Shown here: one piece after another, positions 1 through 64,000 of the stretch
How the letters are laid out: the number at the start of each line of letters is the position of its first letter
Numbering within the stretch: the first letter of the stretch is position 1
Assembly (NCBI GenBank): GCA_016235775.1
Contig: JACRIU010000082.1
Location: forward strand, 1 to 64,000
DNA: 64,000 nt
Direction of reading: 5' to 3'
Source of the DNA: Hydrogenophilales bacterium
GTDB lineage: Bacteria; Pseudomonadota; Gammaproteobacteria; Burkholderiales; Thiobacteraceae
Translations under genes and position numbers: made by a program
Notes under the pieces: generated by a model
Told to the model about the DNA's origin: nothing
Seen by the model: the letters and a program-made list of their open reading frames with translations, nothing else
The model's database searches: none

Positions 1-66
1 GGGCAGGGGAGAGGGTCGAAAAAATCCCCTCCGAACTAAGATGCACTCCAAAAAGAATTTTTCTCT

Positions 67-2379
67 ATGACCGAACAAGGCAATCTCTTCTCAGAAATCC
101 CCCCCGAAGACGGCGAATCGCTGACGCTGGCGCTGTTTGCCGAGCGCGCTTATCTCGAATACGCCATTTCCGTGGTCAAGGGCCGCGCGCTGCCGGATGT
201 GTGCGACGGCCAAAAGCCGGTGCAGCGGCGCATTTTGTACGCGATGAATGAACTGGGTTTGAGTGCGAGTGCCAAACCGCGCAAGTCGGCGGCGGTGGTG
301 GGCGATGTACTGGGCAAATTGCATCCGCACGGCGATCAATCGGTGTACGACGCGCTGGTGCGCATGGCGCAGGATTTTTCGCTGCGCTATCCCTTGATCG
401 ATGGCCAGGGCAATTTCGGTTCGCGCGACGGCGATGGCGCGGCGGCGATGCGCTACACCGAAGCGCGCCTGACGCCGATTGCGAAATTGCTGCTGGATGA
501 AATCAATCTGGGCACGGTCGATTTTCAGCCCAACTACGACGGCTCGACCGAAGAGCCGAAACTGTTGCCGGGGCGCTTGCCTTTCGTGCTGCTCAACGGC
601 GCATCCGGCATCGCGGTCGGCATGGCGACCGAAATCCCCTCGCATAATCTGCGCGAGGTCGCCAAGGCCGCTGTGGCCTTGATCCGCAACCCCAAGCTCA
701 CGCACAGCGAGTTGATGCAATTCATCCCCGGCCCGGATTTCCCCGGCGGCGGGCAAATCATTACGCCCGCTGCGGCCATTGCCGAGATTTATGCCAGCGG
801 TCGCGGCAGCGTGAAAGTGCGCGCTTGCTGGAAGATCGAAGATTTGGCGCGCGGTCAGTGGCAGGCCGTGGTGACGGAACTGCCGCACGGCGCCTCCTCG
901 CAAAAAGTGCTGGAAGAAATCGAAGAACTGACCAACCCGAAAATCAAGCTCGGCAAAAAATCGCTCACGACAGAGCAGCTCGGCCTCAAGCAATCCATGC
1001 TGGCGGTACTCGATGCCGTGCGCGACGAGTCCGGGCGCGATGCGCCGGTGCGCTTGGTGTTCGAGCCAAAAACCAAGAACCAAGATCAAACCGAATTCAT
1101 GAATATGCTGCTGGCGCACACCTCCTTGGAAACCAGCACGCCGATCAACTTGGTGATGATCGGCGGCGATGGCCGTCCGCGTCAGAAAGCCTTGATCGAC
1201 ATCCTGCGCGAGTGGATCGCTTTCCGGTTTGAGACGGTTACCCGCCGCGCGCAATTCCGCCTGCAAAAAGTCGACGACCGGATTCATATCCTCGAAGGCC
1301 GCGAGTCGGTGCTGCTCAATATCGAGAAGGTGATCAAAACCATCCGCGAATCGGATGAGCCGAAACCGGCCTTGATTGCCGCGTTCAAGCTCTCGGATCG
1401 CCAAGCAGAAGATATTTTGGAAATCCGCTTGCGCCAATTGGCGCGCTTGGAGGCAATCAAGATTCAACAAGAGCTATCCGAGCTGCGCGCGGAGAAAACC
1501 ACGCTGCACGATCTCTTGAACAATCCGGCGTCGATGAAGAAGCTGATCGTCAAGGAAATCGAAGCCGACGAAAAACAATATGGCGACCCGCGCCGCACGC
1601 TGATCCAGGCCGCAGAAAAAGCCGTGATCGAACAAAAAATCATCGACGAGCCGGTCACCGTCGTCATCTCGCAAAAGGGTTGGGTGCGCAGCCGCTCGGG
1701 CCATGGCCACGACGCGGCGCAATTCGCCTTCAAAGCGGGCGATGCCTTGTATGGCGCGTTCGAGTGCCGCAGCGTGGATAACCTGCTCGCCTTCGGCTCC
1801 AATGGCCGCATCTATTCCGTGGGCGTCGGCGCACTGCCCAGCGCCCGCGGCGATGGCGTGCCCATCACGACCCTGATCGATCTCGCGAGCGGCACGCGCA
1901 TCCTGCATTACTTTGCCGGCACGGCGGATACCACTTTGCTGCTGGCCTCGACTGCCGGCTATGGGTTTACCGCCAAGGCCGGCGACATGGTGAGCCGCAT
2001 CAAAGGCGGCAAGGCTTTCATGACACTGGACGAAGGCGATGAGCCAGTCGCCCCGCGCACCGTGAGCGATAACAGCAACGCCATCGCCTGCCTGTCGGAA
2101 AAAGGCCGCCTCTTGGTATTCGGCCTGGATGAAATCAAAACCCTGTCCGGCGGCGGGCGCGGCGTGATCCTGATGGAGTTGGATAAAAACGAAAAGCTCA
2201 TCGCCGCACAGGCCATCAGCAAGCGTAGCGTCATCGTCAGCGGGGCCGGTCGCGGCGGCAAAATGCAGGAAGTGCTGCTCTCGGCATCCAGCCTCGCCGC
2301 GCATGTCGGCAAGCGCGCGCGCAAAGGCCGGGCGCTGGAGGCAAAGATCAAACCGAGCGGGTTGGCGAGGGTGGAGTAA
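67..2379 (+). CDS. parC: DNA topoisomerase IV subunit A (ParC)
   Basis: ParC is the DNA breakage-reunion subunit that decatenates daughter chromosomes together with ParE. The 770-residue product is close to the usual ParC length (about 750). The N-terminal catalytic region has the HPHGD segment at residues 86-90 and the active-site tyrosine near residue 130 in MRYTEARL. The C-terminal half (about 540-760) has the repeated blades of a beta-pinwheel; the GyrA-box of gyrase was not seen, which favours ParC over GyrA. Directly after HPHGD the residues are QSVYD, so the positions matching E. coli S80 and E84 are Q and D. The ATG at 67 was chosen because it opens the conserved N-terminus. No parE is in the window. 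The large antisense reading frames are shadows of codon bias. Confidence 0.95.
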
Positions 2380-2582
2380 AAATATGAACAGTATTCAAGC
2401 AGTCACATCAATTTTCGCTTTCCATTGCAACCTGTAGATCAGGGCTTGCCAGTTAAGTGATAATTTTTCGCTCGGTACGGTAAACATTCAGCAGTCGCCG
2501 TATTGCAAATAAGTGGGCTCGTGGGCTATACATCTCTGCGAATGCCCGATATTTTGTAACGAACAATTTACCTTAGGCTCAT

Positions 2583-3296
2583 ATGCATCTTTGCTATTTC
2601 GATGAAAACAAGCATGGACCAGGAAACCCACATTTCTTCATCGGCGGCCTTCTGATCCCCGACCAGAAAGCCATAGACTTCGAGAACACGCTGGGCCAGA
2701 TTGCTTTCAATTTTTTTGGCGCACGTTCTCTAACTCAAGCCAATGAGTTTCATGGTAAGGAATTGTTTCATGGCAAGGGCAATGCCAAAGGGCGCAAATT
2801 AGAAGATCGGATAAGAGTATTTCAAGATGTTGCGACCTTCGTTACTGATAATCAGATTCCTGTACGTATGATATGCATCAACGTCGAACGGCACGAGCAA
2901 AAATACAAATACCCCACACCACCTTATCGTCTTGGTCTGATGTTAATTCTTGAGCGTTTTGCCGAATATCTCGATGGCGCTAAAGACCTTGGGCTTGTCT
3001 TCGGTGACTAAGAAGCAGACGAGGTTACAGGTGCAGTAGTTGATTTCTCCGAATATAAATCCCAAGGTAAAACCCCGATGTATTTTGGCCGCCCCTTGGG
3101 CCGTTTGCTTGATACTGTGTATTTCACACAATCACACCACAGCCGTTTTCTGCAGGTAGCGGACTTGCTGGTTTACATGGCGGGGCGTTATGAAAATAAA
3201 AGCGACTTGCCCGATCGCTGGCATGAGCATGCTGCGAAGGCGGCTTGGGAAAAGATAAAGGCCAGCGGAAATGTGGTTATTCAACGCTGGCCTTAG
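2583..3296 (+). pseudogene. DUF3800 family protein gene interrupted by one in-frame stop
   Basis: The start MHLCYFDENKHG followed by HFFIGGLLI is typical of DUF3800 proteins, an RNase H-fold family of unknown role often found in mobile or defence contexts. Reading is open from 2583 to a TAA at 3009-3011 and then continues in the same frame to 3296, ending with a conserved-looking block (SRFLQVADLLVYMAG). The stop sits between GLVFGD and EADEV, where the family often has an aromatic residue, so a TAC or TAT to TAA change is the simplest explanation. Total length would be about 237 codons. It stands alone between parC and the exoribonuclease gene. It could be translated as two pieces, but I expect loss of function. 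Confidence 0.75.
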
Positions 3297-3522
3297 GTAT
3301 TTGGTACGACCAGCCCGGTTAGGGAGGGACTCGCTTTGGAACGAGTGCACTAGTCGCAGGGCAATACTAAACAAATCTCATATCTCGGTCAACCGTGCCA
3401 TTTGCAGACGGCCTGACCACCGCCCCGTAGCAATGAAATCGGCAGAAAATGCAACATACTCTGCGCTTTCCCCGCCCCGCCCCTTCCGGTAAACTTGCGC
3501 CCCCTTCCCCCCAGGCTTTCCC

Positions 3523-5358
3523 ATGTACGTTTTTTTTGAAGAAGATGGCGGCTTTAAAGTCGGCACCATCCTGGCTGACAATACCACCTCGTTCCAGGTG
3601 GAAACCCTGCACGGCAAGCGCGCCAAGATTAAAGCTAACAATGTGCTGTTCCAGTTCAAGGAACCGGCCTTGTCCGGCTTTTTGGAGGCGGCGCATCAAG
3701 TCGCTGACAACATCGATCTAAGTTTTTTGTGGGAGGCGAGCGGGGCCGAGGAATTCGATTTCCAATCGCTGGGGCAGGATTATTTCGGGCATGCGTTGAG
3801 CGCCACGGAATCCGCCGGTTTATTGATGCGGCTGCACAGCGCGCCGATGTATTTCTACAAGAAGGGCAAGGGACGCTACAAACCCGCGCCGGAGGAATCG
3901 CTCAAAGCCGCGCTGGCGAGCGAGGAGAAGAAGCGCAAGCAGGCCGAGTTGCTGGCGCGCTATGTGAGTGAACTCAGCGCAGGCACTTTGCCCGCCGAAT
4001 TCCCGCCGCACTTACCTATGCTGCTGTACGCGCCGGAGAAGAACGCGCTGGAATTCAAGGCGCTGGAACAAGCCGCGGCAGCGACCAATCTGCGGCCTTT
4101 GCATCTCTTGGAAAAATGCGGGGCGATTCCCTCCAGTCACGACTATCACTTGCAGCGTTTCTTGCGCGAGTGGTTTCCCGAGGGGCCGGGGTTTACCACC
4201 ACGGCCACTTGCGTCGCGCCGACGGATTTGCCCTTGGCCGAAGTTTCCGCTTTCAGCATCGACGACGAAACCACGACCGAGATCGACGATGCGTTCTCGC
4301 TGGTGAAGTTGGATAACGGCGACTACCGCCTCGGCATCCACATCGCCGCGCCCGCTCTGGGCATTACGCCGAATTCCGATCTGGACGCGATTGCGCGCAA
4401 GCGGCTTTCCACGGTGTATATGCCGGGCAATAAAATCACCATGCTGCCAGATAGCGCAGTGGATGTGTTCACGCTCAAGGAAGGCGCGGCCTGCCCCGCA
4501 CTGTCGCTCTACCTCACCCTGGCGCCGGATTACAGCGTGCGCGCGCAGGAGACCAAACTCGAACGCGTGACCATCGCGGCCAATCTGCGCCACGAGCAAT
4601 TGGAGCCGCTATTCAACCAGAGCACGCTGGGCAACGGCGTGGACTATCGCTATCGCGATGAATTGGAATGGCTGTGGCATTTTGCCGATCACCTGGAAGA
4701 AAAACGCGGCGTGAAGGACAAGGGCCGCAACCTGATTCCCGAGTACATGTTCAAGATCGAAAATGATCGGGTGCGCATCATTCACCGCGAACGCGGCACG
4801 CCGATCGACAAAGTGGTGGCGGAGTTGATGATTCTGGCCAACAGCCGCTGGGCGGATTGGCTGGCGGAGCATAAAGTCACCGCGATCTATCGCGCGCAGG
4901 ATAAGGGCAAGACGCGCATGACCACGCAGCCGCTGCCGCATCAGGGCTTGGGTGTCGAACGTTATGTCTGGTCGAGCTCGCCGCTGCGGCGTTACATCGA
5001 TCTGCTCAATCAACGCCAATTGATTGCCCTGGCCACGGGTGACTCGCCGATCTACGCCGCCAAGGATGAAGCGCTGGAAAGCGCGATGTATGCCTTCGAG
5101 CAAACCTATGAGGCGTACAACGACTTCCAGCGCAATATGGAAAGATACTGGGCGCTGCGATATTTGCTGCAAGAAGGCATTACCGAAGTAACCGCGGCCG
5201 TGATTCGCGAGAATTTGGTGCGCTTCGAGAACTTACCCTTGGTCACCAAGGCCGTGGCCTTGCCTGAGCTTGCGGGCGGCACTCGGGCCACCCTCGTCCT
5301 GCGCGATATCGATCCGCTGGCCTTGGAGCTGACTTGCGTATTTGCCGGCACGGTGTGA
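3523..5358 (+). CDS. RNase II/VacB-family 3'-5' exoribonuclease
   Basis: Predicted processive exoribonuclease degrading single-stranded RNA from the 3' end. The RNB catalytic domain spans about residues 235-540 and shows the acidic metal-binding run DDETTTEIDDAFSL at 247-260, whose Asp residues coordinate Mg2+. The later RNB signature SSPLRRYIDLLNQRQL is also present. The 611-residue length and the non-standard N-terminal region match the betaproteobacterial RNase II-like group rather than RNase R, which is longer and has a basic S1 tail. The first methionine (3523) begins a plausible N-terminal beta domain. It lies 60 bases upstream of a TonB-type gene on the same strand. I give no symbol because rnb and rnr orthology cannot be settled by eye. 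Confidence 0.88.
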   Translation: MYVFFEEDGGFKVGTILADNTTSFQVETLHGKRAKIKANNVLFQFKEPALSGFLEAAHQVADNIDLSFLWEASGAEEFDFQSLGQDYFGHALSATESAGLLMRLHSAPMYFYKKGKGRYKPAPEESLKAALASEEKKRKQAELLARYVSELSAGTLPAEFPPHLPMLLYAPEKNALEFKALEQAAAATNLRPLHLLEKCGAIPSSHDYHLQRFLREWFPEGPGFTTTATCVAPTDLPLAEVSAFSIDDETTTEIDDAFSLVKLDNGDYRLGIHIAAPALGITPNSDLDAIARKRLSTVYMPGNKITMLPDSAVDVFTLKEGAACPALSLYLTLAPDYSVRAQETKLERVTIAANLRHEQLEPLFNQSTLGNGVDYRYRDELEWLWHFADHLEEKRGVKDKGRNLIPEYMFKIENDRVRIIHRERGTPIDKVVAELMILANSRWADWLAEHKVTAIYRAQDKGKTRMTTQPLPHQGLGVERYVWSSSPLRRYIDLLNQRQLIALATGDSPIYAAKDEALESAMYAFEQTYEAYNDFQRNMERYWALRYLLQEGITEVTAAVIRENLVRFENLPLVTKAVALPELAGGTRATLVLRDIDPLALELTCVFAGTV

Positions 5359-5418
5359 CAAGCACCGGCGATCAGGCATAAAATCCAAGTTTCGCAACTC
5401 CACGAGTCCATCACGCAG

Positions 5419-6309
5419 TTGGCCCAATCCGCCCGCACCCTCGCCGCCACGTTTGGCATCTCCGTTCCGTTCGCGGTCGCGATGAGCATCTCCATCGTTT
5501 TTCATTTCACCGTGATGCTCGGACTCGGTTTCGTGTTGCCAGATTCGCGCCACACCGACGCCGGCGTGCGCCCATTGCAAGTGATACTGGTCAACGCCAA
5601 ATCCGCCAACCGCCCGCTCAAGGCGGAAGCGCTGGCGCAAGCCAGCCTGGAAGGCGGTGGCAATACCGATGCCGCAGCGCGCGCCACTTCCCCCTTCCCC
5701 GTGACCGAAAACGCGGAACCGCAACCCGAGCTCAAAAAGCGGCAGGAACAAATGCGCGAACTGGAGCAGCAGCAAGCGCGTTTGTTGACGCAGCTAAAGA
5801 CCAAACCTGTCTTGGACAAGCCCGCCCCTGCGGCCCGCCCCCAAACCGAAACCGGGCACACACCGGACGCCACCGACTTGATGGCGCGCAGCTTGCAAAT
5901 GGCGAAAATGCAGGCGCAAATCGAGCGCGACTACAACGCCTACCAAAGCCGGCCCAAGCGCAAAAATCTCGGGGTGCGGGTGGAGGAATACCGCTTTGCG
6001 CGCTATGTGGATGACTGGCGTCTAAAAGTCGAGCGCGTGGGCAATTTAAACTACCCCGAAGAAGCCAGACAGAAGAAGCTCTACGGCAGATTGCAAATCA
6101 CCGTGCACATCAAGTCCGATGGCACGCTGGAGAAGGTGGATATCGACCGTTCCTCCGGCTCCAAGATTCTGGACGAAGCCGCTGTGCGCATCGTGCAATT
6201 AGCCAGCCCCTATGCCGCCTTCCCCGACGACATCCGGCGCGATACCGATATTGTCGGCATTACCCGCACTTGGATTTTTACCCGCTCCGATCAACTCGCC
6301 AGCGAGTAA
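5419..6309 (+). CDS. TonB C-terminal domain protein (energy transducer TonB)
   Basis: A single N-terminal membrane segment (about residues 15-40) is followed by a Pro- and charge-rich linker with a short Glu/Gln-rich coiled coil (about 100-125) and a C-terminal TonB domain (about 200-290; LNYPEEARQKKLYGRLQITV and a later LDEAAVRIVQ helix). TonB proteins carry energy from the inner membrane to outer-membrane receptors. The frame opens with TTG at 5419; an ATG at 5482 (residue 22) is the alternative start and would trim the membrane segment. It is convergent with the exbD-exbB-tonB genes, so this is a second TonB paralogue without its own ExbB/ExbD nearby. The partner receptor is unknown. Confidence 0.82.
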   Translation: MAQSARTLAATFGISVPFAVAMSISIVFHFTVMLGLGFVLPDSRHTDAGVRPLQVILVNAKSANRPLKAEALAQASLEGGGNTDAAARATSPFPVTENAEPQPELKKRQEQMRELEQQQARLLTQLKTKPVLDKPAPAARPQTETGHTPDATDLMARSLQMAKMQAQIERDYNAYQSRPKRKNLGVRVEEYRFARYVDDWRLKVERVGNLNYPEEARQKKLYGRLQITVHIKSDGTLEKVDIDRSSGSKILDEAAVRIVQLASPYAAFPDDIRRDTDIVGITRTWIFTRSDQLASE

Positions 6310-6325
6310 CCCCCCGCGGCTATAT

Positions 6326-6372
6326 CCGGCGCCGGCATCCTGCCGGCATGCAAGCAGGATGCTTGCGCTACA
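6326..6372. repeat. REP-like palindrome (GCCGGCATCC family)
   Basis: GC-rich palindromic segment containing CCGGCATCCTGCCGGCATG and ending with GCGCTAC. The same core recurs near 13,570, 23,446 and 55,970. Here it sits between two convergent transcription units (tonB-type gene and exbD) and could act as a two-way terminator. Confidence 0.6.
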
Positions 6373-6394
6373 AAAACGCGTGATCAGGCCGTGC

Positions 6395-6817
6395 TCAACG
6401 CTTCTCCGTTGGATCGCTGACGAATCCGATCCGGGTCAGACCCGTCCTCGCCGCCGCCGCCATGACGCGCGCCACCTGTTCGTATGGCACGCGCCGATCG
6501 ACTCGCAGATGCAGTTCCGGTTGCGGCTGCTGGTTCGCGGCAGCGGCCAAACGCGGCTCCACCTCCGCCCACTCCAGCCGGGCGCCGTTCCAGTACGCCT
6601 CGCCGTCGTCCCGCAGCGCGAATTCGATATGCTCCGCGCGGGCGACATTCGGATGGCTCGCCACCTTGGGCAGATCGATTTTTACCGCGTGAGTCAGCAG
6701 CGGCGCCGTGACAATGAAAATCACCAGCAGCACCAGCATCACGTCCACCATGGGCACGATGTTGATCTCCGCCACCGGTTCCGGCTGATAGCGCGTCCTG
6801 AAGCTTCCCATTGCCAT
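6395..6817 (-). CDS. exbD: ExbD-type biopolymer transporter subunit
   Basis: ExbD works with ExbB as the proton-driven motor for TonB. The 140-residue protein has a short cytoplasmic start (MAMGSFRTRYQPEPVAEINI), one membrane segment carrying the essential acidic residue in NIVPMVDVMLVLLVIF, and a periplasmic domain ending in VRVMAA-like helices. The frame extends upstream to 6889, but the ATG at 6817 is preferred: it has a GAGGAG ribosome-binding site ten bases upstream and gives the normal ExbD N-terminus. It begins 11 bases after the exbB stop, the last gene of the tonB-exbB-exbD run. Confidence 0.9.
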   Translation of the reverse strand: MAMGSFRTRYQPEPVAEINIVPMVDVMLVLLVIFIVTAPLLTHAVKIDLPKVASHPNVARAEHIEFALRDDGEAYWNGARLEWAEVEPRLAAAANQQPQPELHLRVDRRVPYEQVARVMAAAARTGLTRIGFVSDPTEKR

Positions 6818-6827
6818 GAGCGTCTCC

Positions 6828-7553
6828 TCAGCCCGGCACGACCACGCGCAGTTGGCGTGCGTCGCCGGCGGAACTGTTGGTCTTCGCACCCACCGTGGTC
6901 AGGGCATACAGGTCATGGGCGAAGGCATCCAGCTTCGCCAGCCAGATGCGGTTGCGCCGGTTGAAAGCGTTGTAGGCGAGCACCGCCGGAATGGCCACCG
7001 CCAGGCCGAGTCCGGTCATGATCAGCGCCTCGCCCACCGGCCCCGCCACCTTGTCCAGCGTGCCCTGGCCGGACATGCCGATGTTGACCAGCGCATGGTA
7101 GATGCCCCACACCGTGCCGAAGAGCCCGATATACGGGGCGGAGGAGCCGGCCGAGGCCAGCACGGTGAGCCCCTGCTCGACGCGCGACGCTTCCTGCTCG
7201 ATGCCGTTGCGCAGCACGCGCGTCAGAAATTCGCTCAGCCCGCCCGCTTCGGCCAGCGTGTGTTGGCCCGAGCGGTTGTCGGTCGCCGCGCCCAAGGCCT
7301 GGTGCGCCAGTTCGGCGAAGGCGTTGTCCACCGGTTGCTGCCCCAGCGTCTCGCTCATCGTCTGCAGCGATCCGGCCTGCCAGAAACGCTTGAGAAAAAC
7401 CTCGGCCCGGCGGAAGGCGAGAAGGTTGCTCACTGCTTTGGTCAGTATCAGATACCAGCTCGCCACCGAGAGCGCGAGCAAAAGCAGCAGGACAAAGCGG
7501 CCAATCGTGTCGCTCTGCGCAATAAAGTGGGCGAAGCCCAGGGTAGGTTCCAT
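6828..7553 (-). CDS. exbB: ExbB/MotA-TolQ-type proton channel protein
   Basis: Inner-membrane ExbB partner of ExbD and TonB. It has three membrane segments: about residues 15-38 (GRFVLLLLLALSVASWYLIL), then a pair near 130-150 (SSAPYIGLFGTVWGIYHAL) and 170-195 (GLGLAVAIPAVLAYNAF), with the family signature GLFGTVWG. The reading frame is open up to 7688, but the start at 7553 is chosen because it follows the tonB stop by one base (TGAGATG) with a GGAGGG site inside the end of tonB. This tight spacing indicates translational coupling of the three genes. Confidence 0.9.
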   Translation of the reverse strand: MEPTLGFAHFIAQSDTIGRFVLLLLLALSVASWYLILTKAVSNLLAFRRAEVFLKRFWQAGSLQTMSETLGQQPVDNAFAELAHQALGAATDNRSGQHTLAEAGGLSEFLTRVLRNGIEQEASRVEQGLTVLASAGSSAPYIGLFGTVWGIYHALVNIGMSGQGTLDKVAGPVGEALIMTGLGLAVAIPAVLAYNAFNRRNRIWLAKLDAFAHDLYALTTVGAKTNSSAGDARQLRVVVPG

Positions 7554-7554
7554 C

Positions 7555-8205
7555 TCAACGTCCCTCCAGGGTGAAATTGAATGTTTGCAGCGCCACCGCC
7601 CGTACCGCGCGGCCATCGCGCTGCGCCGGGTTGCAGCGCCATGTTTTGACGGCGGCGGCGGCGGCGTCATCCAGTCGCGGCGCGCCACTGCTGTTCGCCA
7701 CGCGCACCGCCGCCACGATACCGCGTTCGTCCAGCTCCACGCGCAAGGTGACCCGGCCCGCCTCGCCCAGCCGGCGCGACAGTGCCGGATAGGCCGGCGG
7801 CGTGCGCTCCGGGCAACTCACCGCCAGCTCGGCAGCCAGGCTGAGCGCCTCCGCCGGCTTCGGTTGCGGCGCGGGCGCTTCGATCTGCGGCAGCGCGGCT
7901 AACGCCACCGGCTCATGCGGCGATTGCACCGGCGCCTGCGCCACCAGTTGTTGCGGTTGCGGCCGTTCCAGCGGGCGCGGCGTCAGCTTCGCCTGCCGGG
8001 GTGGCGCCGGTTTGGGCGGCGGTTCCGGTTTCGATGCGGGGGGCGGCGTAATCAGCTCCACGAACAGGGGCGCAGCCGCAGGCGGAGCCGGAGCTAACCG
8101 GTAAACCCACAGGCCGTACAGGCCGGCCACATGCAGCGCCAGCACGACAGTCAATCCCGCCCCACGTAGCCATGATGCGCGGCGCAATGCCGAGGTGGCC
8201 GTCAT
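7555..8205 (-). CDS. tonB: Energy transducer TonB
   Basis: The protein has one N-terminal membrane helix (GAGLTVVLALHVAGLYGLWVY), a long Pro/Ala/Lys linker (PPPASKPEPPPKPAPP) that spans the periplasm, and a C-terminal TonB domain with the YP motif region (TPPAYPALSRRLGEAGRVTL). It probably serves the TonB-dependent receptor encoded just upstream. Start choice is weak: the frame is open to an ATG at 8307, which overlaps the target-site duplication of the inserted element at 8310-8450, and an ATG at 8235 is also possible; none has a good ribosome-binding site. I prefer 8205 because the sequence before it looks unconserved. Confidence 0.85.
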   Translation of the reverse strand: MTATSALRRASWLRGAGLTVVLALHVAGLYGLWVYRLAPAPPAAAPLFVELITPPPASKPEPPPKPAPPRQAKLTPRPLERPQPQQLVAQAPVQSPHEPVALAALPQIEAPAPQPKPAEALSLAAELAVSCPERTPPAYPALSRRLGEAGRVTLRVELDERGIVAAVRVANSSGAPRLDDAAAAAVKTWRCNPAQRDGRAVRAVALQTFNFTLEGR

Positions 8206-8309
8206 AGGTGAAGCAGGGCCAAGCCCATGCGGCATAGGGATTTGTTCATGCAGCGCTGCCGGCTTTCCTCGCGAGCCGGGCTGCCATCCACTCTGCGCCA
8301 AGAACATGT

Positions 8310-8450
8310 GGGCACCTCGAAAAATTCAAAATTCTAAGCAAGACGAGGCGCGAGCAAAAAATGTTTCCGCCGCATATGTTTGATATGTAAGGAGACATTT
8401 TTTGTGAGCAACGAAGTATGGCGACGAAGTTTGGATTTTTAGAGGTGCCC
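8310..8450. mobile_element. MITE-like 141-bp element with terminal inverted repeats and ATGT duplication
   Basis: The ends are inverted copies of each other: GGGCACCTC followed by a run of A on the left and its complement ending GAGGTGCCC on the right, matching at about 18 of the outer 20 bases. The interior is also an imperfect palindrome (both arms contain AAAAAATGT then TCC). The element is flanked by ATGT at 8306-8309 and 8451-8454, a four-base target duplication. It has no transposase, so it would be moved in trans by a related insertion sequence. It separates the receptor gene from tonB within one minus-strand operon and may alter tonB expression. Confidence 0.8.
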
Positions 8451-8475
8451 ATGTCTCATTTCCAGTGAATGCGCC

Positions 8476-10734
8476 TTACTCGAAAGCTGCCTTCAACTCC
8501 GCGAAAAAAGTCCGCCCTGGGTACGGGTGGAAAACAAAATACCGCTCATCCGTGAGATTCTCTACCCCAAATCCGAACGTGACATCCTTTCGGGCCTGGT
8601 ACTTCAGCTTGAGATCGAACACGGTGTAAGAACTGGTGCCGCCGAACGTGTCCGGGTTGGTATCGGAGTTGTCGAGCGTGTTGTACTGCCGCCCCGAGTG
8701 GCGCGCGGCAAAGGTGTATGACAATTGCGGCGTCTGCCGGTAAGTGACCATTAAATTGGCGCGCCACAAGGGAACACGATAGAAATACTTGCCCTCGCTC
8801 GCCGGATATTTCGCATTCTCCAAGGTCTTGGCCTGGTTGTAGGCCACACTGGGGTTGATGTCGAGTCCTTGCACGAATACATTCGTGCCCCCATACGCCA
8901 CTTCCACCCCGCGGGTGCGCACGCGGTCGATGTTCTGGATGTTGGTTACGTTCGGGGACACGGTGGTGTTGGTCTGGCTCATGATGGCATCGTTCACGTC
9001 CTCTTCGTACAGAGACATGCGCAGCGTGCCGTGGCCGTAATAGCGTTCGAAGGTAAGGTCCTTGGAAAACGCATTCTCGGGCTTCAGGTTCGGATCGTTG
9101 TTGAGCAGCGTCATGCCGGTGATCCTGCCCTGGAACAGTTCGCTCACGGTTGGGTAGCGATAGGCTTTGGCCAGAGACAGACGCGCCAGCCAGCGATCGC
9201 TGGGAGCAAACTCCAGCGATGCCTTGGGAGACCAGTTGGACTGCTTGCGTTCGCCATAGGCAATATTGACGCTGCTGGTGGCGCGCGAGCCTTCGTAGGC
9301 GCGCCATTGCTCGTGGCGGGCGCCCAGCACGAGCTTCCATGCCTCCGCCATCTGCCAGGCATCCTGCGCGAACAGTGCATGGGTTTCAGTCTTGCCGGCA
9401 AAGGCGCTGTTCAGTCCGGTGAGCGTCTCCACTTGCCAGTCTGAGGCATTGTAGGTCTGGCTGTTGAGCCAATAATTGTCGTAGTGATAACCGAACGTCG
9501 GCCAATGGCTCCCCGGCATTAGTTGCGGGCGGTGGTCAGCCTTGATGTCGAAGGAGCGCCAGCCGGTGGAGTCGCCGTAGGTGACGGTGCCCGCGCCTGC
9601 GCCCGATCCGCTGGAGGTGCGGCTAACATCCTTGGCCACGTCGAACAGGGATGCAACGGCCTCATAGTTCCAGCCGGTCTGATTGCGCGTCTTAAGCGAA
9701 GCGCCATACAGCCAGCGCGCGTCTTCTCCGCTGCTGGGCGCGAAGGTCGCGCCCGCGATGGTGTAGCGGAAACCGTCGATGTTCACATTGCCGCTTAGCA
9801 CCGGGTTGCCGCTGGCGTCGCGCAGGTAGGAGATGGTCGTGCTGTCCCGGTTCTGGCCCCAATAACTGGCAATGAACGTGCCCTGCAAGGACGGCGTGAA
9901 ATCGTAGACGAATTTCGTCTTAAGCTGGCTCTGGATTGTGTGGTCGATACCCTCGCTGCTTACACCCAGCACCACGCGCCGCGCACCTGTCTGGTCGCGG
10001 TCCGAGTGTGTGCCGGTGACTACTGTTTCGCCCCCCGTCACCGCTGTCGTCGACTGCGCCAGCGTGGCGAAGCTGAGCGGCTGGCTCTTGTTGTCGAGCC
10101 TATTGGCGGTGATCAGGTAGGACAGCGCGCCTGAGCGGGAGCCGATCAGGGCATTGATCTGGTTCCCATTGAACGTGTCATTCGTTCCGTACAGATCGTA
10201 ATGCTGGCTGAAGGCTTGCGCCTTCACGTCGGCCGTGAATTGCGAGGGCATTTTGGTCGTGATCAATACCGTGGAGCCGAGCGAGTTGCCGGGGTAGAGC
10301 GCCGAGTAAGGGCCGTAAATCACGTCAACCCGGTCAATTTCCTCCGGGCTGACCATGGACCAACGCGGCGGGAAGCTGAAATCGGAACCCAGGAAGTTGC
10401 TCAGGAGCAGACCGTCCGCCATCACCACGCTGCGCGCCGACTGACGGGTATTGGTGCCGCGGACGGATATGATGGCGTTCCGGTCGCCGATATAGCGCTT
10501 GCGCACGATCAGGTTGGGGGTGTATTTCAGCGCGTCCTCCGTATTGACGACGTTGAACTGCTCCATGCCCTCGGACGTGACGCCATAAGTGGTATTCGGC
10601 AGGTTGGCGGGAGTCGCCGGCCGTTCGCCGGAGACCGTCATTTCCGGCAAACTTTGCCCGGTTTCACCCGCCGCCCAGGCGAACGGCGTGAAGAAGACGG
10701 ATGCAAGCATAAGTGGAATGGCGCGTAGCTTCAT
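8476..10734 (-). CDS. TonB-dependent outer-membrane receptor
   Basis: An outer-membrane beta-barrel importer of about 750 residues. A signal peptide (about 1-22, ending FAWA) precedes a plug domain (about 40-165) with the usual segments TEDALKYTPNLIVRKR, GTNTRQSARSVVMADG and VDVIYGPYSALYPGNSLG, then a barrel whose last strand ends GRTFFAELKAAFE. The start at 10734 is chosen over 10740 because the AAAGG site is only two bases from the first ATG. No TonB box was defined with confidence. Upstream genes encode a periplasmic thioredoxin-like protein and a Cys/His-rich BNR protein, and downstream are tonB-exbB-exbD. The substrate is unknown; a metal or metal complex is my inference from the neighbours. 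Confidence 0.85.
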   Translation of the reverse strand: MKLRAIPLMLASVFFTPFAWAAGETGQSLPEMTVSGERPATPANLPNTTYGVTSEGMEQFNVVNTEDALKYTPNLIVRKRYIGDRNAIISVRGTNTRQSARSVVMADGLLLSNFLGSDFSFPPRWSMVSPEEIDRVDVIYGPYSALYPGNSLGSTVLITTKMPSQFTADVKAQAFSQHYDLYGTNDTFNGNQINALIGSRSGALSYLITANRLDNKSQPLSFATLAQSTTAVTGGETVVTGTHSDRDQTGARRVVLGVSSEGIDHTIQSQLKTKFVYDFTPSLQGTFIASYWGQNRDSTTISYLRDASGNPVLSGNVNIDGFRYTIAGATFAPSSGEDARWLYGASLKTRNQTGWNYEAVASLFDVAKDVSRTSSGSGAGAGTVTYGDSTGWRSFDIKADHRPQLMPGSHWPTFGYHYDNYWLNSQTYNASDWQVETLTGLNSAFAGKTETHALFAQDAWQMAEAWKLVLGARHEQWRAYEGSRATSSVNIAYGERKQSNWSPKASLEFAPSDRWLARLSLAKAYRYPTVSELFQGRITGMTLLNNDPNLKPENAFSKDLTFERYYGHGTLRMSLYEEDVNDAIMSQTNTTVSPNVTNIQNIDRVRTRGVEVAYGGTNVFVQGLDINPSVAYNQAKTLENAKYPASEGKYFYRVPLWRANLMVTYRQTPQLSYTFAARHSGRQYNTLDNSDTNPDTFGGTSSYTVFDLKLKYQARKDVTFGFGVENLTDERYFVFHPYPGRTFFAELKAAFE

Positions 10735-10778
10735 GAACATTGCCTTTTGTTGTTATCGATCAACCTTAGATATCCGGA

Positions 10779-11261
10779 TCAGTCGCGCACGTTTTGACGC
10801 AGCCAACTTTTTAACTTTTCCTCACCGAGAATTCCGGTGACCGCTTCACGTCGATGCTGCGCGTCGTACAGATAAGTGCGTGGCAATTCGCCATGCCATG
10901 CGGGATCGACGGCAGCCCGCAAACGCTCGGAGATGTCATCGTCGAATACCCAGGCTTCCATGCGGCCCAGCCCCAGGCTGCGCAATGTGGCTTGCAGCGC
11001 GGGGGTTTCCTCCGGCCGGTCCACCGATACCAGTACCAGCGGCAAGCGCTTCTCCGTATGCGCCAGCTTGCCCAGCATGGTCAGTTCCGTGATGCAGTGA
11101 CCGCACCAGTTGGCGGACCATAAACTCAGGATAAAAGGCTGCCCAGCGTAACGCGCCTGGATGGCCGCCAGGCTGTCGGCGTGAAAACGCGCCAACTCGT
11201 TTGCTTGCGCCGCCTGGCTGGAGATGCAGCAAATGAAACTTAGGAGCCAAAGCTTTTTCAC
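10779..11261 (-). CDS. Exported thioredoxin-fold protein (CGHC)
   Basis: A signal peptide (about residues 1-20, ending SQAAQA) is followed by a TlpA/thioredoxin-like domain with the redox pair Cys53-Gly-His-Cys56 in LWSANWCGHC. A CGHC centre is more typical of oxidising or isomerising enzymes than of TlpA reductases (CxPC). The gene begins inside the end of the upstream BNR gene (four-base overlap) and is followed 44 bases later by the TonB-dependent receptor, so it is probably co-transcribed. A role in disulfide handling of the Cys-rich BNR protein, or in metal handling, is inference. Confidence 0.75.
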   Translation of the reverse strand: MKKLWLLSFICCISSQAAQANELARFHADSLAAIQARYAGQPFILSLWSANWCGHCITELTMLGKLAHTEKRLPLVLVSVDRPEETPALQATLRSLGLGRMEAWVFDDDISERLRAAVDPAWHGELPRTYLYDAQHRREAVTGILGEEKLKSWLRQNVRD

Positions 11262-12487
11262 GGCTTGCTCCCCGCGCCTTCAACCGGCAGGACGCGCACG
11301 CCTTCGGTCGCCGCGCTCCACACGACCAAGGCCTTTTTTCCGTCAGTCAGCGGCACCGGGTAATCCGCGGCGCCCGCCGTCTCGGCAAGGCGGCGCGGGA
11401 CTTCCCATTGCGCCCCCCCATCACGCGAGCGCTGGGCCCACACGGAATAGACCCGGCCGTCGAATTCACGCCAAGCCAACAGCACCATGGCGCCCGCCGC
11501 CGCCACGGCCGGGTGCCCGGCCTGTGCGGCAGGATTGCCGATTGGCAGGGGGGGCGTCATCTCATCACCCTTCATGCGCCGATAGAAAATTCCTTTGCGC
11601 TTGTTGCCTTGCGTGAACCACACAAGGTGCAGCGCGCCGTGTCCGTCCGCTGCGATGCCGCCACCGTGATGAGGACAGGCATCTATCTGCCAGTCGTCGT
11701 CCGTCGCTCTGCGCACCGGCCCACCCGACAGATTGACCAGGGCGAAGTCGCGCGTGTTGGTATCGAAAATATTGCGCCAGAAGGCGACGGGGCCATCAGC
11801 CGACCAGACCATGCCGGTGCGGCAACACTCGCAGGTGTGCTCCACCAGCCGCCGATTGGGCGCGAAGTGCACCCCGTTATCTTCCGATTCCACTGCGTAG
11901 AGGGATACACCGCCGAACGGCCTGCCTTGCGCCTTCGCCGCATCGCGTTCGCGGGCATCCAGCCACGCCACAGCCACCTTGCCGCGGCCATCGCTTGCCA
12001 GGGAATCGAAGCGATGGCTGATTTCGAGGCCGTCGTCGTTAAGCGTGACCGGTTCGCTAAATACCGCGCCGCCATCGCGCGAGCGCGCATAACGTATCTC
12101 GCCCGAATGGCGCTTGCTCAGCGCGCGCACCCAGGTGAGATGCACCGTGCCGTCCGCGCTCACGGCGATCTTGGGGCGGCTCTCGCCGTCCGCCATGATC
12201 GCTTCCGGCTGCGGGGTAATCGTAAGCGGGGCCGAAAAACGCCTGCCGTCATCCCCGGAGCGGGAAAGCAGCAGCCGCTGATTTTCGACCCTGACCAGCC
12301 AAAGACGCCCTTTTGCATCCAGCGTGGCGCCTACCGCGAGAGTGGAGGCAGGCCCATTGCCTGCACGCTGCACGGAAGCGGCGCCATTCTTGTTTGAAAC
12401 GTCCGGCGCAGTCTCTGCGTAGGCCGAAAAGAAAAAGCCGCCCGTGAGGGCGGCGAAAATCACGAATGGAAAAAATCTGTGCCGCAT
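11258..12487 (-). CDS. Exported BNR/Asp-box (sialidase-fold) protein with Cys/His clusters
   Basis: A signal peptide (about 1-24, ending SAYAE) leads into a six-bladed-propeller-type protein with repeated Asp boxes of the form SxDxGxxF (SGDDGRRFS, SRDGGAVFS, SEDNGVHFA, SRDGGAQWE). Two unusual clusters stand out: HTCECC with Cys219, Cys221 and Cys222, and CPHHGGG with Cys271, His273 and His274. These look like metal ligands or redox-active cysteines rather than parts of a sialidase active site. It is the first gene of the run with the thioredoxin-like protein, the receptor and tonB-exbB-exbD. I therefore read it as a periplasmic metal-related accessory protein, not a sialidase; the metal is unknown. 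Confidence 0.7.
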   Translation of the reverse strand: MRHRFFPFVIFAALTGGFFFSAYAETAPDVSNKNGAASVQRAGNGPASTLAVGATLDAKGRLWLVRVENQRLLLSRSGDDGRRFSAPLTITPQPEAIMADGESRPKIAVSADGTVHLTWVRALSKRHSGEIRYARSRDGGAVFSEPVTLNDDGLEISHRFDSLASDGRGKVAVAWLDARERDAAKAQGRPFGGVSLYAVESEDNGVHFAPNRRLVEHTCECCRTGMVWSADGPVAFWRNIFDTNTRDFALVNLSGGPVRRATDDDWQIDACPHHGGGIAADGHGALHLVWFTQGNKRKGIFYRRMKGDEMTPPLPIGNPAAQAGHPAVAAAGAMVLLAWREFDGRVYSVWAQRSRDGGAQWEVPRRLAETAGAADYPVPLTDGKKALVVWSAATEGVRVLPVEGAGSKP

Positions 12488-12664
12488 ACTGCTTATCTAT
12501 TGTTGGAATTGCTCGAATCCTAGCCGTGCAGCCAGCACGCGGGAATGCGACACGTTGTCGCAGCCCCTTTTTACCCTAGAGCGCGATACATATCTCATTG
12601 AGTTATTTCGCTATTCCAGCATGATTAGCAAATTCTAATGTTATAAATCGCTAAGGAATACAAC

Positions 12665-13129
12665 ATGCCTCTCGGCACCACCCTGACCCAGTTTCTGATC
12701 GAAGAGCAGCGCCACGTTCAAGGCGCCACCGGTGACTTCACCGGTCTGTTGAACGACGTTGTCACCGCCTGCAAGATGATTGCCAACGGCGTGAATCACG
12801 GTGACCTGCTGGGCGTGCTGGGTGCGGCCGGTTCCGAAAATGTGCAGGGCGAAGAGCAGAAGAAGATGGACATCCTGTCCAACGAAATCTTCCTGAAGCG
12901 CAACGAGTGGGCCGGCCACCTGGCCGCCATGGCCTCGGAAGAAATGGACGAGATTTACCAGATTCCCGCCGGCAACCCGCGCGGCAAGGACTTCAATATG
13001 CGCTGGGTCGCCTCCATGGTGGCCGAAGTGCACCGCATCCACCAGCGCGTGCCGGTGATCCTGGGCTCGAAGCACGAAGTGGACGTGTTGGTTTCCTATC
13101 ATCAGTATCCGCAGTCCAAAGCGGCGTAA
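12665..13129 (+). pseudogene. fbp: Internally deleted class I fructose-1,6-bisphosphatase (two in-frame gaps)
   Basis: Residues 1-108 match the N-terminus of class I FBPase (TLTQFLIEEQ, GAAGSENVQGEEQKK, ASEEMDEIYQIPAGNPRGK). The protein then jumps to the segment FNMRWVASMVAEVHRI, normally about residue 225-245, and from there directly to the C-terminal block HQRVPVILGSKHEV, normally about residue 300. About 180 of 335 residues are gone, including the metal-binding DPLDGSS loop and most of the substrate site. Both junctions (near 12988 and 13040) keep the frame, and the start, an AAGGA-type ribosome site and a strong terminator remain. It cannot be an active FBPase, but it could still be expressed. 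An assembly artefact cannot be excluded. Confidence 0.8.
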
Positions 13130-13153
13130 ATCTTACTACTGCTTCGCTTCAAA

Positions 13154-13188
13154 CAAAACGCCCCGGACCAGCCGGGGCGTTTTGTTTT
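13154..13188 (+). terminator. Rho-independent terminator after the fbp remnant
   Basis: Stem CGCCCCGG / CCGGGGCG with loop ACCA, extended by AAAA/TTTT pairing and followed by a T-rich tail. It lies 25 bases past the stop codon. Confidence 0.85.
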
Positions 13189-13265
13189 CTGGTCTCTTAC
13201 CAGGCGCGATTCATTGCCTATAGTTAAGGAAAGCAATCGCACCCATCACAACCCAGGAGAAGAAA

Positions 13266-13538
13266 ATGGCCATCATCACCATCGGCAACTATTACGCGGA
13301 ATGGAATCCCTCCGGCTGCGTGGACAAACCAGGCGAAGGCCGCCTGATTTTACGCAGCGCGACCCAGCTCACCGATTTACATTATTTAAACGGGCTGCAC
13401 TCGGACGATTACCGCAATCTGCTGCATTTGCTGCAAACCGAGAAGCCGCTGTATTGGGATACCGAGGCGGGCAAACTGCGCACCGCACATCCGCAAACGC
13501 ACAACGCGGAGCCGGTGGGGGAGCAAGAAGGGCATTAA
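13266..13538 (+). CDS. Hypothetical small protein
   Basis: A 90-residue soluble protein starting MAIITIGNYYAEWNPSGCVD, preceded by an AGGAGAAG ribosome-binding site eight bases upstream. No domain was recognised. The C-terminal third is rich in His, Glu and polar residues and looks disordered. It stands alone between the fbp terminator and a palindromic repeat. Clear ribosome site and normal codon use support a real gene; function is unknown. Confidence 0.6.
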   Translation: MAIITIGNYYAEWNPSGCVDKPGEGRLILRSATQLTDLHYLNGLHSDDYRNLLHLLQTEKPLYWDTEAGKLRTAHPQTHNAEPVGEQEGH

Positions 13539-13569
13539 GCTATCCAAACTTTCTCAGCGTGGCTAAATC

Positions 13570-13638
13570 AGCCGGCTGGAAGCCGGCGCTACACACTACT
13601 GTGCTTCTATAGTGGCGCCGGCATCCTTGCCGGCAAAC
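13570..13638. repeat. REP-like pair of palindromes (GCCGGC family)
   Basis: Two inverted units, GCCGGCTGGAAGCCGGCGC then TAC, and GCGCCGGCATCCTTGCCGGC, separated by about 25 bases. They share the GCCGGC...GCGCTAC core seen at 6,326, 23,446 and 55,970. The pair lies between the hypothetical gene and the convergent GTPase gene. Confidence 0.6.
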
Positions 13639-13684
13639 CCGTCAGTTTTAAACTGGCCGAGTTTCATTGCTAATCAGGTTAAAT

Positions 13685-15628
13685 TTAAGCGGTCTTAAGC
13701 TGCGCCGCCTGCTGCGGGCGTTGCAGCTTGGTGAGAATACCTTCCAACACGGCAAGCTGCTTGAGCAGCGCGGACTGCGAGGCGTCCAATTCCACCAAGC
13801 GATCTTGCAGCGAATCGATGTTGTCGTGGATTTTGCGGATGTTTTCCAGGCGGCGCTCGATTTGCATCTTGTGATCGTTGATCTGCGTGATGAGCGGCGT
13901 GAGCACGTTGCGCAACCAGGCTTCGCAATCCACGCGTGTTTTTTCGAATACCATGCGCGCCTCGCCCACCAGACTCAAAAAGAATTTGCGGATCAGAAAA
14001 TGCTTCTCGGTCATGATGTTGATCGGGTCGCGGCAGAAATCCTCGGCATGGTGCGCGAGCTTGCGGATGGCTTCCATGTATTGATCGATCGTCAACTCCG
14101 GCGCATGACGGCGCTCGAAGCCGTGTTTGACGTGGAAACGGATATAGGCCGCATCCACCAGCCCCTTGATCTGTTTGGCGTGCTTATGGATATGCTGATA
14201 CTGATGCGCGGTCTGGCGGATCAGCATTTGCATGCTGCGCGACAGGCCGGCGGTGGTCCAACTGCCTTGGATCGACGCGTGGGATTTTTCCAGAATATCG
14301 TCCAAGCGGTCGATGCTTAGATTATTCAGCAGCAAGCGCCCTTGCTGGGTAATGACCCCGCGCGTGACGTTGAAGGCCTTCACCGTCTCTTCGTAACTGC
14401 GCTTATCCTCATCCAATAGGCTGAGCATTTTGTGGATCACTTCCTTGTTCTTGCCGGAGAGCGAGGACAGTTCCTTATGCTCATGGCGCGCGGCGGCGAT
14501 CTGCTGGCGCACACTGTTGTAGGAAGCGAGCACCATGGCGCCGATTTCCTGGGTGACGCTCTTGCGCAGCAACTCCTGACGGGCTGGAATGATGTCGTTG
14601 GCGAGTATTTGCTCCAGGCGCTCGATGCCGCTTTTGGCGAGCAAGGCCGGGTCATTTTTGATTTTGGCGACCAGCGCCTTTTGCGCCGAGACCGCCAGCA
14701 CATTGCCCACGGGCAAGCCGAGCTGCTGCGCCGTGGCCTCCTGCTGGCGCTGCACGCTTTGTTGAATCTTGTCCCACGGCTTCAGCTCGTCCCACAACAC
14801 ATCGATTTTGTTCAGCACCGCGATGGTGTGCTTGGCGTGTTTTTGCACATGCTTCTGCCAAATTTCCATATCGGATTTGGTGACGCCGGAATCGAGCGCG
14901 AGCAGGAACAGCACCGCGTGCGCGTTCGGAATCATGGAGAGCGTGAGCTCGGGCTCGCTGCCCAGCGCGTTCAGGCCAGGCGTATCCAATATCGCCAAGC
15001 CGTTCTTCAACAGCGGATGGGGGTAATTGATCAAGGCATGGCGCCAGGCGGGGATTTCCACCCTGTCGCCGCGCACCATTTCCTGCATGGTCGAATCCTG
15101 GTCGTCCCACAAGCCCAGGGTGCGCGCCTCGACCTTGGTGACCAGCTTGGTTTGGGTGAGGCATTGCATCGCCTCCATCATCGCGTCGGCGGAATCGAGT
15201 TTGAGCCGCGTGCTCACCCATTCGATGGGCTTGCGCTTGAATTGGCTGATGGTCTCGTCGCGATAGCGGGTCTCGATCGGCAGCAGGCGAATGAACGGCT
15301 CTTCGCGCGGATCGTAGAATAATTCGGTCGGGCACATGGTCGTGCGCCCCGCATCGGAGGGCAGCAAGCGCTGTTTGAAGTCGGCGAAAAACAGCGCGTT
15401 GATCAGCTCGCTTTTACCGCGCGAAAATTCGGCCACGAAGGCGAGCGTGACGTGATCCTGTTTCAGGCTCTCCAGCAAATCAAACAACTTGAGCGACTGC
15501 TGCGCCTCGAATTCCTGATGATCGTCCAGCCAATCTTGATAGACAGTAATGGCGGCGCCCAGCTCATCGCGCCATAGTTGGTAATCCCTGACCTGTTGTT
15601 CCAGCAGTGCGCTCATGCGTTTGCCCAC
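13685..15628 (-). CDS. Dynamin-family GTPase-like protein
   Basis: A 647-residue protein with a GTPase domain in the first half: G1 loop in AEFSRGKSELIN (GKS at 71-73), Thr-rich switch in GRTTMCPTELF (G2), G3 as LDTPGLNALG, and G4 as NKID. The second half is predominantly helical with long charged stretches (about 370-640), as in bacterial dynamin-like proteins that act at membranes. No membrane helix is evident. It overlaps the end of the DUF167 gene and ends the yggS-proC-yggT-yggU run. Methionine 5 (15616) is an equally good start. Specific cellular role is unknown. Confidence 0.75.
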   Translation of the reverse strand: MGKRMSALLEQQVRDYQLWRDELGAAITVYQDWLDDHQEFEAQQSLKLFDLLESLKQDHVTLAFVAEFSRGKSELINALFFADFKQRLLPSDAGRTTMCPTELFYDPREEPFIRLLPIETRYRDETISQFKRKPIEWVSTRLKLDSADAMMEAMQCLTQTKLVTKVEARTLGLWDDQDSTMQEMVRGDRVEIPAWRHALINYPHPLLKNGLAILDTPGLNALGSEPELTLSMIPNAHAVLFLLALDSGVTKSDMEIWQKHVQKHAKHTIAVLNKIDVLWDELKPWDKIQQSVQRQQEATAQQLGLPVGNVLAVSAQKALVAKIKNDPALLAKSGIERLEQILANDIIPARQELLRKSVTQEIGAMVLASYNSVRQQIAAARHEHKELSSLSGKNKEVIHKMLSLLDEDKRSYEETVKAFNVTRGVITQQGRLLLNNLSIDRLDDILEKSHASIQGSWTTAGLSRSMQMLIRQTAHQYQHIHKHAKQIKGLVDAAYIRFHVKHGFERRHAPELTIDQYMEAIRKLAHHAEDFCRDPINIMTEKHFLIRKFFLSLVGEARMVFEKTRVDCEAWLRNVLTPLITQINDHKMQIERRLENIRKIHDNIDSLQDRLVELDASQSALLKQLAVLEGILTKLQRPQQAAQLKTA

Positions 15629-15909
15629 AGTGTTTCCGGTTCCACGGTGGAAGCATAAACCTCCACCACTTTGTGCCTGCCCTGGCTGCCTTGCTTCACC
15701 ACCACTTGCGCGGCCGGCACTTTAAATGCCCGGCCCAAATATTTCACCAGCGCCGCATTGGCCTGCCCCTCGATCGGCGCGGCATTGATCTGGATTTTCA
15801 GCGCCTCAGCATGCGGCCCGACCACTCGCGTCGCGCGCGCGCCAGGCTGAATATGCAGCGTCAGCACCAGGCAGCCTTTTTTGGCGTCGCGCCGATACCA
15901 GCTTGGCAT
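15613..15909 (-). CDS. DUF167 (YggU-family) protein
   Basis: A 98-residue protein with the DUF167 pattern: VLTLHIQPGARATRVVG, then INAAPIEGQANAALVKYLG, and VVVKQGSQGRHKVVEV near the end. The family is conserved but its biochemical role is not established. The start at 15909 is one base after the yggT stop (TGAGATG); the frame extends to 15927. It follows yggT directly, the usual neighbour. Confidence 0.85.
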   Translation of the reverse strand: MPSWYRRDAKKGCLVLTLHIQPGARATRVVGPHAEALKIQINAAPIEGQANAALVKYLGRAFKVPAAQVVVKQGSQGRHKVVEVYASTVEPETLWANA

Positions 15910-15910
15910 C

Positions 15911-16486
15911 TCACATGAGGCCTGCATGAATGAGGCTAGCCAGCCACGGCAGGATAAACTGCAACAGCACCGAGCAAGTCAGCACCACGACCATCGGCGA
16001 CAAATCGATATTGCCGATCGGCGGCAAGATTTTCTGAATCCGGCGGGTGAAGGGCCGGTTCATTGCATTGAGCAGGCTCATGTACGGACTATACGGGTTG
16101 GCCAAGCTGATCACGAACAACATGAACTGCAACAGAATCACCATCCACAGCGCGATCTTGAGCAGCTCCATCAAGGCCGCCAGCGCGACGCCGCCGGCCA
16201 ATCCCAGCCCCATCTCCGCCGCGCGCCCGGTGAGCGCCACGACGATCACCACCAGCAACAGCTCGACCAGCCAGGCGACCGTCAGCGTCGCGAGATCGAG
16301 CCCCCACAGACCGGGAATGACGCGGCGCAGCGGCTTCACCGCGAAATCGGTGAGGGTCATGGCGAATTGCGACAGGGGATTGTTGTAGGAGGCGCGCGTT
16401 AGCTGCAAATGAAAGCGCAGCAGCAGCACCGCAACGAAGGCAGTGGCCACGCTATCGAGCAGAAAGATTAAAGCGCTGATTAACAT
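15911..16486 (-). CDS. YggT family membrane protein
   Basis: A 191-residue inner-membrane protein made of two YGGT repeats, with hydrophobic helices at about 1-22, 65-90, 95-130 and 160-185. Each repeat has the family feature of a basic segment near a helix (YNNPLSQFAMTLTDFAVKPLRRVIP and SLLNAMNRPFTRRIQKILPP). The family has been linked to osmotic or cell-division functions in other bacteria, but no reaction is known. It sits between proC and yggU in the common yggS-proC-yggT-yggU order. Confidence 0.88.
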   Translation of the reverse strand: MLISALIFLLDSVATAFVAVLLLRFHLQLTRASYNNPLSQFAMTLTDFAVKPLRRVIPGLWGLDLATLTVAWLVELLLVVIVVALTGRAAEMGLGLAGGVALAALMELLKIALWMVILLQFMLFVISLANPYSPYMSLLNAMNRPFTRRIQKILPPIGNIDLSPMVVVLTCSVLLQFILPWLASLIHAGLM

Positions 16487-16539
16487 GCAGCCCGCATTTT
16501 TGCAGGTAACCCCAGATAACTCAAGGATTACTCAAGGAA

Positions 16540-17355
16540 TTAGCCTTGTTTCCCCAACTCGTCGCCCAATTCATGGGAGCGCTCCGCCGCGGCGCGCACC
16601 GCGCGTTGGATCAAGGCCTTAACGTCCACTTGCTCCAGGGATTGAATCGCCCGTTCCGTGGTACCGCCTTTTGACGTGACTTTAGCGCGCAGCGTCGCGG
16701 GATCATCCTGGCTCTGGCGCGCAAGCTGCGCCGCGCCGAGGAAGGTGGCGAGCGCCAGTTCGCGCCCTTGCGCCGGGCTTAATCCCAACTCCAGCGCCGC
16801 CGCTTCCAGCGCCTCGATGAAATAAAACACATAGGCCGGGCCGCTGCCGGAGACCGCCGTCACGGCATCCATCTGCGTTTCTTCATCCAGCCAGACGCAA
16901 GCACCGACGGCTTCCATCACTTGCTGTGCTTGGCCGCGCTCGGTAATGCTCACCCCCGGCAAGGCATACAGGCCGGTTACCCCGGCGCGCACCAGGGCCG
17001 GCGTATTGGGCATGGCGCGCACCAGCCGCGCATAATCCCCCAGCCAGCGCGCCAGATCTTGCGCGCGCACCCCGGCGGCGATCGAGATCACCAACTGCCT
17101 GCGCAGCAAGGGTTTCAATTCACCGGCTACCGCGCACAACTGCTGCGGCTTGACCGCCAGCACGATGAGATCGGTTTGCACCGCTTCGGCGCTGATGCCA
17201 GGATAAGTCTTCAGCTTAAATGCCCGCGTCAACGTGGCGCGCGCATCGGCATTGATTTCCACCACATGAATATCGCCCGGGTTAAACCCCCGCTGCATCA
17301 GCCCGCCGATCAAGGCGCCGGCCATGTTGCCGCCGCCGATAAAAGTGATTTTCAT
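16540..17355 (-). CDS. proC: Pyrroline-5-carboxylate reductase
   Basis: Catalyses the last step of proline synthesis, NAD(P)H-dependent reduction of pyrroline-5-carboxylate, in the cytoplasm. The 271 residues begin with a Rossmann motif (FIGGGNMAGALIGGL), include the MPNTPALVRAGVTGLYA stretch, and carry the ProC signature region in the C-terminal dimerisation domain (AVSGSGPAYVFYFIEAL and ATLRAKVTSKGGTTERAI). The start overlaps the yggS stop (ATGA), indicating translational coupling. Confidence 0.95.
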   Translation of the reverse strand: MKITFIGGGNMAGALIGGLMQRGFNPGDIHVVEINADARATLTRAFKLKTYPGISAEAVQTDLIVLAVKPQQLCAVAGELKPLLRRQLVISIAAGVRAQDLARWLGDYARLVRAMPNTPALVRAGVTGLYALPGVSITERGQAQQVMEAVGACVWLDEETQMDAVTAVSGSGPAYVFYFIEALEAAALELGLSPAQGRELALATFLGAAQLARQSQDDPATLRAKVTSKGGTTERAIQSLEQVDVKALIQRAVRAAAERSHELGDELGKQG

Positions 17356-18044
17356 AATGGATTCCTTCTCTCCCCAAATATCGCCGACCCTACGCGCACA
17401 ATGGTCGCGCCCTCTTGTATCGCTGCTTCCAAATCACTCGACATACCCATGGACAGCGTATCCAACGTGAAGCCCTGTGCATTCAATTGCTCAAACAGCT
17501 CGCGCACTGCACGAAACGCGGCGCGCTGCCGGGCTACATCTTCGGCCGGCGCCGGAATCGCCATCAAGCCGCGCAACTTGATGCGCGGCAAGGCTGCAAC
17601 AGTGCGCGCCAGCGCCGCGACTTGCGCCGGCGCCACCCCGCTTTTGCTCGCCTCGCCGCTCACATTCACTTGCAGGCAGATATTCAGCGGCGGCAGGCCG
17701 GGGGGGCGCTGCTCGGATAGGCGCTGCGCGATCTTGGCGCGCTCCACGCCGTGCACCCAGGCGAAATGTTGCGCGATCGGTTTGGTCTTGTTGCTCTGCA
17801 AGGGCCCGATAAAATGCCACTCGATATCCAGGCCGGACAGCGCCGCGATTTTAGGCAGGGCTTCCTGCGCGTAACTCTCGCCGAAGGCGCGCTGGCCAGC
17901 GGCATAGGCCACGCGGATCGCATCCGGCCCGAAGGTCTTGGACACCGCGAGCAGGGCAATCGACGCCGGTTGCCTGCCGCACTGCGCCGCAGCGCGCGCG
18001 ATGCGCTCGCGCACGGCTTGCAATGCGTTTGAGATTGTTGTCAT
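17352..18044 (-). CDS. YggS family pyridoxal-phosphate homeostasis protein
   Basis: A single-domain PLP-binding TIM-barrel protein (about 230 residues). The PLP lysine is in LLAVSKTF near residue 38, followed by FGESYAQEALPKI, WHFIGPLQSNKTKPI and the phosphate-binding end SMGMSSDLEAAIQEGATIVRVG. The family buffers PLP and affects amino-acid metabolism; it has no known catalytic turnover. The frame opens at 18116, but MTTISNALQAV at 18044 matches the usual N-terminus. It is divergent from pilT, a common betaproteobacterial arrangement. Confidence 0.92.
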   Translation of the reverse strand: MTTISNALQAVRERIARAAAQCGRQPASIALLAVSKTFGPDAIRVAYAAGQRAFGESYAQEALPKIAALSGLDIEWHFIGPLQSNKTKPIAQHFAWVHGVERAKIAQRLSEQRPPGLPPLNICLQVNVSGEASKSGVAPAQVAALARTVAALPRIKLRGLMAIPAPAEDVARQRAAFRAVRELFEQLNAQGFTLDTLSMGMSSDLEAAIQEGATIVRVGSAIFGERRNPL

Positions 18045-18130
18045 AATGGCTTGGCAGCGGCATAAAGAAGGCAATTTTATTGCCGAAAATTCACCTTCTA
18101 CGCCAAGACTGCACAAATAGGGAATTATAA

Positions 18131-19168
<1,038 letters not shown>

Positions 19169-19178
19169 GAGAATCTGA

Positions 19179-20315
19179 ATGGATCGCGAACAAGCACAGA
19201 AATTCATAAACGACTTGCTGCGCCTGATGGTGAGCAAGAAAGCCTCGGATCTTTTCATCACCGCCGGCTTCCCGCCCGCGCTCAAGATCGACGGCCGCAT
19301 CACCCCGGTTTCCAACCAGACCTTGACGCCGCAGCACACCATGGAACTGGCGCGTTCCATCATGAACGACAAGCAAGCCTACGAATTCGAGTCCACCAAG
19401 GAGTGCAACTTCGCCATCGCCCCACCCGAAATCGGCCGCTTTCGCGTCAACACTTTCGTGCAGCAGGGCCGTACCGGCGTCGTCTGCCGCACCATCAACT
19501 CGGTGATTCCGAAATTCGAGGAGCTCGGCCTGCCCGAGGTGCTGCGCGATGTATCCATGACCAAGCGCGGCTTGGTGATTTTCGTCGGCGGCACCGGCTC
19601 CGGCAAATCGACCTCGCTCGCCGCGATGGTCGGCTACCGCAATGAAAACTCGCAAGGCCACATCATCACGATTGAAGACCCGATCGAGTACGTGCACGAA
19701 CATAACAAGTGCATCATCACCCAGCGCGAGGTCGGCGTGGATACCGACGGCTGGTTCTCGGCGCTGAAGAATACGCTGCGCCAAGCGCCGGATGTGATCT
19801 TGATCGGCGAGATTCGCGACCGCGAAACCATGGATTACGCCATCGCCTTCGCCGAAACCGGCCACTTGTGCCTCTCCACCCTGCATGCCAATAGCGCCAA
19901 CCAGGCGCTGGATCGCATCATCAACTTCTTCCCGGAAGACCGGCGCGATCAGTTATTGATGGACCTGTCGCTCAACCTGAAAGCCTTCATCTCGCAGCGC
20001 CTGCTCCCGCGCCGCGAAGGCAAGGGCCGCGTCGCCGCGGTGGAAATCATGCTCAACTCCCCGCTCATCTCCGATCTCATCTTCAAAGGCGCGGTGCACG
20101 AGATCAAGGAAATCATGGCCAAATCGCGCGAGCTGGGCATGCAAACCTTCGACCAACATTTATTCGAATTGTATGAAGCCGGGCTCATCACCTACGAAGA
20201 TGCGCTCAGAAACGCCGACTCGCTCAACGACCTGCGCCTCAAAATCAAACTGCACGGCCAAGAATCGAAAGATCGAGACATCATGTCGGGGATCGATCAC
20301 CTCGATATTATTTGA
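19179..20315 (+). CDS. pilU: Type IV pilus PilT-dependent retraction ATPase PilU
   Basis: Accessory retraction ATPase acting together with PilT. The 378-residue product is longer than PilT and has Walker A GGTGSGKST, the Asp box ITIEDPIEYVHEH, Walker B APDVILIGEIRD and the His box HLCLSTLHANSAN, with an extended C-terminal tail ending in SGIDHLDII as in PilU rather than the AIRNLIRE motif of PilT. Start at 19179 follows GGAGAATCTGA. Confidence 0.94.
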   Translation: MDREQAQKFINDLLRLMVSKKASDLFITAGFPPALKIDGRITPVSNQTLTPQHTMELARSIMNDKQAYEFESTKECNFAIAPPEIGRFRVNTFVQQGRTGVVCRTINSVIPKFEELGLPEVLRDVSMTKRGLVIFVGGTGSGKSTSLAAMVGYRNENSQGHIITIEDPIEYVHEHNKCIITQREVGVDTDGWFSALKNTLRQAPDVILIGEIRDRETMDYAIAFAETGHLCLSTLHANSANQALDRIINFFPEDRRDQLLMDLSLNLKAFISQRLLPRREGKGRVAAVEIMLNSPLISDLIFKGAVHEIKEIMAKSRELGMQTFDQHLFELYEAGLITYEDALRNADSLNDLRLKIKLHGQESKDRDIMSGIDHLDII

Positions 20316-20316
20316 C

Positions 20317-20574
20317 ATGAAAACCGTTGGCCGCCGCACAGAACCACCCATCGCCCTGCACGCCTCCGGCGAATTGCTTGCGGCAGGCGCGCTGTTCAAC
20401 GAAACCATCAGCCACCTGAGCCCCAGCACCTTCATCCCTAAGGGTGTTTACCGCTTTCACACACATGAAGCCGCGAACCAGCACTGGCAAGACTGTCTGG
20501 CGCGCGGCATGGCCGCGCTCGCTGCGACACGCGGGGGTAATGGGCGAATACGCGCGATCCGCGACGCTGGATGA
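20317..20574 (+). CDS. Small hypothetical protein, first gene of a nucleotidyltransferase pair
   Basis: An 85-residue protein from the ATG that overlaps the pilU stop by spacing of one base (TGACATG). The readable core is ETISHLSPSTFIPKGVYRF, then THEAANQHWQDCLARGMAAL. It overlaps the following nucleotidyltransferase gene by 35 bases in another frame, so the two are probably translationally coupled. The arrangement of a small protein with a minimal nucleotidyltransferase resembles toxin-antitoxin pairs; the function is not established here. Confidence 0.65.
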   Translation: MKTVGRRTEPPIALHASGELLAAGALFNETISHLSPSTFIPKGVYRFHTHEAANQHWQDCLARGMAALAATRGGNGRIRAIRDAG

Positions 20575-21028
20575 CCTGAAGGCCCTGCTACGCGCGCTCA
20601 ACGAACATGGGGTTGAATACCTGCTAATCGGTGGTTACGCGCTGGCAGCGCACGGCTATCAACGCGCCACGACAGATATCGATGTACTCGTGCCAGCGAC
20701 AATCGAAGCCGGTCGCAAACTCAAGCAGGCGCTCATGATGCTGCCGGATCAAGCAGCGAAAGACCTCGAACCCGAGTGGTTCGCAGAAGGCGAGAATATC
20801 CGTGTTGCCGACGCGTTCATCGTCGATCTTAGGCTCAACGCCAACGGCCAGACCTACGACACCCTGCGTCATTACGCCGAAATCGTTGATCTCGATGGCA
20901 TCCCGGTGCGAACCATCAATCTCGAAGGACTGCTGCTCACCAAGCAGACGCTACGTGAAAAAGATATCTCCGACCGCATCGTTCTCGAACGTGCACTGGC
21001 GGTGTTCCGGGAAGGCAAAAAAGGATAA
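20540..21028 (+). CDS. Nucleotidyltransferase-fold protein
   Basis: A 162-residue protein of the nucleotidyltransferase superfamily. It has LLIGGYALAAHGY followed by ATTDIDVLVPA, giving the GG-helix-DxD pattern of the active site, and a later Asp in AFIVDLRLN as the third candidate metal ligand. The start at 20540 has GGGGGT just upstream; the frame is open further to 20444. Similar proteins include the AbiEii-like and DUF6036-like groups. It is coupled to the preceding 85-residue gene; a toxin-antitoxin-like role is inference. Confidence 0.7.
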   Translation: MGEYARSATLDDLKALLRALNEHGVEYLLIGGYALAAHGYQRATTDIDVLVPATIEAGRKLKQALMMLPDQAAKDLEPEWFAEGENIRVADAFIVDLRLNANGQTYDTLRHYAEIVDLDGIPVRTINLEGLLLTKQTLREKDISDRIVLERALAVFREGKKG

Positions 21029-21125
21029 GTCGAGTCTGACCCTAATTATTCTAATTATTCGTGGAGTCTGACCCTAATTATTCGTGCTAATTATTCGTGA
21101 CCCTAATTATTCGCTAATTATTCGT
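21028..21125. repeat. Tandem/degenerate CTAATTATTCGTG repeat tract
   Basis: About five copies of CTAATTATTCG(TG) run together, two of them within the longer unit GAGTCTGACCCTAATTATT. The GTCTGACCC core is reminiscent of REP sequences linked to RAYT transposases. The tract lies directly upstream of the ribosome site of the hydrolase gene and contains GTTAGCC at its right end. Confidence 0.7.
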
Positions 21126-21146
21126 TAGCCATATGTGGAGGTGAAT

Positions 21147-21905
21147 ATGAACGAGAACTTGCTATCAACCTGTGAGCTATTAAATAGGATCTTATTGAGA
21201 GCCTGCGCCATCAAAAAGAAAATGTGTGTCTTCCTGCGCGGTTGCATCCTAACAGGTCTTGCTATCATCGCCTTGTCTGCGCCCGCTGTCGCAGGCACAG
21301 TGGAAAAGGATGTAACCGATGCGATCGATTCAAACGCCAAGTATTTGTTCTATATGCACGGATTTGCCATTGAGCAGGGAGGGCCTCGGGCGAGGTCCTA
21401 TGACTATTCTGGGATTTTGAAAGAACTGGCAAAACGAGGTTTTGTCGTCATCGGTGAAGAGCGCAGCCGGGTTAGAAACGACGTATACGCAAACAAGGTC
21501 GCCGGACAGGTTGGTAAGTTACTTGCTGCCAACGTACCAGCCAAGAACATTACAGTGGCGGGACATTCCAAGGGAGGCATGATCACTATGTTGGTCATGT
21601 CCATGCTCGCCAATCCTGAAATCGCTTACGTCAATTTTGCTGGTTGCGGTAAGGAAGGCAGCGGCTTTGAAGGCTATCTCCAGTTCGCCCAAAATCGCGC
21701 ATCAATGGCCCAAGGGCGGTTGTTGTCGGCCTATGACAGGAGCGACCAAATTGCTGGCTCCTGTAAGCCAGCATTGGATAAGATGTCCAACGCGGTCGTT
21801 ACAGAGCGCGTGCTGAATATAGGCGGCGGCCATGAGCTGTTCTACACCCCCAAGCCAGAATGGCTTGATATTCTGCAAGCATGGGCGGAGAGACGGCAAC
21901 AATAG
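21147..21905 (+). CDS. Exported alpha/beta-hydrolase-fold protein
   Basis: A 252-residue protein with an N-terminal export or membrane signal (CILTGLAIIALSAPAVAG, about residues 35-52) followed by a hydrolase domain. The nucleophile elbow is GHSKGG, with Ser as the predicted nucleophile, and a C-terminal histidine lies in GGGHELF; the acid is probably an Asp in the SAYDRSDQ region. The substrate is unknown. GTG at 21135 could extend it by four residues, but GGAGG at 21137-21141 points to the ATG at 21147. Upstream there is no promoter-like spacer except the repeat tract; downstream is an attC-like structure, so it may be an integron-type cassette gene. Confidence 0.7.
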   Translation: MNENLLSTCELLNRILLRACAIKKKMCVFLRGCILTGLAIIALSAPAVAGTVEKDVTDAIDSNAKYLFYMHGFAIEQGGPRARSYDYSGILKELAKRGFVVIGEERSRVRNDVYANKVAGQVGKLLAANVPAKNITVAGHSKGGMITMLVMSMLANPEIAYVNFAGCGKEGSGFEGYLQFAQNRASMAQGRLLSAYDRSDQIAGSCKPALDKMSNAVVTERVLNIGGGHELFYTPKPEWLDILQAWAERRQQ

Positions 21906-22002
21906 TTGATAGGTTGCGACCTTGGCCTTTAACCTGTCCTTTCATCTTTTTGACCTTGCATCAGCGTGTAATGATGAGCGCCCCTCTTCCACCGAGTATG
22001 GC

Positions 22003-22080
22003 TCGCAAGCCGATCAACTCGGACGCCCCTTACCCGCTGGCTTCGCCAGCGGTTGGCGCCGGTTATCGGCGGCGTTAGGT
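22003..22080. other. attC-like recombination site (degenerate)
   Basis: Two arms pair as GCCGATcAACtCGGaCGCC (22009-22027, lower case unpaired) with GGCGCCGGTTATCGGC (22055-22070). Between them is a perfect hairpin CCGCTGG/CCAGCGG. The right end is GTTAGGT (22074-22080), matching the GTTRRRY consensus of integron attC sites. Extra-helical bases on one arm are a hallmark of attC. A clear R'' partner (RYYYAAC) on the left was not found, so the site may be degenerate. Confidence 0.5.
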
Positions 22081-22281
22081 ACCAAACCATGGGAATCTTT
22101 GGAATGCTTTTCAGCAACACCAACACATTACGCAAACACATTACGGGGGCACATCTTGTATTGCGATATTTCCTTCATAAGCTGATTCCCATGGCCGTCT
22201 GTTTTACTTATTTTTTTGTAGCGTGGCCTCCGACCCTGCCACACACTAAATTCACTTGATCCCAGCCCCGCTGATTCAGCT
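22081..22281. other. Intergenic sequence with no supported gene
   Basis: Directly after GTTAGGT there is a short open frame from ATG 22089 (MGIFGMLFSNTNTLRKHI...) to 22259. It could be the start of a lost cassette gene, but no family was recognised. The end contains CCGACCCTGCC and CGACCCTGCC, short degenerate REP-like cores. The rest of the gap from 21,906 shows nothing else. Confidence 0.4.
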
Positions 22282-23421
22282 TTACCCCCGATTCGACCCT
22301 GCCACCATTTCGAATAGATACAAGCGGCACTCAAGCGGGCCGTTGAACAGCGGAATCTTGCGCGAGGGCTTGAGCCGCATCAGCTTGGGTAGGCGCGTAT
22401 CGGCGGTGAGGATGCCGACTTTCCAACCGGCGAAGCGTTGCTTCAACACGCTGCCCAGTTTGGGATACAGCTCGGCTAATTCATCCGCCTCGCCGATACG
22501 TTCGCCGTAGGGCGGGTTCATCACCAGCACGCCGCTTGGTGCGGGCGCGGTGATGTCGAGGATGTCTTGCTCCACCACCGTCGCCACTTTGCTCAAGCCC
22601 GCATTCTCCAAATTTTTGTTGGCATCCATCACCGCCCACTTATCGATATCGCTGCCGTAGATGGGTAGCGGTGTCGCGGGTAAAACCCGGCCCGCCGCCT
22701 CGGTGCGCATTTGTTCCCACACGCTGCGCTCGAAATTTTTCAGGCGTTCGAAGCCGAACGGCCGGTTGATGCCGGGTGCGATGTGCAGCGCCATCAGCGC
22801 CGCTTCCAACACGAAAGTACCGCTGCCGCACATGGGGTCGAGCAAGGGCATGCCTGGCTCCCAGCCGCTGAGCTTGAGAATGCCGGCGGCGAGATTCTCG
22901 CGCAGCGGCGCTTCGCCGGTGAACTGGCGATAGCCGCGCTTGAACAGCGTCTCGCCCGAGGTATCGAGATAGAGGGTGAATTGCTGTGCGTCGAAATAAG
23001 CGTGGATGCGCACATCCGGCATGCGCGTATCGACGCTGGGGCGAATGCCGCTGAGATCGCGAAAGTGATCGCACACCGCATCTTTGATGCGCAGAGTAAT
23101 GAACTCCAGGCTCTTGAGTTGACAGCGCTGTGCGGTGACTTTGACTGCGATGGTGTCGTGCGGCGTGAACCAGTTTTCCCAGGGTAAGCTGCGGGCGCGC
23201 TGATACACATCCTCTTCGATGCGATACGGCGCGCTGTCGATTTGCCACAGCACGCGGCTGGCGACACGGCTTTCCAGATTGACGCGATAGCACAGCGCCA
23301 TGGGCCCGCTGAAACTCGCGCCGCCGTCGGTGGCTTTGGCATGCGTTGCGCCGAGCGCTACTAGCTCTTGCGCCAATACGGCTTCCAACCCGCGCGGGCA
23401 GGTGGCGAAAAATTGATTCAT
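22282..23421 (-). CDS. THUMP-domain class I SAM-dependent RNA methyltransferase
   Basis: Predicted rRNA guanine-N2 methyltransferase of the RlmL/YcbY N-terminal type. The 379 residues start with MNQFFATCPRGLEAVLAQEL, include a THUMP domain (about 50-160), a SAM-binding region (LLDPMCGSGTFVLEAA) and the catalytic NPPYGER motif near residue 305. At 379 residues it lacks the second methyltransferase domain (RlmK) that makes the E. coli protein twice as long, as is common outside enterics. It follows hemJ on the same strand with a REP-like palindrome between them. Confidence 0.88.
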   Translation of the reverse strand: MNQFFATCPRGLEAVLAQELVALGATHAKATDGGASFSGPMALCYRVNLESRVASRVLWQIDSAPYRIEEDVYQRARSLPWENWFTPHDTIAVKVTAQRCQLKSLEFITLRIKDAVCDHFRDLSGIRPSVDTRMPDVRIHAYFDAQQFTLYLDTSGETLFKRGYRQFTGEAPLRENLAAGILKLSGWEPGMPLLDPMCGSGTFVLEAALMALHIAPGINRPFGFERLKNFERSVWEQMRTEAAGRVLPATPLPIYGSDIDKWAVMDANKNLENAGLSKVATVVEQDILDITAPAPSGVLVMNPPYGERIGEADELAELYPKLGSVLKQRFAGWKVGILTADTRLPKLMRLKPSRKIPLFNGPLECRLYLFEMVAGSNRG

Positions 23422-23445
23422 GGCTATTCCTGTTGAAGGTGGAAC

Positions 23446-23470
23446 TTGCCGGCAGGGATGCCGGCGCTAC
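23446..23470. repeat. REP-like palindrome (GCCGGC family)
   Basis: TGCCGGCAGGGATGCCGGCG followed by CTAC, the same unit as at 6,326, 13,570 and 55,970. It separates hemJ from the RNA methyltransferase gene. Confidence 0.6.
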
Positions 23471-23474
23471 AATT

Positions 23475-23885
23475 TTAAAAAGGTTTGACGACGACCAGGA
23501 TGACGACGGCGATCAAGATCAGCACCGGAAGCTCATTGAACCAGCGATACCAAATATGGCTGTGCGTGTTGCGGCCCTGCTTAAAATCGTCGAGCAATTT
23601 ACTGCAATAGAGATGATAGGCGATGAGGATGGCCACCAGTACCAGCTTCGCCATCAGCCAGCCGCCCGTGATGCCATAACCCAGCCACAGCCACAGTCCC
23701 GTTGCGAGCGCCAACACACCCAAGGGCGTGATGAAGCGATAGAGTTTGCGCTCCATCACTGCTAGCTGAGCAGCCACGGCGGCGTCTTGTGTCATGGCGT
23801 GGTTCACGAACAGGCGCGGCAGGTAAAATAGCCCCGCGAACCAGCTCACCATGAAAATAATGTGGAACGCTTTGACCCAAAGCAT
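23475..23885 (-). CDS. hemJ: Protoporphyrinogen IX oxidase HemJ
   Basis: A small membrane protein (136 residues) that oxidises protoporphyrinogen to protoporphyrin in haem synthesis. Four hydrophobic helices are seen (about 3-22, 52-72, 78-100, 115-135). The start MLWVKAFHIIFMVSWFAGLF holds the conserved His8 of the family, and MAKLVLVAILIAYHLYCSKLL is the third helix. The open frame runs upstream to 24197, antisense to the TlpA-like gene, but 23885 gives the family N-terminus. It is divergent from the TlpA-family gene. Confidence 0.9.
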   Translation of the reverse strand: MLWVKAFHIIFMVSWFAGLFYLPRLFVNHAMTQDAAVAAQLAVMERKLYRFITPLGVLALATGLWLWLGYGITGGWLMAKLVLVAILIAYHLYCSKLLDDFKQGRNTHSHIWYRWFNELPVLILIAVVILVVVKPF

Positions 23886-23924
23886 GGTCTTCCCTTGCCG
23901 ATTTCTAAATTTTGAAGAGTATCC

Positions 23925-24467
23925 ATGAATTTCACACAACGCATCAAGAATTTCAAAGGCAAAGTCGTGATCCTCGCGCTCGCGGGCTTGGTCGCTTTTA
24001 TGTGGTTTCGGCCGCTGGCTTTCGTATCGGATCTGAATGAGCCGCTGCCGAATCTGCCCTTCACCACGCTCGATGGCCGCATGGGCACGCTGGAAGGGTT
24101 GCGCGGCAAGGTCGTGCTGGTGAATTTCTGGGCCACTTGGTGCCCCTATTGCCGCCACGAAATGCCGGCGATGCAAGATTTCTACAAGGACTATCAAGGC
24201 AAGGGTTTCGAGGTTCTCGCGTTCAGCGTGGAGGATGATCCGGCCAAGGTCGAAAGTTTCCTGCGCGGACAGGGCTACACCTTCCCGGCGCTGATGGCGA
24301 ATGCCGAGCAGCGCCGCGCGTTCGGCGATGTCTCCCGCCTGCCGACCTCTTTCATCATCGACAAGAATGGGCGCTTAAGGCACAAAATCAGCGGTCAGGT
24401 GCATTATGGGCGGCTGCAAAATCTAGTCGAGCCGCTGCTTAGCCCCATCCCAGGAGATCGAAAATGA
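23925..24467 (+). CDS. TlpA-family thiol-disulfide reductase
   Basis: Membrane-anchored periplasmic thioredoxin of 180 residues. One N-terminal membrane helix (about 12-32) is followed by a thioredoxin domain with WATWCPYC (Cys73 and Cys76) and the cis-proline turn RLPTSFIIDKNGR. It probably delivers electrons for cytochrome c or other protein maturation; the client is unknown. Its end overlaps the DUF4197 gene by four bases (ATGA), so they form one transcription unit. Confidence 0.88.
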   Translation: MNFTQRIKNFKGKVVILALAGLVAFMWFRPLAFVSDLNEPLPNLPFTTLDGRMGTLEGLRGKVVLVNFWATWCPYCRHEMPAMQDFYKDYQGKGFEVLAFSVEDDPAKVESFLRGQGYTFPALMANAEQRRAFGDVSRLPTSFIIDKNGRLRHKISGQVHYGRLQNLVEPLLSPIPGDRK

Positions 24468-25204
24468 AAGCATATTTTTTTGCATTTGCGCTCATGTTGT
24501 CCGGTGCGACATGGGCACTTAATTTAGGTGACGTACTAAAGGGCGTGGGTGAGGCGAAATCAAGTAAAAGCGGCGCCCCCGCCAGCAGCCTTTCCGACCA
24601 GGACGTAACGCGCGGGCTAAAAGATGCGCTGGTCGAAGGCGCGGGCAAGGCCGTGTCCACGCTCGGGCGCACCGATGGCTTTCTGCTCAACGACAAAGTG
24701 CGCATCCCCCTGCCCGAGTCGCTGCAAAACGTGGAATCGGTGATGAAAGCTTTGGGCCAAGGCAAGCGGGTAGAGGAACTCAAAACCTCGCTCAACCGCG
24801 CCGCCGAAGCCGCAGTGCCCGAAGCGAAAACGCTGCTGTTGGATGCCATCAAGAACATGAGCGTGGCCGATGCGAAGGCGGTGTTGTCCGGGGGTGAAGA
24901 CGCCGCCACAAAATACTTCCGTCAAGCGACGGAAGCGAAACTGCACGAACGCTTCCTGCCGATCGTGGGCAAGACCGTGAACCGCTACAAACTCACCCAG
25001 CAATACGACCGCATCGCCGGCACCGCTTCCCAAGCAGGCCTGATCGGCAAGGAACAAGCCAATATGTCGGAGTACGTCACCGGCAAGGCGCTCGACGGCC
25101 TGTTCTTCATGATCGCGGAAGAGGAAAAAGCCATCCGCCGCGACCCGCTGGGTCGCAGCAGCGAATATGTGCGCAAGGTGTTTGGCAATTTGCAGAAAAG
25201 ATAA
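24464..25204 (+). CDS. DUF4197 domain protein
   Basis: A 246-residue exported protein: signal peptide about 1-18 (YFFAFALMLSGATWA), then the DUF4197 domain covering most of the rest, with LSDQDVTRGLKDALVEGAGKAV, LPESLQNVESVMKALG and a C-terminal YKLTQQYDRIAG segment. The family is helical, periplasmic or outer-membrane associated, and without known function. It is translationally coupled to the TlpA-like gene. Confidence 0.88.
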   Translation: MKAYFFAFALMLSGATWALNLGDVLKGVGEAKSSKSGAPASSLSDQDVTRGLKDALVEGAGKAVSTLGRTDGFLLNDKVRIPLPESLQNVESVMKALGQGKRVEELKTSLNRAAEAAVPEAKTLLLDAIKNMSVADAKAVLSGGEDAATKYFRQATEAKLHERFLPIVGKTVNRYKLTQQYDRIAGTASQAGLIGKEQANMSEYVTGKALDGLFFMIAEEEKAIRRDPLGRSSEYVRKVFGNLQKR

Positions 25205-25221
25205 ACCTAAAAACGGCCTTT

Positions 25222-25311
25222 GAACCACGGGGCGCACGGGGAAAGCGCAATAACTTTCGCCTTTGTGCTCTTTTTCCCTTTTCCCCGTGAACCCCGTGTC
25301 CCTCGTGGTTA
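25222..25311. repeat. Hairpin with tandem 9-11-base arm units (type CACGGGG)
   Basis: The left arm reads AACCACGGGGCGCACGGGG (two units), the right arm TTTCCCCGTGAACCCCGTG then TCCCTCGTGG (three units in reverse). The arms are about 20-30 bases with a 35-base loop. It shares architecture, not sequence, with elements at 32,754, 34,324 and 35,763. It lies between the DUF4197 gene and the FAD oxidoreductase gene. Confidence 0.75.
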
Positions 25312-25379
25312 ATCGCATTTGTTACAATACCGGCGCGCGAGCAATGCGCTAAAATACGTTTTTTTCCGCGTTTCTCCTC

Positions 25380-28300
25380 ATGTCCGTCCGTCTGCGCGAA
25401 ATCCCCTACAACTACACATCCTTCTCCGACCGCGAGATCGTGATGCGCCTGCTCGGGCCGGACATGTGGCGCGTGCTCGGCGAGTTGCGCGACGAGCGGC
25501 GAACCGGGCGTTCGGCGCGTATGTTGTTCGAGGTGCTCGGCGATATCTGGGTGGTGACGCGCAACCCTTATTTGCAGGATGATCTGCTGGCGAACGACAA
25601 GCGCCGCGCCGCTTTGATCGGCGCGCTGCGGCATCGGCTGAATGCGATCGAGGCGCGGCGCCAGGGCAACGCAGCCGTGGCGCAATTGCTCGGCGCCGCG
25701 CATGAAGCGGTCAATGTATTCGAAGCGGAATTCACCCACACCCAGCTTTTGCGCAAGCGCGTCATGGATCAGCTGAGCCGTGTCACGCGCCGCGACAATA
25801 TTCAATTCGATGGGCTGGCGCGCGTCTCGCATGTCACCGACGCCACCGACTGGCGCGTGGAATATCCCTTCGTGATCGTGAATCCCGATACCGAGGCAGA
25901 AGTCGCGCCCGTGGTGCGCACGCTGATCGAACTTGGGCTCACCATCATCCCGCGCGGCGGCGGCACCGGCTATACCGGCGGCGCGGTGCCGCTGACCAAA
26001 CTCTCGGCGGTGATCAATACCGAGAAGCTCGACACCTTGGGGCAAGTAACGCAAAGCACGCTGCCCGGCTTGAGCCAGCCGGTGGCGACGATTCATTGTG
26101 GCGCGGGCGTGGTCACCAAGCGCGTGATGGAAGCGGCGGATGACGCGGGGCGCGTATTCGCGGTCGATCCGACTTCGGCCGACGCCTCGTGTATCGGCGG
26201 CAATGTAGCGATGAACGCCGGCGGCAAAAAAGCCGTGCTGTGGGGCACCGCCATCGACAATCTGGTGTCGTGGCGCATGGTGACGCCGGACGGCGATTGG
26301 ATGGGGGTGGAGCGTCTCGATCACAACCTGGGCAAGATTCACGATGCGCCGTTGGCGCGCTTTCGCATCAGCCGTTTCACCGACGAGGGCCAGCCCAAGG
26401 GCGAGCCGGCCTTGCTCGACATTCCCGGCGCGCAATTTCGCAAGGCGGGGCTGGGCAAGGATGTCACGGATAAATTTCTGGCGGGCCTGCCCGGCATTCA
26501 AAAGGAAGGCTGCGACGGCATCATCACCTCCGCCACCTTTATCCTGCACAAAATGCCGGCGCACGTGCGCACCATCTGCCTGGAATTTTTCGGCCAGACG
26601 CGCGAGGCCGTGCCTGCCATCGTCGAGATCAAGGACTATCTCGATCGCCATCCGCTGACGCAGCTTGCCGGCCTGGAGCATCTGGATGCGCGTTATGTAA
26701 AAGCCGTGGGCTATGCCACCAAAGCCAACCGTCCGCAACGGCCGAATATGGTGCTGGTGGCCGATATCGCCTCGGATGACGAAAGCGCCGTGATTGATGC
26801 AGCCTCGCACATCGTGCGCCTGGCCAATGCGCGCGGCGGCGAAGGCTTCATCGCGGTGAACCCGGAGACGCGGCGCAAATTCTGGCTCGACCGTGCGCGC
26901 ACCGCGGCGATTGCCGCGCACACCAACGCCTTCAAGATCAATGAAGACGTCGTGATCCCGCTGCCGCGCTTGGCGGATTACACCGAGGGCGTGGAGCGCA
27001 TCAATATCGAGCTTTCCACGCGCAACAAATTGCGCCTGCTGGATGCGCTGCAAGCTTTTTTGCAGGGCGATCTACCCCTGATCCGCGACGAGGAAAGCAC
27101 GCCCGATCCGGCGCTCACCGAAACGCGTCGTGCGCAGGCGCTGGCCTTGATCGCCGCCGCGCGAACGCGCTGGCAATGGCTGCTCGACCATCTCGACTCA
27201 GCTGCAAGCGACTACGCCGCCGCCTTCCCGCTCCCCGCTCCCCCCTCCCCGCTCCCCGCCGTAACGGTGTTTCACGTCCTGCAAGACCATACCTTGCGCG
27301 TGTCGTGGAAGCGCGAAATCCGCCGGGAGCTGCATCAACTGTTCACTGGGCGCGAATATCAAAAAGTGCTGGATAAGCTCGACGCGATTCACCAGGACGT
27401 ATTGAAAAGCCGCGTGTTCGTCGCGCTGCACATGCACGCCGGCGACGGCAATGTGCACACCAATCTGCCGGTGAACTCCGACGACTACGCCATGCTGCAA
27501 GAGGCGAACCAGGCGGTGGAGCGCATCATGGCGCTCGCCACCCGGCTGGGCGGCGTGATCTCGGGCGAGCACGGCATCGGCATCACCAAGCTGCAATTCC
27601 TATCGGCGGAAGACATTGCGCCGTTCGCCGCCTACAAACGCCAAGTCGATCCGCACGGCCGCTTCAACCAGGGCAAGCTCTTGCCCGGCGCCGATCTGCA
27701 CAACGCCTACACCCCCAGCTTCAATTTGCTGGAAGTGGAATCGCTGATCATGGAACAATCGGAGATCGGCGACATCGCCGACTCGATCAAGGACTGCCTG
27801 CGCTGCGGCAAGTGCAAGCCGGTATGCAATACGCACATTCCGCGCGCCAATCTGCTCTACAGCCCGCGCAACAAAATCCTCGGCGCCAGTCTGTTGATCG
27901 AGGCGTTTCTGTACGAAGAGCAAACCCGGCGCGGCATTTCGCTCAAGCATTTCGACGAATTCAACGACGTGGCCGATCATTGCACGATCTGCCATAAATG
28001 CTTGGCCCCGTGCCCGGTGGATATCGATTTCGGCGATGTGTCGATCGCGATGCGCAACTTTTTGCGCCGCCGTGGACAGAAGCAATTCAATATCGGAAGC
28101 GCCGCTTCGATGCTGTTTCTCAACGCCACCGACGCCGATGTAATCAAACTCACACGCAAAGCCATGATCGAATGGGGCTATGCGGCGCAGCGCGTGGGGC
28201 ATGGCGTAGCCCGGCGCATGGGTTTGCTGCGCGAGCAAAATGCACGGCCGCCCGCCACGCACGGCCGGCCGCCGGTGACGGCGCAGGTGATTCATTTTTT

Positions 28301-29201
28301 CAACAAGCCGATGCCGGGCGGGCTGCCCAAAAAAACCTCGCGCGCGCTCTTGAGCTTGGAAGATCCGGCCATGGTGCCGGTGATACGCGATCCGGCCAAA
28401 ACGGGCGAGGAGGCCGACGCGGTGTTTTATTTTCCCGGCTGCGGCTCGGAGCGGCTGTTCTCGCAAGTGGGCATCGCCACCCAAGCGATGCTGTATCACG
28501 TGGGTGCGATCACCGTGCTGCCGCCGGGCTATCTGTGCTGCGGCTATCCGCAGACCGCGGCGGGCAATCACGACAAGGGGCAGCACATCAGCACCACGAA
28601 CCGGGTGCTGTTTCACCGGGTGGCGAATACGCTCAACTATCTCGACATCAAAACCGTGCTGGTGTCGTGCGGCACCTGCATGGATCAATTGCAGAAATAC
28701 CAGTTCGACAAAATCTTCCCCGGCTCGCGCCTGCTCGATATCCACGAATACCTGATGGAAAAAGGCGTCGCGCTTGCCGATGTGCCGGGCGTGAAATATC
28801 TGTACCACGACCCCTGCCACACGCCGATGAAACAGCACGACCCGCTGCAGGTGGCAAACGCCCTGATGGGGAGCGAGGTGCAACTCTCCGCGCGCTGCTG
28901 CGGCGAGGCCGGCACACTCGCGGTCGCGCGCCCCGATATCTCGACGCAAATCCGTTTCCGCAAACTGGAAGAGCTGAACCTGGGCCTGGAAAAAATCCGC
29001 GCCACGACGCCCGCCGCCCAGGTGAAAACCCTCACCTCCTGCCCGTCCTGCCTGCAAGGCATGCTGCGCTATCGCGACGACACCGGCCTCGATGCCGACT
29101 ACATCGTGATCGAACTCGCGCGCCGCTTGCTGGGCGAAACCTGGATGGAAGATTACATCGCCCGCGCCAACCAGGGCGGCATCGAACGAGTGCTGCTGTA
29201 A
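25380..29201 (+). CDS. Giant FAD-linked oxidase / Fe-S (DUF3683, CCG-domain) oxidoreductase
   Basis: A 1273-residue fusion. An N-terminal DUF3683 region (about 1-150) precedes an FAD-binding domain of the PCMH type (about 165-310; [15 protein letters not shown]), then an FAD-oxidase C-terminal domain (about 380-770; [14 protein letters not shown] and [14 protein letters not shown]). A two-cluster ferredoxin module has [11 protein letters not shown] near 805 and [11 protein letters not shown] near 868. Two CCG (heterodisulfide-reductase-like) domains follow, with CCGYPQ near 1053 and CCGEAGTLA near 1190. This resembles D-lactate or glycolate dehydrogenases fused with their Fe-S subunit, feeding electrons to the respiratory chain. 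The true substrate is not known. Its TAA overlaps the next ATG. Confidence 0.85.
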
Positions 29202-29611
29202 TGGCGTGCGAACTGTGCGACACCCCCGGCGGCGATGTGCTCTGGCAGGATGACCTGTGCCGCGTGGTAGCGGTGGAGATGCCGGACTACCCCGGTTTTT
29301 GCCGCGTGATCCTGAACCGGCATGCGGGCGAAATGAGCGATTTGCCCGAGGCCGAACGGCAAAGGTTGATGCAGGTGGTGTTCGCGGTGGAAGCCACCCT
29401 GCGCCGCCTGATGCGCCCGGACAAGATCAATCTGGCCAGCTTGGGCAATGTCGTGCCGCATGTGCACTGGCATGTGATTCCGCGCTTTGCCGGCGATGCG
29501 CATTTTCCGCAGCCGATTTGGGCCGCGCCGCTGCGGGCGGGGGTGCGGCATGGCGCGCCGGACAGGGAAACGCTGCGCACGGCCTTGGCCGCGGTGCTGC
29601 CGCAAGCCTAA
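29201..29611 (+). CDS. HIT family hydrolase
   Basis: A 136-residue histidine-triad protein acting on nucleotide phosphoesters. The active motif HVHWHV (HxHxHx) lies in NVVPHVHWHVIPRF near residue 90. An N-terminal pair of cysteines (CELCD) could hold zinc, as in several HIT proteins. The ATG overlaps the stop of the large oxidoreductase (TAATG), showing translational coupling. Exact substrate unknown. Confidence 0.88.
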   Translation: MACELCDTPGGDVLWQDDLCRVVAVEMPDYPGFCRVILNRHAGEMSDLPEAERQRLMQVVFAVEATLRRLMRPDKINLASLGNVVPHVHWHVIPRFAGDAHFPQPIWAAPLRAGVRHGAPDRETLRTALAAVLPQA

Positions 29612-29673
29612 TCGGCCATATTTATATTGGATATGCTTGTAGAAATCCCTACTGGGCTGATAGGATTCGGCAA

Positions 29674-31332
29674 ATGAAAAACCGGCAGGATGCCATGCGC
29701 TCATTAGACGAGATATCCGTCACCGGACCGCAGCGGCCCATCATCTCCGACGCCAAATCCTGCCAGCATTGGCTCGCCGCTCTGCCCCTGACCCAGGCCA
29801 CCGCCGCGCACGCCGAAATCCAACTCCAGCTTGACCTGCTGAACCATACTTCCGCCTTATCCGGCATCGAGCGCCTGCGCATCCAGGAGCAGTTGCGCGA
29901 ATCGGTGGCCCACGTCCAGGCTGAAATGGCCAAGAAATATGCCGGCAAGCCGGTGCCCTTGGATGCCGCCGAGCTCGCGGTGTGGAAGAAGGTGATCGCG
30001 CTCTGGCAAGGGTTTACCCAGGCGTATCAAATCTGCCTGCAAAACTATCAGGACAATGACCAGGCGCTGGCCAGTTTCGCGCCGGCCATCGTGCAGCGCA
30101 TCCTCCGCCTCACCGGCCAGCAGATGCTGGAATACTTGCGCATCTATCAAAATATCCCCGAGACGCTGTGGAAGCAGTTGCACAAGACCTATGCCACCGC
30201 CGAGGAACTCGGGCTGGAAAAAATCGCGGTGAAGGATACGCTCAACCGCATGATCGAGGGCACGCGGCCGGAATCGTCATACGTGCATGCGCTGCTGCTT
30301 GATTTGGCCGACCCGTATCGCCTGAACGCCCGGCAGTTGGATCAAGTGGATCGCTGGCTGGAAAAATGGGCGGCGCGGGTCAACATCCTCAAGACGCCGG
30401 TCATCCCGGCGAACCCGGACCTGAAACTGCCAACCATGGTGGTCGATTTCAACCGCGCCACCGGCATTCAATTCGGCGCGCAATTCGAGACCGGCCCCAG
30501 TATCCGCCACCTGGATAGCACCCTGCTCGCCGCGACCCTGGTTAAACGCATCAAACATCTGCGCAAAGGCGGCGCGCCGAGCGAGCTGGACGTGGGCGAG
30601 GACTGCCAACAGCCGGCGTGCGAAGCACAGTTGTTCCGGCTCTTTCAGCATTGGTGCGAACCGCAGCATCACCGCGCCTATGAGCGCCGGGCGAGCGGAC
30701 AGAAGGCGCAAGTCTCGTTCACCCTGGCCGCGATCCATTTCTTTTGCAACGGCGGCAAAGCGTATCGCCAGCCCGGCGAGCGCAGCCACCAGGATTTAAG
30801 TTGGCGCGAAGTGGAAGATTTTCAGATGTTCGGCCGCGTCTCCACCCAAACCCAGAAGCTGCAAGCCTCGCAAATCGGGTTTGCAGCGGAAAACTGGCAG
30901 ATTCAAGATGAATCGGCGCTGGGGTTTCGCCTCGCCGCCGATGGGCTGCACGCCGCGCGGGTCGCGTTGAATCAACTGATCGCGATCCGCCATCCGCAAG
31001 CAAAGCATTTCGCCATCGGCCAAGTGCGCTGGATGCGTTTCGATGCGAATGGCGATTTGAATATCGGCATCCACGCCTTCCCCGGCATACCGATGGCGGT
31101 GGGCATCCGCGCGCCGGTGCTGATCCCTACGCTGCAAAACAAATTCATCCAGGCTTTCCTGCTGCCGGAAATCCCGACCATCAAGGAACCCGCCACCCTC
31201 GTCCTGCCGCATGGCTGGTACGGCCCCAACAAGCAATTGGAGCTGCACATCGACGACACCCTGCACGTGCGCCTGACCCAGGTCGTCGAACGCGGCGCCG
31301 ATTTCGAGCGCGTGGCGTTCGAAGTGAAATAA
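29674..31332 (+). CDS. Conserved hypothetical protein (about 550 residues)
   Basis: A soluble 552-residue protein without signal peptide or membrane helix. The first 240 residues are mostly helical; the later part has beta-rich segments such as VSFTLAAIHFFCNGG and HVRLTQVVERGADFERVAF. The arrangement YERRASGQ followed by the beta segment weakly recalls atypical PilZ-like (c-di-GMP) proteins of betaproteobacteria, but I do not see a full RxxxR...DxSxxG motif. The open frame reaches back to 29257 through the HIT gene; the ATG at 29674 lies after that gene and has AGGA upstream (29695 is also possible). Convergent with phoR. Confidence 0.6.
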   Translation: MKNRQDAMRSLDEISVTGPQRPIISDAKSCQHWLAALPLTQATAAHAEIQLQLDLLNHTSALSGIERLRIQEQLRESVAHVQAEMAKKYAGKPVPLDAAELAVWKKVIALWQGFTQAYQICLQNYQDNDQALASFAPAIVQRILRLTGQQMLEYLRIYQNIPETLWKQLHKTYATAEELGLEKIAVKDTLNRMIEGTRPESSYVHALLLDLADPYRLNARQLDQVDRWLEKWAARVNILKTPVIPANPDLKLPTMVVDFNRATGIQFGAQFETGPSIRHLDSTLLAATLVKRIKHLRKGGAPSELDVGEDCQQPACEAQLFRLFQHWCEPQHHRAYERRASGQKAQVSFTLAAIHFFCNGGKAYRQPGERSHQDLSWREVEDFQMFGRVSTQTQKLQASQIGFAAENWQIQDESALGFRLAADGLHAARVALNQLIAIRHPQAKHFAIGQVRWMRFDANGDLNIGIHAFPGIPMAVGIRAPVLIPTLQNKFIQAFLLPEIPTIKEPATLVLPHGWYGPNKQLELHIDDTLHVRLTQVVERGADFERVAFEVK

Positions 31333-31348
31333 AGCCGGTTTTTCTCTT

Positions 31349-32665
31349 CTACACCGCTACCGGCGCTTTTGCCCGCAGCACGCGCGTGGCGGGGAAGATC
31401 ACGCTGAAGGTGCTGCCCTGCCCAACGATGCTTTCGATCTCCAGCCGCGCTTGATGCCGCGTCAGCACGTGCTTCACGATCGAGAGCCCGAGCCCGGTGC
31501 CGCCGGTTTCGCGCGAGCGGCTGCGATCGACGCGGTAGAAGCGCTCAGTGAGCCGCGGGATGTGCTGCGGCTCGATGCCGATGCCGCTGTCTTTGACCGA
31601 AAAGCGCGTCTCGTCTCCGCGATCTTCCCAGCGCACCACGATCTCCCCGCCCTGCGGCGTATAGCGCACGGCGTTGCTGATCAAGTTGCCCAAGGCGCTG
31701 CGCAATTCGCTTTCCGCCCCTTGCAGGCAGGCGCTGCTTTCCAGTTCCAGCCGAATCGGATGCCGGCCATGGCTCAAACCCTGCGCATCCTGGTGCAACT
31801 GGCGCAGGAGTGCGGGCGCATCGACCTTCTCTTCCTGCAAAGGATTCGCCGCGCTTTCGAGGCGCGACAAGGTGAGCAAATCCTCCACCAAGCGCTGCAT
31901 GCGCAGGGTTTGATCGCGCATCAGGCTGAAGAAATGGGAGCGGTTGTCCTCGCTCAAATCGGTGTAATCCTGCAGCGATTCCAAGAAGCCGCCGATGACC
32001 GTGAGCGGCGTGCGCAGCTCGTGCGACACGTTGGCGATGAAGTCGCGGCGCATGGTTTCCACTTGTTCGAAGCGGGTGATATCGCGCGCCAGTAATAATT
32101 TCAAATCATCGCCGAAAGGCACCAATTGCACCGAGAGCGTGACTTCCGGGTTGCGCGCCGATTTCATAATCAGCGGCTCGCTGTAATTATGCGCGGAGAT
32201 ATATTCGTTGAATTGGCTTTGGCGCAGCAGATAGGTGATGGGGTGGCCGATATCGGTTTCGAGATTCAGGCCAAATTGCTGGGCGGCGATCGGGTTGAAC
32301 CACTCGATTTGATCCCCCGCATCCAGCATCACCACGCCGTCGGGCATGGCCTCGCCCGCGCGCTGAAAGCGCTGCAGCGCTTTGGATAACTGTTGCTGGC
32401 TCGCCGACTGGCGCCGCGCGAGCTGATACAGCAAAACGAAGGTTTCCTCCCACAAGCCCTCGCCTTCCGGCACGGTGCGCAACTGCGGATTGGAAAGCCA
32501 GCGATTGAGTTCTTTTAATTGGCGCAAATTGAAAAGAATGTAGCCGAGCAGGCACAGGCTGAACCCGAGCAACGCCCACACCGCGCCCGCGATCGGCCAC
32601 ATGATCAGCGCCAGCAGGGCGATCAATCCAAGATTAGAAAGCGGTCGCAACCAGAATCCGGGCAT
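31349..32665 (-). CDS. phoR: Phosphate regulon sensor histidine kinase PhoR
   Basis: Two N-terminal membrane helices (about 8-26 and 30-48) are followed by a linker, a PAS domain (about 95-190; AMPDGVVMLDAGDQIEWFN), a dimerisation/phosphoacceptor helix with His in ANVSHELRTPLTVIGG near residue 215, and a kinase domain with N box (LGNLISNAVRYT), DSGIGIEP and GGTGLGLSIVKHV. Length 438 matches PhoR. It phosphorylates PhoB under phosphate limitation. It follows phoB on the same strand, but 260 bases containing a hairpin element lie between. Confidence 0.92.
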   Translation of the reverse strand: MPGFWLRPLSNLGLIALLALIMWPIAGAVWALLGFSLCLLGYILFNLRQLKELNRWLSNPQLRTVPEGEGLWEETFVLLYQLARRQSASQQQLSKALQRFQRAGEAMPDGVVMLDAGDQIEWFNPIAAQQFGLNLETDIGHPITYLLRQSQFNEYISAHNYSEPLIMKSARNPEVTLSVQLVPFGDDLKLLLARDITRFEQVETMRRDFIANVSHELRTPLTVIGGFLESLQDYTDLSEDNRSHFFSLMRDQTLRMQRLVEDLLTLSRLESAANPLQEEKVDAPALLRQLHQDAQGLSHGRHPIRLELESSACLQGAESELRSALGNLISNAVRYTPQGGEIVVRWEDRGDETRFSVKDSGIGIEPQHIPRLTERFYRVDRSRSRETGGTGLGLSIVKHVLTRHQARLEIESIVGQGSTFSVIFPATRVLRAKAPVAV

Positions 32666-32753
32666 GGAAGGGTAGGCAGAATTTAACAGCGCTAATTATG
32701 GCACGGCGCTCGCGGCTACGGCATGCCCATTGCAATAACGAAAAGGGCTTTTC

Positions 32754-32885
32754 ACCGCAGAGGACGCGGAGGACGCAGAGTAATTCAAGGAATAAGCGAA
32801 ACATTCGCGCCACTCAGCAGGCGCTGCAAATCAACCGCTTCGGCCTTGCCTTTCCTCGGCGTCCCCCGCGTCCTCTGCGGTTCAT
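32754..32885. repeat. Hairpin with tandem 9-base arm units (type CGCAGAGGA)
   Basis: The left arm contains CGCAGAGGA, CGCGGAGGA and CGCAGAG in tandem; the right arm is the reverse complement pattern (TCCCCCGCGTCCTCTGCGG). A loop of about 65 bases lies between. It splits the phoB-phoR unit. It has the same architecture as the elements at 25,222, 34,324 and 35,763. Confidence 0.75.
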
Positions 32886-32927
32886 GATTTTCATTGTTCA
32901 AACTTCATCTAGCCGGAGCAATAGCGA

Positions 32928-33614
32928 TCAGCGCTGCGAAAGGCGGTAGCCCGCGCCGCGCACGGTTTGCACCAGCGCATCATGCCGGGTCGGCTCCAGC
33001 GCCTTGCGCAGACGGCGGATGTGCACATCCACCGTGCGTTCTTCCACGAACACTTGGTTGCCCCACACGCGGTCGAGGAGTTGCGTGCGCGAATGCACGC
33101 GCTCCGGATGCGTCATCAGAAAATGCAAGAGGCGGAATTCGGTCGGGCCGAGCTCGACCGGCGCGCCGTTGCCGGTGACGCGGTGGGTGACGGGATCCAG
33201 CGCCAGCCCCGCGATCTCCACCAGCTCGTCGGTCATTTGCGGCGCGCGCCGGCGCAACACGGCTTTGATGCGCGCATTCAATTCACGCGGCGAGAACGGC
33301 TTGGTGACATAGTCGTCGGCGCCGGTCTCCAGGCCTTTCACTTTATCCTGCTCTTCGCCGCGCGCGGTGAGCATGATCACGGGAATGGCCTTGGTATAGC
33401 CATCATTCTTGAGCTTCTTCGCATAATCGATGCCGCTCATGCCGGGCAGCATCCAATCAAGCAGAATCAAATCCGGCAGCGCCTCCTTGATGAGATGCTG
33501 TGCAGACTCGGCGCTGGGCGCGGCCATCACGATGTGACCGGCCTGCTTGAGGTTGAATGCGATCAGCTCTTGGATCGCGGGTTCGTCTTCCACTACCAAT
33601 ACGGTTGCGGGCAT
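32928..33614 (-). CDS. phoB: Phosphate regulon response regulator PhoB
   Basis: An OmpR-family regulator of 228 residues. The receiver domain (1-120) has acidic residues EDE at 10-12, phosphoacceptor Asp in [13 protein letters not shown] near 53, and the Lys in [10 protein letters not shown]. The winged-helix domain (about 130-226) ends [11 protein letters not shown]. The start has AAGGAG seven bases upstream. A PHO-box-like site lies at 33711-33738, consistent with autoregulation, with a REP palindrome in the leader between. Confidence 0.95.
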
Positions 33615-33628
33615 GGCTTTACTCCTTA

Positions 33629-33692
33629 GTAGGGGCGAGGCATGCCTCGCCCGAATTATTCAGCTACGGGCGAGGCATGCCTCACCCCTACA
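33629..33692. repeat. REP-like palindrome pair (GGGCGAGGCATGCCTCGCCC)
   Basis: Two near-identical palindromes around GGCATGCC, bounded by GTAGGGG and CCCCTAC so that the whole is also an inverted repeat. The same element is found at 37,422 and 60,823. Here it lies just upstream of the phoB ribosome-binding site, within the leader. Confidence 0.8.
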
Positions 33693-33710
33693 CTGAAAGC
33701 CGGTCATATT

Positions 33711-33738
33711 ATGACGCTACTGTGACGTTTGCGTGACA
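33711..33738 (-). promoter_or_regulatory. PHO-box-like site upstream of phoB
   Basis: Read on the minus strand there are three direct repeats TGTCAC, CGTCAC and CGTCAT spaced exactly 11 bases apart, the spacing and core (GTCA) of PhoB-binding PHO boxes. It lies about 100 bases upstream of the phoB start. Confidence 0.65.
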
Positions 33739-33796
33739 TCCCCGGCCAACGCGCCATAACCCTGCCGTTTATAGCAATTTCGGCCAGCCCCGGTGC

Positions 33797-33855
33797 AGTG
33801 TAGTGTTTAACACAAAACCGCTCTGAAAGCACCGTTTAGAGTGAAACACTACACT
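33797..33855. repeat. Perfect 12-base inverted repeat, 59-base hairpin
   Basis: AGTGTAGTGTTT at 33797-33808 pairs exactly with AAACACTACACT at 33844-33855, with an inner CTCT/AGAG pairing. It lies between the phoB promoter and the DUF971 gene, about 40 bases before the latter. It could be a small mobile element, a protein-binding site or an RNA structure. Confidence 0.6.
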
Positions 33856-33892
33856 AGGGTATGATCTTGTTTTTTAAGCGTAAGGAATTGCC

Positions 33893-34306
33893 ATGGCTGC
33901 ATCAGAAACCCCGACACCGACCGAGATCAAGCTGCACCAAAAGTCGCGCCTGTTGGAAATCGCCTTCGCCGACGACACTCGTTTTAACTTTCCGTGCGAG
34001 TTTCTGCGCGTGTATTCGCCCTCGGCCGAAGTGCGTGGCCACGGCCCCGGCCAGGAAGTGCTGCAAGTGGGCAAGATCAATGCGGAAATCACCGCCATCG
34101 AGCCGGTCGGCACTTATGCGATCAACCTCGCGTTCACCGACGGCCACGACTCGGGCATCTACTCCTGGGATTATCTGTACAACTTGGGGGTCCATCAGGA
34201 TGAACTGTGGGCGCGCTACTTGGAACGCATGAAAGAAGCCGGCGCCAGCCGCGAGCCGGCCTCCGCCATGCCCGCCGCGTTTGAACACCGGCCCAAATCG
34301 AAATAA
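33893..34306 (+). CDS. DUF971 domain protein
   Basis: A 137-residue protein with the DUF971 pattern: [27 protein letters not shown], then [28 protein letters not shown]. The family is linked to iron-sulfur or ubiquinone-related genes by context in many betaproteobacteria, without an established reaction. It precedes ubiE; a hairpin element separates the two genes. Confidence 0.85.
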
Positions 34307-34323
34307 AACTTAAGAACAACCGT

Positions 34324-34459
34324 TTTGCCACAGAGATCACAGAGGCCACAGAGAAAAACGCGACAGATTCGTGGTTTTGTGCTTGCCTTCAGCTTACGAG
34401 CGAACTGACGGTTAAGCCGCTGCATTTCCTCTGTGTGCTCTGTGATCTCTGTGGCAAAT
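34324..34459. repeat. Hairpin with tandem 9-base arm units (type CACAGAGAT)
   Basis: The left arm is TTGCCACAGAGAT followed by CACAGAGGC and CACAGAGAA; the right arm mirrors it (CCTCTGTGTGCTCTGTGATC then TCTGTGGCAA). The loop is about 70 bases. It lies between DUF971 and ubiE; the ubiE reading frame runs into the right arm but translation should begin downstream of it. Confidence 0.8.
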
Positions 34460-34479
34460 TGATTTTGGGGAAAAATACT

Positions 34480-35208
34480 ATGACCACCCATTTCGGTTAT
34501 CAGCAAGTCGAGGAACAGGAAAAAGCGCGCAAAGTGGCGGAAGTATTCCACTCCGTCGCCAATCGCTACGACGTGATGAACGATCTGATGTCGGCCGGCA
34601 TGCACCGGCTGTGGAAGGCGTTCACCATCGAGCAAAGCGCGGTGCGCCCCGGCAACCGCGTGCTGGACGTGGCGGGGGGCACGGCCGATCTGGCCGGCGC
34701 TTTTGCCAAACGGGTCGGCGCCAGCGGTCAGGTCGTGCTCACCGACATCAACGGCTCCATGCTGGGCGTGGGCCGCGACCGCATGCTGGATCAAGGTTTC
34801 ACCCCGCTCGCAGTACTTTGCGATGGCGAGAAGCTGCCTTTCCCCAGCAATTATTTCGATATCGTCACCGTGGCTTTCGGGCTGCGCAACATGACGCACA
34901 AAGACGTAGCGCTGGCGGAAATGCACCGCGTGCTGCGCCCCGGCGGGCGCTTGCTGGTGCTGGAATTTTCCAAAGTGTGGAAGCCGCTCGCACCGCTCTA
35001 TGATTTTTATTCTTTCAAGATTTTGCCGGTCATGGGCAAACTCGTGGCCAAGGACGAAGCCAGTTACCGCTACCTGGCCGAATCGATCCGCATGCACCCG
35101 AGCCAAGAAGAATTGAAGAAGATGATGCAGGACGCAGGCCTGGAGCGCGTGGATTATTTCAATCTCACCGGCGGCGTGGTGGCGCTGCATAAGGGCTACA
35201 AATTCTAA
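34480..35208 (+). CDS. ubiE: Ubiquinone/menaquinone methyltransferase UbiE
   Basis: SAM-dependent C-methyltransferase of ubiquinone synthesis, 242 residues. It has the SAM site [13 protein letters not shown] near 65-77, [26 protein letters not shown] and the family motifs [18 protein letters not shown] and [15 protein letters not shown]. The open frame begins at 34435 in the repeat arm; ATG at 34480 (with GGGGAAAA upstream) gives the normal start. It is followed two bases later by ubiJ. Confidence 0.95.
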
Positions 35209-35210
35209 AC

Positions 35211-35777
35211 GTGAGCCCCTTCGCCGCCGCCTTCAACCATGTGCTCGCGCAAAATGCCTGGTCACGTGAAAAGCTGGCGCCCTTCGCGGGCAAGCTGTTT
35301 CAACTCAGGCTGCCGCCGGCGATGTTGAATTTCTCGTTGGATGCATCCGGCCTGGTGCAGCAAGCGACCGGCGGCACACCCGACGCTACGCTGGTTGCCA
35401 CCCCCACTGGGTTTTTGCGCTACCTCGCCGTCGAACCGCGCGATCCGAACCTCATCGCCATCGAAGGCGATGCCGAATTTGGCGCCGCGCTACGCGAGAT
35501 ACTGAGCCAGCTCACTTGGGAGGCGGAAGAAGATTTATCCCGCCTGTTCGGCGACGTGCTCGCGCACCGCATCGCGGGCTTTGCCAAGAATTGGTTCGCC
35601 TGGCGCGAGCAATCGCTCAAGCGTTTTGCCTTAAGCGCCAGTGAATATTTCACCGAAGAGCAAGCGCTGCTGGCCAAGCCGCGCCACTTGGCACAGTTCA
35701 CGCAAGAAGTGGCGACTGTAGAGGCGGCGGTGAATGATTTGGACAAACGAATTCAAAAGCTGTTTAACCACGAATGA
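35211..35777 (+). CDS. ubiJ: Ubiquinone biosynthesis accessory factor UbiJ (SCP2 domain)
   Basis: A 188-residue protein starting with GTG two bases after ubiE. The N-terminal SCP2-type lipid-binding domain (LRLPPAMLNFSLDASGLV and IAIEGDAEFGAALREIL) and a C-terminal coiled-coil region (ATVEAAVNDLDKRIQKLF) match UbiJ, which together with UbiK organises the soluble ubiquinone-synthesis complex. The context between ubiE and ubiB supports this. Confidence 0.88.
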   Translation: MSPFAAAFNHVLAQNAWSREKLAPFAGKLFQLRLPPAMLNFSLDASGLVQQATGGTPDATLVATPTGFLRYLAVEPRDPNLIAIEGDAEFGAALREILSQLTWEAEEDLSRLFGDVLAHRIAGFAKNWFAWREQSLKRFALSASEYFTEEQALLAKPRHLAQFTQEVATVEAAVNDLDKRIQKLFNHE

Positions 35778-35879
35778 ACACGAATAAACAGCGCGCAGCC
35801 TACCCTCCGGGGTACGAAGGTTTCTTGGCCAGGCGTTCGGGTTTTTATTCGTGTTTATTCGTGTTTATTCGTGGTTAAA
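35763..35879. repeat. Hairpin with tandem arm units (type CACGAATAAA)
   Basis: The left arm is TTAACCACGAATGAACACG then AATAAA and overlaps the end of ubiJ; the right arm has three reverse units (TTTATTCGTG repeated, ending GTGGTTAA). The loop is about 50 bases. It separates ubiJ from ubiB by only two bases on the right, leaving no room for an ordinary ribosome site of ubiB outside the arm. Confidence 0.75.
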
Positions 35880-35881
35880 AA

Positions 35882-37399
35882 ATGCGAATTTTCCGCCTCA
35901 TCTACATCCTCTACATCGCCGCCCTATACGGCCTGGACGAGTTTTTTCTCGCCCATGCGCGGCTGAAATGGTTGCGCGCGGCGATCCGGATCGCTTTCTT
36001 CTGGCGCCACTTGCCCGAGCCGCGCGCGGTGCGCTTGCGCCGGGCGTTGGAGCGCCTGGGCCCGATCTTCGTCAAATTCGGCCAGGTGCTATCGACCCGG
36101 CGCGATTTGCTGCCGCCCGACTTGGCCGATGAATTGGCCAAGCTGCAAGATCAAGTGCCGCCGTTTCCCGCCGATTTGGTGATCGCGACCTTGAATCGCG
36201 TGTATGGCCGGCGCTACGACGATGTATTTCCCGAATTCAATTTAGTGCCGGTGGCCAGCGCCTCGGTGGCGCAAGTGCACTTCGCGCGCCTGCCGGATGG
36301 GCGTGAAGCGGCGGTAAAAATCCTGCGCCCCGGCATTCGTCCCGTGATCGAACACGATATCGCACTACTGGAAATCGGCGCCGGCTTAGTCGAACGCCTG
36401 TTCGAGGACGGCCAGCGCCTGCGCCCGCGCGAAGTGGTGGCGGAATTCGCCAAGCACCTGCACTACGAGCTCGACCTCATGCGTGAAGCGGCAAACGCCA
36501 GCCAGTTGCGGCGCAATTTCGCGGATGAGCGCCTGCTGCTGGTGCCGGAAGTTTTTTGGGATTTTTGCGACCGCGAGGTCATGGTCATGCAACGCATGCG
36601 CGGCACGCCGGTGAGCCAGGTTGAAAAGCTGCGTGGGCAGGGAGTGGATATCCCCAAACTCGCGCGCGACGGCGTGGAGATTTTCTTCACGCAGGTTTTC
36701 CGCGATGCGTTTTTCCACGCCGACATGCACCCCGGCAACATCTTCGTCACGCCGGACGGGCGCTACATCGGCCTCGATTTCGGCATCATGGGCACGCTCA
36801 CCGAGGTGGATAAAAATTATCTGGCGCAGAACTTTCTCGCCTTCTTCCGCCGCGATTACAAACGTGTGGCGCGCGCCCACATCGAAGCCGGCTGGGCGCC
36901 GGCGGATACGCGCATGGATGAATTCGAAGCCGCGATCCGCACCGTATGCGAGCCGGTATTCGACAAGCCATTGAAGGATATTTCCTTCGGAAAAGTGTTG
37001 CTGCGGTTATTTGAAACCTCACGCGAATTCAATGTGCAAATCCAGCCGCAATTGGTGCTGCTGCAAAAAACCCTGCTCAACATCGAAGGCCTGGGGCGGC
37101 AGCTCGACCCCGATCTGGATTTATGGCAAACCGCCAAGCCGTTCCTGGAACGCTGGATGAGCGAGCAGATGGGCGTGCGCGGCATGCTGCGCACGCTGCA
37201 AGAAGAAGCGCCGCAGTGGGCCATCACTCTACCGAAGCTGCCGCGCTTGCTGCACGAAGCAATGAACCGCGACCCAATGGAAAAAATCGAGCAGGGCTTC
37301 GCCTTGCTCATGGCCGAACAGCGCCAGCGCAATCGCTGGCTGATGGCCATCGCCGTGCTGCTGGGCGCACTGGCGCTGGTGCTCTGGTTCAGGCCTTAA
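35882..37399 (+). CDS. ubiB: Ubiquinone biosynthesis kinase-like protein UbiB
   Basis: An atypical ABC1/ADCK-family ATPase of 505 residues needed for ubiquinone synthesis. It has the KxGQ motif in [16 protein letters not shown], the Ala-rich loop in [13 protein letters not shown], catalytic motif HADMHPGN, and DFG in LDFGIMG, plus two C-terminal membrane helices ([18 protein letters not shown]). It closes the DUF971-ubiE-ubiJ-ubiB group. Confidence 0.95.
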
Positions 37400-37421
37400 T
37401 CTCCGCTATAATCCTGTGGCT

Positions 37422-37481
37422 GTAGGGGCCGGGCATGCCCGGCCTGCTTGCGATAGCGGGCGAGGCATGCCTCGCCCCTAC
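37422..37481. repeat. REP-like palindrome pair (GGCATGCC family)
   Basis: GGGCCGGGCATGCCCGGCC and GGGCGAGGCATGCCTCGCCC bounded by GTAGGGG and CCCCTAC, as at 33,629 and 60,823. It follows ubiB and lies in the leader of the symporter gene; the first part of the open frame of the symporter is made from it. Confidence 0.8.
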
Positions 37482-37560
37482 GTACTCTCTGTTGGTCATT
37501 CAAAAAAATATCCAGGCATTTTACCTTCATGGCGAGATGCCCTTGTTGAGGGAGAAATCC

Positions 37561-38982
37561 ATGCTCGTCGGCTTCGTCATCCTGTATCTGGTCCTCTCCA
37601 TCGGCATCGGCATGTACGCCGCGACCAAGGTGCACAACGCGCGCGACTACATCACCGCCGGCCGTTCGCTGCCGCTGTATATCGTGATGGCCATGGTGTT
37701 CGCCACTTGGTTCGGCGCGGAAACGGTGCTGGGTATTCCGGCCACCTTCCTCAAGGAAGACATGGGCGGGCTGATTTCCGATCCCTTCGGCGCGTCGCTG
37801 TGCCTGGTGCTGTTCGGCTTGTTCTTCGCGCGCAAGCTGTATCGCATGAATTTATTGACCATCGGCGATTTCTACCGCCAGCGCTTCGGGCGCAAGGTGG
37901 AGGTGATCGCCGGCGTCGCCATCGCCTTGTCCTATCTGGGCTGGGTATCGGCGCAAATCACCGCACTCGGCCTGGTTTTCAGCATGCTCTCCGGCGGCGA
38001 AATCACCCAGGCGCAAGGCATCCTGATCGGCGCGGCGGTGGTGCTGTTGTATACGCTGTATGGCGGCATGTGGTCGGTGGCGCTGACCACGTTTTTCCAG
38101 ATGATCATCATCGTCATCGGTTTGTTCTATATCGCCTGGCTGGTCGCGGACATGGCCGGCGGCGTGGCGCCGGTGATGCAGCATGCGGCCGCCAACCACA
38201 AATTCCATTTCTGGCCCGAACTCAATGCGGTGGCCATGGTCGCCTTCATCTCCGGGCTGCTCACCATGGGCTTCGGATCGATTCCTCAGCAGGACGTGTT
38301 CCAGCGCGCCAACTCCGCGAAGAATGAAAAAGTCGCGGTCTGGGGCACCGTGCTGGGTGGCGTGGCCTATTTCATCTTCGCCGCGATACCGCTGTTTCTG
38401 GCCTATTCCGCCAATCTGATCGACCCGGCGCTGACTTCGAAGCTACTGACCGACGACGCGCAAAAAATTCTGCCCGCCCTGGTGGCCGGCCATCTGCCGC
38501 TGCTGGCGCAGGTGATTTTCTATGGCGCGCTGCTGGCCGTCATCATGAGCACCGCGTCCGGCACCTTGCTCGCGCCCTCGGTCACCATCTCCGAAAACAT
38601 TCTCAAGGGCTGGCTCACCCGGCGCAATTTGTCCGATCACAAAATGCTGGTGCTGACGCGCTGGGTGGTGGCCGGCTTCGCCGTGTGCGTGACGCTGTAT
38701 GCCCTGTGGGCGCTGGGCACCAACACCGGCATTCACAAAATGGTGGAGAGCGCCTACAAAGTCACGCTGGTCGTCGCCTTCACCCCCCTTGTGGCAGGCT
38801 TGTATTGGAAGCGCGCCACGGCCCAGGGGGCTTATCTGGCCATTGGCCTGGGCTTAGCGGCTTGGCTGCCGCTGGAATACCTGGCTGCGGAGAACGGCAT
38901 CCCGCCTCAGTTCGCAGGATTCTTGATGAGCGTGGCGGGGATGGTGGCGGGGTCTTTGATAAGCCAGAAACATAGCGTTTGA
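37561..38982 (+). CDS. Sodium:solute symporter family protein
   Basis: An inner-membrane transporter of 473 residues with about 13 membrane helices. The family signature occurs around ARDYITAGRSLPLYIVMAMVFATWFGAE and GGMWSVALTTFFQMIIIV, and the Na+-site helix around GFGSIPQQDVFQRA. The substrate (proline, pantothenate, sugar or acetate) cannot be told. The frame is open from 37435, but the first 42 codons derive partly from a REP element; ATG 37561 has GAGGGAG upstream and begins the first helix. Confidence 0.88.
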   Translation: MLVGFVILYLVLSIGIGMYAATKVHNARDYITAGRSLPLYIVMAMVFATWFGAETVLGIPATFLKEDMGGLISDPFGASLCLVLFGLFFARKLYRMNLLTIGDFYRQRFGRKVEVIAGVAIALSYLGWVSAQITALGLVFSMLSGGEITQAQGILIGAAVVLLYTLYGGMWSVALTTFFQMIIIVIGLFYIAWLVADMAGGVAPVMQHAAANHKFHFWPELNAVAMVAFISGLLTMGFGSIPQQDVFQRANSAKNEKVAVWGTVLGGVAYFIFAAIPLFLAYSANLIDPALTSKLLTDDAQKILPALVAGHLPLLAQVIFYGALLAVIMSTASGTLLAPSVTISENILKGWLTRRNLSDHKMLVLTRWVVAGFAVCVTLYALWALGTNTGIHKMVESAYKVTLVVAFTPLVAGLYWKRATAQGAYLAIGLGLAAWLPLEYLAAENGIPPQFAGFLMSVAGMVAGSLISQKHSV

Positions 38983-38983
38983 A

Positions 38984-39001
38984 TGTCGGAAATTATTACA
39001 G
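38984..39001 (+). promoter_or_regulatory. Conserved box upstream of PEP-CTERM gene 1 (candidate PrsR site)
   Basis: TGTCGGAAATTATTACAG, about 100 bases upstream of a sigma-54 promoter. Near-identical boxes precede the other three PEP-CTERM genes of the window. By analogy with the PrsK/PrsR system it may be the enhancer for a sigma-54 activator. Confidence 0.65.
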
Positions 39002-39097
39002 TTTTGTTTTGAAACTTTTCAAACGATATGCTGACGCTCTCGCTGTCAGCATTTAACATGCTGTAGTTAAACAGAAATTAATTTTTATATTCTCTTC

Positions 39098-39114
39098 TGG
39101 CATGGATGATGCTT
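39098..39114 (+). promoter_or_regulatory. Sigma-54 promoter of PEP-CTERM gene 1
   Basis: TGGCATGGATGATGCTT: GG at 39099-39100 and GC at 39111-39112, exactly ten bases apart, as in the -24/-12 consensus TGGCACG-N4-TTGC. The leader downstream is conserved with the one at 40,610. Confidence 0.7.
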
Positions 39115-39212
39115 AATGGCTTGCAAGGGTAGTACGATAATGATTAAAAATTTAGAAATCGTGCACGACCCCATTTTTCCCTTTTTTATACTAATTAAAC
39201 GGAGCTACCAAA

Positions 39213-39917
39213 ATGAAATCCAGAACCACCCGTCAATTGATTGCCGCCTGTTCGGCCACGGTTGCATTGCTGGGCCTGACGGTCCCCGCGCACGCCTCCC
39301 TCGTCACCGCGTCTTTCGCGGGCTCGGTCGTTGATTTCTCCCAGTTCCCGGGCGGTTTTGCCTTCGGCGCCGGTCCGGTGGCCGTTGGCTCGCTGGTCGG
39401 GGAGAGCATCGACTGGTCGTCTTCTTCCACCAGCGCCGTCATCGGCAATGGCGGCTACGGCCTGGGCAATAACGGCAACTGGACCAGTGGTCGCGGTGGC
39501 TATACCGGCCTGAACAACACCTCCGCGTCCGGCGACTACACGCAGTTCATCTTCAACAATGGCCCGGTCAGCTCGGTCGGTGGTTTCGTCAACTACGCCA
39601 CCTGTGGCGGCTCGCAGTGCGACCCGGCGCAGCAATTCATCATCGAGGCGCTCGACGCGGCCAACAACGCGCTCGAAACCTACAACGTCAGCCTGCTGGC
39701 CGCGATCTCGACCCCGAGCGCGACCGATGCCGGCGCCTTCCGCGGCATCTCCCGCGCCAGCGCCGACATCTACGGCTTCCGCCTGTACAACGCTGTGCAT
39801 GTGCTGGACGACCTCACCTTCGCGCGCAATAACGTAGTACCCGAACCCGCCTCGCTGGCGCTGCTGGGTATCGGCCTAGCTGGTTTTGGCGTCATGCGCC
39901 GCCGCAAATCAGCGTAA
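39213..39917 (+). CDS. PEP-CTERM sorting domain protein 1
   Basis: A secreted protein of 234 residues: signal peptide about 1-28 (ending PAHA), a Ser/Gly/Asn-rich mature part with no known domain, and a C-terminal PEP-CTERM signal (VPEPASLALLGIGLAGFG then MRRRK). Exosortase would cleave near the PEP and anchor or release it during matrix formation. It has its own sigma-54 promoter, conserved box and terminator. Low cysteine content (one CGGSQC pair) in the mature part. Confidence 0.9.
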   Translation: MKSRTTRQLIAACSATVALLGLTVPAHASLVTASFAGSVVDFSQFPGGFAFGAGPVAVGSLVGESIDWSSSSTSAVIGNGGYGLGNNGNWTSGRGGYTGLNNTSASGDYTQFIFNNGPVSSVGGFVNYATCGGSQCDPAQQFIIEALDAANNALETYNVSLLAAISTPSATDAGAFRGISRASADIYGFRLYNAVHVLDDLTFARNNVVPEPASLALLGIGLAGFGVMRRRKSA

Positions 39918-39941
39918 TTCAAGGCTTCTGTCCAGACATAA

Positions 39942-39967
39942 CGGCGACCTGAGGGTCGCCGTTTTTC
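39942..39967 (+). terminator. Rho-independent terminator after PEP-CTERM gene 1
   Basis: Stem GGCGACC/GGTCGCC with loop TGAG, flanked by AAC/GTT and followed by TTTTT. Confidence 0.85.
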
Positions 39968-39988
39968 GCACGGAAAAAGAAAAAAGGG

Positions 39989-40405
39989 TCAGGGAAAAAA
40001 GGGGCAGGCCTTTACCTTATACTTACGCTTCAATTTAGCCAACACCGGATCGGGCTCCCCCGCTTCAATCGTCCGCTGAATCTGCGAAATGCGGCCGGGC
40101 GAAACGCCCGCTTTGCCCGCTACCTCGCGCAGGCTCAGATTCACCGCCCGGCGCAGCAAATAAGCCCAAGCTTGAAATGCCCGCTGATGGCGGCGATTTT
40201 GCACCTGTTCCGGCGTGACGCCAAACGCCTTCGCCACCACTGTCAGCACCGCCTCCGCGTCGGGGCGCGCCGGCTGGCGGTGGCTTGCCGGGATGCCTTG
40301 TTTGTCTTGTTCCGCCGCAAGTTTTTCCATGCGATCGAGAAACTTGTCTTCCCCCAGATAGACTTGGCCACGCAGGGCTTCCCACGGCGAGACGCGCCAA
40401 GGCAT
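39989..40405 (-). pseudogene. C-terminal remnant of a REP-associated (RAYT/Y1) transposase
   Basis: The 138-codon piece begins WEALRGQVYLGEDKFLDRM and includes LLRRAVNLSLREVAGKAGVSPGRISQIQR, the C-terminal helix-turn-helix-type region common in REP-associated tyrosine transposases. The N-terminal catalytic Y1 domain with its HxH and Tyr is missing. Downstream of its end is a GGGTCAGGG...GGGGCAGGCC stretch typical of the flanks of such genes. It lies between two PEP-CTERM genes and is probably a decayed transposase. Confidence 0.7.
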
Positions 40406-40497
40406 GCGCCGGTTTCCAGCCCGCTGCCGTTAGAACCAAGTGTTTGCAAGGTGAGTTAAAAAATCAGACGCCCTATTGCTCTGAGCATCCAGGTATA

Positions 40498-40514
40498 TGT
40501 CGAAAATTTTTACA
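40498..40514 (+). promoter_or_regulatory. Conserved box upstream of PEP-CTERM gene 2 (candidate PrsR site)
   Basis: TGTCGAAAATTTTTACA, about 95 bases before the sigma-54 promoter at 40610; same spacing as for gene 1. The 40,406-40,709 gap otherwise holds only the promoter and its leader. Confidence 0.65.
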
Positions 40515-40609
40515 ATCTCCCTTCAAACTTTTCTAGCGAATTGCCTCTGCCCACATTTTAAGAATTTAACATATTGTAATTAAAGGGGATTAAATTTTAT
40601 GTTTTCTGT

Positions 40610-40626
40610 TGGCATGGATGATGCTT
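40610..40626 (+). promoter_or_regulatory. Sigma-54 promoter of PEP-CTERM gene 2
   Basis: TGGCATGGATGATGCTT, with GG at 40611-40612 and GC at 40623-40624 (ten bases between). The core is identical to the promoter of PEP-CTERM gene 1; the leader TACGATAATGATTAA is also shared. Confidence 0.7.
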
Positions 40627-40709
40627 AATGATTGGTAAGAGCAATACGATAATGATTAATAGAAGCTTGGAAATCGGGTTTGAACTCATTTATTTTTTAG
40701 GAGCATGCC

Positions 40710-41351
40710 ATGAACACCAACAAAATCAAAACCTTGTTTATCGCCACAGCGCTTGTCCTGGGGGCCGGTAGCGCACAAGCCGCCTTGCTCAATCCCGGAT
40801 TCGAAAGCGGCCTCACAGGCTGGACCGCGAGCCTCTCTGGAGGCGCGGCAACGGTGGTCACCAGCAATAGCACTACCTACGGCGGCGCCATAACCTACCT
40901 TCCGCCGGAAGGCAGCTATTTTTTGGCGATCATGTCTGGCAGCGCAAACGTGTGGCAAACCGTGACGCAGTCGCTGGCGCTTGCGGCGGGCGAAACCATC
41001 GGCGGGCAGGCGGCCTTCGACTGGGGTGACTATCCTTCTTTTTACGATGGGGCCAGGGTGCGCATCCTCGACGCTGCAGGCGCACAGATCGCCCAACCGT
41101 TCTATCTTGACGGAACGGGACTCCCGTCGGGCTACAATGGCCCGTGGACCGCTTGGTCCTTTACCGCGCTGGCCGCAGGCACCTACACCGTCGAATATGC
41201 GTCACGCAACACCCTGGATGGTGGCGGCCCCGAGCAAACCTTTGGCTATTTCGATGCGGCTCAAGCTCAGGTTCCGGAGCCGGCCTCCCTCGCATTGCTG
41301 GGCCTGGGTCTGGCCGGTCTGGCCGCTACCCGCCGCAAGCAAACTGCTTAA
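40710..41351 (+). CDS. PEP-CTERM sorting domain protein 2
   Basis: A 213-residue exported protein with signal peptide about 1-25 (ending SAQA) and a mature part that starts LLNPGFESGLTGWTAS, a carbohydrate-binding-like (CBM/DUF642-type) beta-sandwich opening. The C-terminal signal is VPEPASLALLGLGLAGLA then ATRRK. It has GGAGCATGCC as ribosome site, its own sigma-54 promoter and terminator. It likely binds or sits in extracellular polysaccharide; this is inferred. Confidence 0.9.
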   Translation: MNTNKIKTLFIATALVLGAGSAQAALLNPGFESGLTGWTASLSGGAATVVTSNSTTYGGAITYLPPEGSYFLAIMSGSANVWQTVTQSLALAAGETIGGQAAFDWGDYPSFYDGARVRILDAAGAQIAQPFYLDGTGLPSGYNGPWTAWSFTALAAGTYTVEYASRNTLDGGGPEQTFGYFDAAQAQVPEPASLALLGLGLAGLAATRRKQTA

Positions 41352-41376
41352 GCAATCAGCGCAATAGCCGTTTATA

Positions 41377-41411
41377 AAAGCCCGGACAGATTTGCCTGTC
41401 CGGGCTTTTTA
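41377..41411 (+). terminator. Rho-independent terminator after PEP-CTERM gene 2
   Basis: Stem AAGCCCGGACAG/CTGTCCGGGCTT with loop ATTTGC and a T tail. Confidence 0.88.
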
Positions 41412-41478
41412 TTTGCGCAATACCCGATATCCCACAAAATTAAGTCGAGTCCGACCACTATATACCGGCTGCAATCAA

Positions 41479-41496
41479 AGTCGGAAAATTTTACAG
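41479..41496 (+). promoter_or_regulatory. Conserved box upstream of PEP-CTERM gene 3 (candidate PrsR site)
   Basis: AGTCGGAAAATTTTACAG, about 65 bases before the sigma-54 promoter at 41560. Confidence 0.65.
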
Positions 41497-41559
41497 TTCA
41501 TTAAAATCAAGCATCGGCATAAAATACTAACCATTTGATTGCTAATATAAATCTAAACA

Positions 41560-41576
41560 TGGCACGCCCTATGCTT
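41560..41576 (+). promoter_or_regulatory. Sigma-54 promoter of PEP-CTERM gene 3
   Basis: TGGCACGCCCTATGCTT, exact TGGCACG at -24, then ATGCT at -12, with GG and GC ten bases apart (41561-41562 and 41573-41574). Confidence 0.75.
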
Positions 41577-41647
41577 ATTTATTCACTAAGTGAAGAATTT
41601 TTCGGTTTTTAAACCAGATACACCATTTTTTTACAGTGGAGATCATC

Positions 41648-42448
41648 ATGAAAAAATCAACAATCGCATTAGCTTTATCATTAATGGCCGGCGGCTCCGC
41701 TTATGCCGCCACCTTCACTAACGGCGGTTTCGAAGACGGCAACTTGGGTGGCTGGACTGGCGGCGGTGGCACTTGGTATGGCGCACCCCCCGCACCAGTT
41801 AACCCCACAGCCTATAACGGTGGCCTCCCCACCAACACCCTTATGACCGGCGGCGTCGATCCCATCACAAGCGCGAATACGGTCTTCAACGGCAGCAACT
41901 CCGTGCGTGTGAACAACAACCTCAACAACTACTCGGTTTCCACTATCCGGCAATCGGTAATCAACTATACGGACAACAACATCTACTTTGCGTGGAACGC
42001 GGTGCTGGAATCCTCTCACGGCTTGGCCAACTCGGACTACTTTTCGCTGACCCTGCGCGACGACACCAACAGCACGAACATCGTGAACCGTGGCTACAGC
42101 TCTGCGGGCTCCATCGGCGGTGGCACAAGTGGCGTTACGTGGACTCCATATGCAGCGCCTGCGCCAATATATGGCACCTGGTACAGTAGTGGGTGGGTAG
42201 TCGAACAAATCGATTTAGTGGCTTTAGGTGCGGTCGGTCATGACTTCACCCTGACCCTGCTGGCGTCCGACTGCCCCTACGGCGGCCACGCTGGCTATGT
42301 GTATCTGGATGGTTTCGGCGGCCAAACCCCGACCCAATGCGGGCAGCCCGGTCAACCCCCCTGCCCGACGCCCGAGCCGGACACCCTGCCGCTGTTGGGC
42401 TTGGGGCTGCTTGGCTTGGCTTTTGGCCTGCGCCGGAAGCACGCATAA
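41648..42448 (+). CDS. PEP-CTERM sorting domain protein 3
   Basis: A 266-residue secreted protein. Signal peptide about 1-20 (ending SAYA), mature start FTNGGFEDGNLGGWTGGGG typical of a carbohydrate-binding-like sandwich, and a C-terminal signal PEPDTLPLLGLGLLGLAFG then LRRK. The start at 41648 follows GTGGAG; a GTG at 41636 is in frame. An internal fragment of a close paralogue lies just downstream at 42,571. Confidence 0.88.
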   Translation: MKKSTIALALSLMAGGSAYAATFTNGGFEDGNLGGWTGGGGTWYGAPPAPVNPTAYNGGLPTNTLMTGGVDPITSANTVFNGSNSVRVNNNLNNYSVSTIRQSVINYTDNNIYFAWNAVLESSHGLANSDYFSLTLRDDTNSTNIVNRGYSSAGSIGGGTSGVTWTPYAAPAPIYGTWYSSGWVVEQIDLVALGAVGHDFTLTLLASDCPYGGHAGYVYLDGFGGQTPTQCGQPGQPPCPTPEPDTLPLLGLGLLGLAFGLRRKHA

Positions 42449-42468
42449 GGCACAACATTTTCACTCGA

Positions 42469-42503
42469 TAAAAGCCCGGCAGGAAACTGCCGGGCTTTTT
42501 TTC
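42469..42503 (+). terminator. Rho-independent terminator after PEP-CTERM gene 3
   Basis: Stem AAAGCCCGGCAG/CTGCCGGGCTTT with loop GAAA and a run of T. Confidence 0.88.
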
Positions 42504-42522
42504 ATCCGCCTCCCGTGCGCCG

Positions 42523-42570
42523 TCAGCGCAGATACCCTTCCCGCTCCAACTTCAACAGAATTCGCTGCAC
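42523..42570 (-). pseudogene. Remnant of an APS-kinase gene 3' end
   Basis: Reading the minus strand gives VQRILLKLEREGYLR and a stop, identical in protein to the last 15 residues of the Sat-like/APS-kinase fusion at 44439-46019, while the DNA differs at several synonymous positions. It is therefore a diverged copy of that gene end. It abuts the PEP-CTERM fragment at 42571. Together with the real gene end it brackets the sulfotransferase gene. Confidence 0.75.
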
Positions 42571-42760
42571 TGACTATTTCTCTCTGACTCTGACGGACGA
42601 TACCCTTAGTGCTACCTTGGTAAGTCGTGGATTCATTTCTGCTGGTGCCATCGGTGGCGGCACACAAGGCGCTACGTGGACCCAATTTGGCGGCTGGTAC
42701 AGCCGCGGTTGGGTAGTCGAGCAAATTGACTTAACGACCGCTGGCGTAGGTGGAACATCG
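42571..42760 (+). pseudogene. Internal fragment of a PEP-CTERM protein 3 paralogue
   Basis: The plus-strand frame reads DYFSLTLTDDTLSATLVSRG, then GAIGGGTQGATWTQFGG and WVVEQIDL, closely matching PEP-CTERM protein 3 from DYFSLTLRDDTN to WVVEQIDL. There is no start, signal peptide or C-terminal signal, so only a middle piece of about 60 codons remains. Confidence 0.8.
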
Positions 42761-42808
42761 GTCGCCGCAAGTCCTGATCGACGGCATCACGGCGCCAGAA
42801 TTTCCCCT

Positions 42809-44428
42809 TTACATCGTATATCCGAAGTATTCGATGAAGGGGGACAAGGTGGGCAACAGCGAATCGAATTCATTCGCGTAGCGTTCCCAGCGATATTTTG
42901 CGTGCTGGTAGATGGGCTGAGTAACTTGATGATAGCTCGGGGTGTTGATGATGCCGCGATTCTGCGCATGTTGGGTATGCTCTAGCACGGTATCGCTCCA
43001 GCCCACTCCAAGGAATTCAAGTAACAAACGGGTTTCTACTTCAAAATTTGTGATCAGATCCTCATAGCGGATACGCTGCCAGCAAAGCGGCATGCGTTCC
43101 ACATATTCGCGCCAGGCGCCCATCACCCGCGCGTAGGTATCAGCGACTCGTTCAAGGTTTACGAAGCCGGCCATGGCATCGTTATGGCCAAAGTTCTGCA
43201 TGAGGCAGCTCAATGTGACATCGCAAGGATGGCGAACAGCCAGAATGAAGCGGGCTTGAGGAAAGACCCGCCAGAGGAGTGGGACGCGAGCAATGTTCAG
43301 AGGCAGCTTGTCCACCAGCCAAGCGTGGGCTTGCCGGTCACAATGGCGCACCGTTTCCCCCCAATAGACTTGGCGTAGGCTGGCAATTTGTTCATCTGAC
43401 AAGTTTGACAACGCATCGGGGCCGCCTCCGGTCATATCGAAGAAAGCCCGCTCCATCACTTCGGCCATGGGTTTTTCATCCAGCGTCTGCAAGCTTGGGT
43501 GGCTATCCAGCACCTGTTCCAGCAGGGTGGTGCCGGAACGCGGGAAGCCAATCAAGAAAATCGGGGTTTCATCGGGCGAGGATAGCTCAGCCTGAAAGGA
43601 AGCCACAAAGCGGTCGGTCACCCAGGCGCGGGCGATTTCGACTCTGGCCAAGAATCGAGCGTGAGCGCTGCCATCAGGATCGGCGACCAGAGCCATACGG
43701 CGCTTGCCCTCGATCAGATGGGGCAGAACCTTCTTCGTATTATCAAGGCGGTCATGGAGCTGGCCGAGCATAAGGTGGATTTCCATGCCGGTCTCCTGAG
43801 ACATGGGGTGATTAAGCGCAGCTTCTAGCCGGGCCACTGCCTCGGCATGACGGCCCGCACGCCGGTCGAGCCGGGCCGCAGCCAGATTGAGTACCGGGTG
43901 GCCGGGTGCTTGGGCAAGGCCGCGCACAATCATTTCTTCGGCTTCAGCCAAACGGCCTTCTTTTTCCAGCAACTCTCCTCTCTTAGCGAGCGCGTACAGG
44001 GAGTCAGGATGCAAGTCCAGTGCTCGGCGATAGAGATCAAATGCATCCTTCACACGCCCCTGTTTCTCCCACAAGCGCGCCAGATTGGCGAGAACCTCCG
44101 GGGAGTTGGGACTTTTTGCCAAGGCATCCTGCAATACAGTGGAGGCCTCGTCCAGCTTCCCCTGATGTTGCAGAACCGTGGCTAAGGTGTGCTGGGCAAA
44201 AGCCAAATTTGGTGCGAGCATAATAGCTCGACGCGCGCATGACTCAGCTTCATCGTATCGACCAAGGCGAAACTGGGTTGCGCTCAACTTGACCCAAGCT
44301 TCCACATCCATCGGATCGGACTTACAAACACTCGCATACAACGACTGGGCCTCTTCCCAGCGGTTATCAAGCGCAAGTTGCTCGGCTTTGGCCTTTTTGC
44401 CCTTGGTCAGGATGTGCTTCTTATTCAT
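42809..44428 (-). CDS. TPR-repeat sulfotransferase
   Basis: A 539-residue protein transferring sulfate from PAPS to an unknown acceptor. Five to six TPR repeats fill about residues 10-220 (for example WVKLSATQFRLGRYDEAESC, VLANLARLWEKQGRVKDAF). A sulfotransferase domain follows (about 280-525) with the PAPS 5'-phosphosulfate loop IFLIGFPRSGTTLLEQVL and the 3'-phosphate site region RFILAVRHPCDVTLSCL. No signal peptide, so it acts in the cytoplasm. The frame extends to 44548 into the upstream gene; ATG 44428 is 10 bases after that gene's stop. It is the third gene of the DHH, Sat-like/APS-kinase, sulfotransferase operon. Confidence 0.88.
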   Translation of the reverse strand: MNKKHILTKGKKAKAEQLALDNRWEEAQSLYASVCKSDPMDVEAWVKLSATQFRLGRYDEAESCARRAIMLAPNLAFAQHTLATVLQHQGKLDEASTVLQDALAKSPNSPEVLANLARLWEKQGRVKDAFDLYRRALDLHPDSLYALAKRGELLEKEGRLAEAEEMIVRGLAQAPGHPVLNLAAARLDRRAGRHAEAVARLEAALNHPMSQETGMEIHLMLGQLHDRLDNTKKVLPHLIEGKRRMALVADPDGSAHARFLARVEIARAWVTDRFVASFQAELSSPDETPIFLIGFPRSGTTLLEQVLDSHPSLQTLDEKPMAEVMERAFFDMTGGGPDALSNLSDEQIASLRQVYWGETVRHCDRQAHAWLVDKLPLNIARVPLLWRVFPQARFILAVRHPCDVTLSCLMQNFGHNDAMAGFVNLERVADTYARVMGAWREYVERMPLCWQRIRYEDLITNFEVETRLLLEFLGVGWSDTVLEHTQHAQNRGIINTPSYHQVTQPIYQHAKYRWERYANEFDSLLPTLSPFIEYFGYTM

Positions 44429-44438
44429 AGATGGCCTG

Positions 44439-46019
44439 CTAGCGCAAATACCCTTCCCGCTCCAGCTTAAGCAATATCCGCTGCACCGCCTCATCCACGC
44501 CGATATCGGAAGTGTCGATCGATAATTCCGGCGATTCGGGAATTTCATACGGATCGGATACGCCGGTGAATTCCTTCACCAAGCCGGCGCGCGCCTTGGC
44601 GTAAAGTCCCTTGCGGTCGCGCGATTCGCACACTTCGATCGGGGTGGCGACGTGGATTTCGAAGAAGCCGCCGTATTGTTCGATCATGTGGCGCACGGCG
44701 TGGCGGGTGGCGGCATAGGGTGCGATCGGCGCGCAAATCGCCACGCCGCGATGTTTGACGATCTCGCTCGCGACATAGCCTATGCGGCGGATATTGAGGT
44801 CGCGGTGCTCGCGCGAGAAGCCGAGTTCGCTCGACAAATGTTTGCGCACGATATCGCCGTCGAGCAGGGTGACTTGGCGCCCGCCCAATTCCAGCAAGCG
44901 CACCATCAAGGCCTTGGCGAGGGTGGATTTGCCCGAGCCGGAAAACCCGGTAAAGAAAATGCACACGCCTTGCTTAGGGCGCGGCGGATAAGCGCGGCGT
45001 AGCGCGGCCACCACCTCGGGGAAGGCAAACCATTCGGGGATGTCCTGGCCGCGTTCGAGCCGGCGCTGCACCTCTTCGGCGGAGAGAATCTCTTGCGTCA
45101 CCAAGCCGTGGGCTTTTGCAGTTGGCAAGTGCTTGCCTTCGGCTTCCACATACACCATCGCGGGCAAGCCTATAAGGTGCAGGCCCAAGCCGGCACAATA
45201 AGGCGCGAGTTCGGCATCAGGCACGCCATCCAGCACCACATGGGTGCAACCGTAATTGCGCGCAACGATTGCCTTCAACAACGCCGCACGCAAGCCGCCG
45301 CCGTGATCCGGCAAGGGCAACAAGGCCAAGGCGGTGCTGGCAAGGGTGGAACGCGCCAATACCGCTTGATAGCCGTGAATGCGCGCAAAGTATTCCACCT
45401 CGTCGGCCGGCATCTCGCCCGCCACCGGGTGCAGCAGCAAGCTTGCTTCATGACTGCGCGCGCGCTCGACAATGAAATCGTACTGCGGACGAAACAGCGC
45501 ATGCTCGGGTTGATAGGCCAGAATGCGGCGCCAGCCACGGCGTGCGAATTGGCGGCGCATGTCCTCCGGCGTTTGGCGCAGCTCGGTGAAATCGTGGTGT
45601 TGCGGCAAGCCCGCGCCCTCCAATGCACCGCCGATGCGCACCTTGCCATCGACCGGCCACGCATCACCTACGGTCAACACCGCAAGCATGAATCCTTCCG
45701 CGTCGCGCAGTGCCACGCGCGCACCCGGCGCCAAGTTGGCGCCGATTTTCTCTGCCACTTCGAGTGCAATCGGCACCGGCCAAAACGTACCGTTGGCAAG
45801 CCGCATCGAGGCCGTCACGCTATCGTAATCGGCGCGGTTCATATAGCCCGTCAAAGGCGAATAGCCGCCATTGATCAGCAGCTCCAAATCCGCGGTTTGG
45901 CGCGGGGTGAGATCGATCGAAACCAGGTCACGCGCCTCAAGTTTCAGCGCGGCTTGGCGTTCTGGGGTGCCGAGCAAGGCGGTGAGCTTGCCGGTGTAGG
46001 GTGCGATAAGATTATTCAT
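44439..46019 (-). CDS. ATP-sulfurylase-like / APS kinase fusion
   Basis: A 526-residue fusion. The N-terminal part (about 1-340) has the ATP sulfurylase fold (LELLINGGYSPLTGYMNRAD, LLLHPVAGEMP, NYGCTHVV), but the usual catalytic motif QTRNPxHxxHE is replaced by YQPEHALFRPQYD, and the GRDHAG motif by LDGVPDAELA; I infer it may not make APS. The C-terminal APS kinase (about 350-525) is intact: P-loop FTGFSGSGKST, DGDIVRKHL, and FVEIHV-type strand FFEIHVATPIEVCE. It makes PAPS for the adjacent sulfotransferase. The start at 46019 is two bases after the DHH stop; the frame is open to 46160. Confidence 0.85.
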   Translation of the reverse strand: MNNLIAPYTGKLTALLGTPERQAALKLEARDLVSIDLTPRQTADLELLINGGYSPLTGYMNRADYDSVTASMRLANGTFWPVPIALEVAEKIGANLAPGARVALRDAEGFMLAVLTVGDAWPVDGKVRIGGALEGAGLPQHHDFTELRQTPEDMRRQFARRGWRRILAYQPEHALFRPQYDFIVERARSHEASLLLHPVAGEMPADEVEYFARIHGYQAVLARSTLASTALALLPLPDHGGGLRAALLKAIVARNYGCTHVVLDGVPDAELAPYCAGLGLHLIGLPAMVYVEAEGKHLPTAKAHGLVTQEILSAEEVQRRLERGQDIPEWFAFPEVVAALRRAYPPRPKQGVCIFFTGFSGSGKSTLAKALMVRLLELGGRQVTLLDGDIVRKHLSSELGFSREHRDLNIRRIGYVASEIVKHRGVAICAPIAPYAATRHAVRHMIEQYGGFFEIHVATPIEVCESRDRKGLYAKARAGLVKEFTGVSDPYEIPESPELSIDTSDIGVDEAVQRILLKLEREGYLR

Positions 46020-46020
46020 A

Positions 46021-46989
46021 TTAGAGGGTACGCAACGCCCGAAAAGTGGTATCAAAAAGTTGGAGAAACCGCGGCAGTTCACTCTCCGGCAAATGATTAA
46101 TGCCCGCCGCCCCTTTGCGCCCGCCGCCTGTTTCAAACTGGGCGCACAAGGTATCTGCACCCTGTCGCACGGAAACGGGCGCGCGCACGCTCACCAGATA
46201 GCCGCTGTCTTTTTGCGTCAACACCGCGTGCGCAAGGCCGGGAGCGCCCATGGCCAAGTCATTACCGAATACGCCCGACACCCGGCGCGCCCATGCGGCG
46301 TTGGGTAGTCTATACACCACACCGACATCGTTCGCCTGCATCGGCTGCATGGCGCGCGCCTGCCCCATATCCTGCGCGTAGCCCCGGCTGAGCGTTTGAA
46401 ACGTTGCCGTCTCGCGCATGAAGCTAAATGGATCGGCATGCCGATGCAGTTCACGATACAACTCGGCCGGATGAAAAAACAAATCCTCGGGCGACTCGCC
46501 ATAACCGTTGTAGTTGAGGCACTCGCCCAGGGTTTGCAATTCGCTTAAGGCCGATACGCCCAGCCCCAGCGGCGCCGCTTCGCGCCGCGCCACGTCCGCG
46601 AGATTATCCCCAAACGCCGCCACCACCGCCCACACCAGATGCCGGCCGGCCAGATGCCGATTCACCAACAGGCTGGTGCACACTTCGGCGTGCGTATCGA
46701 TATGCGCATGCAGATTCGGATGCGCGGGAATATCCCCGGCCTGATGGTGATCGAAGTACGCCACCTGCGCGCCCGCATCCAGCAAGCGCAGCAATGCATC
46801 GCGATTGGTTTTGAGCGAGACATCCAGCACCGTCACGCGATCCCCGCCCCGCGCATCGACCCGGTCGAGCAGCGCGATATCGCGCTTCACGCCGGTGACT
46901 AGCGTGGCTTCGCGCGGCTCGCTCAGACGTAATTGATGCAAGGCGCAAATACCGTCCGCATCGCCGTTGAACACATCGAAATCAGGCAC
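46021..46989 (-). CDS. DHH/DHHA1 phosphoesterase (candidate pAp phosphatase)
   Basis: A 322-residue cytoplasmic protein of the NrnA-type size. It shows the DxD motif in DVFNGDADGICAL, a second Asp in VLDVSLKTN, the DHH motif in VAYFDHHQAG, and a C-terminal DHHA1 region with GGGRKGAAGIN (canonical GGGH here has Arg instead of His). Members degrade nanoRNA or 3'-phosphoadenosine 5'-phosphate (pAp). Being the first gene of an operon with APS kinase and sulfotransferase, a pAp-clearing role fits; this is inference. No promoter was recognised in the 100 bases shared with the divergent VanZ gene. Confidence 0.75.
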   Translation of the reverse strand: MPDFDVFNGDADGICALHQLRLSEPREATLVTGVKRDIALLDRVDARGGDRVTVLDVSLKTNRDALLRLLDAGAQVAYFDHHQAGDIPAHPNLHAHIDTHAEVCTSLLVNRHLAGRHLVWAVVAAFGDNLADVARREAAPLGLGVSALSELQTLGECLNYNGYGESPEDLFFHPAELYRELHRHADPFSFMRETATFQTLSRGYAQDMGQARAMQPMQANDVGVVYRLPNAAWARRVSGVFGNDLAMGAPGLAHAVLTQKDSGYLVSVRAPVSVRQGADTLCAQFETGGGRKGAAGINHLPESELPRFLQLFDTTFRALRTL

Positions 46990-47090
46990 GAAATAGCTTC
47001 CTCGCGTAACGCAAACCGCGTATTTAAAGCATAGAAGGATACCGGAAGTTGCTTTAATATCCCATCACAACCCATAGCCCCGAGCCCCTT

Positions 47091-48167
47091 TTGCACCCAC
47101 CACGCACCATCAATTTTTGGATGCTGTTACTCGCGACCTATTGCGCGCTCTTGGTCAGCGGGAGCCTCTATCCGCTGAGCCAGTGGCAAGACGCGCGCAC
47201 ATTCGATCCGGCGTTTCTTTGGGCGCCGTGGCCGGAAACGATCACCCGCACCGATCTCATCACCAACTATTTCGTGTATATGCCGCTCGGCGTATTCGCG
47301 GCGCGCGCTTTTTTCCGGCATCGGTTCACCTTGAATCACTGGTTGATGGTGTGTGCGTTCGGCGCGGGCTTGAGTCTCGCCATGGAGTGCGCGCAATTGT
47401 TCGTGCCGCAGCGCGTCGCATCGAATGTGGACATCGCCGCCAACACGCTGGGCACGGCGTTCGGCGCGGCGATATCACCGCTTTTCTCCGCGCGCAGTGG
47501 TTTATTCACCCGGCTGGCGGCATTGCGCCGGCATTGGTTCCGGCCCGGCTGGATCATCAACGCCGGCTTGATCCTGCTTGGGCTTTGGCTGTTGTCGCAA
47601 GTCAATTTGCAAGCGCCCGCGCTGGTGGCCGGCGGCTTGCACCTCGGGTTCCTGCCGTATTGGGAGCCGGCCTCGCTGCATCAATTCAAACCCATCACCG
47701 CGCTGATTTTCGCGCTGGAAATCGCCAGCCTCGGCCTCTTCATTTCTATCTTGCTGCGGCCGGATCGGCGGGTGTTGAGCGGCGTCATCACGCTGACCTT
47801 GGCCGCCATCCTGCTCAAGTTTGCCGCAGCGGCCTTGCTCGTCAAATTCTCCGTGCTCGCGCGCTTGCTGTCGCTGGAAGCCCTGCTCGGCCTGGGCATC
47901 GGCGCCAGCGCGATGCTCGCCTTGTTATATTTCAGAAAAGGGCATTCACCCTATCCGCTCGTGGCCAGCGTGCTGTGCGCCTTTATCCTTATCAAATTAT
48001 TCCATGGCGTGCCGTTCATGACCGCGACCGGCGTCACGCCGGATCTCGCCGCCAAACCGCAACTGCTCTTCAACAGTACCGGGATCGCCTATCTGGTCGC
48101 CGAGGCCTGGCCTTATCTTGCATTGGGCTGCGCCTTGGCCTTATGGGAGTGGCAGAACGAGGCCTGA
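47091..48167 (+). CDS. VanZ-family membrane protein 1
   Basis: A 358-residue inner-membrane protein. A VanZ-like domain occupies about residues 10-125 (LITNYFVYMPLGVFAARAFF and AMECAQLFVPQRVASNVDIAAN), followed by about six further helices. Start is TTG at 47091 (the next ATG, 47121, falls inside the first helix). VanZ-family proteins are frequent in PEP-CTERM/exopolysaccharide loci; their role is not defined. It is convergent with the large ligase gene. Confidence 0.8.
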   Translation: MHPPRTINFWMLLLATYCALLVSGSLYPLSQWQDARTFDPAFLWAPWPETITRTDLITNYFVYMPLGVFAARAFFRHRFTLNHWLMVCAFGAGLSLAMECAQLFVPQRVASNVDIAANTLGTAFGAAISPLFSARSGLFTRLAALRRHWFRPGWIINAGLILLGLWLLSQVNLQAPALVAGGLHLGFLPYWEPASLHQFKPITALIFALEIASLGLFISILLRPDRRVLSGVITLTLAAILLKFAAAALLVKFSVLARLLSLEALLGLGIGASAMLALLYFRKGHSPYPLVASVLCAFILIKLFHGVPFMTATGVTPDLAAKPQLLFNSTGIAYLVAEAWPYLALGCALALWEWQNEA

Positions 48168-48168
48168 A

Positions 48169-50970
48169 CTAAGCGCGGCCGGCACTACGCCGCGCGTGAT
48201 GCGCGGCGCCCACCAGCAAAGCCAAAACCAGCAGCAGCGCCAGACGCGGCGCATCGAGCAAGCTATCCACAAACCCTATCGTGAGCAAGCCGCCGGTACC
48301 GGCCAGCCATGCAGTCGCGAGCGGGTCACCCGCCCACCAGCGGCGCCCCAGGCGCCACAGCGCCACGATAGTCAAAGCGCAAAAAATCGCCAAGCCCACT
48401 AAACCTTGCTCAAAAGTCAGGTGGACCCACATGTTTTTTATGTGCCAAGGCAAATGGTTCCCCGATTTAAAGAACCAAAAATCTCCGCCTTGCGTGAAGT
48501 CGCCGTTCGAGATGAGATTGGCGCCGCCGGGATCAAGCAGGCGGATCGCATCGACATCCACGACGCCTTTGTCTTGTGGATTGAACAGCGATAACTGCAC
48601 GGGCCGGCTAAGCCACCACGCGCCTTGCCCCACCTGCCCGCTGGAAAAGACAAGGCTTCGACGCTGCCACCCCGCGCCCGGCGCAACCGGGACGCTCAGC
48701 CATTGGCAAAGATGGGAATTGAATAATTTTTTCTCGCAGATCGAGACATCGAGTTGCTTGGTTTGGTCGTTTGAGCGCACCTCCAGTTCGAGGGAATACA
48801 GCGTGCCGGAGCTTACCGCGACCGGCTGCGCCATATACAGCGTGCCACCCGAATTCAAACTGAGATAACGCTTATCGCCTTCGGTCTGATAGCGATAGCT
48901 CCCCATCGAGGTATCGAAATTGCCGTACAAATAGCGCTCGGGAAAGGCGCCTAGCCCCGCGCCGAAAAGCTGTTCGCTCCAATTGTTTTGCAGCAAGCTT
49001 AAGGCTTGGGTCCAGTGCGCAAATCGGGTTTGCGCATCGGCTTCGGTTTGGGTGAAGCGTTGCTGCAGGAAAGTGGCGGTCGAAAGCCCCGCCACAAGCA
49101 ACACGGCCCCGCCAACCAGGATAGCGTTGGCGGTATAGCGCAAAGCGCGCGGCAAACCCTGCGCACGCAAGCTGCGATACACGCCCAAAGCCAACACGGC
49201 GAATACCACCGCCAGGGCCACGATACCGCCGCGCGCGACAGTCGTGATCACCGCATAGATGGCCAGGAGAAATACCGCCATGGCGGCTGCCTTGATCCAG
49301 GTTCTTTTCTCCTGCCAAAGCACTATCCAGGCAAAAGGCAGGGCAAACACCAGATACGCCTCGATATGCCCGCCGCCAATATGCATGCTGGAAAAAGTCG
49401 CCGTCACCCGATAGTCAGGCGCGCTGCTGCCGCTGAAGCGCCAATATTCCCACAGCGCCGCGCTTGCCACGCCCGCCAGCCCCAAGAGCATGCCCGCCGA
49501 AAACAGCTTCATCAGCCGCGCCTCACTCAGGCAGGGGCGCAGCAGAAAAAACAAAATCACGCCCCACATAAATCCCTTTGCCACACGCAGGCTGTTGTAA
49601 TGGCTCCAATAGGCAGCGAAGGCATTGGCATCCAGCGCTTGCAGGGGAAACAATCCGATCCCGCCGCTGATCAGCACCGATGCGCCAAGCAAGAAGATAA
49701 GCAAATACGGCGGAGAAAAGCCGGTCTCGATGCGCCTCCCAGGCGCACGCCAAAGCAGCGCCGCCAGCGTGACCGCCAAGAGCAAATCGAATTCATCGAG
49801 AAAAAAACGCCCGGTCCAAAAAGCGAGATCAAACAGCGGTAAGGCCGCGGGCAGGATGAGCAGCCACGCGTTAGGGTAACGCCACAACAACGCTAGATAA
49901 ACCAGAAATCCGCCGGCGAGCAGCGCACCCCAGCGCGGAAAATCGATGAGCGCCACACCCACGCCAAGCAACAACACTATCGATAAAATGCGGCTCGCCC
50001 CAAGCAGCACGCCCCCGCCGTGGTTGGCTGTCCGGGCACGCCGCCGCGAACGGTGGCGGGGGTGGTGCGCCGGTTTACGCCCCAAACTTGACGGCATGGA
50101 TAGTTGAGATGCCGCGCTCACCCCCTGCCCCGCTGCCGCTTGCATGGAAAAAGCGTTCCCAAGCGTGCGCTCGCCCAACCAGATGCCGGCAGCCATGCCC
50201 GGGAATGCACTCCATATTTCCAGCGTATCGCGCCATTGCAGCACCATATCGGGCAAGCCGAGTGCGACCAGAAAATAACTTATCAGCGCCGCTACCCCCC
50301 ACCTGCGCAGCACGGCTTGCCGTTCCAATAACACAAACACCACGCCCACTGGCGCCCATAGCATCGCCGCCTTGATCAAGGCGTAATAGCGTTGCGCGAT
50401 CTCAGCGAAATAACCGCCATCGCTTTTTGCCAAGCCCATCGATTCCCAAGGCAACAGCAAGAAAATTACCGGTAACCAGGTCACTATCGCCCAGAGCAAC
50501 CCGGCGCCGCTGAACTGCTCCAGCTTGGGCGCGAGCCACCGCCCAAGCAAGCCATAAAGCGCTATTCCCGCTGCACATCCCACGCCATAGGCGGCCATGC
50601 CGCCGCTCAGCCCCATTGCAAGCAGCGGAATCCCTCTCGCCATATTTAACAGAAGGGGAAAAGCAGCCAGTGCAATGAACAAGCCCAACGTTACGCCGGC
50701 CTGTAGCAGCGGCTTGCCATCAAATCGCAGCGCCCCTTGCCAGCAGACCCCCAAAAAAAGCCCGAGCAGCAAATAACCAAAATGAAAGCCGCCGCCCAGC
50801 GGCCCAAGCAGAACCGCCGCATGAAGCTGCGATGCTTCAGAAAATGGAAAATTGAGATGGTAAAAAATTGCGGCCCAAGCGGCGCTGAACAGGCCCAAAG
50901 GCAAGAGCAGGTGCAGCCTGGCGTTGGAATGCGGCGAGATGGTTGGTGTGGAAGGCGGGAGGCGCATCAC
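48169..50970 (-). CDS. O-antigen-ligase-family membrane protein with periplasmic beta domain
   Basis: A 933-residue integral membrane protein. About ten N-terminal helices (1-300) precede the Wzy/WaaL-type domain (about 330-680). Between about 690 and 850 lies a soluble insert, GGTLYMAQPVAVSSGTLYSL to VDVDAIRLLDPGGANLISNGD, with the look of a carbohydrate-binding beta-sandwich, then NHLPWHIKNMWVHLTFEQGL leads into the last helices. Such proteins polymerise or ligate polysaccharide at the periplasmic face. It follows PEP-CTERM gene 4 on the same strand without an obvious terminator, so it may use that sigma-54 promoter. Confidence 0.78.
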   Translation of the reverse strand: MMRLPPSTPTISPHSNARLHLLLPLGLFSAAWAAIFYHLNFPFSEASQLHAAVLLGPLGGGFHFGYLLLGLFLGVCWQGALRFDGKPLLQAGVTLGLFIALAAFPLLLNMARGIPLLAMGLSGGMAAYGVGCAAGIALYGLLGRWLAPKLEQFSGAGLLWAIVTWLPVIFLLLPWESMGLAKSDGGYFAEIAQRYYALIKAAMLWAPVGVVFVLLERQAVLRRWGVAALISYFLVALGLPDMVLQWRDTLEIWSAFPGMAAGIWLGERTLGNAFSMQAAAGQGVSAASQLSMPSSLGRKPAHHPRHRSRRRARTANHGGGVLLGASRILSIVLLLGVGVALIDFPRWGALLAGGFLVYLALLWRYPNAWLLILPAALPLFDLAFWTGRFFLDEFDLLLAVTLAALLWRAPGRRIETGFSPPYLLIFLLGASVLISGGIGLFPLQALDANAFAAYWSHYNSLRVAKGFMWGVILFFLLRPCLSEARLMKLFSAGMLLGLAGVASAALWEYWRFSGSSAPDYRVTATFSSMHIGGGHIEAYLVFALPFAWIVLWQEKRTWIKAAAMAVFLLAIYAVITTVARGGIVALAVVFAVLALGVYRSLRAQGLPRALRYTANAILVGGAVLLVAGLSTATFLQQRFTQTEADAQTRFAHWTQALSLLQNNWSEQLFGAGLGAFPERYLYGNFDTSMGSYRYQTEGDKRYLSLNSGGTLYMAQPVAVSSGTLYSLELEVRSNDQTKQLDVSICEKKLFNSHLCQWLSVPVAPGAGWQRRSLVFSSGQVGQGAWWLSRPVQLSLFNPQDKGVVDVDAIRLLDPGGANLISNGDFTQGGDFWFFKSGNHLPWHIKNMWVHLTFEQGLVGLAIFCALTIVALWRLGRRWWAGDPLATAWLAGTGGLLTIGFVDSLLDAPRLALLLVLALLVGAAHHARRSAGRA

Positions 50971-51028
50971 CCCCCCCGTCGCGTCCGCTGCCCAGTCTTA
51001 ATCAAACCAAGCACCCGGACCGATGCCG

Positions 51029-51613
51029 TTAAACGCGGCGGCGTTTCTTTGCAATAAAACCGAGCGCGCCCAGGCCGGCCAACAACAAAGCGAGGGTTTC
51101 GGGTTCGGGTATGGGATTTGCGTAATTGCGCACATAGTACAAACCGTTAACCGTTTGCTGGAGTTGCCCCAGGCCATCGAACCGCTCCAGGACATAGCCG
51201 CGCGTAGCCGATGCGCCCGAGCCCGACAGGCTGAACGTCATCTTGTAGGTATCCACGCCTTGCGTGCCGGTCAGCGTACCGCTCAAGCCTTCCACATTCG
51301 GACCCTGGTTCTGACCGTTCGCGGTCGTGGTAACCACCACCACTTGCAAGGTCCCCGGGGTAAGGGTGACGCCTTGAATATTTAGGATGCACCCATCTCT
51401 TATCGTTACCGACGCGCCACTCGGTGGAAATGAGCCAGCCGTGGACTTGGTAAAGGTAAACCCGCCACCCGCGCAGAGGATCGGCGCACCCGCCTGGTCC
51501 TTGAGAATGATGTTGTAGCTGGCGGCATTGGCGGAGCCCGCCCCCAACAGGAATAGGCTCAAGCCTGCCAACATTAAGCGGCCCAGGCGATTCGTTAGCT
51601 TAGTCTCATGCAT
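51029..51613 (-). CDS. PEP-CTERM sorting domain protein 4
   Basis: A 194-residue exported protein: signal peptide about 1-30 (LGRLMLAGLSLFLLGAGSANA), a beta-rich mature domain of unknown family (YNIILKDQAGAPILCAGGGF), and a C-terminal sorting signal PEPETLALLLAGLGALGFI then AKKRRR. The frame is open to 51667, but ATG 51613 starts the signal peptide. Its promoter region has both the conserved box and a sigma-54 promoter. Confidence 0.88.
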   Translation of the reverse strand: MHETKLTNRLGRLMLAGLSLFLLGAGSANAASYNIILKDQAGAPILCAGGGFTFTKSTAGSFPPSGASVTIRDGCILNIQGVTLTPGTLQVVVVTTTANGQNQGPNVEGLSGTLTGTQGVDTYKMTFSLSGSGASATRGYVLERFDGLGQLQQTVNGLYYVRNYANPIPEPETLALLLAGLGALGFIAKKRRRV

Positions 51614-51677
51614 GATCTTGCCTCGGTTAATGGCTGCAACCTGGAATTGGGTGGCCCAATAATTCATTAATTAAGCA

Positions 51678-51692
51678 GCAATTAGCATACCA
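51678..51692 (-). promoter_or_regulatory. Sigma-54 promoter of PEP-CTERM gene 4
   Basis: On the minus strand TGGTATGCTAATTGC, with GG and GC ten bases apart, matching TGGCACG-N4-TTGC well at the -12 part. Confidence 0.7.
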
Positions 51693-51755
51693 CCTAACTA
51701 AACTGCCGGCTATTCATGTAGTTAGCGCTAACCATCGCGGCCATGCCGCCAGCAA

Positions 51756-51773
51756 CTGTAAAATTCTCCGACA
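51756..51773 (-). promoter_or_regulatory. Conserved box upstream of PEP-CTERM gene 4 (candidate PrsR site)
   Basis: On the minus strand TGTCGGAGAATTTTACAG, differing from the gene 3 box at one inner base, about 65 bases upstream of the -24 element. Confidence 0.65.
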
Positions 51774-51786
51774 AAGATTTTGGTGT

Positions 51787-53067
51787 TTATATGGCGGGGG
51801 CTGTCAAGGCGCCCGATGGGTAAGACGGCTTGGCTTGGCATAAGGACTGACGCGCAAGCTGGCGCAAAATGACCGTTGCGCCAATCAGCCAATACAGCAG
51901 CTCCCAATAAGCGATCCCCAAAAAGATTGCCCCAACCGCATAGCCCGCCAGCGATGTCCGCAGCATGGCGCCGTAGGTATGCACCCACTCAAGCTTGTGG
52001 GATTTGGCTTGCATGATTAGCCGCGTCAGGCTTGCCATGCTCCCGAACAGCAGCAGCGCCCATAAACCGAGTCCGACTAAGCCATGCTCGGCCGCCATCT
52101 CAAGATAGGCGTTGTGCCAATCACGGGAGCCGCCCGTGGATAGCGTGGCGTAGATCCAACCCTCGAACCCCCCACCGAAAACGGGCTGCTCGCGCACCAA
52201 ATCCAAGGCGATTCTCCACGCTTCGAGCCGCCCTTGGGCCGAACCTTCGTTTTGAAAGTTGGCGATCGTTTCCATGCGGCTGAACCACGTTTCCGGCAGG
52301 CTGATCAACACCAGCGCCACGGCCAGGGCGAGTAGCGGCAGAAACAGCAGCTTGCGCCGGCTATGCCAAACCAGAAGCAAGGTCACCGCCGTCAAGCTCA
52401 ACAATGCGCCGCGCGACCAAGACGACAGCGCGGCGGCGTAGCTGAGGGCAATCGCGCCCGCGATGACCCAGCGCAAAGTTTTATCGCGCGCCTCATGCCG
52501 CCATAAAACCAACAAAGGGATCGTCATCGTGACCGCTATGGCAAACTCATTATTGTCCCCGTATTGGCTGCCGGGCGGGCCGTACACGCGATCCTGGAAG
52601 CCGGTCATCACCGCCCAATACCCGCCCTTCACCGTGACCAGGGCAATCGCGAGCGTCATCGCAACGATCAAATAGAACAGCTTGTCGCGGGTATCGATCA
52701 GCGCCAGCATGAGCAGCAAAGGCGGCAAGATTTTCATCACCTCCCACAGCTTCGGCCACGCCGCCCAAGGATTGATGCTCACATAGCTGGTGACGGCAAA
52801 CCAGCCCCATAACAACGCGAGCACGGCCAACCGCCAATCCCTTGGCAAGCGGGGCCGCAGCTTGTCAAACGCCAGCGCTTTCGCCAGCGCGGCGCACACC
52901 ACGCCAAACAGCACCAGATACGCCGGAAAATCGCGCATGAAACCGGTCGCGTAACCCTGCGGATGCAAAAAGCCCACCACCGCCAGCGCAATGACCCCCA
53001 CCCACGGCCGGGCGAGCGCCGCCCACGCCAGCGCGAACAGCATCAGCAGCAAGGCAACATCACGCAT
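51787..53067 (-). CDS. Exosortase-associated O-glycosylation ligase (Wzy/WaaL family)
   Basis: A 426-residue membrane protein with about 11 helices and the Wzy-C domain (FGGGFEGWIYATLSTGGSRD, NAYLEMAAEHGLVGLGLWAL). The start MRDVALLLMLFALAWAALARPWVGV and HPQGYATGFMRDFP match the family found next to PEP-CTERM/exosortase A systems, proposed to attach glycans to PEP-CTERM proteins. The start at 53067 overlaps the end of the VanZ gene 2 by eight bases; the open frame reaches 53103. Confidence 0.85.
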   Translation of the reverse strand: MRDVALLLMLFALAWAALARPWVGVIALAVVGFLHPQGYATGFMRDFPAYLVLFGVVCAALAKALAFDKLRPRLPRDWRLAVLALLWGWFAVTSYVSINPWAAWPKLWEVMKILPPLLLMLALIDTRDKLFYLIVAMTLAIALVTVKGGYWAVMTGFQDRVYGPPGSQYGDNNEFAIAVTMTIPLLVLWRHEARDKTLRWVIAGAIALSYAAALSSWSRGALLSLTAVTLLLVWHSRRKLLFLPLLALAVALVLISLPETWFSRMETIANFQNEGSAQGRLEAWRIALDLVREQPVFGGGFEGWIYATLSTGGSRDWHNAYLEMAAEHGLVGLGLWALLLFGSMASLTRLIMQAKSHKLEWVHTYGAMLRTSLAGYAVGAIFLGIAYWELLYWLIGATVILRQLARQSLCQAKPSYPSGALTAPAI

Positions 53068-54532
53068 GGTCGCTATCCCGAACGGCGGCTGGCCGATTAA
53101 CACGAAGTGAATCTTGCGCAGCAGTTAGGCCGGCGTTGGCCTTCCATGCATGGCCGATTTTCTTGTTGCTGTTTTGATGATTGCGCAACCGCGCGCCCAG
53201 CAGCCTTGCGCCGGCATAGCCTGCCACGCCGCCCATGGTCTCCAGCACCCAGTCCGTAATATCCGCATTCTTGCCCGGCATGAACAACTGGCCGGCCTCG
53301 ATCCCGAATGCCGCCAAGCCGATCGCGATCAACGCGCCCCAATCGGCAATTTGCCGCCAGGAATAATGCCGGATTTGCGCCACCCCCAACGCCAGCAACA
53401 AACCCAGCGGCAGGAAGAAACCGGTTTTGTGCAGCACCTCCGTCACCGCCCGGTATTCCGTCCCATAGTAATACGCTTCAAACGGAACCTTGTGCAGGCT
53501 CTGCAAGCGCTCGGCTAAAAACGCGCGCCCGGTGTGAAAATCGAATGGATACCAAAAAATCGCCGCTAATACGCCAATCCACAACAACGCAAAACCCAGC
53601 CACAGCCAAGCCCGCGAATGCGATGCGCCGCCCTCCTGCGCTGGCCCGGCCCAGCGTCCGCTCAGCCACGCGCCCACCCCCGCGCCGAGTGCCGCAGTAA
53701 AAATATCCGTCACATCACTGACGCGTGAGTAGACGAACAGTTGGAGAAATTCGAGCAGCGACGCAATCAATACGACAGCGAGCAAGGGCTTCAGGCGCGA
53801 AGCGGGGCGCGCGAAGCGCCACAAGAACGCAACCGGCATCCAAATCAAGATGTCGGTTAATAAGCCATACACCTCTTCGATCGGATTGGCGAAAACGAAA
53901 GAGAACGGCGCCAACACCACCCGCCCCTCGCGCCATTTATGAAAAATTTCGACCGGGCTGAGCGTGAGATCGAGCGGCAGCACATTGTAGGCAAACAGCA
54001 CGAACAGATACAGGTAAAGCACCCGGCCCCATACATCCAATGGCGAATGAGCGCTGCGCCAACCGGCAAGCCATGCCATGAGGCGCGAACCGAATGCTAG
54101 CCAGGCCATTACGCCCGCCGCCGCCCCGATGCTCTCCGCCAGAATGTCATTCAGCGACACCGTGCGCGGCGGAAAAAACAACTGCGTAAATTCGATTGCC
54201 AGGCTGAGACCCATGCAAGCAACGAACACCCCGAGCACCACCAGCGCGCGCCGAATCACGCCGCGCGCCGGCCACAGCACGCCGCTCCACAAGAACGCCA
54301 AAGGAATAAACAACAGAATGTTCGCCACCCAATCTGCGCGCGAACCGATCGAGAGGTTCAGATAGCGGATATCGCGAAAGGCGAGCCACGCCTCCGCCAG
54401 CGGCCGACCATGAAAATCCAAGGGCACCAGACTGCCATACACCGCAAACGTCAAATAGCCGAGCGCGAGCCACAGCAGCAATGCGCGGCTGGCGCGCGGA
54501 TAATCATGGGTTTTTTCAGCCGGAGAATGCAT
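53060..54532 (-). CDS. VanZ-family membrane protein 2 (two VanZ domains)
   Basis: A 490-residue inner-membrane protein with two VanZ-like halves: about 15-160 (WVANILLFIPLAFLWSGVLW, LAIEFTQLFFPPRTVSLNDI) and about 200-300 (ILIWMPVAFLWRFARP, LEFLQLFVYSRVSDVTD), plus a third similar helix set near 380-450 (AFGIEAGQLFMPGKNADITD). Three copies of the Q-L-F-x-P/S-R-x-x-D-x-x-D pattern suggest internal repeats. Together with the O-glycosylation ligase and beta-helix genes it forms a three-gene minus-strand operon. Confidence 0.82.
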   Translation of the reverse strand: MHSPAEKTHDYPRASRALLLWLALGYLTFAVYGSLVPLDFHGRPLAEAWLAFRDIRYLNLSIGSRADWVANILLFIPLAFLWSGVLWPARGVIRRALVVLGVFVACMGLSLAIEFTQLFFPPRTVSLNDILAESIGAAAGVMAWLAFGSRLMAWLAGWRSAHSPLDVWGRVLYLYLFVLFAYNVLPLDLTLSPVEIFHKWREGRVVLAPFSFVFANPIEEVYGLLTDILIWMPVAFLWRFARPASRLKPLLAVVLIASLLEFLQLFVYSRVSDVTDIFTAALGAGVGAWLSGRWAGPAQEGGASHSRAWLWLGFALLWIGVLAAIFWYPFDFHTGRAFLAERLQSLHKVPFEAYYYGTEYRAVTEVLHKTGFFLPLGLLLALGVAQIRHYSWRQIADWGALIAIGLAAFGIEAGQLFMPGKNADITDWVLETMGGVAGYAGARLLGARLRNHQNSNKKIGHAWKANAGLTAAQDSLRVNRPAAVRDSDHA

Positions 54533-54567
54533 CCCCGCTCCTCCAATATCGGCTAAGCGATAATACG

Positions 54568-55899
54568 CTAACGCTCCCCAGCAGGCGGCTTAATCTCCAG
54601 CACCGGCAGCCAGCGAAGTCCTTTTTTTTCTGGCGCATAGGCGCCCACTACATCGGCGCCGCGCAAACTAACATCAAAATCCCGGTCAGCCTCTGGGTAT
54701 ATTTCAAAATGCGTTTTAGCTTTCGCTTTTTTCGATCCTTTACCCGCCTTCGGCCTCAAATCCATCTCGCCCAAGGGCGCGAATGGCCGAACCAGATAAT
54801 CGCCGGCTTGGTCGAATGAACCGGTTAAATTCATCTCCATGGCGGCGCCGTGCAGCGGGGGATTGGCGAACAGGCTATTCGCCGATACCAATTGTGGATA
54901 AGGAGGATCGCCCTCGCGCCGCGCCAGCGTAATGCCCGCCCCCTTGGCCATCACCGTATTGCGGAACACCGCCACATCACGCGGCGTGTCGTTGTGCGGC
55001 TGAATCCGCACCGCATCACCGGCATGATTCACGAACAAATTATTGTACAGCGCGATATTGCCCTCGCCTTGAAACAGCGCTTCATGCGGATTCTGGTAAA
55101 AGAAATTGCCGTAGATGAAATACTGATCGTCCGCCCCCGGCCCGGCGAGCGGCCAATGCCCCACCAGCACATTCGGCCGCGCCATCTCTTTCGACCCGCC
55201 CTGCGCCTTGCTGAACACATTGTGGCGGATGATGGTCGCGCTTTTTTCATTCGGCATGCCCGGCAACGCGGGGCGCGGCTGCTGGTGTTTAATCTGCAAG
55301 TTATAACCAAGCGTATCGACAATCAAGTTGTGCTCGATCAGCCCCGCGATAAACGGCGCGCGCCCATCCGAGTTGCCGAGATACATTCCCGTCCCCGCTC
55401 CCTCGATCACGTTATGGCGAATCACCCAATTCCACGCCGGGCATTTGGTGGAGATGCCCACCGTCTGTTGATTATTGCCATGGCCGCGGATGATCAGATT
55501 TTCGAGCGTGATGTGGTGCGCCCACTCGGCATGGCCTTCGCACTTCACGCCATCCACCGGCAGACCTTGGCCGTCCAGCACAAGATTTTTCACGACGAGA
55601 TGCGCGGCATTCAGGATGCTGATGGTGTTGCGGCCGGACGCCGCCAAAAAGGTTGCCGAAGAACCGGCCGGGCCGGTGATCACGATCGGTTTATCCGGCG
55701 TGCCTTGAAGCTGATGCAGGCGCAGCCCCGCCCGGTAAATGCCAGGCTCAAGCATCAGCGTGTCGCCCGCGGCCAGGCGCAGCAGCTTGGCGGCATAATC
55801 CGAGGGGGTGGCCTGGAAATGCTCGGCGCCACCACGCCAGGGCGCCACGGCGGCCAGCAGCGCGGTGCAAGCTATGACTACGGTTTTAATGCTGCGCAT
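54568..55899 (-). CDS. Secreted right-handed beta-helix protein
   Basis: A 443-residue exported protein: signal peptide about 1-24, then a parallel beta-helix (about 35-340) with DUF1565/PbH1-type rungs such as AAHLVVKNLVLDGQGLPVDG, ITLENLIIRGHGNN, VIRHNVIEGAGTGMYLGN and IALYNNLFVNHAGDA. The start has Pro-Gly-rich KPIVITGP like polysaccharide-lyase or epimerase relatives. No catalytic triad was identified. In a polysaccharide locus it may bind, cleave or epimerise the polymer. Confidence 0.8.
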   Translation of the reverse strand: MRSIKTVVIACTALLAAVAPWRGGAEHFQATPSDYAAKLLRLAAGDTLMLEPGIYRAGLRLHQLQGTPDKPIVITGPAGSSATFLAASGRNTISILNAAHLVVKNLVLDGQGLPVDGVKCEGHAEWAHHITLENLIIRGHGNNQQTVGISTKCPAWNWVIRHNVIEGAGTGMYLGNSDGRAPFIAGLIEHNLIVDTLGYNLQIKHQQPRPALPGMPNEKSATIIRHNVFSKAQGGSKEMARPNVLVGHWPLAGPGADDQYFIYGNFFYQNPHEALFQGEGNIALYNNLFVNHAGDAVRIQPHNDTPRDVAVFRNTVMAKGAGITLARREGDPPYPQLVSANSLFANPPLHGAAMEMNLTGSFDQAGDYLVRPFAPLGEMDLRPKAGKGSKKAKAKTHFEIYPEADRDFDVSLRGADVVGAYAPEKKGLRWLPVLEIKPPAGER

Positions 55900-55969
55900 A
55901 GGTGGCTACCTCTCCAAAAAAAGCATCCTGATTAGGTATGAAACTCAGCCAGATTAAACCAAGCCGATT

Positions 55970-55993
55970 TGCCGGCAAGGATGCCGACGCTAC
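55970..55993. repeat. REP-like palindrome (GCCGGC family)
   Basis: TGCCGGCAAGGATGCCGACG followed by CTAC, related to copies at 6,326, 13,570 and 23,446. It lies between the beta-helix gene and vapB; nothing else was seen in this gap. Confidence 0.55.
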
Positions 55994-56112
55994 TTAGGGG
56001 GGTTCAATAATAACGAGTTCATGGTGGCTGAGGATTGTTGCTACTCAGCTTGTATTACGGAGATTGATGCTGTAGCATCATAACATCAACACATCACTTC
56101 AAGGGGCTTGAA

Positions 56113-56370
56113 ATGAGAACAACGCTGGATATAGACGAAGATGTTCTGGCGGCGGCAAAGGAACTCGCCAGAAGCCAAAATTTGTCGGCCGGGCAAGTGG
56201 TATCCCGGCTACTGCGGAGAGTTCTGACGGGACAGGCCGGGCAATCCACGATTTCTGAGAATACCGATTCGGGGCCTCAATCCGTTGCGGGGTTTCGCCC
56301 TTTCCTGGCGGGCAGAGCTGTCGTAACGAACGATACGGTAAATCGCCTGCGTGAAACTGAAGGGGTGTAA
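56113..56370 (+). CDS. Antitoxin of a VapBC-type module
   Basis: An 85-residue ribbon-helix-helix protein: MRTTLDIDEDVLAAAKELAR and SAGQVVSRLLRRVL form the DNA-binding fold, and a C-terminal tail (SVAGFRPFLAGRAVVTND) would cover the toxin. The start follows AAGGGGC. Its stop overlaps the toxin start (TAATG-type), as usual for TA pairs. Confidence 0.88.
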   Translation: MRTTLDIDEDVLAAAKELARSQNLSAGQVVSRLLRRVLTGQAGQSTISENTDSGPQSVAGFRPFLAGRAVVTNDTVNRLRETEGV

Positions 56371-56801
56371 TGCGCGCCCTATTGGATGTAAACGTCCTGA
56401 TCGCATTGCTTGATGGCAGCCACCTACATCACGGTTTGGTAACCGATTGGCTTGCCAGCCACATTGACGAGGGCTGGGCTTCGAGTCCAATCACTCAAAA
56501 CGGATGCATCCGTATCCTTTCTCAACCGGGTTACCCCAATCCGGTACCCGCCGCACAAGTGGCCGAGCGGCTTACAGAAGCAACCCAACACCCATCTCAC
56601 GCATTCTGGGCTGACTCCATCAGCCTGTTGCATCCTGGCATCCTGATTTGGAACCGGATTCTAAGTTCTCGGCATGTAACCGATGCCTATTTGTTGGCAC
56701 TTGCTGTCCAGCAAGGCGGGCGTTTTGTTACCCTGGATCGGGGCATTCCCCTTGATGCCGTTGGCGAGGCATTGACTGAGCACCTAAAGGTCATCTCATA
56801 A
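56370..56801 (+). CDS. VapC-type PIN-domain ribonuclease toxin
   Basis: A 143-residue PIN-domain protein. Acidic active-site residues are in LLDVNVLIALLDG (Asp6), and a late Asp in RHVTDAYLLALAVQQGG followed by VTLDRGI. It would cleave RNA when free of the antitoxin. Coupled to the ribbon-helix-helix gene. Confidence 0.88.
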   Translation: MRALLDVNVLIALLDGSHLHHGLVTDWLASHIDEGWASSPITQNGCIRILSQPGYPNPVPAAQVAERLTEATQHPSHAFWADSISLLHPGILIWNRILSSRHVTDAYLLALAVQQGGRFVTLDRGIPLDAVGEALTEHLKVIS

Positions 56802-56837
56802 TCCGCCAGTCCACTCAACGGACTCCACTCACCAAAT

Positions 56838-56853
56838 TGGCACACCCCTTGCC
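56838..56853 (+). promoter_or_regulatory. Sigma-54 promoter before the collapsed galE copy
   Basis: TGGCACACCCCTTGCC, with GG 56839-56840 and GC 56851-56852 ten bases apart. The same promoter and about 150 following bases recur at 60617 before intact galE. No conserved PrsR-type box was seen upstream. Confidence 0.7.
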
Positions 56854-57019
56854 CTTACCCACAAGATCGATTTCGCATTTCTGCAATAATTCATTGAAAA
56901 AATGCCATTTTGTTAAAATCAGCCGGGGAATCTAAAAAAACATCGCGCTTGCTTTGATGAAAAGCTGCCTATCCTGTTGGAATACATGCGTTTTTTAAGC
57001 GCTACAACGAACCATTTAA

Positions 57020-57217
57020 ATGCCCAATAAAAACATCTTAGTCATCGGCGGCGCGGGCTACATCGGCTCGCACATGGTCAAGCTATTGCTTGAACGCGAG
57101 TACCGTGTCACCCCGGATACCGGGATGCCATCCTGGGCGACCTGGCCGATAAAGCCCAACTCGACGCACTCTTCCGCGAAGGTGATCCGGCCCGGCTGGT
57201 TGCCGACAGCACTGCCA
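57020..57217 (+). pseudogene. galE: Collapsed galE copy (three internal deletions)
   Basis: The first 33 codons match the intact galE at 60920 (NILVIGGAGYIGSHMVKLLL and EREYRVT). The sequence then jumps over three stretches: after GTGTCACC, around GGGATGCC...TCCT, and from CTTCCGCGAA directly to AAGGTGATCC near the 3' end, finishing with the codons for LVADSTA. Short shared sequences (CACC, TCCT/GGCG, CGCGAA) lie at the junctions. The frame is lost after the first junction. No active enzyme. Confidence 0.85.
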
Positions 57218-57322
57218 GTCCCCTACACCCCTAATGACTAATCGCTACCCCCTATTCGCTATCCACTATGCCCTTTAAACTAACCGCTACCCGCTACCCA
57301 CTAACCCCTATACGCTAACTGC
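57218..57322. repeat. Degenerate CTA-rich tract
   Basis: Repeated short units such as CGCTACC, CACTAACC and CTATACGCTAACTGCC spaced by about 7-10 bases, ending just before the start of the first MNT gene. A shorter stretch of the same type is at 58033-58068 before the second MNT gene. Confidence 0.55.
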
Positions 57323-57323
57323 C

Positions 57324-57653
57324 ATGGCCAATGTCGATACACAGTTGAAAGATTCTCGGGAGCAGGAAATCTGGGCAATGCTTGTGGAAACCATGCGCGC
57401 CAACTCAAATCGCCTTGGTAAGCGCCAAGTTGTCCTGTTTGGCTCCCGCGCTCAAGGCAAGGCCAAGTCGCGCTCAGATTTTGATCTTGGTGTCGTTGGC
57501 GACACGCCGCTCCCGCTGGAGGATTTTTTTGCCATCGAAGACATACTCGAAAATTTACCGACCTTGTACCGCATCGACTGGGTCGACTTCGCTAGAGTCA
57601 GTGAACGATTCCGTTCACAAGCCCTACAAAAAGTGGAGGTGGTCTATGAGTGA
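57324..57653 (+). CDS. MNT-domain nucleotidyltransferase (antitoxin, pair 1)
   Basis: A 109-residue minimal nucleotidyltransferase with the GSx10DxD motif (LFGSRAQGKAKSRSDFDLGV). Such MNT proteins neutralise HEPN toxins by AMPylation. It overlaps the HEPN-type partner by eight bases. Short length and the single motif are typical. Confidence 0.85.
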   Translation: MANVDTQLKDSREQEIWAMLVETMRANSNRLGKRQVVLFGSRAQGKAKSRSDFDLGVVGDTPLPLEDFFAIEDILENLPTLYRIDWVDFARVSERFRSQALQKVEVVYE

Positions 57654-58026
57654 AAAATGGATCATTGACGACCTCGCGGCAGCGCTTGATCAGTTTGAAG
57701 CCGCCATGCAGGTTGCGCCGACAAGCGACCTGATTAAGGCTGGCTGCATCCGGTATTTCGAGTTCACTTTTGAACTGGCATGGAAGTCGGTCAAGATTCT
57801 ATCCGAGCAAACCGGCCTGGATCCGGGAGGATCTCCCAGGTCCTGCCTGAAAACTGCCTTTGCCCAAGGCTGGATTGATGATGAGTCGCTCTGGCTGGAA
57901 ATGCTAGAAACCAGAAACCGGATGTCACATACCTACCACGCCAAGGAAGCCTTACAAGTTTATGACCGTTTATCGCATTTCACGCGCCCAATGCGAACAC
58001 TGTTAGACGCCCTGCGCATAGCCTAA
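57646..58026 (+). CDS. HEPN/HI0074-type partner of MNT (pair 1)
   Basis: A 126-residue helical protein of the nucleotidyltransferase-substrate-binding (HI0074) group: YFEFTFELAWKSVK and LETRNRMSHTYHAKEA. The RNRMSH segment fits the loose Rx4-6H catalytic pattern of HEPN RNases. Start at 57646 follows GTGGAGGTGG. It forms a pair with the MNT gene upstream. Confidence 0.85.
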   Translation: MSEKWIIDDLAAALDQFEAAMQVAPTSDLIKAGCIRYFEFTFELAWKSVKILSEQTGLDPGGSPRSCLKTAFAQGWIDDESLWLEMLETRNRMSHTYHAKEALQVYDRLSHFTRPMRTLLDALRIA

Positions 58027-58069
58027 GCCGAACCGTTAACGCCATTACTAACCCTATACACTAACTGCT

Positions 58070-58351
58070 ATGCGCCTTCACGAAACTGAACGACACGCCA
58101 TCATTCAATCCATCCGATCGGTAGATCCAGATGCGGCTGTCTATCTTTTTGGCTCGCGTGCGGACGATACCGCCAAGGGCGGCGATATTGACCTACTGGT
58201 TTTGTCCCGGAAAATAAACCTGATGGCGAAATTAGCCATACTTGCCCAACTCCACCAACAACTCGGTGAGCAAAAAATTGATCTTGCCGTCTACGCCGAT
58301 CTTTCCAGGCCATTCGCTCGTCTGGCTGTAAAAGAAGGGAAACTGCTATGA
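58070..58351 (+). CDS. MNT-domain nucleotidyltransferase (MntA-like, pair 2)
   Basis: A 93-residue MNT protein with GSRADDTAKGGDIDLLV as active-site motif. Its stop overlaps the start of the HEPN gene (ATGA). This layout matches MntA-HepT modules, in which MntA polyadenylylates a Tyr of HepT. Confidence 0.88.
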   Translation: MRLHETERHAIIQSIRSVDPDAAVYLFGSRADDTAKGGDIDLLVLSRKINLMAKLAILAQLHQQLGEQKIDLAVYADLSRPFARLAVKEGKLL

Positions 58352-58809
58352 ATGCGGATAAGCTGCTCCTGCTACAAGAAGAGCTGCGCGGCCTGGAAAA
58401 CGCCGCTACTCATTTGCGCTTTTCCATCGATCGAACGCAAAACCTGCTCAATCAGCAAGACTGGCAACCGGAAGAATTGGAACGCCTGGAATCATTAGCC
58501 AGCAGGTTTGCCCGTCTATCCGATCTGCTCATGCAAAGAGTGATGCGACTGATTGACGATCTGGAACTCACGGCTACCGGCACACTGTTGGATCGCATTC
58601 ATCGTGCCGAAAAGCGCGGGTGGGTAGATGACTCCATGAAGCTTGTGCGAATTCGCGAACTTAGAAACCTGATCGCACACGAATACGCAGCGGACAAGAT
58701 GGCTGAAATTTATGCCGCTGTCGCGGCCCTCGCTCCAGAGCTTCTCGCTGTGGTGCCAAAGGTCGCCGCCTATGCTCACGAGATAGAAAAAAAGTACCTC
58801 GTTCGCTGA
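58348..58809 (+). CDS. HEPN-domain RNase toxin (HepT-like, pair 2)
   Basis: A 153-residue four-helix HEPN protein. The catalytic and regulatory motif Rx4HxY is present as RNLIAHEY near residues 108-115. It is coupled to the MNT gene by four overlapping bases. The canonical Tyr two residues after the His is the AMPylation target in HepT. Confidence 0.88.
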   Translation: MNADKLLLLQEELRGLENAATHLRFSIDRTQNLLNQQDWQPEELERLESLASRFARLSDLLMQRVMRLIDDLELTATGTLLDRIHRAEKRGWVDDSMKLVRIRELRNLIAHEYAADKMAEIYAAVAALAPELLAVVPKVAAYAHEIEKKYLVR

Positions 58810-58818
58810 TAATTGTGA

Positions 58819-59256
58819 GTGAGATACGGTACGAATGACGGCGGGCAACGCCGTGTCGGCTCCGGCTGGGGCGTGGAACCGGCGCCGATGGACTTGGCCG
58901 AGTGGGAAGCCAAGCGCGATATCTATCACACCGGCAAGATCGAGCAGTACCTTGAGCGCGACGGCCTCGTGGCCGCCGTTGCCGACCTCACCCCCGCCTA
59001 CACCAACGCGTTCTCGGGGCGCGGCACCTTCTCCCACCGCACACGACGCGTGGAGCGCTTCCGCCGTACCTTCATTCACGATCAAATCAACGACGTCATC
59101 GTAATCTATGATCAGTTGAAAACCACCCGGGCCGACTTCCGCACCCGCTGCTTGCTGCATAGCCTGCAAGCGCCCCTTACCGCACCCACCGGCTTCACCC
59201 TGCACACGCCCGGCGACGAAGAGACACCCCGTTGCTTTCCACGCCATTCTGCGTAA
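58819..59256 (+). pseudogene. C-terminal remnant resembling heparinase II/III-type lyase
   Basis: The 145-codon frame (GTG start) contains TRRVERFRRTFIHDQINDVI then VIYDQLKTTRADFRTRCLLHS, which matches the beta-sandwich C-terminal domain of heparinase II/III or alginate-lyase-like proteins (their pattern is vviyDrv...p.f.k.wllH). The alpha-toroid catalytic domain is missing. A decayed polysaccharide-lyase gene is the likely explanation; the family call is tentative. Confidence 0.55.
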
Positions 59257-59285
59257 AAATACTCAAAACATTGAGTAAATTGTAA

Positions 59286-60473
59286 ATGACCTACCAACGC
59301 CCCCAAGCCGCGATTCTTACCCGGCGCCTTGCCGAGCCGCGACGCTTCATCCAGGTCGTGGCCGGGCCGCGCCAAGTGGGCAAGACCACCCTGGTGCAGC
59401 AAGTCGTCGAGGCATCGGATGTACCCGTCCAACTCGCCAGCGCTGACGAACCCACGCTGCGCGGCGCCGAATGGATCGCCCAGCAATGGGATGCCACCCG
59501 GCTCATGGCCGGCACGGAAGGTGCGGTGCTGGTGTTGGACGAAGTGCAGAAAGTCCCCGGCTGGTCCGAAACGGTCAAGCGCCTGTGGGACGAAGACACC
59601 CGCAAGCGGCGCAAGATCAAGGTGGTAGTGCTCGGCTCGGCGCCACTGCTTATTCAGCGCGGGCTATCCGAAAGCCTGGCTGGGAGGTTCGAAGTTTTGT
59701 ACCTGCCGCACTGGTCGGCGGCTGAAATGCACGCGGCCTTCGGCTGGCCGGTGGAAAAAAGCATCTTCTACGGCGGCTATCCCGGCGCAGCGCCGCTGAT
59801 CGATGACCATGAGCGCTGGTCACGCTACATCCGCGATGCCCTGATCGAAACCACCCTCGCGCGCGACGTGCTGCTGCTCACCCGCGTGGACAAGCCGGCG
59901 CTATTGCGGCGCCTGTTCGAACTGGGTTGCCGCTACTCGGGGCAGATCCTCTCCTACACCAAAATGCTCGGCCAGCTGCAAGATGCCGGCAACACCACCA
60001 CGCTCGCGCACTACCTCGACCTGCTTGCCGCTGCGGGCATGCTCACCGGCCTGCCCAAGTTCGCCGGCGAAGCGGTGCGCAGCCGCGGCTCCAGCCCCAA
60101 GCTGCAAGTACTCGACACCGCGCTGCTCACGGCCCAAGCGGGTTACACCTTTGACGAAGCGCGCGCCGACCCCGAGTTTTGGGGCCGCCTGGTTGAATCC
60201 GCTGTGGGCGCTCACCTGGCCAACGCCGCCGCAGCAGGCGTGTGCGAACTCTACTACTGGCGCGAGCGCAATCGCGAGGTGGATTTTGTGGTGCGCTCGC
60301 GCCGCAGCCTCACCGCCATCGAAGTCAAAAGCGGCCGCACGCAAGAGGTGCTGCCAGGCCTTGCCGCATTCGCCGCCGCTTTCAAACCGAAGCGCAAGCT
60401 ACTGGTTGGCGGTGGTGGCATACCCATAGAGGAGTTTCTCACTCAACCCGTCGCACATTGGGTACAGGGCTGA
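59286..60473 (+). CDS. AAA ATPase with DUF4143 domain
   Basis: A 395-residue protein with an N-terminal AAA (AAA_14) domain: Walker A AGPRQVGKTT near 28-36, Walker B AVLVLDEVQK, sensor VVLGSAPLL. The C-terminal DUF4143 domain (about 195-370) has ELGCRYSGQILSYTKMLG, LDTALLTA and YYWRERNREVDFVVRSR with the nuclease-like ED..K pattern ending AIEVKSGR. Such proteins occur in mobile or defence neighbourhoods; function unknown. Stands alone after the lyase remnant. Confidence 0.82.
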   Translation: MTYQRPQAAILTRRLAEPRRFIQVVAGPRQVGKTTLVQQVVEASDVPVQLASADEPTLRGAEWIAQQWDATRLMAGTEGAVLVLDEVQKVPGWSETVKRLWDEDTRKRRKIKVVVLGSAPLLIQRGLSESLAGRFEVLYLPHWSAAEMHAAFGWPVEKSIFYGGYPGAAPLIDDHERWSRYIRDALIETTLARDVLLLTRVDKPALLRRLFELGCRYSGQILSYTKMLGQLQDAGNTTTLAHYLDLLAAAGMLTGLPKFAGEAVRSRGSSPKLQVLDTALLTAQAGYTFDEARADPEFWGRLVESAVGAHLANAAAAGVCELYYWRERNREVDFVVRSRRSLTAIEVKSGRTQEVLPGLAAFAAAFKPKRKLLVGGGGIPIEEFLTQPVAHWVQG

Positions 60474-60482
60474 TCTGCTTCG

Positions 60483-60573
60483 AATCCCTCCCAACCTCCC
60501 TTTTTCAAAGAGAGGAGCCCCGCTCCATGCAATGTCTCGAGGGTGCCCCCTTGGCAAAGGGGTAGGGGGATTT
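60483..60573. repeat. Imperfect inverted repeat (CCCTCCCAACCTCCC... type)
   Basis: AATCCCTCCCAACCTCCCTT plus TTTCAAAG on the left faces GGCAAAGGGGTAGGGGGATTT on the right. It resembles a widely scattered intergenic palindrome rich in CCCCC/GGGGG. It lies between the ATPase gene and the galE promoter. Confidence 0.5.
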
Positions 60574-60616
60574 ATGCATGACATCCATTTTGTGAAAGCT
60601 CAATATGGGCCAAAAT

Positions 60617-60632
60617 TGGCACACCCCTTGCT
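60617..60632 (+). promoter_or_regulatory. Sigma-54 promoter of galE and the exporter genes
   Basis: TGGCACACCCCTTGCT: GG at 60618-60619 and GC at 60630-60631 with ten bases between, the consensus form. The leader to galE is about 290 bases long and contains a REP element. The 60,474-60,919 gap otherwise holds only the repeat at 60483. Confidence 0.75.
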
Positions 60633-60822
60633 CATACCCACAAGATCGATTCGCGCTTCTACAATAATTCATTGAAAAAAATGCCATTTTGTTAAAATTA
60701 AGCAAGGGATCAACAAAAACATCGCGCTTTCTTTGATGAAAAGCTGCCTATCCTGTTGGAATACATGCGGCTTTATTGGGCTTTTCATAAATGATGACAA
60801 ATTCACGCCGCGAAGAAATATC

Positions 60823-60882
60823 GTAGGGGTCGGGCATGCCCGGCCCGCTAATTACATCGGGCGAGGCATGCCTCGCCCCTAC
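60823..60882. repeat. REP-like palindrome pair (GGCATGCC family)
   Basis: GTAGGGGTCGGGCATGCCCG and GGGCGAGGCATGCCTCGCCC, ending CCCCTAC, as at 33,629 and 37,422. It lies in the galE leader and is absent from the duplicated leader at 56,838. Confidence 0.8.
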
Positions 60883-60919
60883 TCAAGATGTTGTCCAAAC
60901 GGAACAACGAAACATTTAA

Positions 60920-61912
60920 ATGCATAAAAAAAACATTTTAGTCGTCGGCGGCGCGGGCTACATCGGCTCGCACATGGTCAAACTGTTGCTTGAACGCGAG
61001 TACCGTGTCACCACCTTCGACAACCTCTCCACCGGGTACCGGGATGCCGTCCTCGGCGGCGAATTCATCCTTGGCGACCTGGCGGATAAAACCCAACTCG
61101 ACGCACTCTTCCGCGCGAACCGATTCGACGCGGTGATGCATTTCGCCTCCTTCATCCAGGTCGGCGAATCGGTGCGCGAACCGGCGAAATACTACGCCAA
61201 CAACGTCACCAACACCCTGAACCTGCTTGACAGCATGCAGGCTCACGGCGTCACGAAATTCATCTTCTCTTCCAGCGCCGCGGTTTACGGCGAGCCGATT
61301 CGCACACCGATCGACGAACAACATCCCAAGCAGCCGCTCAATCCCTACGGCCGCACCAAATGGATCATCGAACAAGTGCTGCAAGACTATGACCGTGCTT
61401 ACGGCTTGCGCTCCATCTGCCTGCGCTACTTCAACGCCGCCGGAGCCGACCCGGACGGCAAACTGGGCGAGCGGCACGCACCGGAAACCCATCTCATCCC
61501 GCTCGTGCTCCAAGCCGCCTCCGGCCGGCGCAAAAACATTCAAGTATTTGGCCGTGATTACGACACGCCGGACGGCACCTGCATTCGCGATTACGTTCAT
61601 GTCACCGATTTGTGCGTTGCGCACTTGCTCGCCTTGGACCGCTTGCTAAAGGGTGAAACCAGCGCGGCCTACAACTTGGGAAATGGCAACGGCTTTTCCG
61701 TGCAGCAGGTCATTGACGCCGCACACCGCGTGACCGGGCGCGATATCCCCGTAGAATACGCACCACGCCGCGAAGGTGATCCAGCCCGGCTGGTTGCCGA
61801 CAGCACTGCCGCGCGCCGCGCGCTGGGCTGGAATCCGCAACTCGCCGAACTCGACACGCTCATCCGCCACGCGTGGCAGTGGGAATGCAAAACTACCAAG
61901 TACCATGCTTAA
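60920..61912 (+). CDS. galE: UDP-glucose 4-epimerase
   Basis: An SDR-type NAD-dependent epimerase of 330 residues that interconverts UDP-glucose and UDP-galactose for polysaccharide synthesis. NAD site GGAGYIGSHMVKL near 9-20, catalytic Ser/Tyr/Lys in IFSSSAAVYG and NPYGRTKWIIE, and VHVTDLCVAHLLAL near 215. Full-length compared with the collapsed copy at 57020. It precedes the ABC exporter genes by 15 bases. Confidence 0.93.
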   Translation: MHKKNILVVGGAGYIGSHMVKLLLEREYRVTTFDNLSTGYRDAVLGGEFILGDLADKTQLDALFRANRFDAVMHFASFIQVGESVREPAKYYANNVTNTLNLLDSMQAHGVTKFIFSSSAAVYGEPIRTPIDEQHPKQPLNPYGRTKWIIEQVLQDYDRAYGLRSICLRYFNAAGADPDGKLGERHAPETHLIPLVLQAASGRRKNIQVFGRDYDTPDGTCIRDYVHVTDLCVAHLLALDRLLKGETSAAYNLGNGNGFSVQQVIDAAHRVTGRDIPVEYAPRREGDPARLVADSTAARRALGWNPQLAELDTLIRHAWQWECKTTKYHA

Positions 61913-61927
61913 GGAAAAACAATCGTC

Positions 61928-62746
61928 ATGCTGACGCTGGCCAAAAACCTCATTGACTACCGCGAACTGATGGCCACGCTCGCCTGGAAAAACATCGCCC
62001 TGCGCTACAAGCAGGCGTACCTGGGCATCGCCTGGGCCATCATCAAGCCGGTCACGCTCATGCTGATCTTCACCCTGGTCAAGAGCTTTGTCGGCATTGA
62101 AAGCGGCGACATTCCCTATCCCATCCTGGTTTTCGCCGCGCTCATGCCCTGGACTTTCTTTCAAGAATCCGCCTCGGAAGGCGTCAACAGCGTCGTTGGC
62201 AACACCGCCCTGATCAAGAAAATCTACTTCCCGCGGGAAATCCTTCCCATCACCTCGGTTATCACCAAGCTGGTGGAGTTGGGCATCAACTTCCTTATCC
62301 TGGCGGGACTGATGGCTTGGTACCAGATGATGCCCAGCATCTACATCCTGTGGGTGCCCGCTATCATCCTTTACACCGTGCTGGCCGCGCTCACCATCGC
62401 CTTCGTCGGCGCGGCAATCAATGTTTATTACCGCGACGTGGGCGCAGCCCTGCCGGTATTGCTGTCGCTGCTCATGTATGCCTCGCCGGTGATCTACCCG
62501 CTGCAACTGGTCAAGGACAAACTGCTCGTGCAGCAGGCCGCGGGCGAGTGGTCCAATGCGCTCTATACCCTGTACACCCTCAACCCCCTGGCCGGTATCA
62601 TTGACGCTTTCCAGAGCGTTGTCCTCCGGGGCGCGCCACCGGACCTGAACGCCATGATTCCCGGCGCGATCATGATCGCCATCCTGCTACCGCTGAGTTA
62701 CCTTTACTTCAAACGCGCCGAAAGCTATTTCGCCGACGTTATCTGA
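61928..62746 (+). CDS. Polysaccharide ABC exporter permease (Wzm/KpsM type)
   Basis: A 272-residue ABC-2 membrane subunit with six helices. It opens with the cytoplasmic stretch LAWKNIALRYKQAYLGIAWAIIKP typical of Wzm/RfbA permeases, and ends LLPLSYLYFKRAESYFADVI. It would export undecaprenyl-linked polysaccharide with the ATPase encoded next. Start at 61928 follows AAGGAAAA. Confidence 0.9.
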   Translation: MLTLAKNLIDYRELMATLAWKNIALRYKQAYLGIAWAIIKPVTLMLIFTLVKSFVGIESGDIPYPILVFAALMPWTFFQESASEGVNSVVGNTALIKKIYFPREILPITSVITKLVELGINFLILAGLMAWYQMMPSIYILWVPAIILYTVLAALTIAFVGAAINVYYRDVGAALPVLLSLLMYASPVIYPLQLVKDKLLVQQAAGEWSNALYTLYTLNPLAGIIDAFQSVVLRGAPPDLNAMIPGAIMIAILLPLSYLYFKRAESYFADVI

Positions 62747-62756
62747 GTCCGAACCT

Positions 62757-64000
62757 ATGGCCATTATTGAAGTCGAGCACCTCACCAAGGAATACCGCCT
62801 GGGAGCCATTCAGGGCATCAAGCAGACCCTGCTCAACACCGCCGCACACCTGACTGGCAAGAAAGTGGTGGCGCGTCCGCTCTTCAAGGCGCTGGACAAT
62901 GTGAGCTTTTCCATCGAGCAGGGCGAGGTGGTCGGCATCATCGGCCACAATGGCGCGGGCAAATCCACCCTGCTAAAGATGCTGGCGAAGATCAGCACGC
63001 CCACAAAGGGGACGATCAAGGTCAATGGCCGCATCGCCCCCCTGATCGAGGTCGGTGCCGGCTTCGTGCCTGACTTCACAGGGCGGGAGAACGTCTATCT
63101 CAACGGCGCCATCCTGGGGATGTCGAAAAAGGAAGTCGACAAGAAGTTTGACGAGATCGTCGACTTCGCCGATATGGCGGAATTTATCGACACGCCGGTC
63201 AAGCGCTACAGCTCCGGCATGCAGGTGAAGCTGGCGTTTGCAGTGGCGACCAGTATCGAATCCGAAATTCTCATCGTGGATGAAGTGCTGGCGGTAGGTG
63301 ATCTAGCGTTTCAGCGCAAGTGCTTTGACCGCATGGAGGATTTGATCAAGAGGCAAGGCAGAACCGTGTTGCTGGTCAGTCACAACATACGCCAGGTGGC
63401 ACGAATGTGCAGCCGCGTCATCCTTTTGGATCACGGGCGCATCAAGGCCGACGGACTGCCAAGCGAGATATGCGATGCATTCTACGCACAAAGCAACAGA
63501 AGGATTGTCGACCAAAAACAAAGCGGCAACGTATCCGCAAACAAGATTCTGATGTCAGGAGAAGTTTCGCTTGAGGAACTTACTCTTCTGGATCAAGAGG
63601 GGGCTCCCGTTCATGATCTGGTTGCTGGCGAAGCATGCACTATCCGCTGCGTGTTTCAAGCCCAAAAGCCCATTGAAAATATAGAAATTGTCTACGGATT
63701 TCATACCACTGACTTTGTCTATATATCTTCGATGGGTACGTCGCACCTTACTGACGAAGTAAAATTAGTGGCAGGAAGGAATATTATCGATTGTCGCGTC
63801 GAACATGTTCCCCTGACACCCGGTGTATACGCAATCCGAATCGGTGTTTTCGATAAATTGCTGACCAAAATTCTATATGGCGAGACATTGAAGGTTTTTT
63901 CAGTACTGCAAAATCGTATCCCACTCAGCAAAATGACCCAGCAGGGCCTGATTGACATTCCGGCAACATGGCATTTCAGCTCTGACAAGCAAGCCAGCGA
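62757..64000 (+). CDS. Polysaccharide ABC exporter ATPase (Wzt type), incomplete at window end
   Basis: At least 414 codons, with no stop before the window ends. The ABC domain (about 1-235) has Walker A GHNGAGKST near 64-72, signature YSSGMQVKLAFA, Walker B ILIVDEVLAVGD and H-loop LLVSHN. The later region (about 260 on; LVAGEACTIRCVFQAQKPIE) is the beta-sandwich glycan-recognition domain of Wzt proteins, which chooses the capped chain. The start at 62757 is ten bases after the permease stop. Confidence 0.92.
   Translation, partial: MAIIEVEHLTKEYRLGAIQGIKQTLLNTAAHLTGKKVVARPLFKALDNVSFSIEQGEVVGIIGHNGAGKSTLLKMLAKISTPTKGTIKVNGRIAPLIEVGAGFVPDFTGRENVYLNGAILGMSKKEVDKKFDEIVDFADMAEFIDTPVKRYSSGMQVKLAFAVATSIESEILIVDEVLAVGDLAFQRKCFDRMEDLIKRQGRTVLLVSHNIRQVARMCSRVILLDHGRIKADGLPSEICDAFYAQSNRRIVDQKQSGNVSANKILMSGEVSLEELTLLDQEGAPVHDLVAGEACTIRCVFQAQKPIENIEIVYGFHTTDFVYISSMGTSHLTDEVKLVAGRNIIDCRVEHVPLTPGVYAIRIGVFDKLLTKILYGETLKVFSVLQNRIPLSKMTQQGLIDIPATWHFSSDKQAS

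Follow-up and report, generated by a model that had tools for sequence, protein, structure and literature searches.

Two adjacent genes in the window, the 64,000-nucleotide stretch of DNA analysed here, probably form a PAPS-cycle unit. A DHH/DHHA1 phosphoesterase, the predicted phosphatase of pAp (3′-phosphoadenosine 5′-phosphate), is paired with a two-domain APS kinase with a dead sulfurylase domain, and the sulfotransferase gene behind the pair appears to be a recent insertion. Because pAp is an inhibitor of both sulfotransferases and exoribonucleases, no PAPS user can do without a means of destroying it. The job of the DHH protein is likely pAp removal. This assignment draws on the adjacency to APS kinase genes, the fold match to the PAP phosphatase 8A8K including the metal ligands, the presence of oligoribonuclease (Orn) in all genomes with the DHH family, and the failure to find CysQ in the source genome.

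Gene layout and surroundings

The three genes are located on the minus strand in the order DHH phosphoesterase (46021..46989, GTG start, 322 aa), APS kinase fusion (44439..46019, ATG start, 526 aa) and TPR-repeat sulfotransferase (42809..44428, ATG start, 539 aa), the last being a lineage-specific neighbour. A single base (46020) separates the first two genes and ten bases (44438-44429) the last two, in exact agreement with the consecutive, one-stranded arrangement described in an earlier note on this DNA. The setting among PEP-CTERM and polysaccharide genes, also claimed there, was found as well. PEP-CTERM proteins are encoded at 39213..39917 (plus strand) and 51029..51667 (minus strand). The minus strand further carries a putative exosortase-system O-glycosylation ligase (51787..53103; TIGR03097, above cut-off), a VanZ-family protein (53060..54532) and a beta-helix protein (54568..55899). 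A second ligase-like protein occurs around the locus, and VanZ proteins number two in all. The beta-helix and VanZ genes of the window recur ahead of the DHH-APS kinase pair at several loci of Thiobacillus. The source genome is a MAG of 3.0 Mb (93% complete, 140 contigs). Its nearest named relative is Burkholderiales MAG_47 (91% for the DHH protein), followed by Thiobacillus.

The DHH protein

The DHH protein is a member of a subfamily without a name in Pfam and NCBIfam. Taken alone, it yielded no Pfam, NCBIfam or PDB match in single-sequence searches at default thresholds (0.001 for Pfam and NCBIfam) and scored under the Pfam gathering cut-offs for DHH and DHHA1. The family was recognised only by family-wide scans and by its fold. 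DHHA1 was matched by 61 of 63 family members and DHH by 50 of 63 at E<=1 (best 2e-10 and 1e-6, respectively). The protein carries NGDADG (8-13), D56, DHH (80-82), GD (127-128), R269 and GGGRKGAAG (288-296); the metal-binding motifs I-IV of the DHH superfamily and the GGG motif of DHHA1 are present. Invariant columns in an alignment of 63 homologues are N8-G9-D10-A11-D12-G13, D56, D80-H81-H82, G127-D128, R269 and G288/G290/R291. The residue following GGG is thus an invariant Arg (GGGR), versus His in NrnA (GGGH) and Lys in the Pyrococcus pApase. The description as a DHH phosphoesterase of NrnA size was right in its assignment, given the family-wide Pfam matches and the clear fold, and right in size; by sequence, however, the protein falls outside the NrnA family. 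No NCBIfam or Pfam match to NrnA was obtained at 0.001, and NrnA chains reached only E 0.11-0.17 in a profile search. The structure 8A8K was absent from the phmmer and profile-search lists with the DHH protein up to E 10.

An AlphaFold model of the protein (pLDDT 96.8) has a two-domain fold with Z 15-26 to DHH structures. The top match in Foldseek and VIA-align was 8A8K, the PAP phosphatase of Methanothermococcus thermolithotrophicus (MtPAPP) (E 5e-14; Z 25.9, 297 residues, 3.3 Å). RecJ-Cdc45 came second at Z 25.2, a tie within 1 Z unit, so the fold alone does not pick the substrate. NrnA-type structures ranked beneath at Z 15-17; NrnA, PggH and RecJ were all among the fold matches. The Asp ligands and the DHH histidines of 8A8K all have counterparts in the DHH protein, invariant in the 63 homologues. 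Two differences count against the assignment: the metal-site His6 of MtPAPP corresponds to Asn8, and GGGH is exchanged for GGGR.

The two-domain APS kinase

The second gene encodes an APS-kinase fusion, as the earlier note had read it, with the domains PUA_2, ATP-sulfurylase and APS_kinase (PF14306+PF01747+PF01583). It scores 660 bits against NCBIfam PRK05537, a bifunctional sulfate adenylyltransferase/APS kinase (cut-off 669). The nearest solved relative is 3CR8 from Thiobacillus denitrificans (605 bits, full length). The P-loop GFSGSGKST and DGDIVR are intact in the kinase domain. The sulfurylase motif QTRNPxHxxH reads YQPEHALFRPQ, and GRDH is gone. With the APS kinase P-loop and DGDxxR kept and the sulfurylase motifs lost, the fusion fits the 3CR8 type. 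Among fusions beside a DHH gene, both sulfurylase motifs were lost in 24 of 26, versus intact motifs in 23 of 27 fusions elsewhere; one clade may account for most of the losses.

A sulfurylase domain stripped of its catalytic motifs does not bear out a "self-contained" unit, and APS must come from elsewhere. One canonical intact Sat is encoded in the source genome, directly beside AprB, as is the case in sulfur oxidisers. It is probably the source of APS.

Association of the DHH family with APS kinases

The DHH family was detected in 72 of 369 genomes of the class, and the surroundings of nearly all matches were examined. An APS kinase gene adjoins the DHH gene in 21 of the 72 genomes, in 16 taxonomic families and in both gene orders. 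About 0.2 genomes are expected by chance (rough chance 1e-35). DHH protein and APS kinase belong together, their adjacency being far beyond chance. Four kinds of partner were observed: Sat-like/CysC fusion, lone CysC, Sat+CysC and CysNC. The fusion partners in the 21-genome count are those of the window, L079, L119, L123 and G296 (G296 by coordinates). The commonest neighbour cluster is the stand-alone APS kinase (16 loci), followed by a permease with citrate/sulfate-symporter and TrkA-C domains (10), pyrD (8) and galE (7); the permease family was assigned by a domain check, pyrD and galE by eye. Many DHH genes adjoin unrelated genes, e.g. pyrD and mutS. An APS kinase partner was present in 38 of 80 named GTDB DHH loci (partner types Pfam-checked). 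The DHH gene is followed by the Sat-like/CysC fusion in 24 loci from Thiobacillus, Hydrogenophilales, Gallionellaceae and Nitrotoga. The other 14 have a lone CysC, Sat+CysC (Arenicella, Porticoccus) or CysNC (Nitrosomonas).

APS kinase was found in 61 of the 72 DHH-positive versus 160 of the 297 DHH-negative genomes (OR 4.7, p 9e-7, kinship ignored). A genome counted as lacking CysQ when no TIGR01331 match reached E 1e-50. Among APS-kinase genomes, the DHH family occurs in 22 of 47 without CysQ versus 39 of 174 with CysQ (OR 3.0, p 0.0016, kinship likewise ignored). No link between DHH and CysQ absence was seen among genomes without APS kinase, and over all 369 genomes it was not significant (p 0.15). 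CysQ is kept in 45 of the 72 DHH-positive genomes, so the DHH function is not always a replacement. The nanoRNase role of NrnA is usually found in Orn-less bacteria. Orn was present in 72 of 72 DHH-positive genomes, which leaves no nanoRNase gap for the DHH family to fill.

The proposal of PAPS making and pAp removal, a prediction, gains from the repeated adjacency to varied APS kinases, the 8A8K fold and the excess of DHH in APS-kinase genomes without CysQ. Plain co-occurrence of DHH with the Sat-CysC fusion was at chance: with 72 and 70 genomes out of 369, ~13.7 shared genomes are expected, and 14 were counted. The signal is carried by adjacency and by all APS kinases pooled, not by co-occurrence with the fusion.

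The sulfotransferase gene

The third gene product combines TPR repeats with Sulfotransfer_3 (PF13469, E 6e-35), and both PAPS-binding motifs are present, PRSGTT for the 5′-phosphosulfate and RHPCDVTLS (RxxxDxxxS) for the 3′-phosphate, which confirms its naming as a TPR-sulfotransferase. The closest solved sulfotransferases are TPST1/2 (E 4e-14; alignment to TPST2). Homologues were found in 89 of the 369 genomes. Of 151 other DHH loci, only 5 have a sulfotransferase of the same kind in the vicinity, namely L132, L136 (opposite strand, ~5 kb away), L128 and Gallionella L163/L164, a result that speaks against conservation of the trio in relatives. In the two Gallionella loci, CysC and DHH are accompanied by a sulfotransferase gene on the opposite strand.

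The closest relative, L136 (DHH 91%, fusion 93%; 86-89% DNA identity over the pair), has no sulfotransferase directly behind the DHH-fusion pair. In the window, the sulfotransferase gene is bracketed by two direct copies (82%) of the fusion gene's final 51 nt, which lie 1916 bases apart on the minus strand. The first copy belongs to the APS kinase gene itself as its 3′ tail (44441..44491), and the second follows beyond the sulfotransferase gene (42525..42575). GC3 of the sulfotransferase gene is lower, 0.63 vs 0.70-0.73. Tail repeats occur at other loci too: in L136, the last 110 nt are repeated at 85% ~1 kb downstream, and L141 has another repeat. The flanking copies of the fusion tail suggest an insertion of the intervening segment, i.e. 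a recent local insertion of the sulfotransferase gene behind the DHH-APS kinase pair. The sulfotransferase as member of a conserved unit is not supported, in view of its absence at that place in L136 and of the flanking repeats, and its adjacency to the pair finds no support outside the source genome.

Sulfur metabolism of the source genome

The best CysQ matches in the source genome (93% complete) scored 127 and 95 bits, below the cut-off of 228.8. One of these two CysQ-family matches resembles inositol monophosphatase, and the other is ambiguous. The inositol-phosphatase-family protein C30, with 127 bits to CysQ and below all cut-offs, could have pAp activity. Neither PAPS reductase nor CysD was found above cut-off in this 93% complete MAG; 14 of 14 control genomes were positive. 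About seven genes with a sulfotransferase domain are present, including that of the TPR protein, and one lies inside an exosortase-B/EpsI polysaccharide cluster on C75. In view of the lack of a PAPS reductase or CysD above cut-off, PAPS is most likely spent on sulfation. Sulfation of surface polymers is the likely use, because a sulfotransferase is part of the exosortase-B cluster and no PAPS reductase was found. The earlier note had suggested a sulfated matrix polymer or glycoprotein. Both observations back surface sulfation indirectly; the product would be a sulfated surface polymer or glycoprotein. In the literature, exosortase, PEP-CTERM and sulfotransferase in combination led to a single, unrelated paper.

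Proposed mechanism and alternatives

The proposed cycle would start with APS, supplied most simply by the sulfur-oxidation enzymes AprAB and intact Sat. The C-terminal domain of the fusion would phosphorylate APS to PAPS, while the N-terminal sulfurylase-like domain, catalytically dead, probably serves only to build the oligomer. Sulfotransferases of this genome, the adjacent TPR protein among them, would consume PAPS and release pAp. The DHH protein, with a predicted two-metal (Mn-type) DHH centre, would remove the 3′-phosphate, yielding AMP and phosphate. Removal of pAp would relieve product inhibition of the sulfotransferases and protect oligoribonuclease. The DHH protein would thereby take the place of CysQ, of which no member above cut-off turned up in the source genome.

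A role of the pair in PAPS-dependent sulfate assimilation for cysteine synthesis, with the sulfotransferase as a coincidental insertion, is unlikely. DHH and APS kinase are indeed common to many genomes, and the sulfotransferase, placed between repeats, is not a conserved part of the unit. A PAPS reductase or CysD above cut-off was missing from the source genome, though, although all controls had it, and the roughly seven sulfotransferase-domain genes point to sulfation. The sulfotransferase family is also enriched in DHH-positive genomes (28/72 vs 61/297, p 0.002), a link that is lost within APS-kinase genomes (p 0.16). There is rather little to recommend a nanoRNase or a phosphodiesterase of linear or cyclic dinucleotides (NrnA/NrnB, PggH or DhhP type) for which the APS kinase adjacency would be secondary. 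Such enzymes share the superfamily and size and appear among the fold matches, and NrnA itself is bifunctional, combining oligoribonuclease and pAp phosphatase activity (PMC9757072, PMC5593865). This reading conflicts with the presence of Orn in all 72 DHH-positive genomes, with the four types of adjoining APS kinase gene, with the lower Z of NrnA-type structures compared to 8A8K, and with GGGR in place of GGGH.

Hydrolysis of PAPS or APS by the DHH protein, which would make it a valve for the pool of active sulfate instead of a pAp remover, is improbable. The close coupling of the DHH gene to the kinase gene would suit it, and in Thermococcus onnurineus a homologue of the Pyrococcus pApase is reported to break down both PAPS and pAp (work cited in PMC8268124), but MtPAPP, an assayed relative by fold, prefers PAP. 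Least credible is one conserved, self-contained sulfation operon of all three genes. The short gaps on a single strand and the Gallionella loci speak for it. It is largely refuted by the dead sulfurylase domain, the arrangement in L136, the 5/151 loci, the tail repeats around the sulfotransferase gene and its GC3.

The PAPS-cycle unit of DHH protein and APS kinase is preferred for the window. A wider proposal is offered with doubt slightly outweighing belief: the widespread proteobacterial DHH family may be a dedicated pAp phosphatase whose origin is separate from those of NrnA and CysQ. Its partner in sulfur and iron oxidisers would be a pseudo-sulfurylase APS kinase that diverts APS of the energy metabolism to the sulfation of surface polymers.

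Comparison with known systems

A DHH pAp phosphatase encoded with sulfate-activation genes is of a kind already known in archaea. In the literature searched, no description was found of the bacterial DHH family, its CysQ-less distribution or its pairing with dead-sulfurylase APS kinases. The family, present in 22 of the 47 sampled genomes of this type, is a candidate pAp remover for proteobacteria that make PAPS without CysQ. With this proposal, a widespread protein that has no name gains a function to probe in a single assay, the puzzling two-domain APS kinase of Thiobacillus obtains a possible physiological setting, and sulfated surface polymers are predicted in chemolithotrophs.

MtPAPP (8A8K) is encoded near ATP sulfurylase and APS kinase in a genome without CysQ. 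In assays it released phosphate from PAP at ~50 umol/min/mg with high specificity for PAP, and Mn is coordinated by D8, D10, D57, D127, H6 and the DHH histidines (PMC10322725). The DHH protein resembles it in the DHH+DHHA1 fold over the full length, in the same Asp/His ligand set except His6, and in the gene neighbourhood. It differs in sequence (only 11% identity, no similarity detectable), in having Asn in place of His6 and in its proteobacterial instead of archaeal origin; MtPAPP furthermore serves a PAPS reductase. The likeness is drawn for the predicted mode of working, not for kinship by descent. The pApase of Pyrococcus yayanosii, encoded with ATP sulfurylase and APS kinase, requires D10, D12, D59, the DHH motif, D126, R259 and GGGK (PMC8268124). 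These correspond to D10, D12, D56, DHH, D128, R269 and GGGR here, matched by motif and not by alignment. Its archaeal family is missed by sequence search with the bacterial DHH family.

NrnA (YtqI/Rv2837c) shares superfamily and size and has pAp phosphatase activity, but differs in the GGGH motif and in profile matches of only E 0.1-0.2. The 3′(2′),5′-bisphosphate nucleotidase CysQ catalyzes the same reaction as that proposed for the DHH protein with an unrelated fold. The title of Gay et al. (2009), a paper to which PMC13213808 and PMC6715247 refer, describes the Thiobacillus protein 3CR8 (UniProt Q3SM86) as a two-domain APS kinase without ATP sulfurylase activity. The fusion shares the architecture of 3CR8, the dead sulfurylase-like domain and the active-type kinase motifs, but is more degenerate (YQPEHALFRPQ vs WQARQPMHRAQ in 3CR8). 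In Thiobacillus loci, the DHH gene is located directly in front of the two-domain APS kinase, as in the window.

Duplication at the fusion-gene tail

Three genomes carry a second copy of the sulfurylase-like/APS kinase gene's 3' end further downstream. In the window, the two tail copies lie at 44441-44491 and 42525-42575; in L136, the locus of the closest relative, they occupy 4289-4398 and 5328-5437. A third locus (L141) carries such a repeat downstream of its fusion gene. The DNA between the copies differs, comprising the sulfotransferase gene in the window and a PIN-like ORF in L136. The fusion-gene tail looks as if it were a recurrent insertion site. The duplicated tail in the window is abutted by a truncated PEP-CTERM gene copy (42515-42985, + strand), which shares 57% identity over 72 aa with the PEP-CTERM gene at 41636-42448.

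Related genes in the same genome and elsewhere

The window's genome encodes a second, stand-alone APS kinase together with several sulfotransferase-domain proteins (locus L231, contig C95, 2343-16988), one of which also matches a CDP-glycerol glycerophosphotransferase domain. In the same genome, an exosortase B and EpsI-B polysaccharide cluster (locus L233, contig C75, 5440-11447) also encodes a flippase, a glycosyltransferase and a sulfotransferase; its predicted product is a sulfated exopolysaccharide. An inositol-phosphatase-family protein of this genome (contig C30, 27746-28438) scored about equally against CysQ and HisN, under every cut-off.

The sulfurylase motifs are also lost in the fusions of three further loci (L042, L051, L060), none with an adjoining DHH gene, which suggests that pseudo-sulfurylase APS kinases also originated or have been retained beyond the Thiobacillus group.
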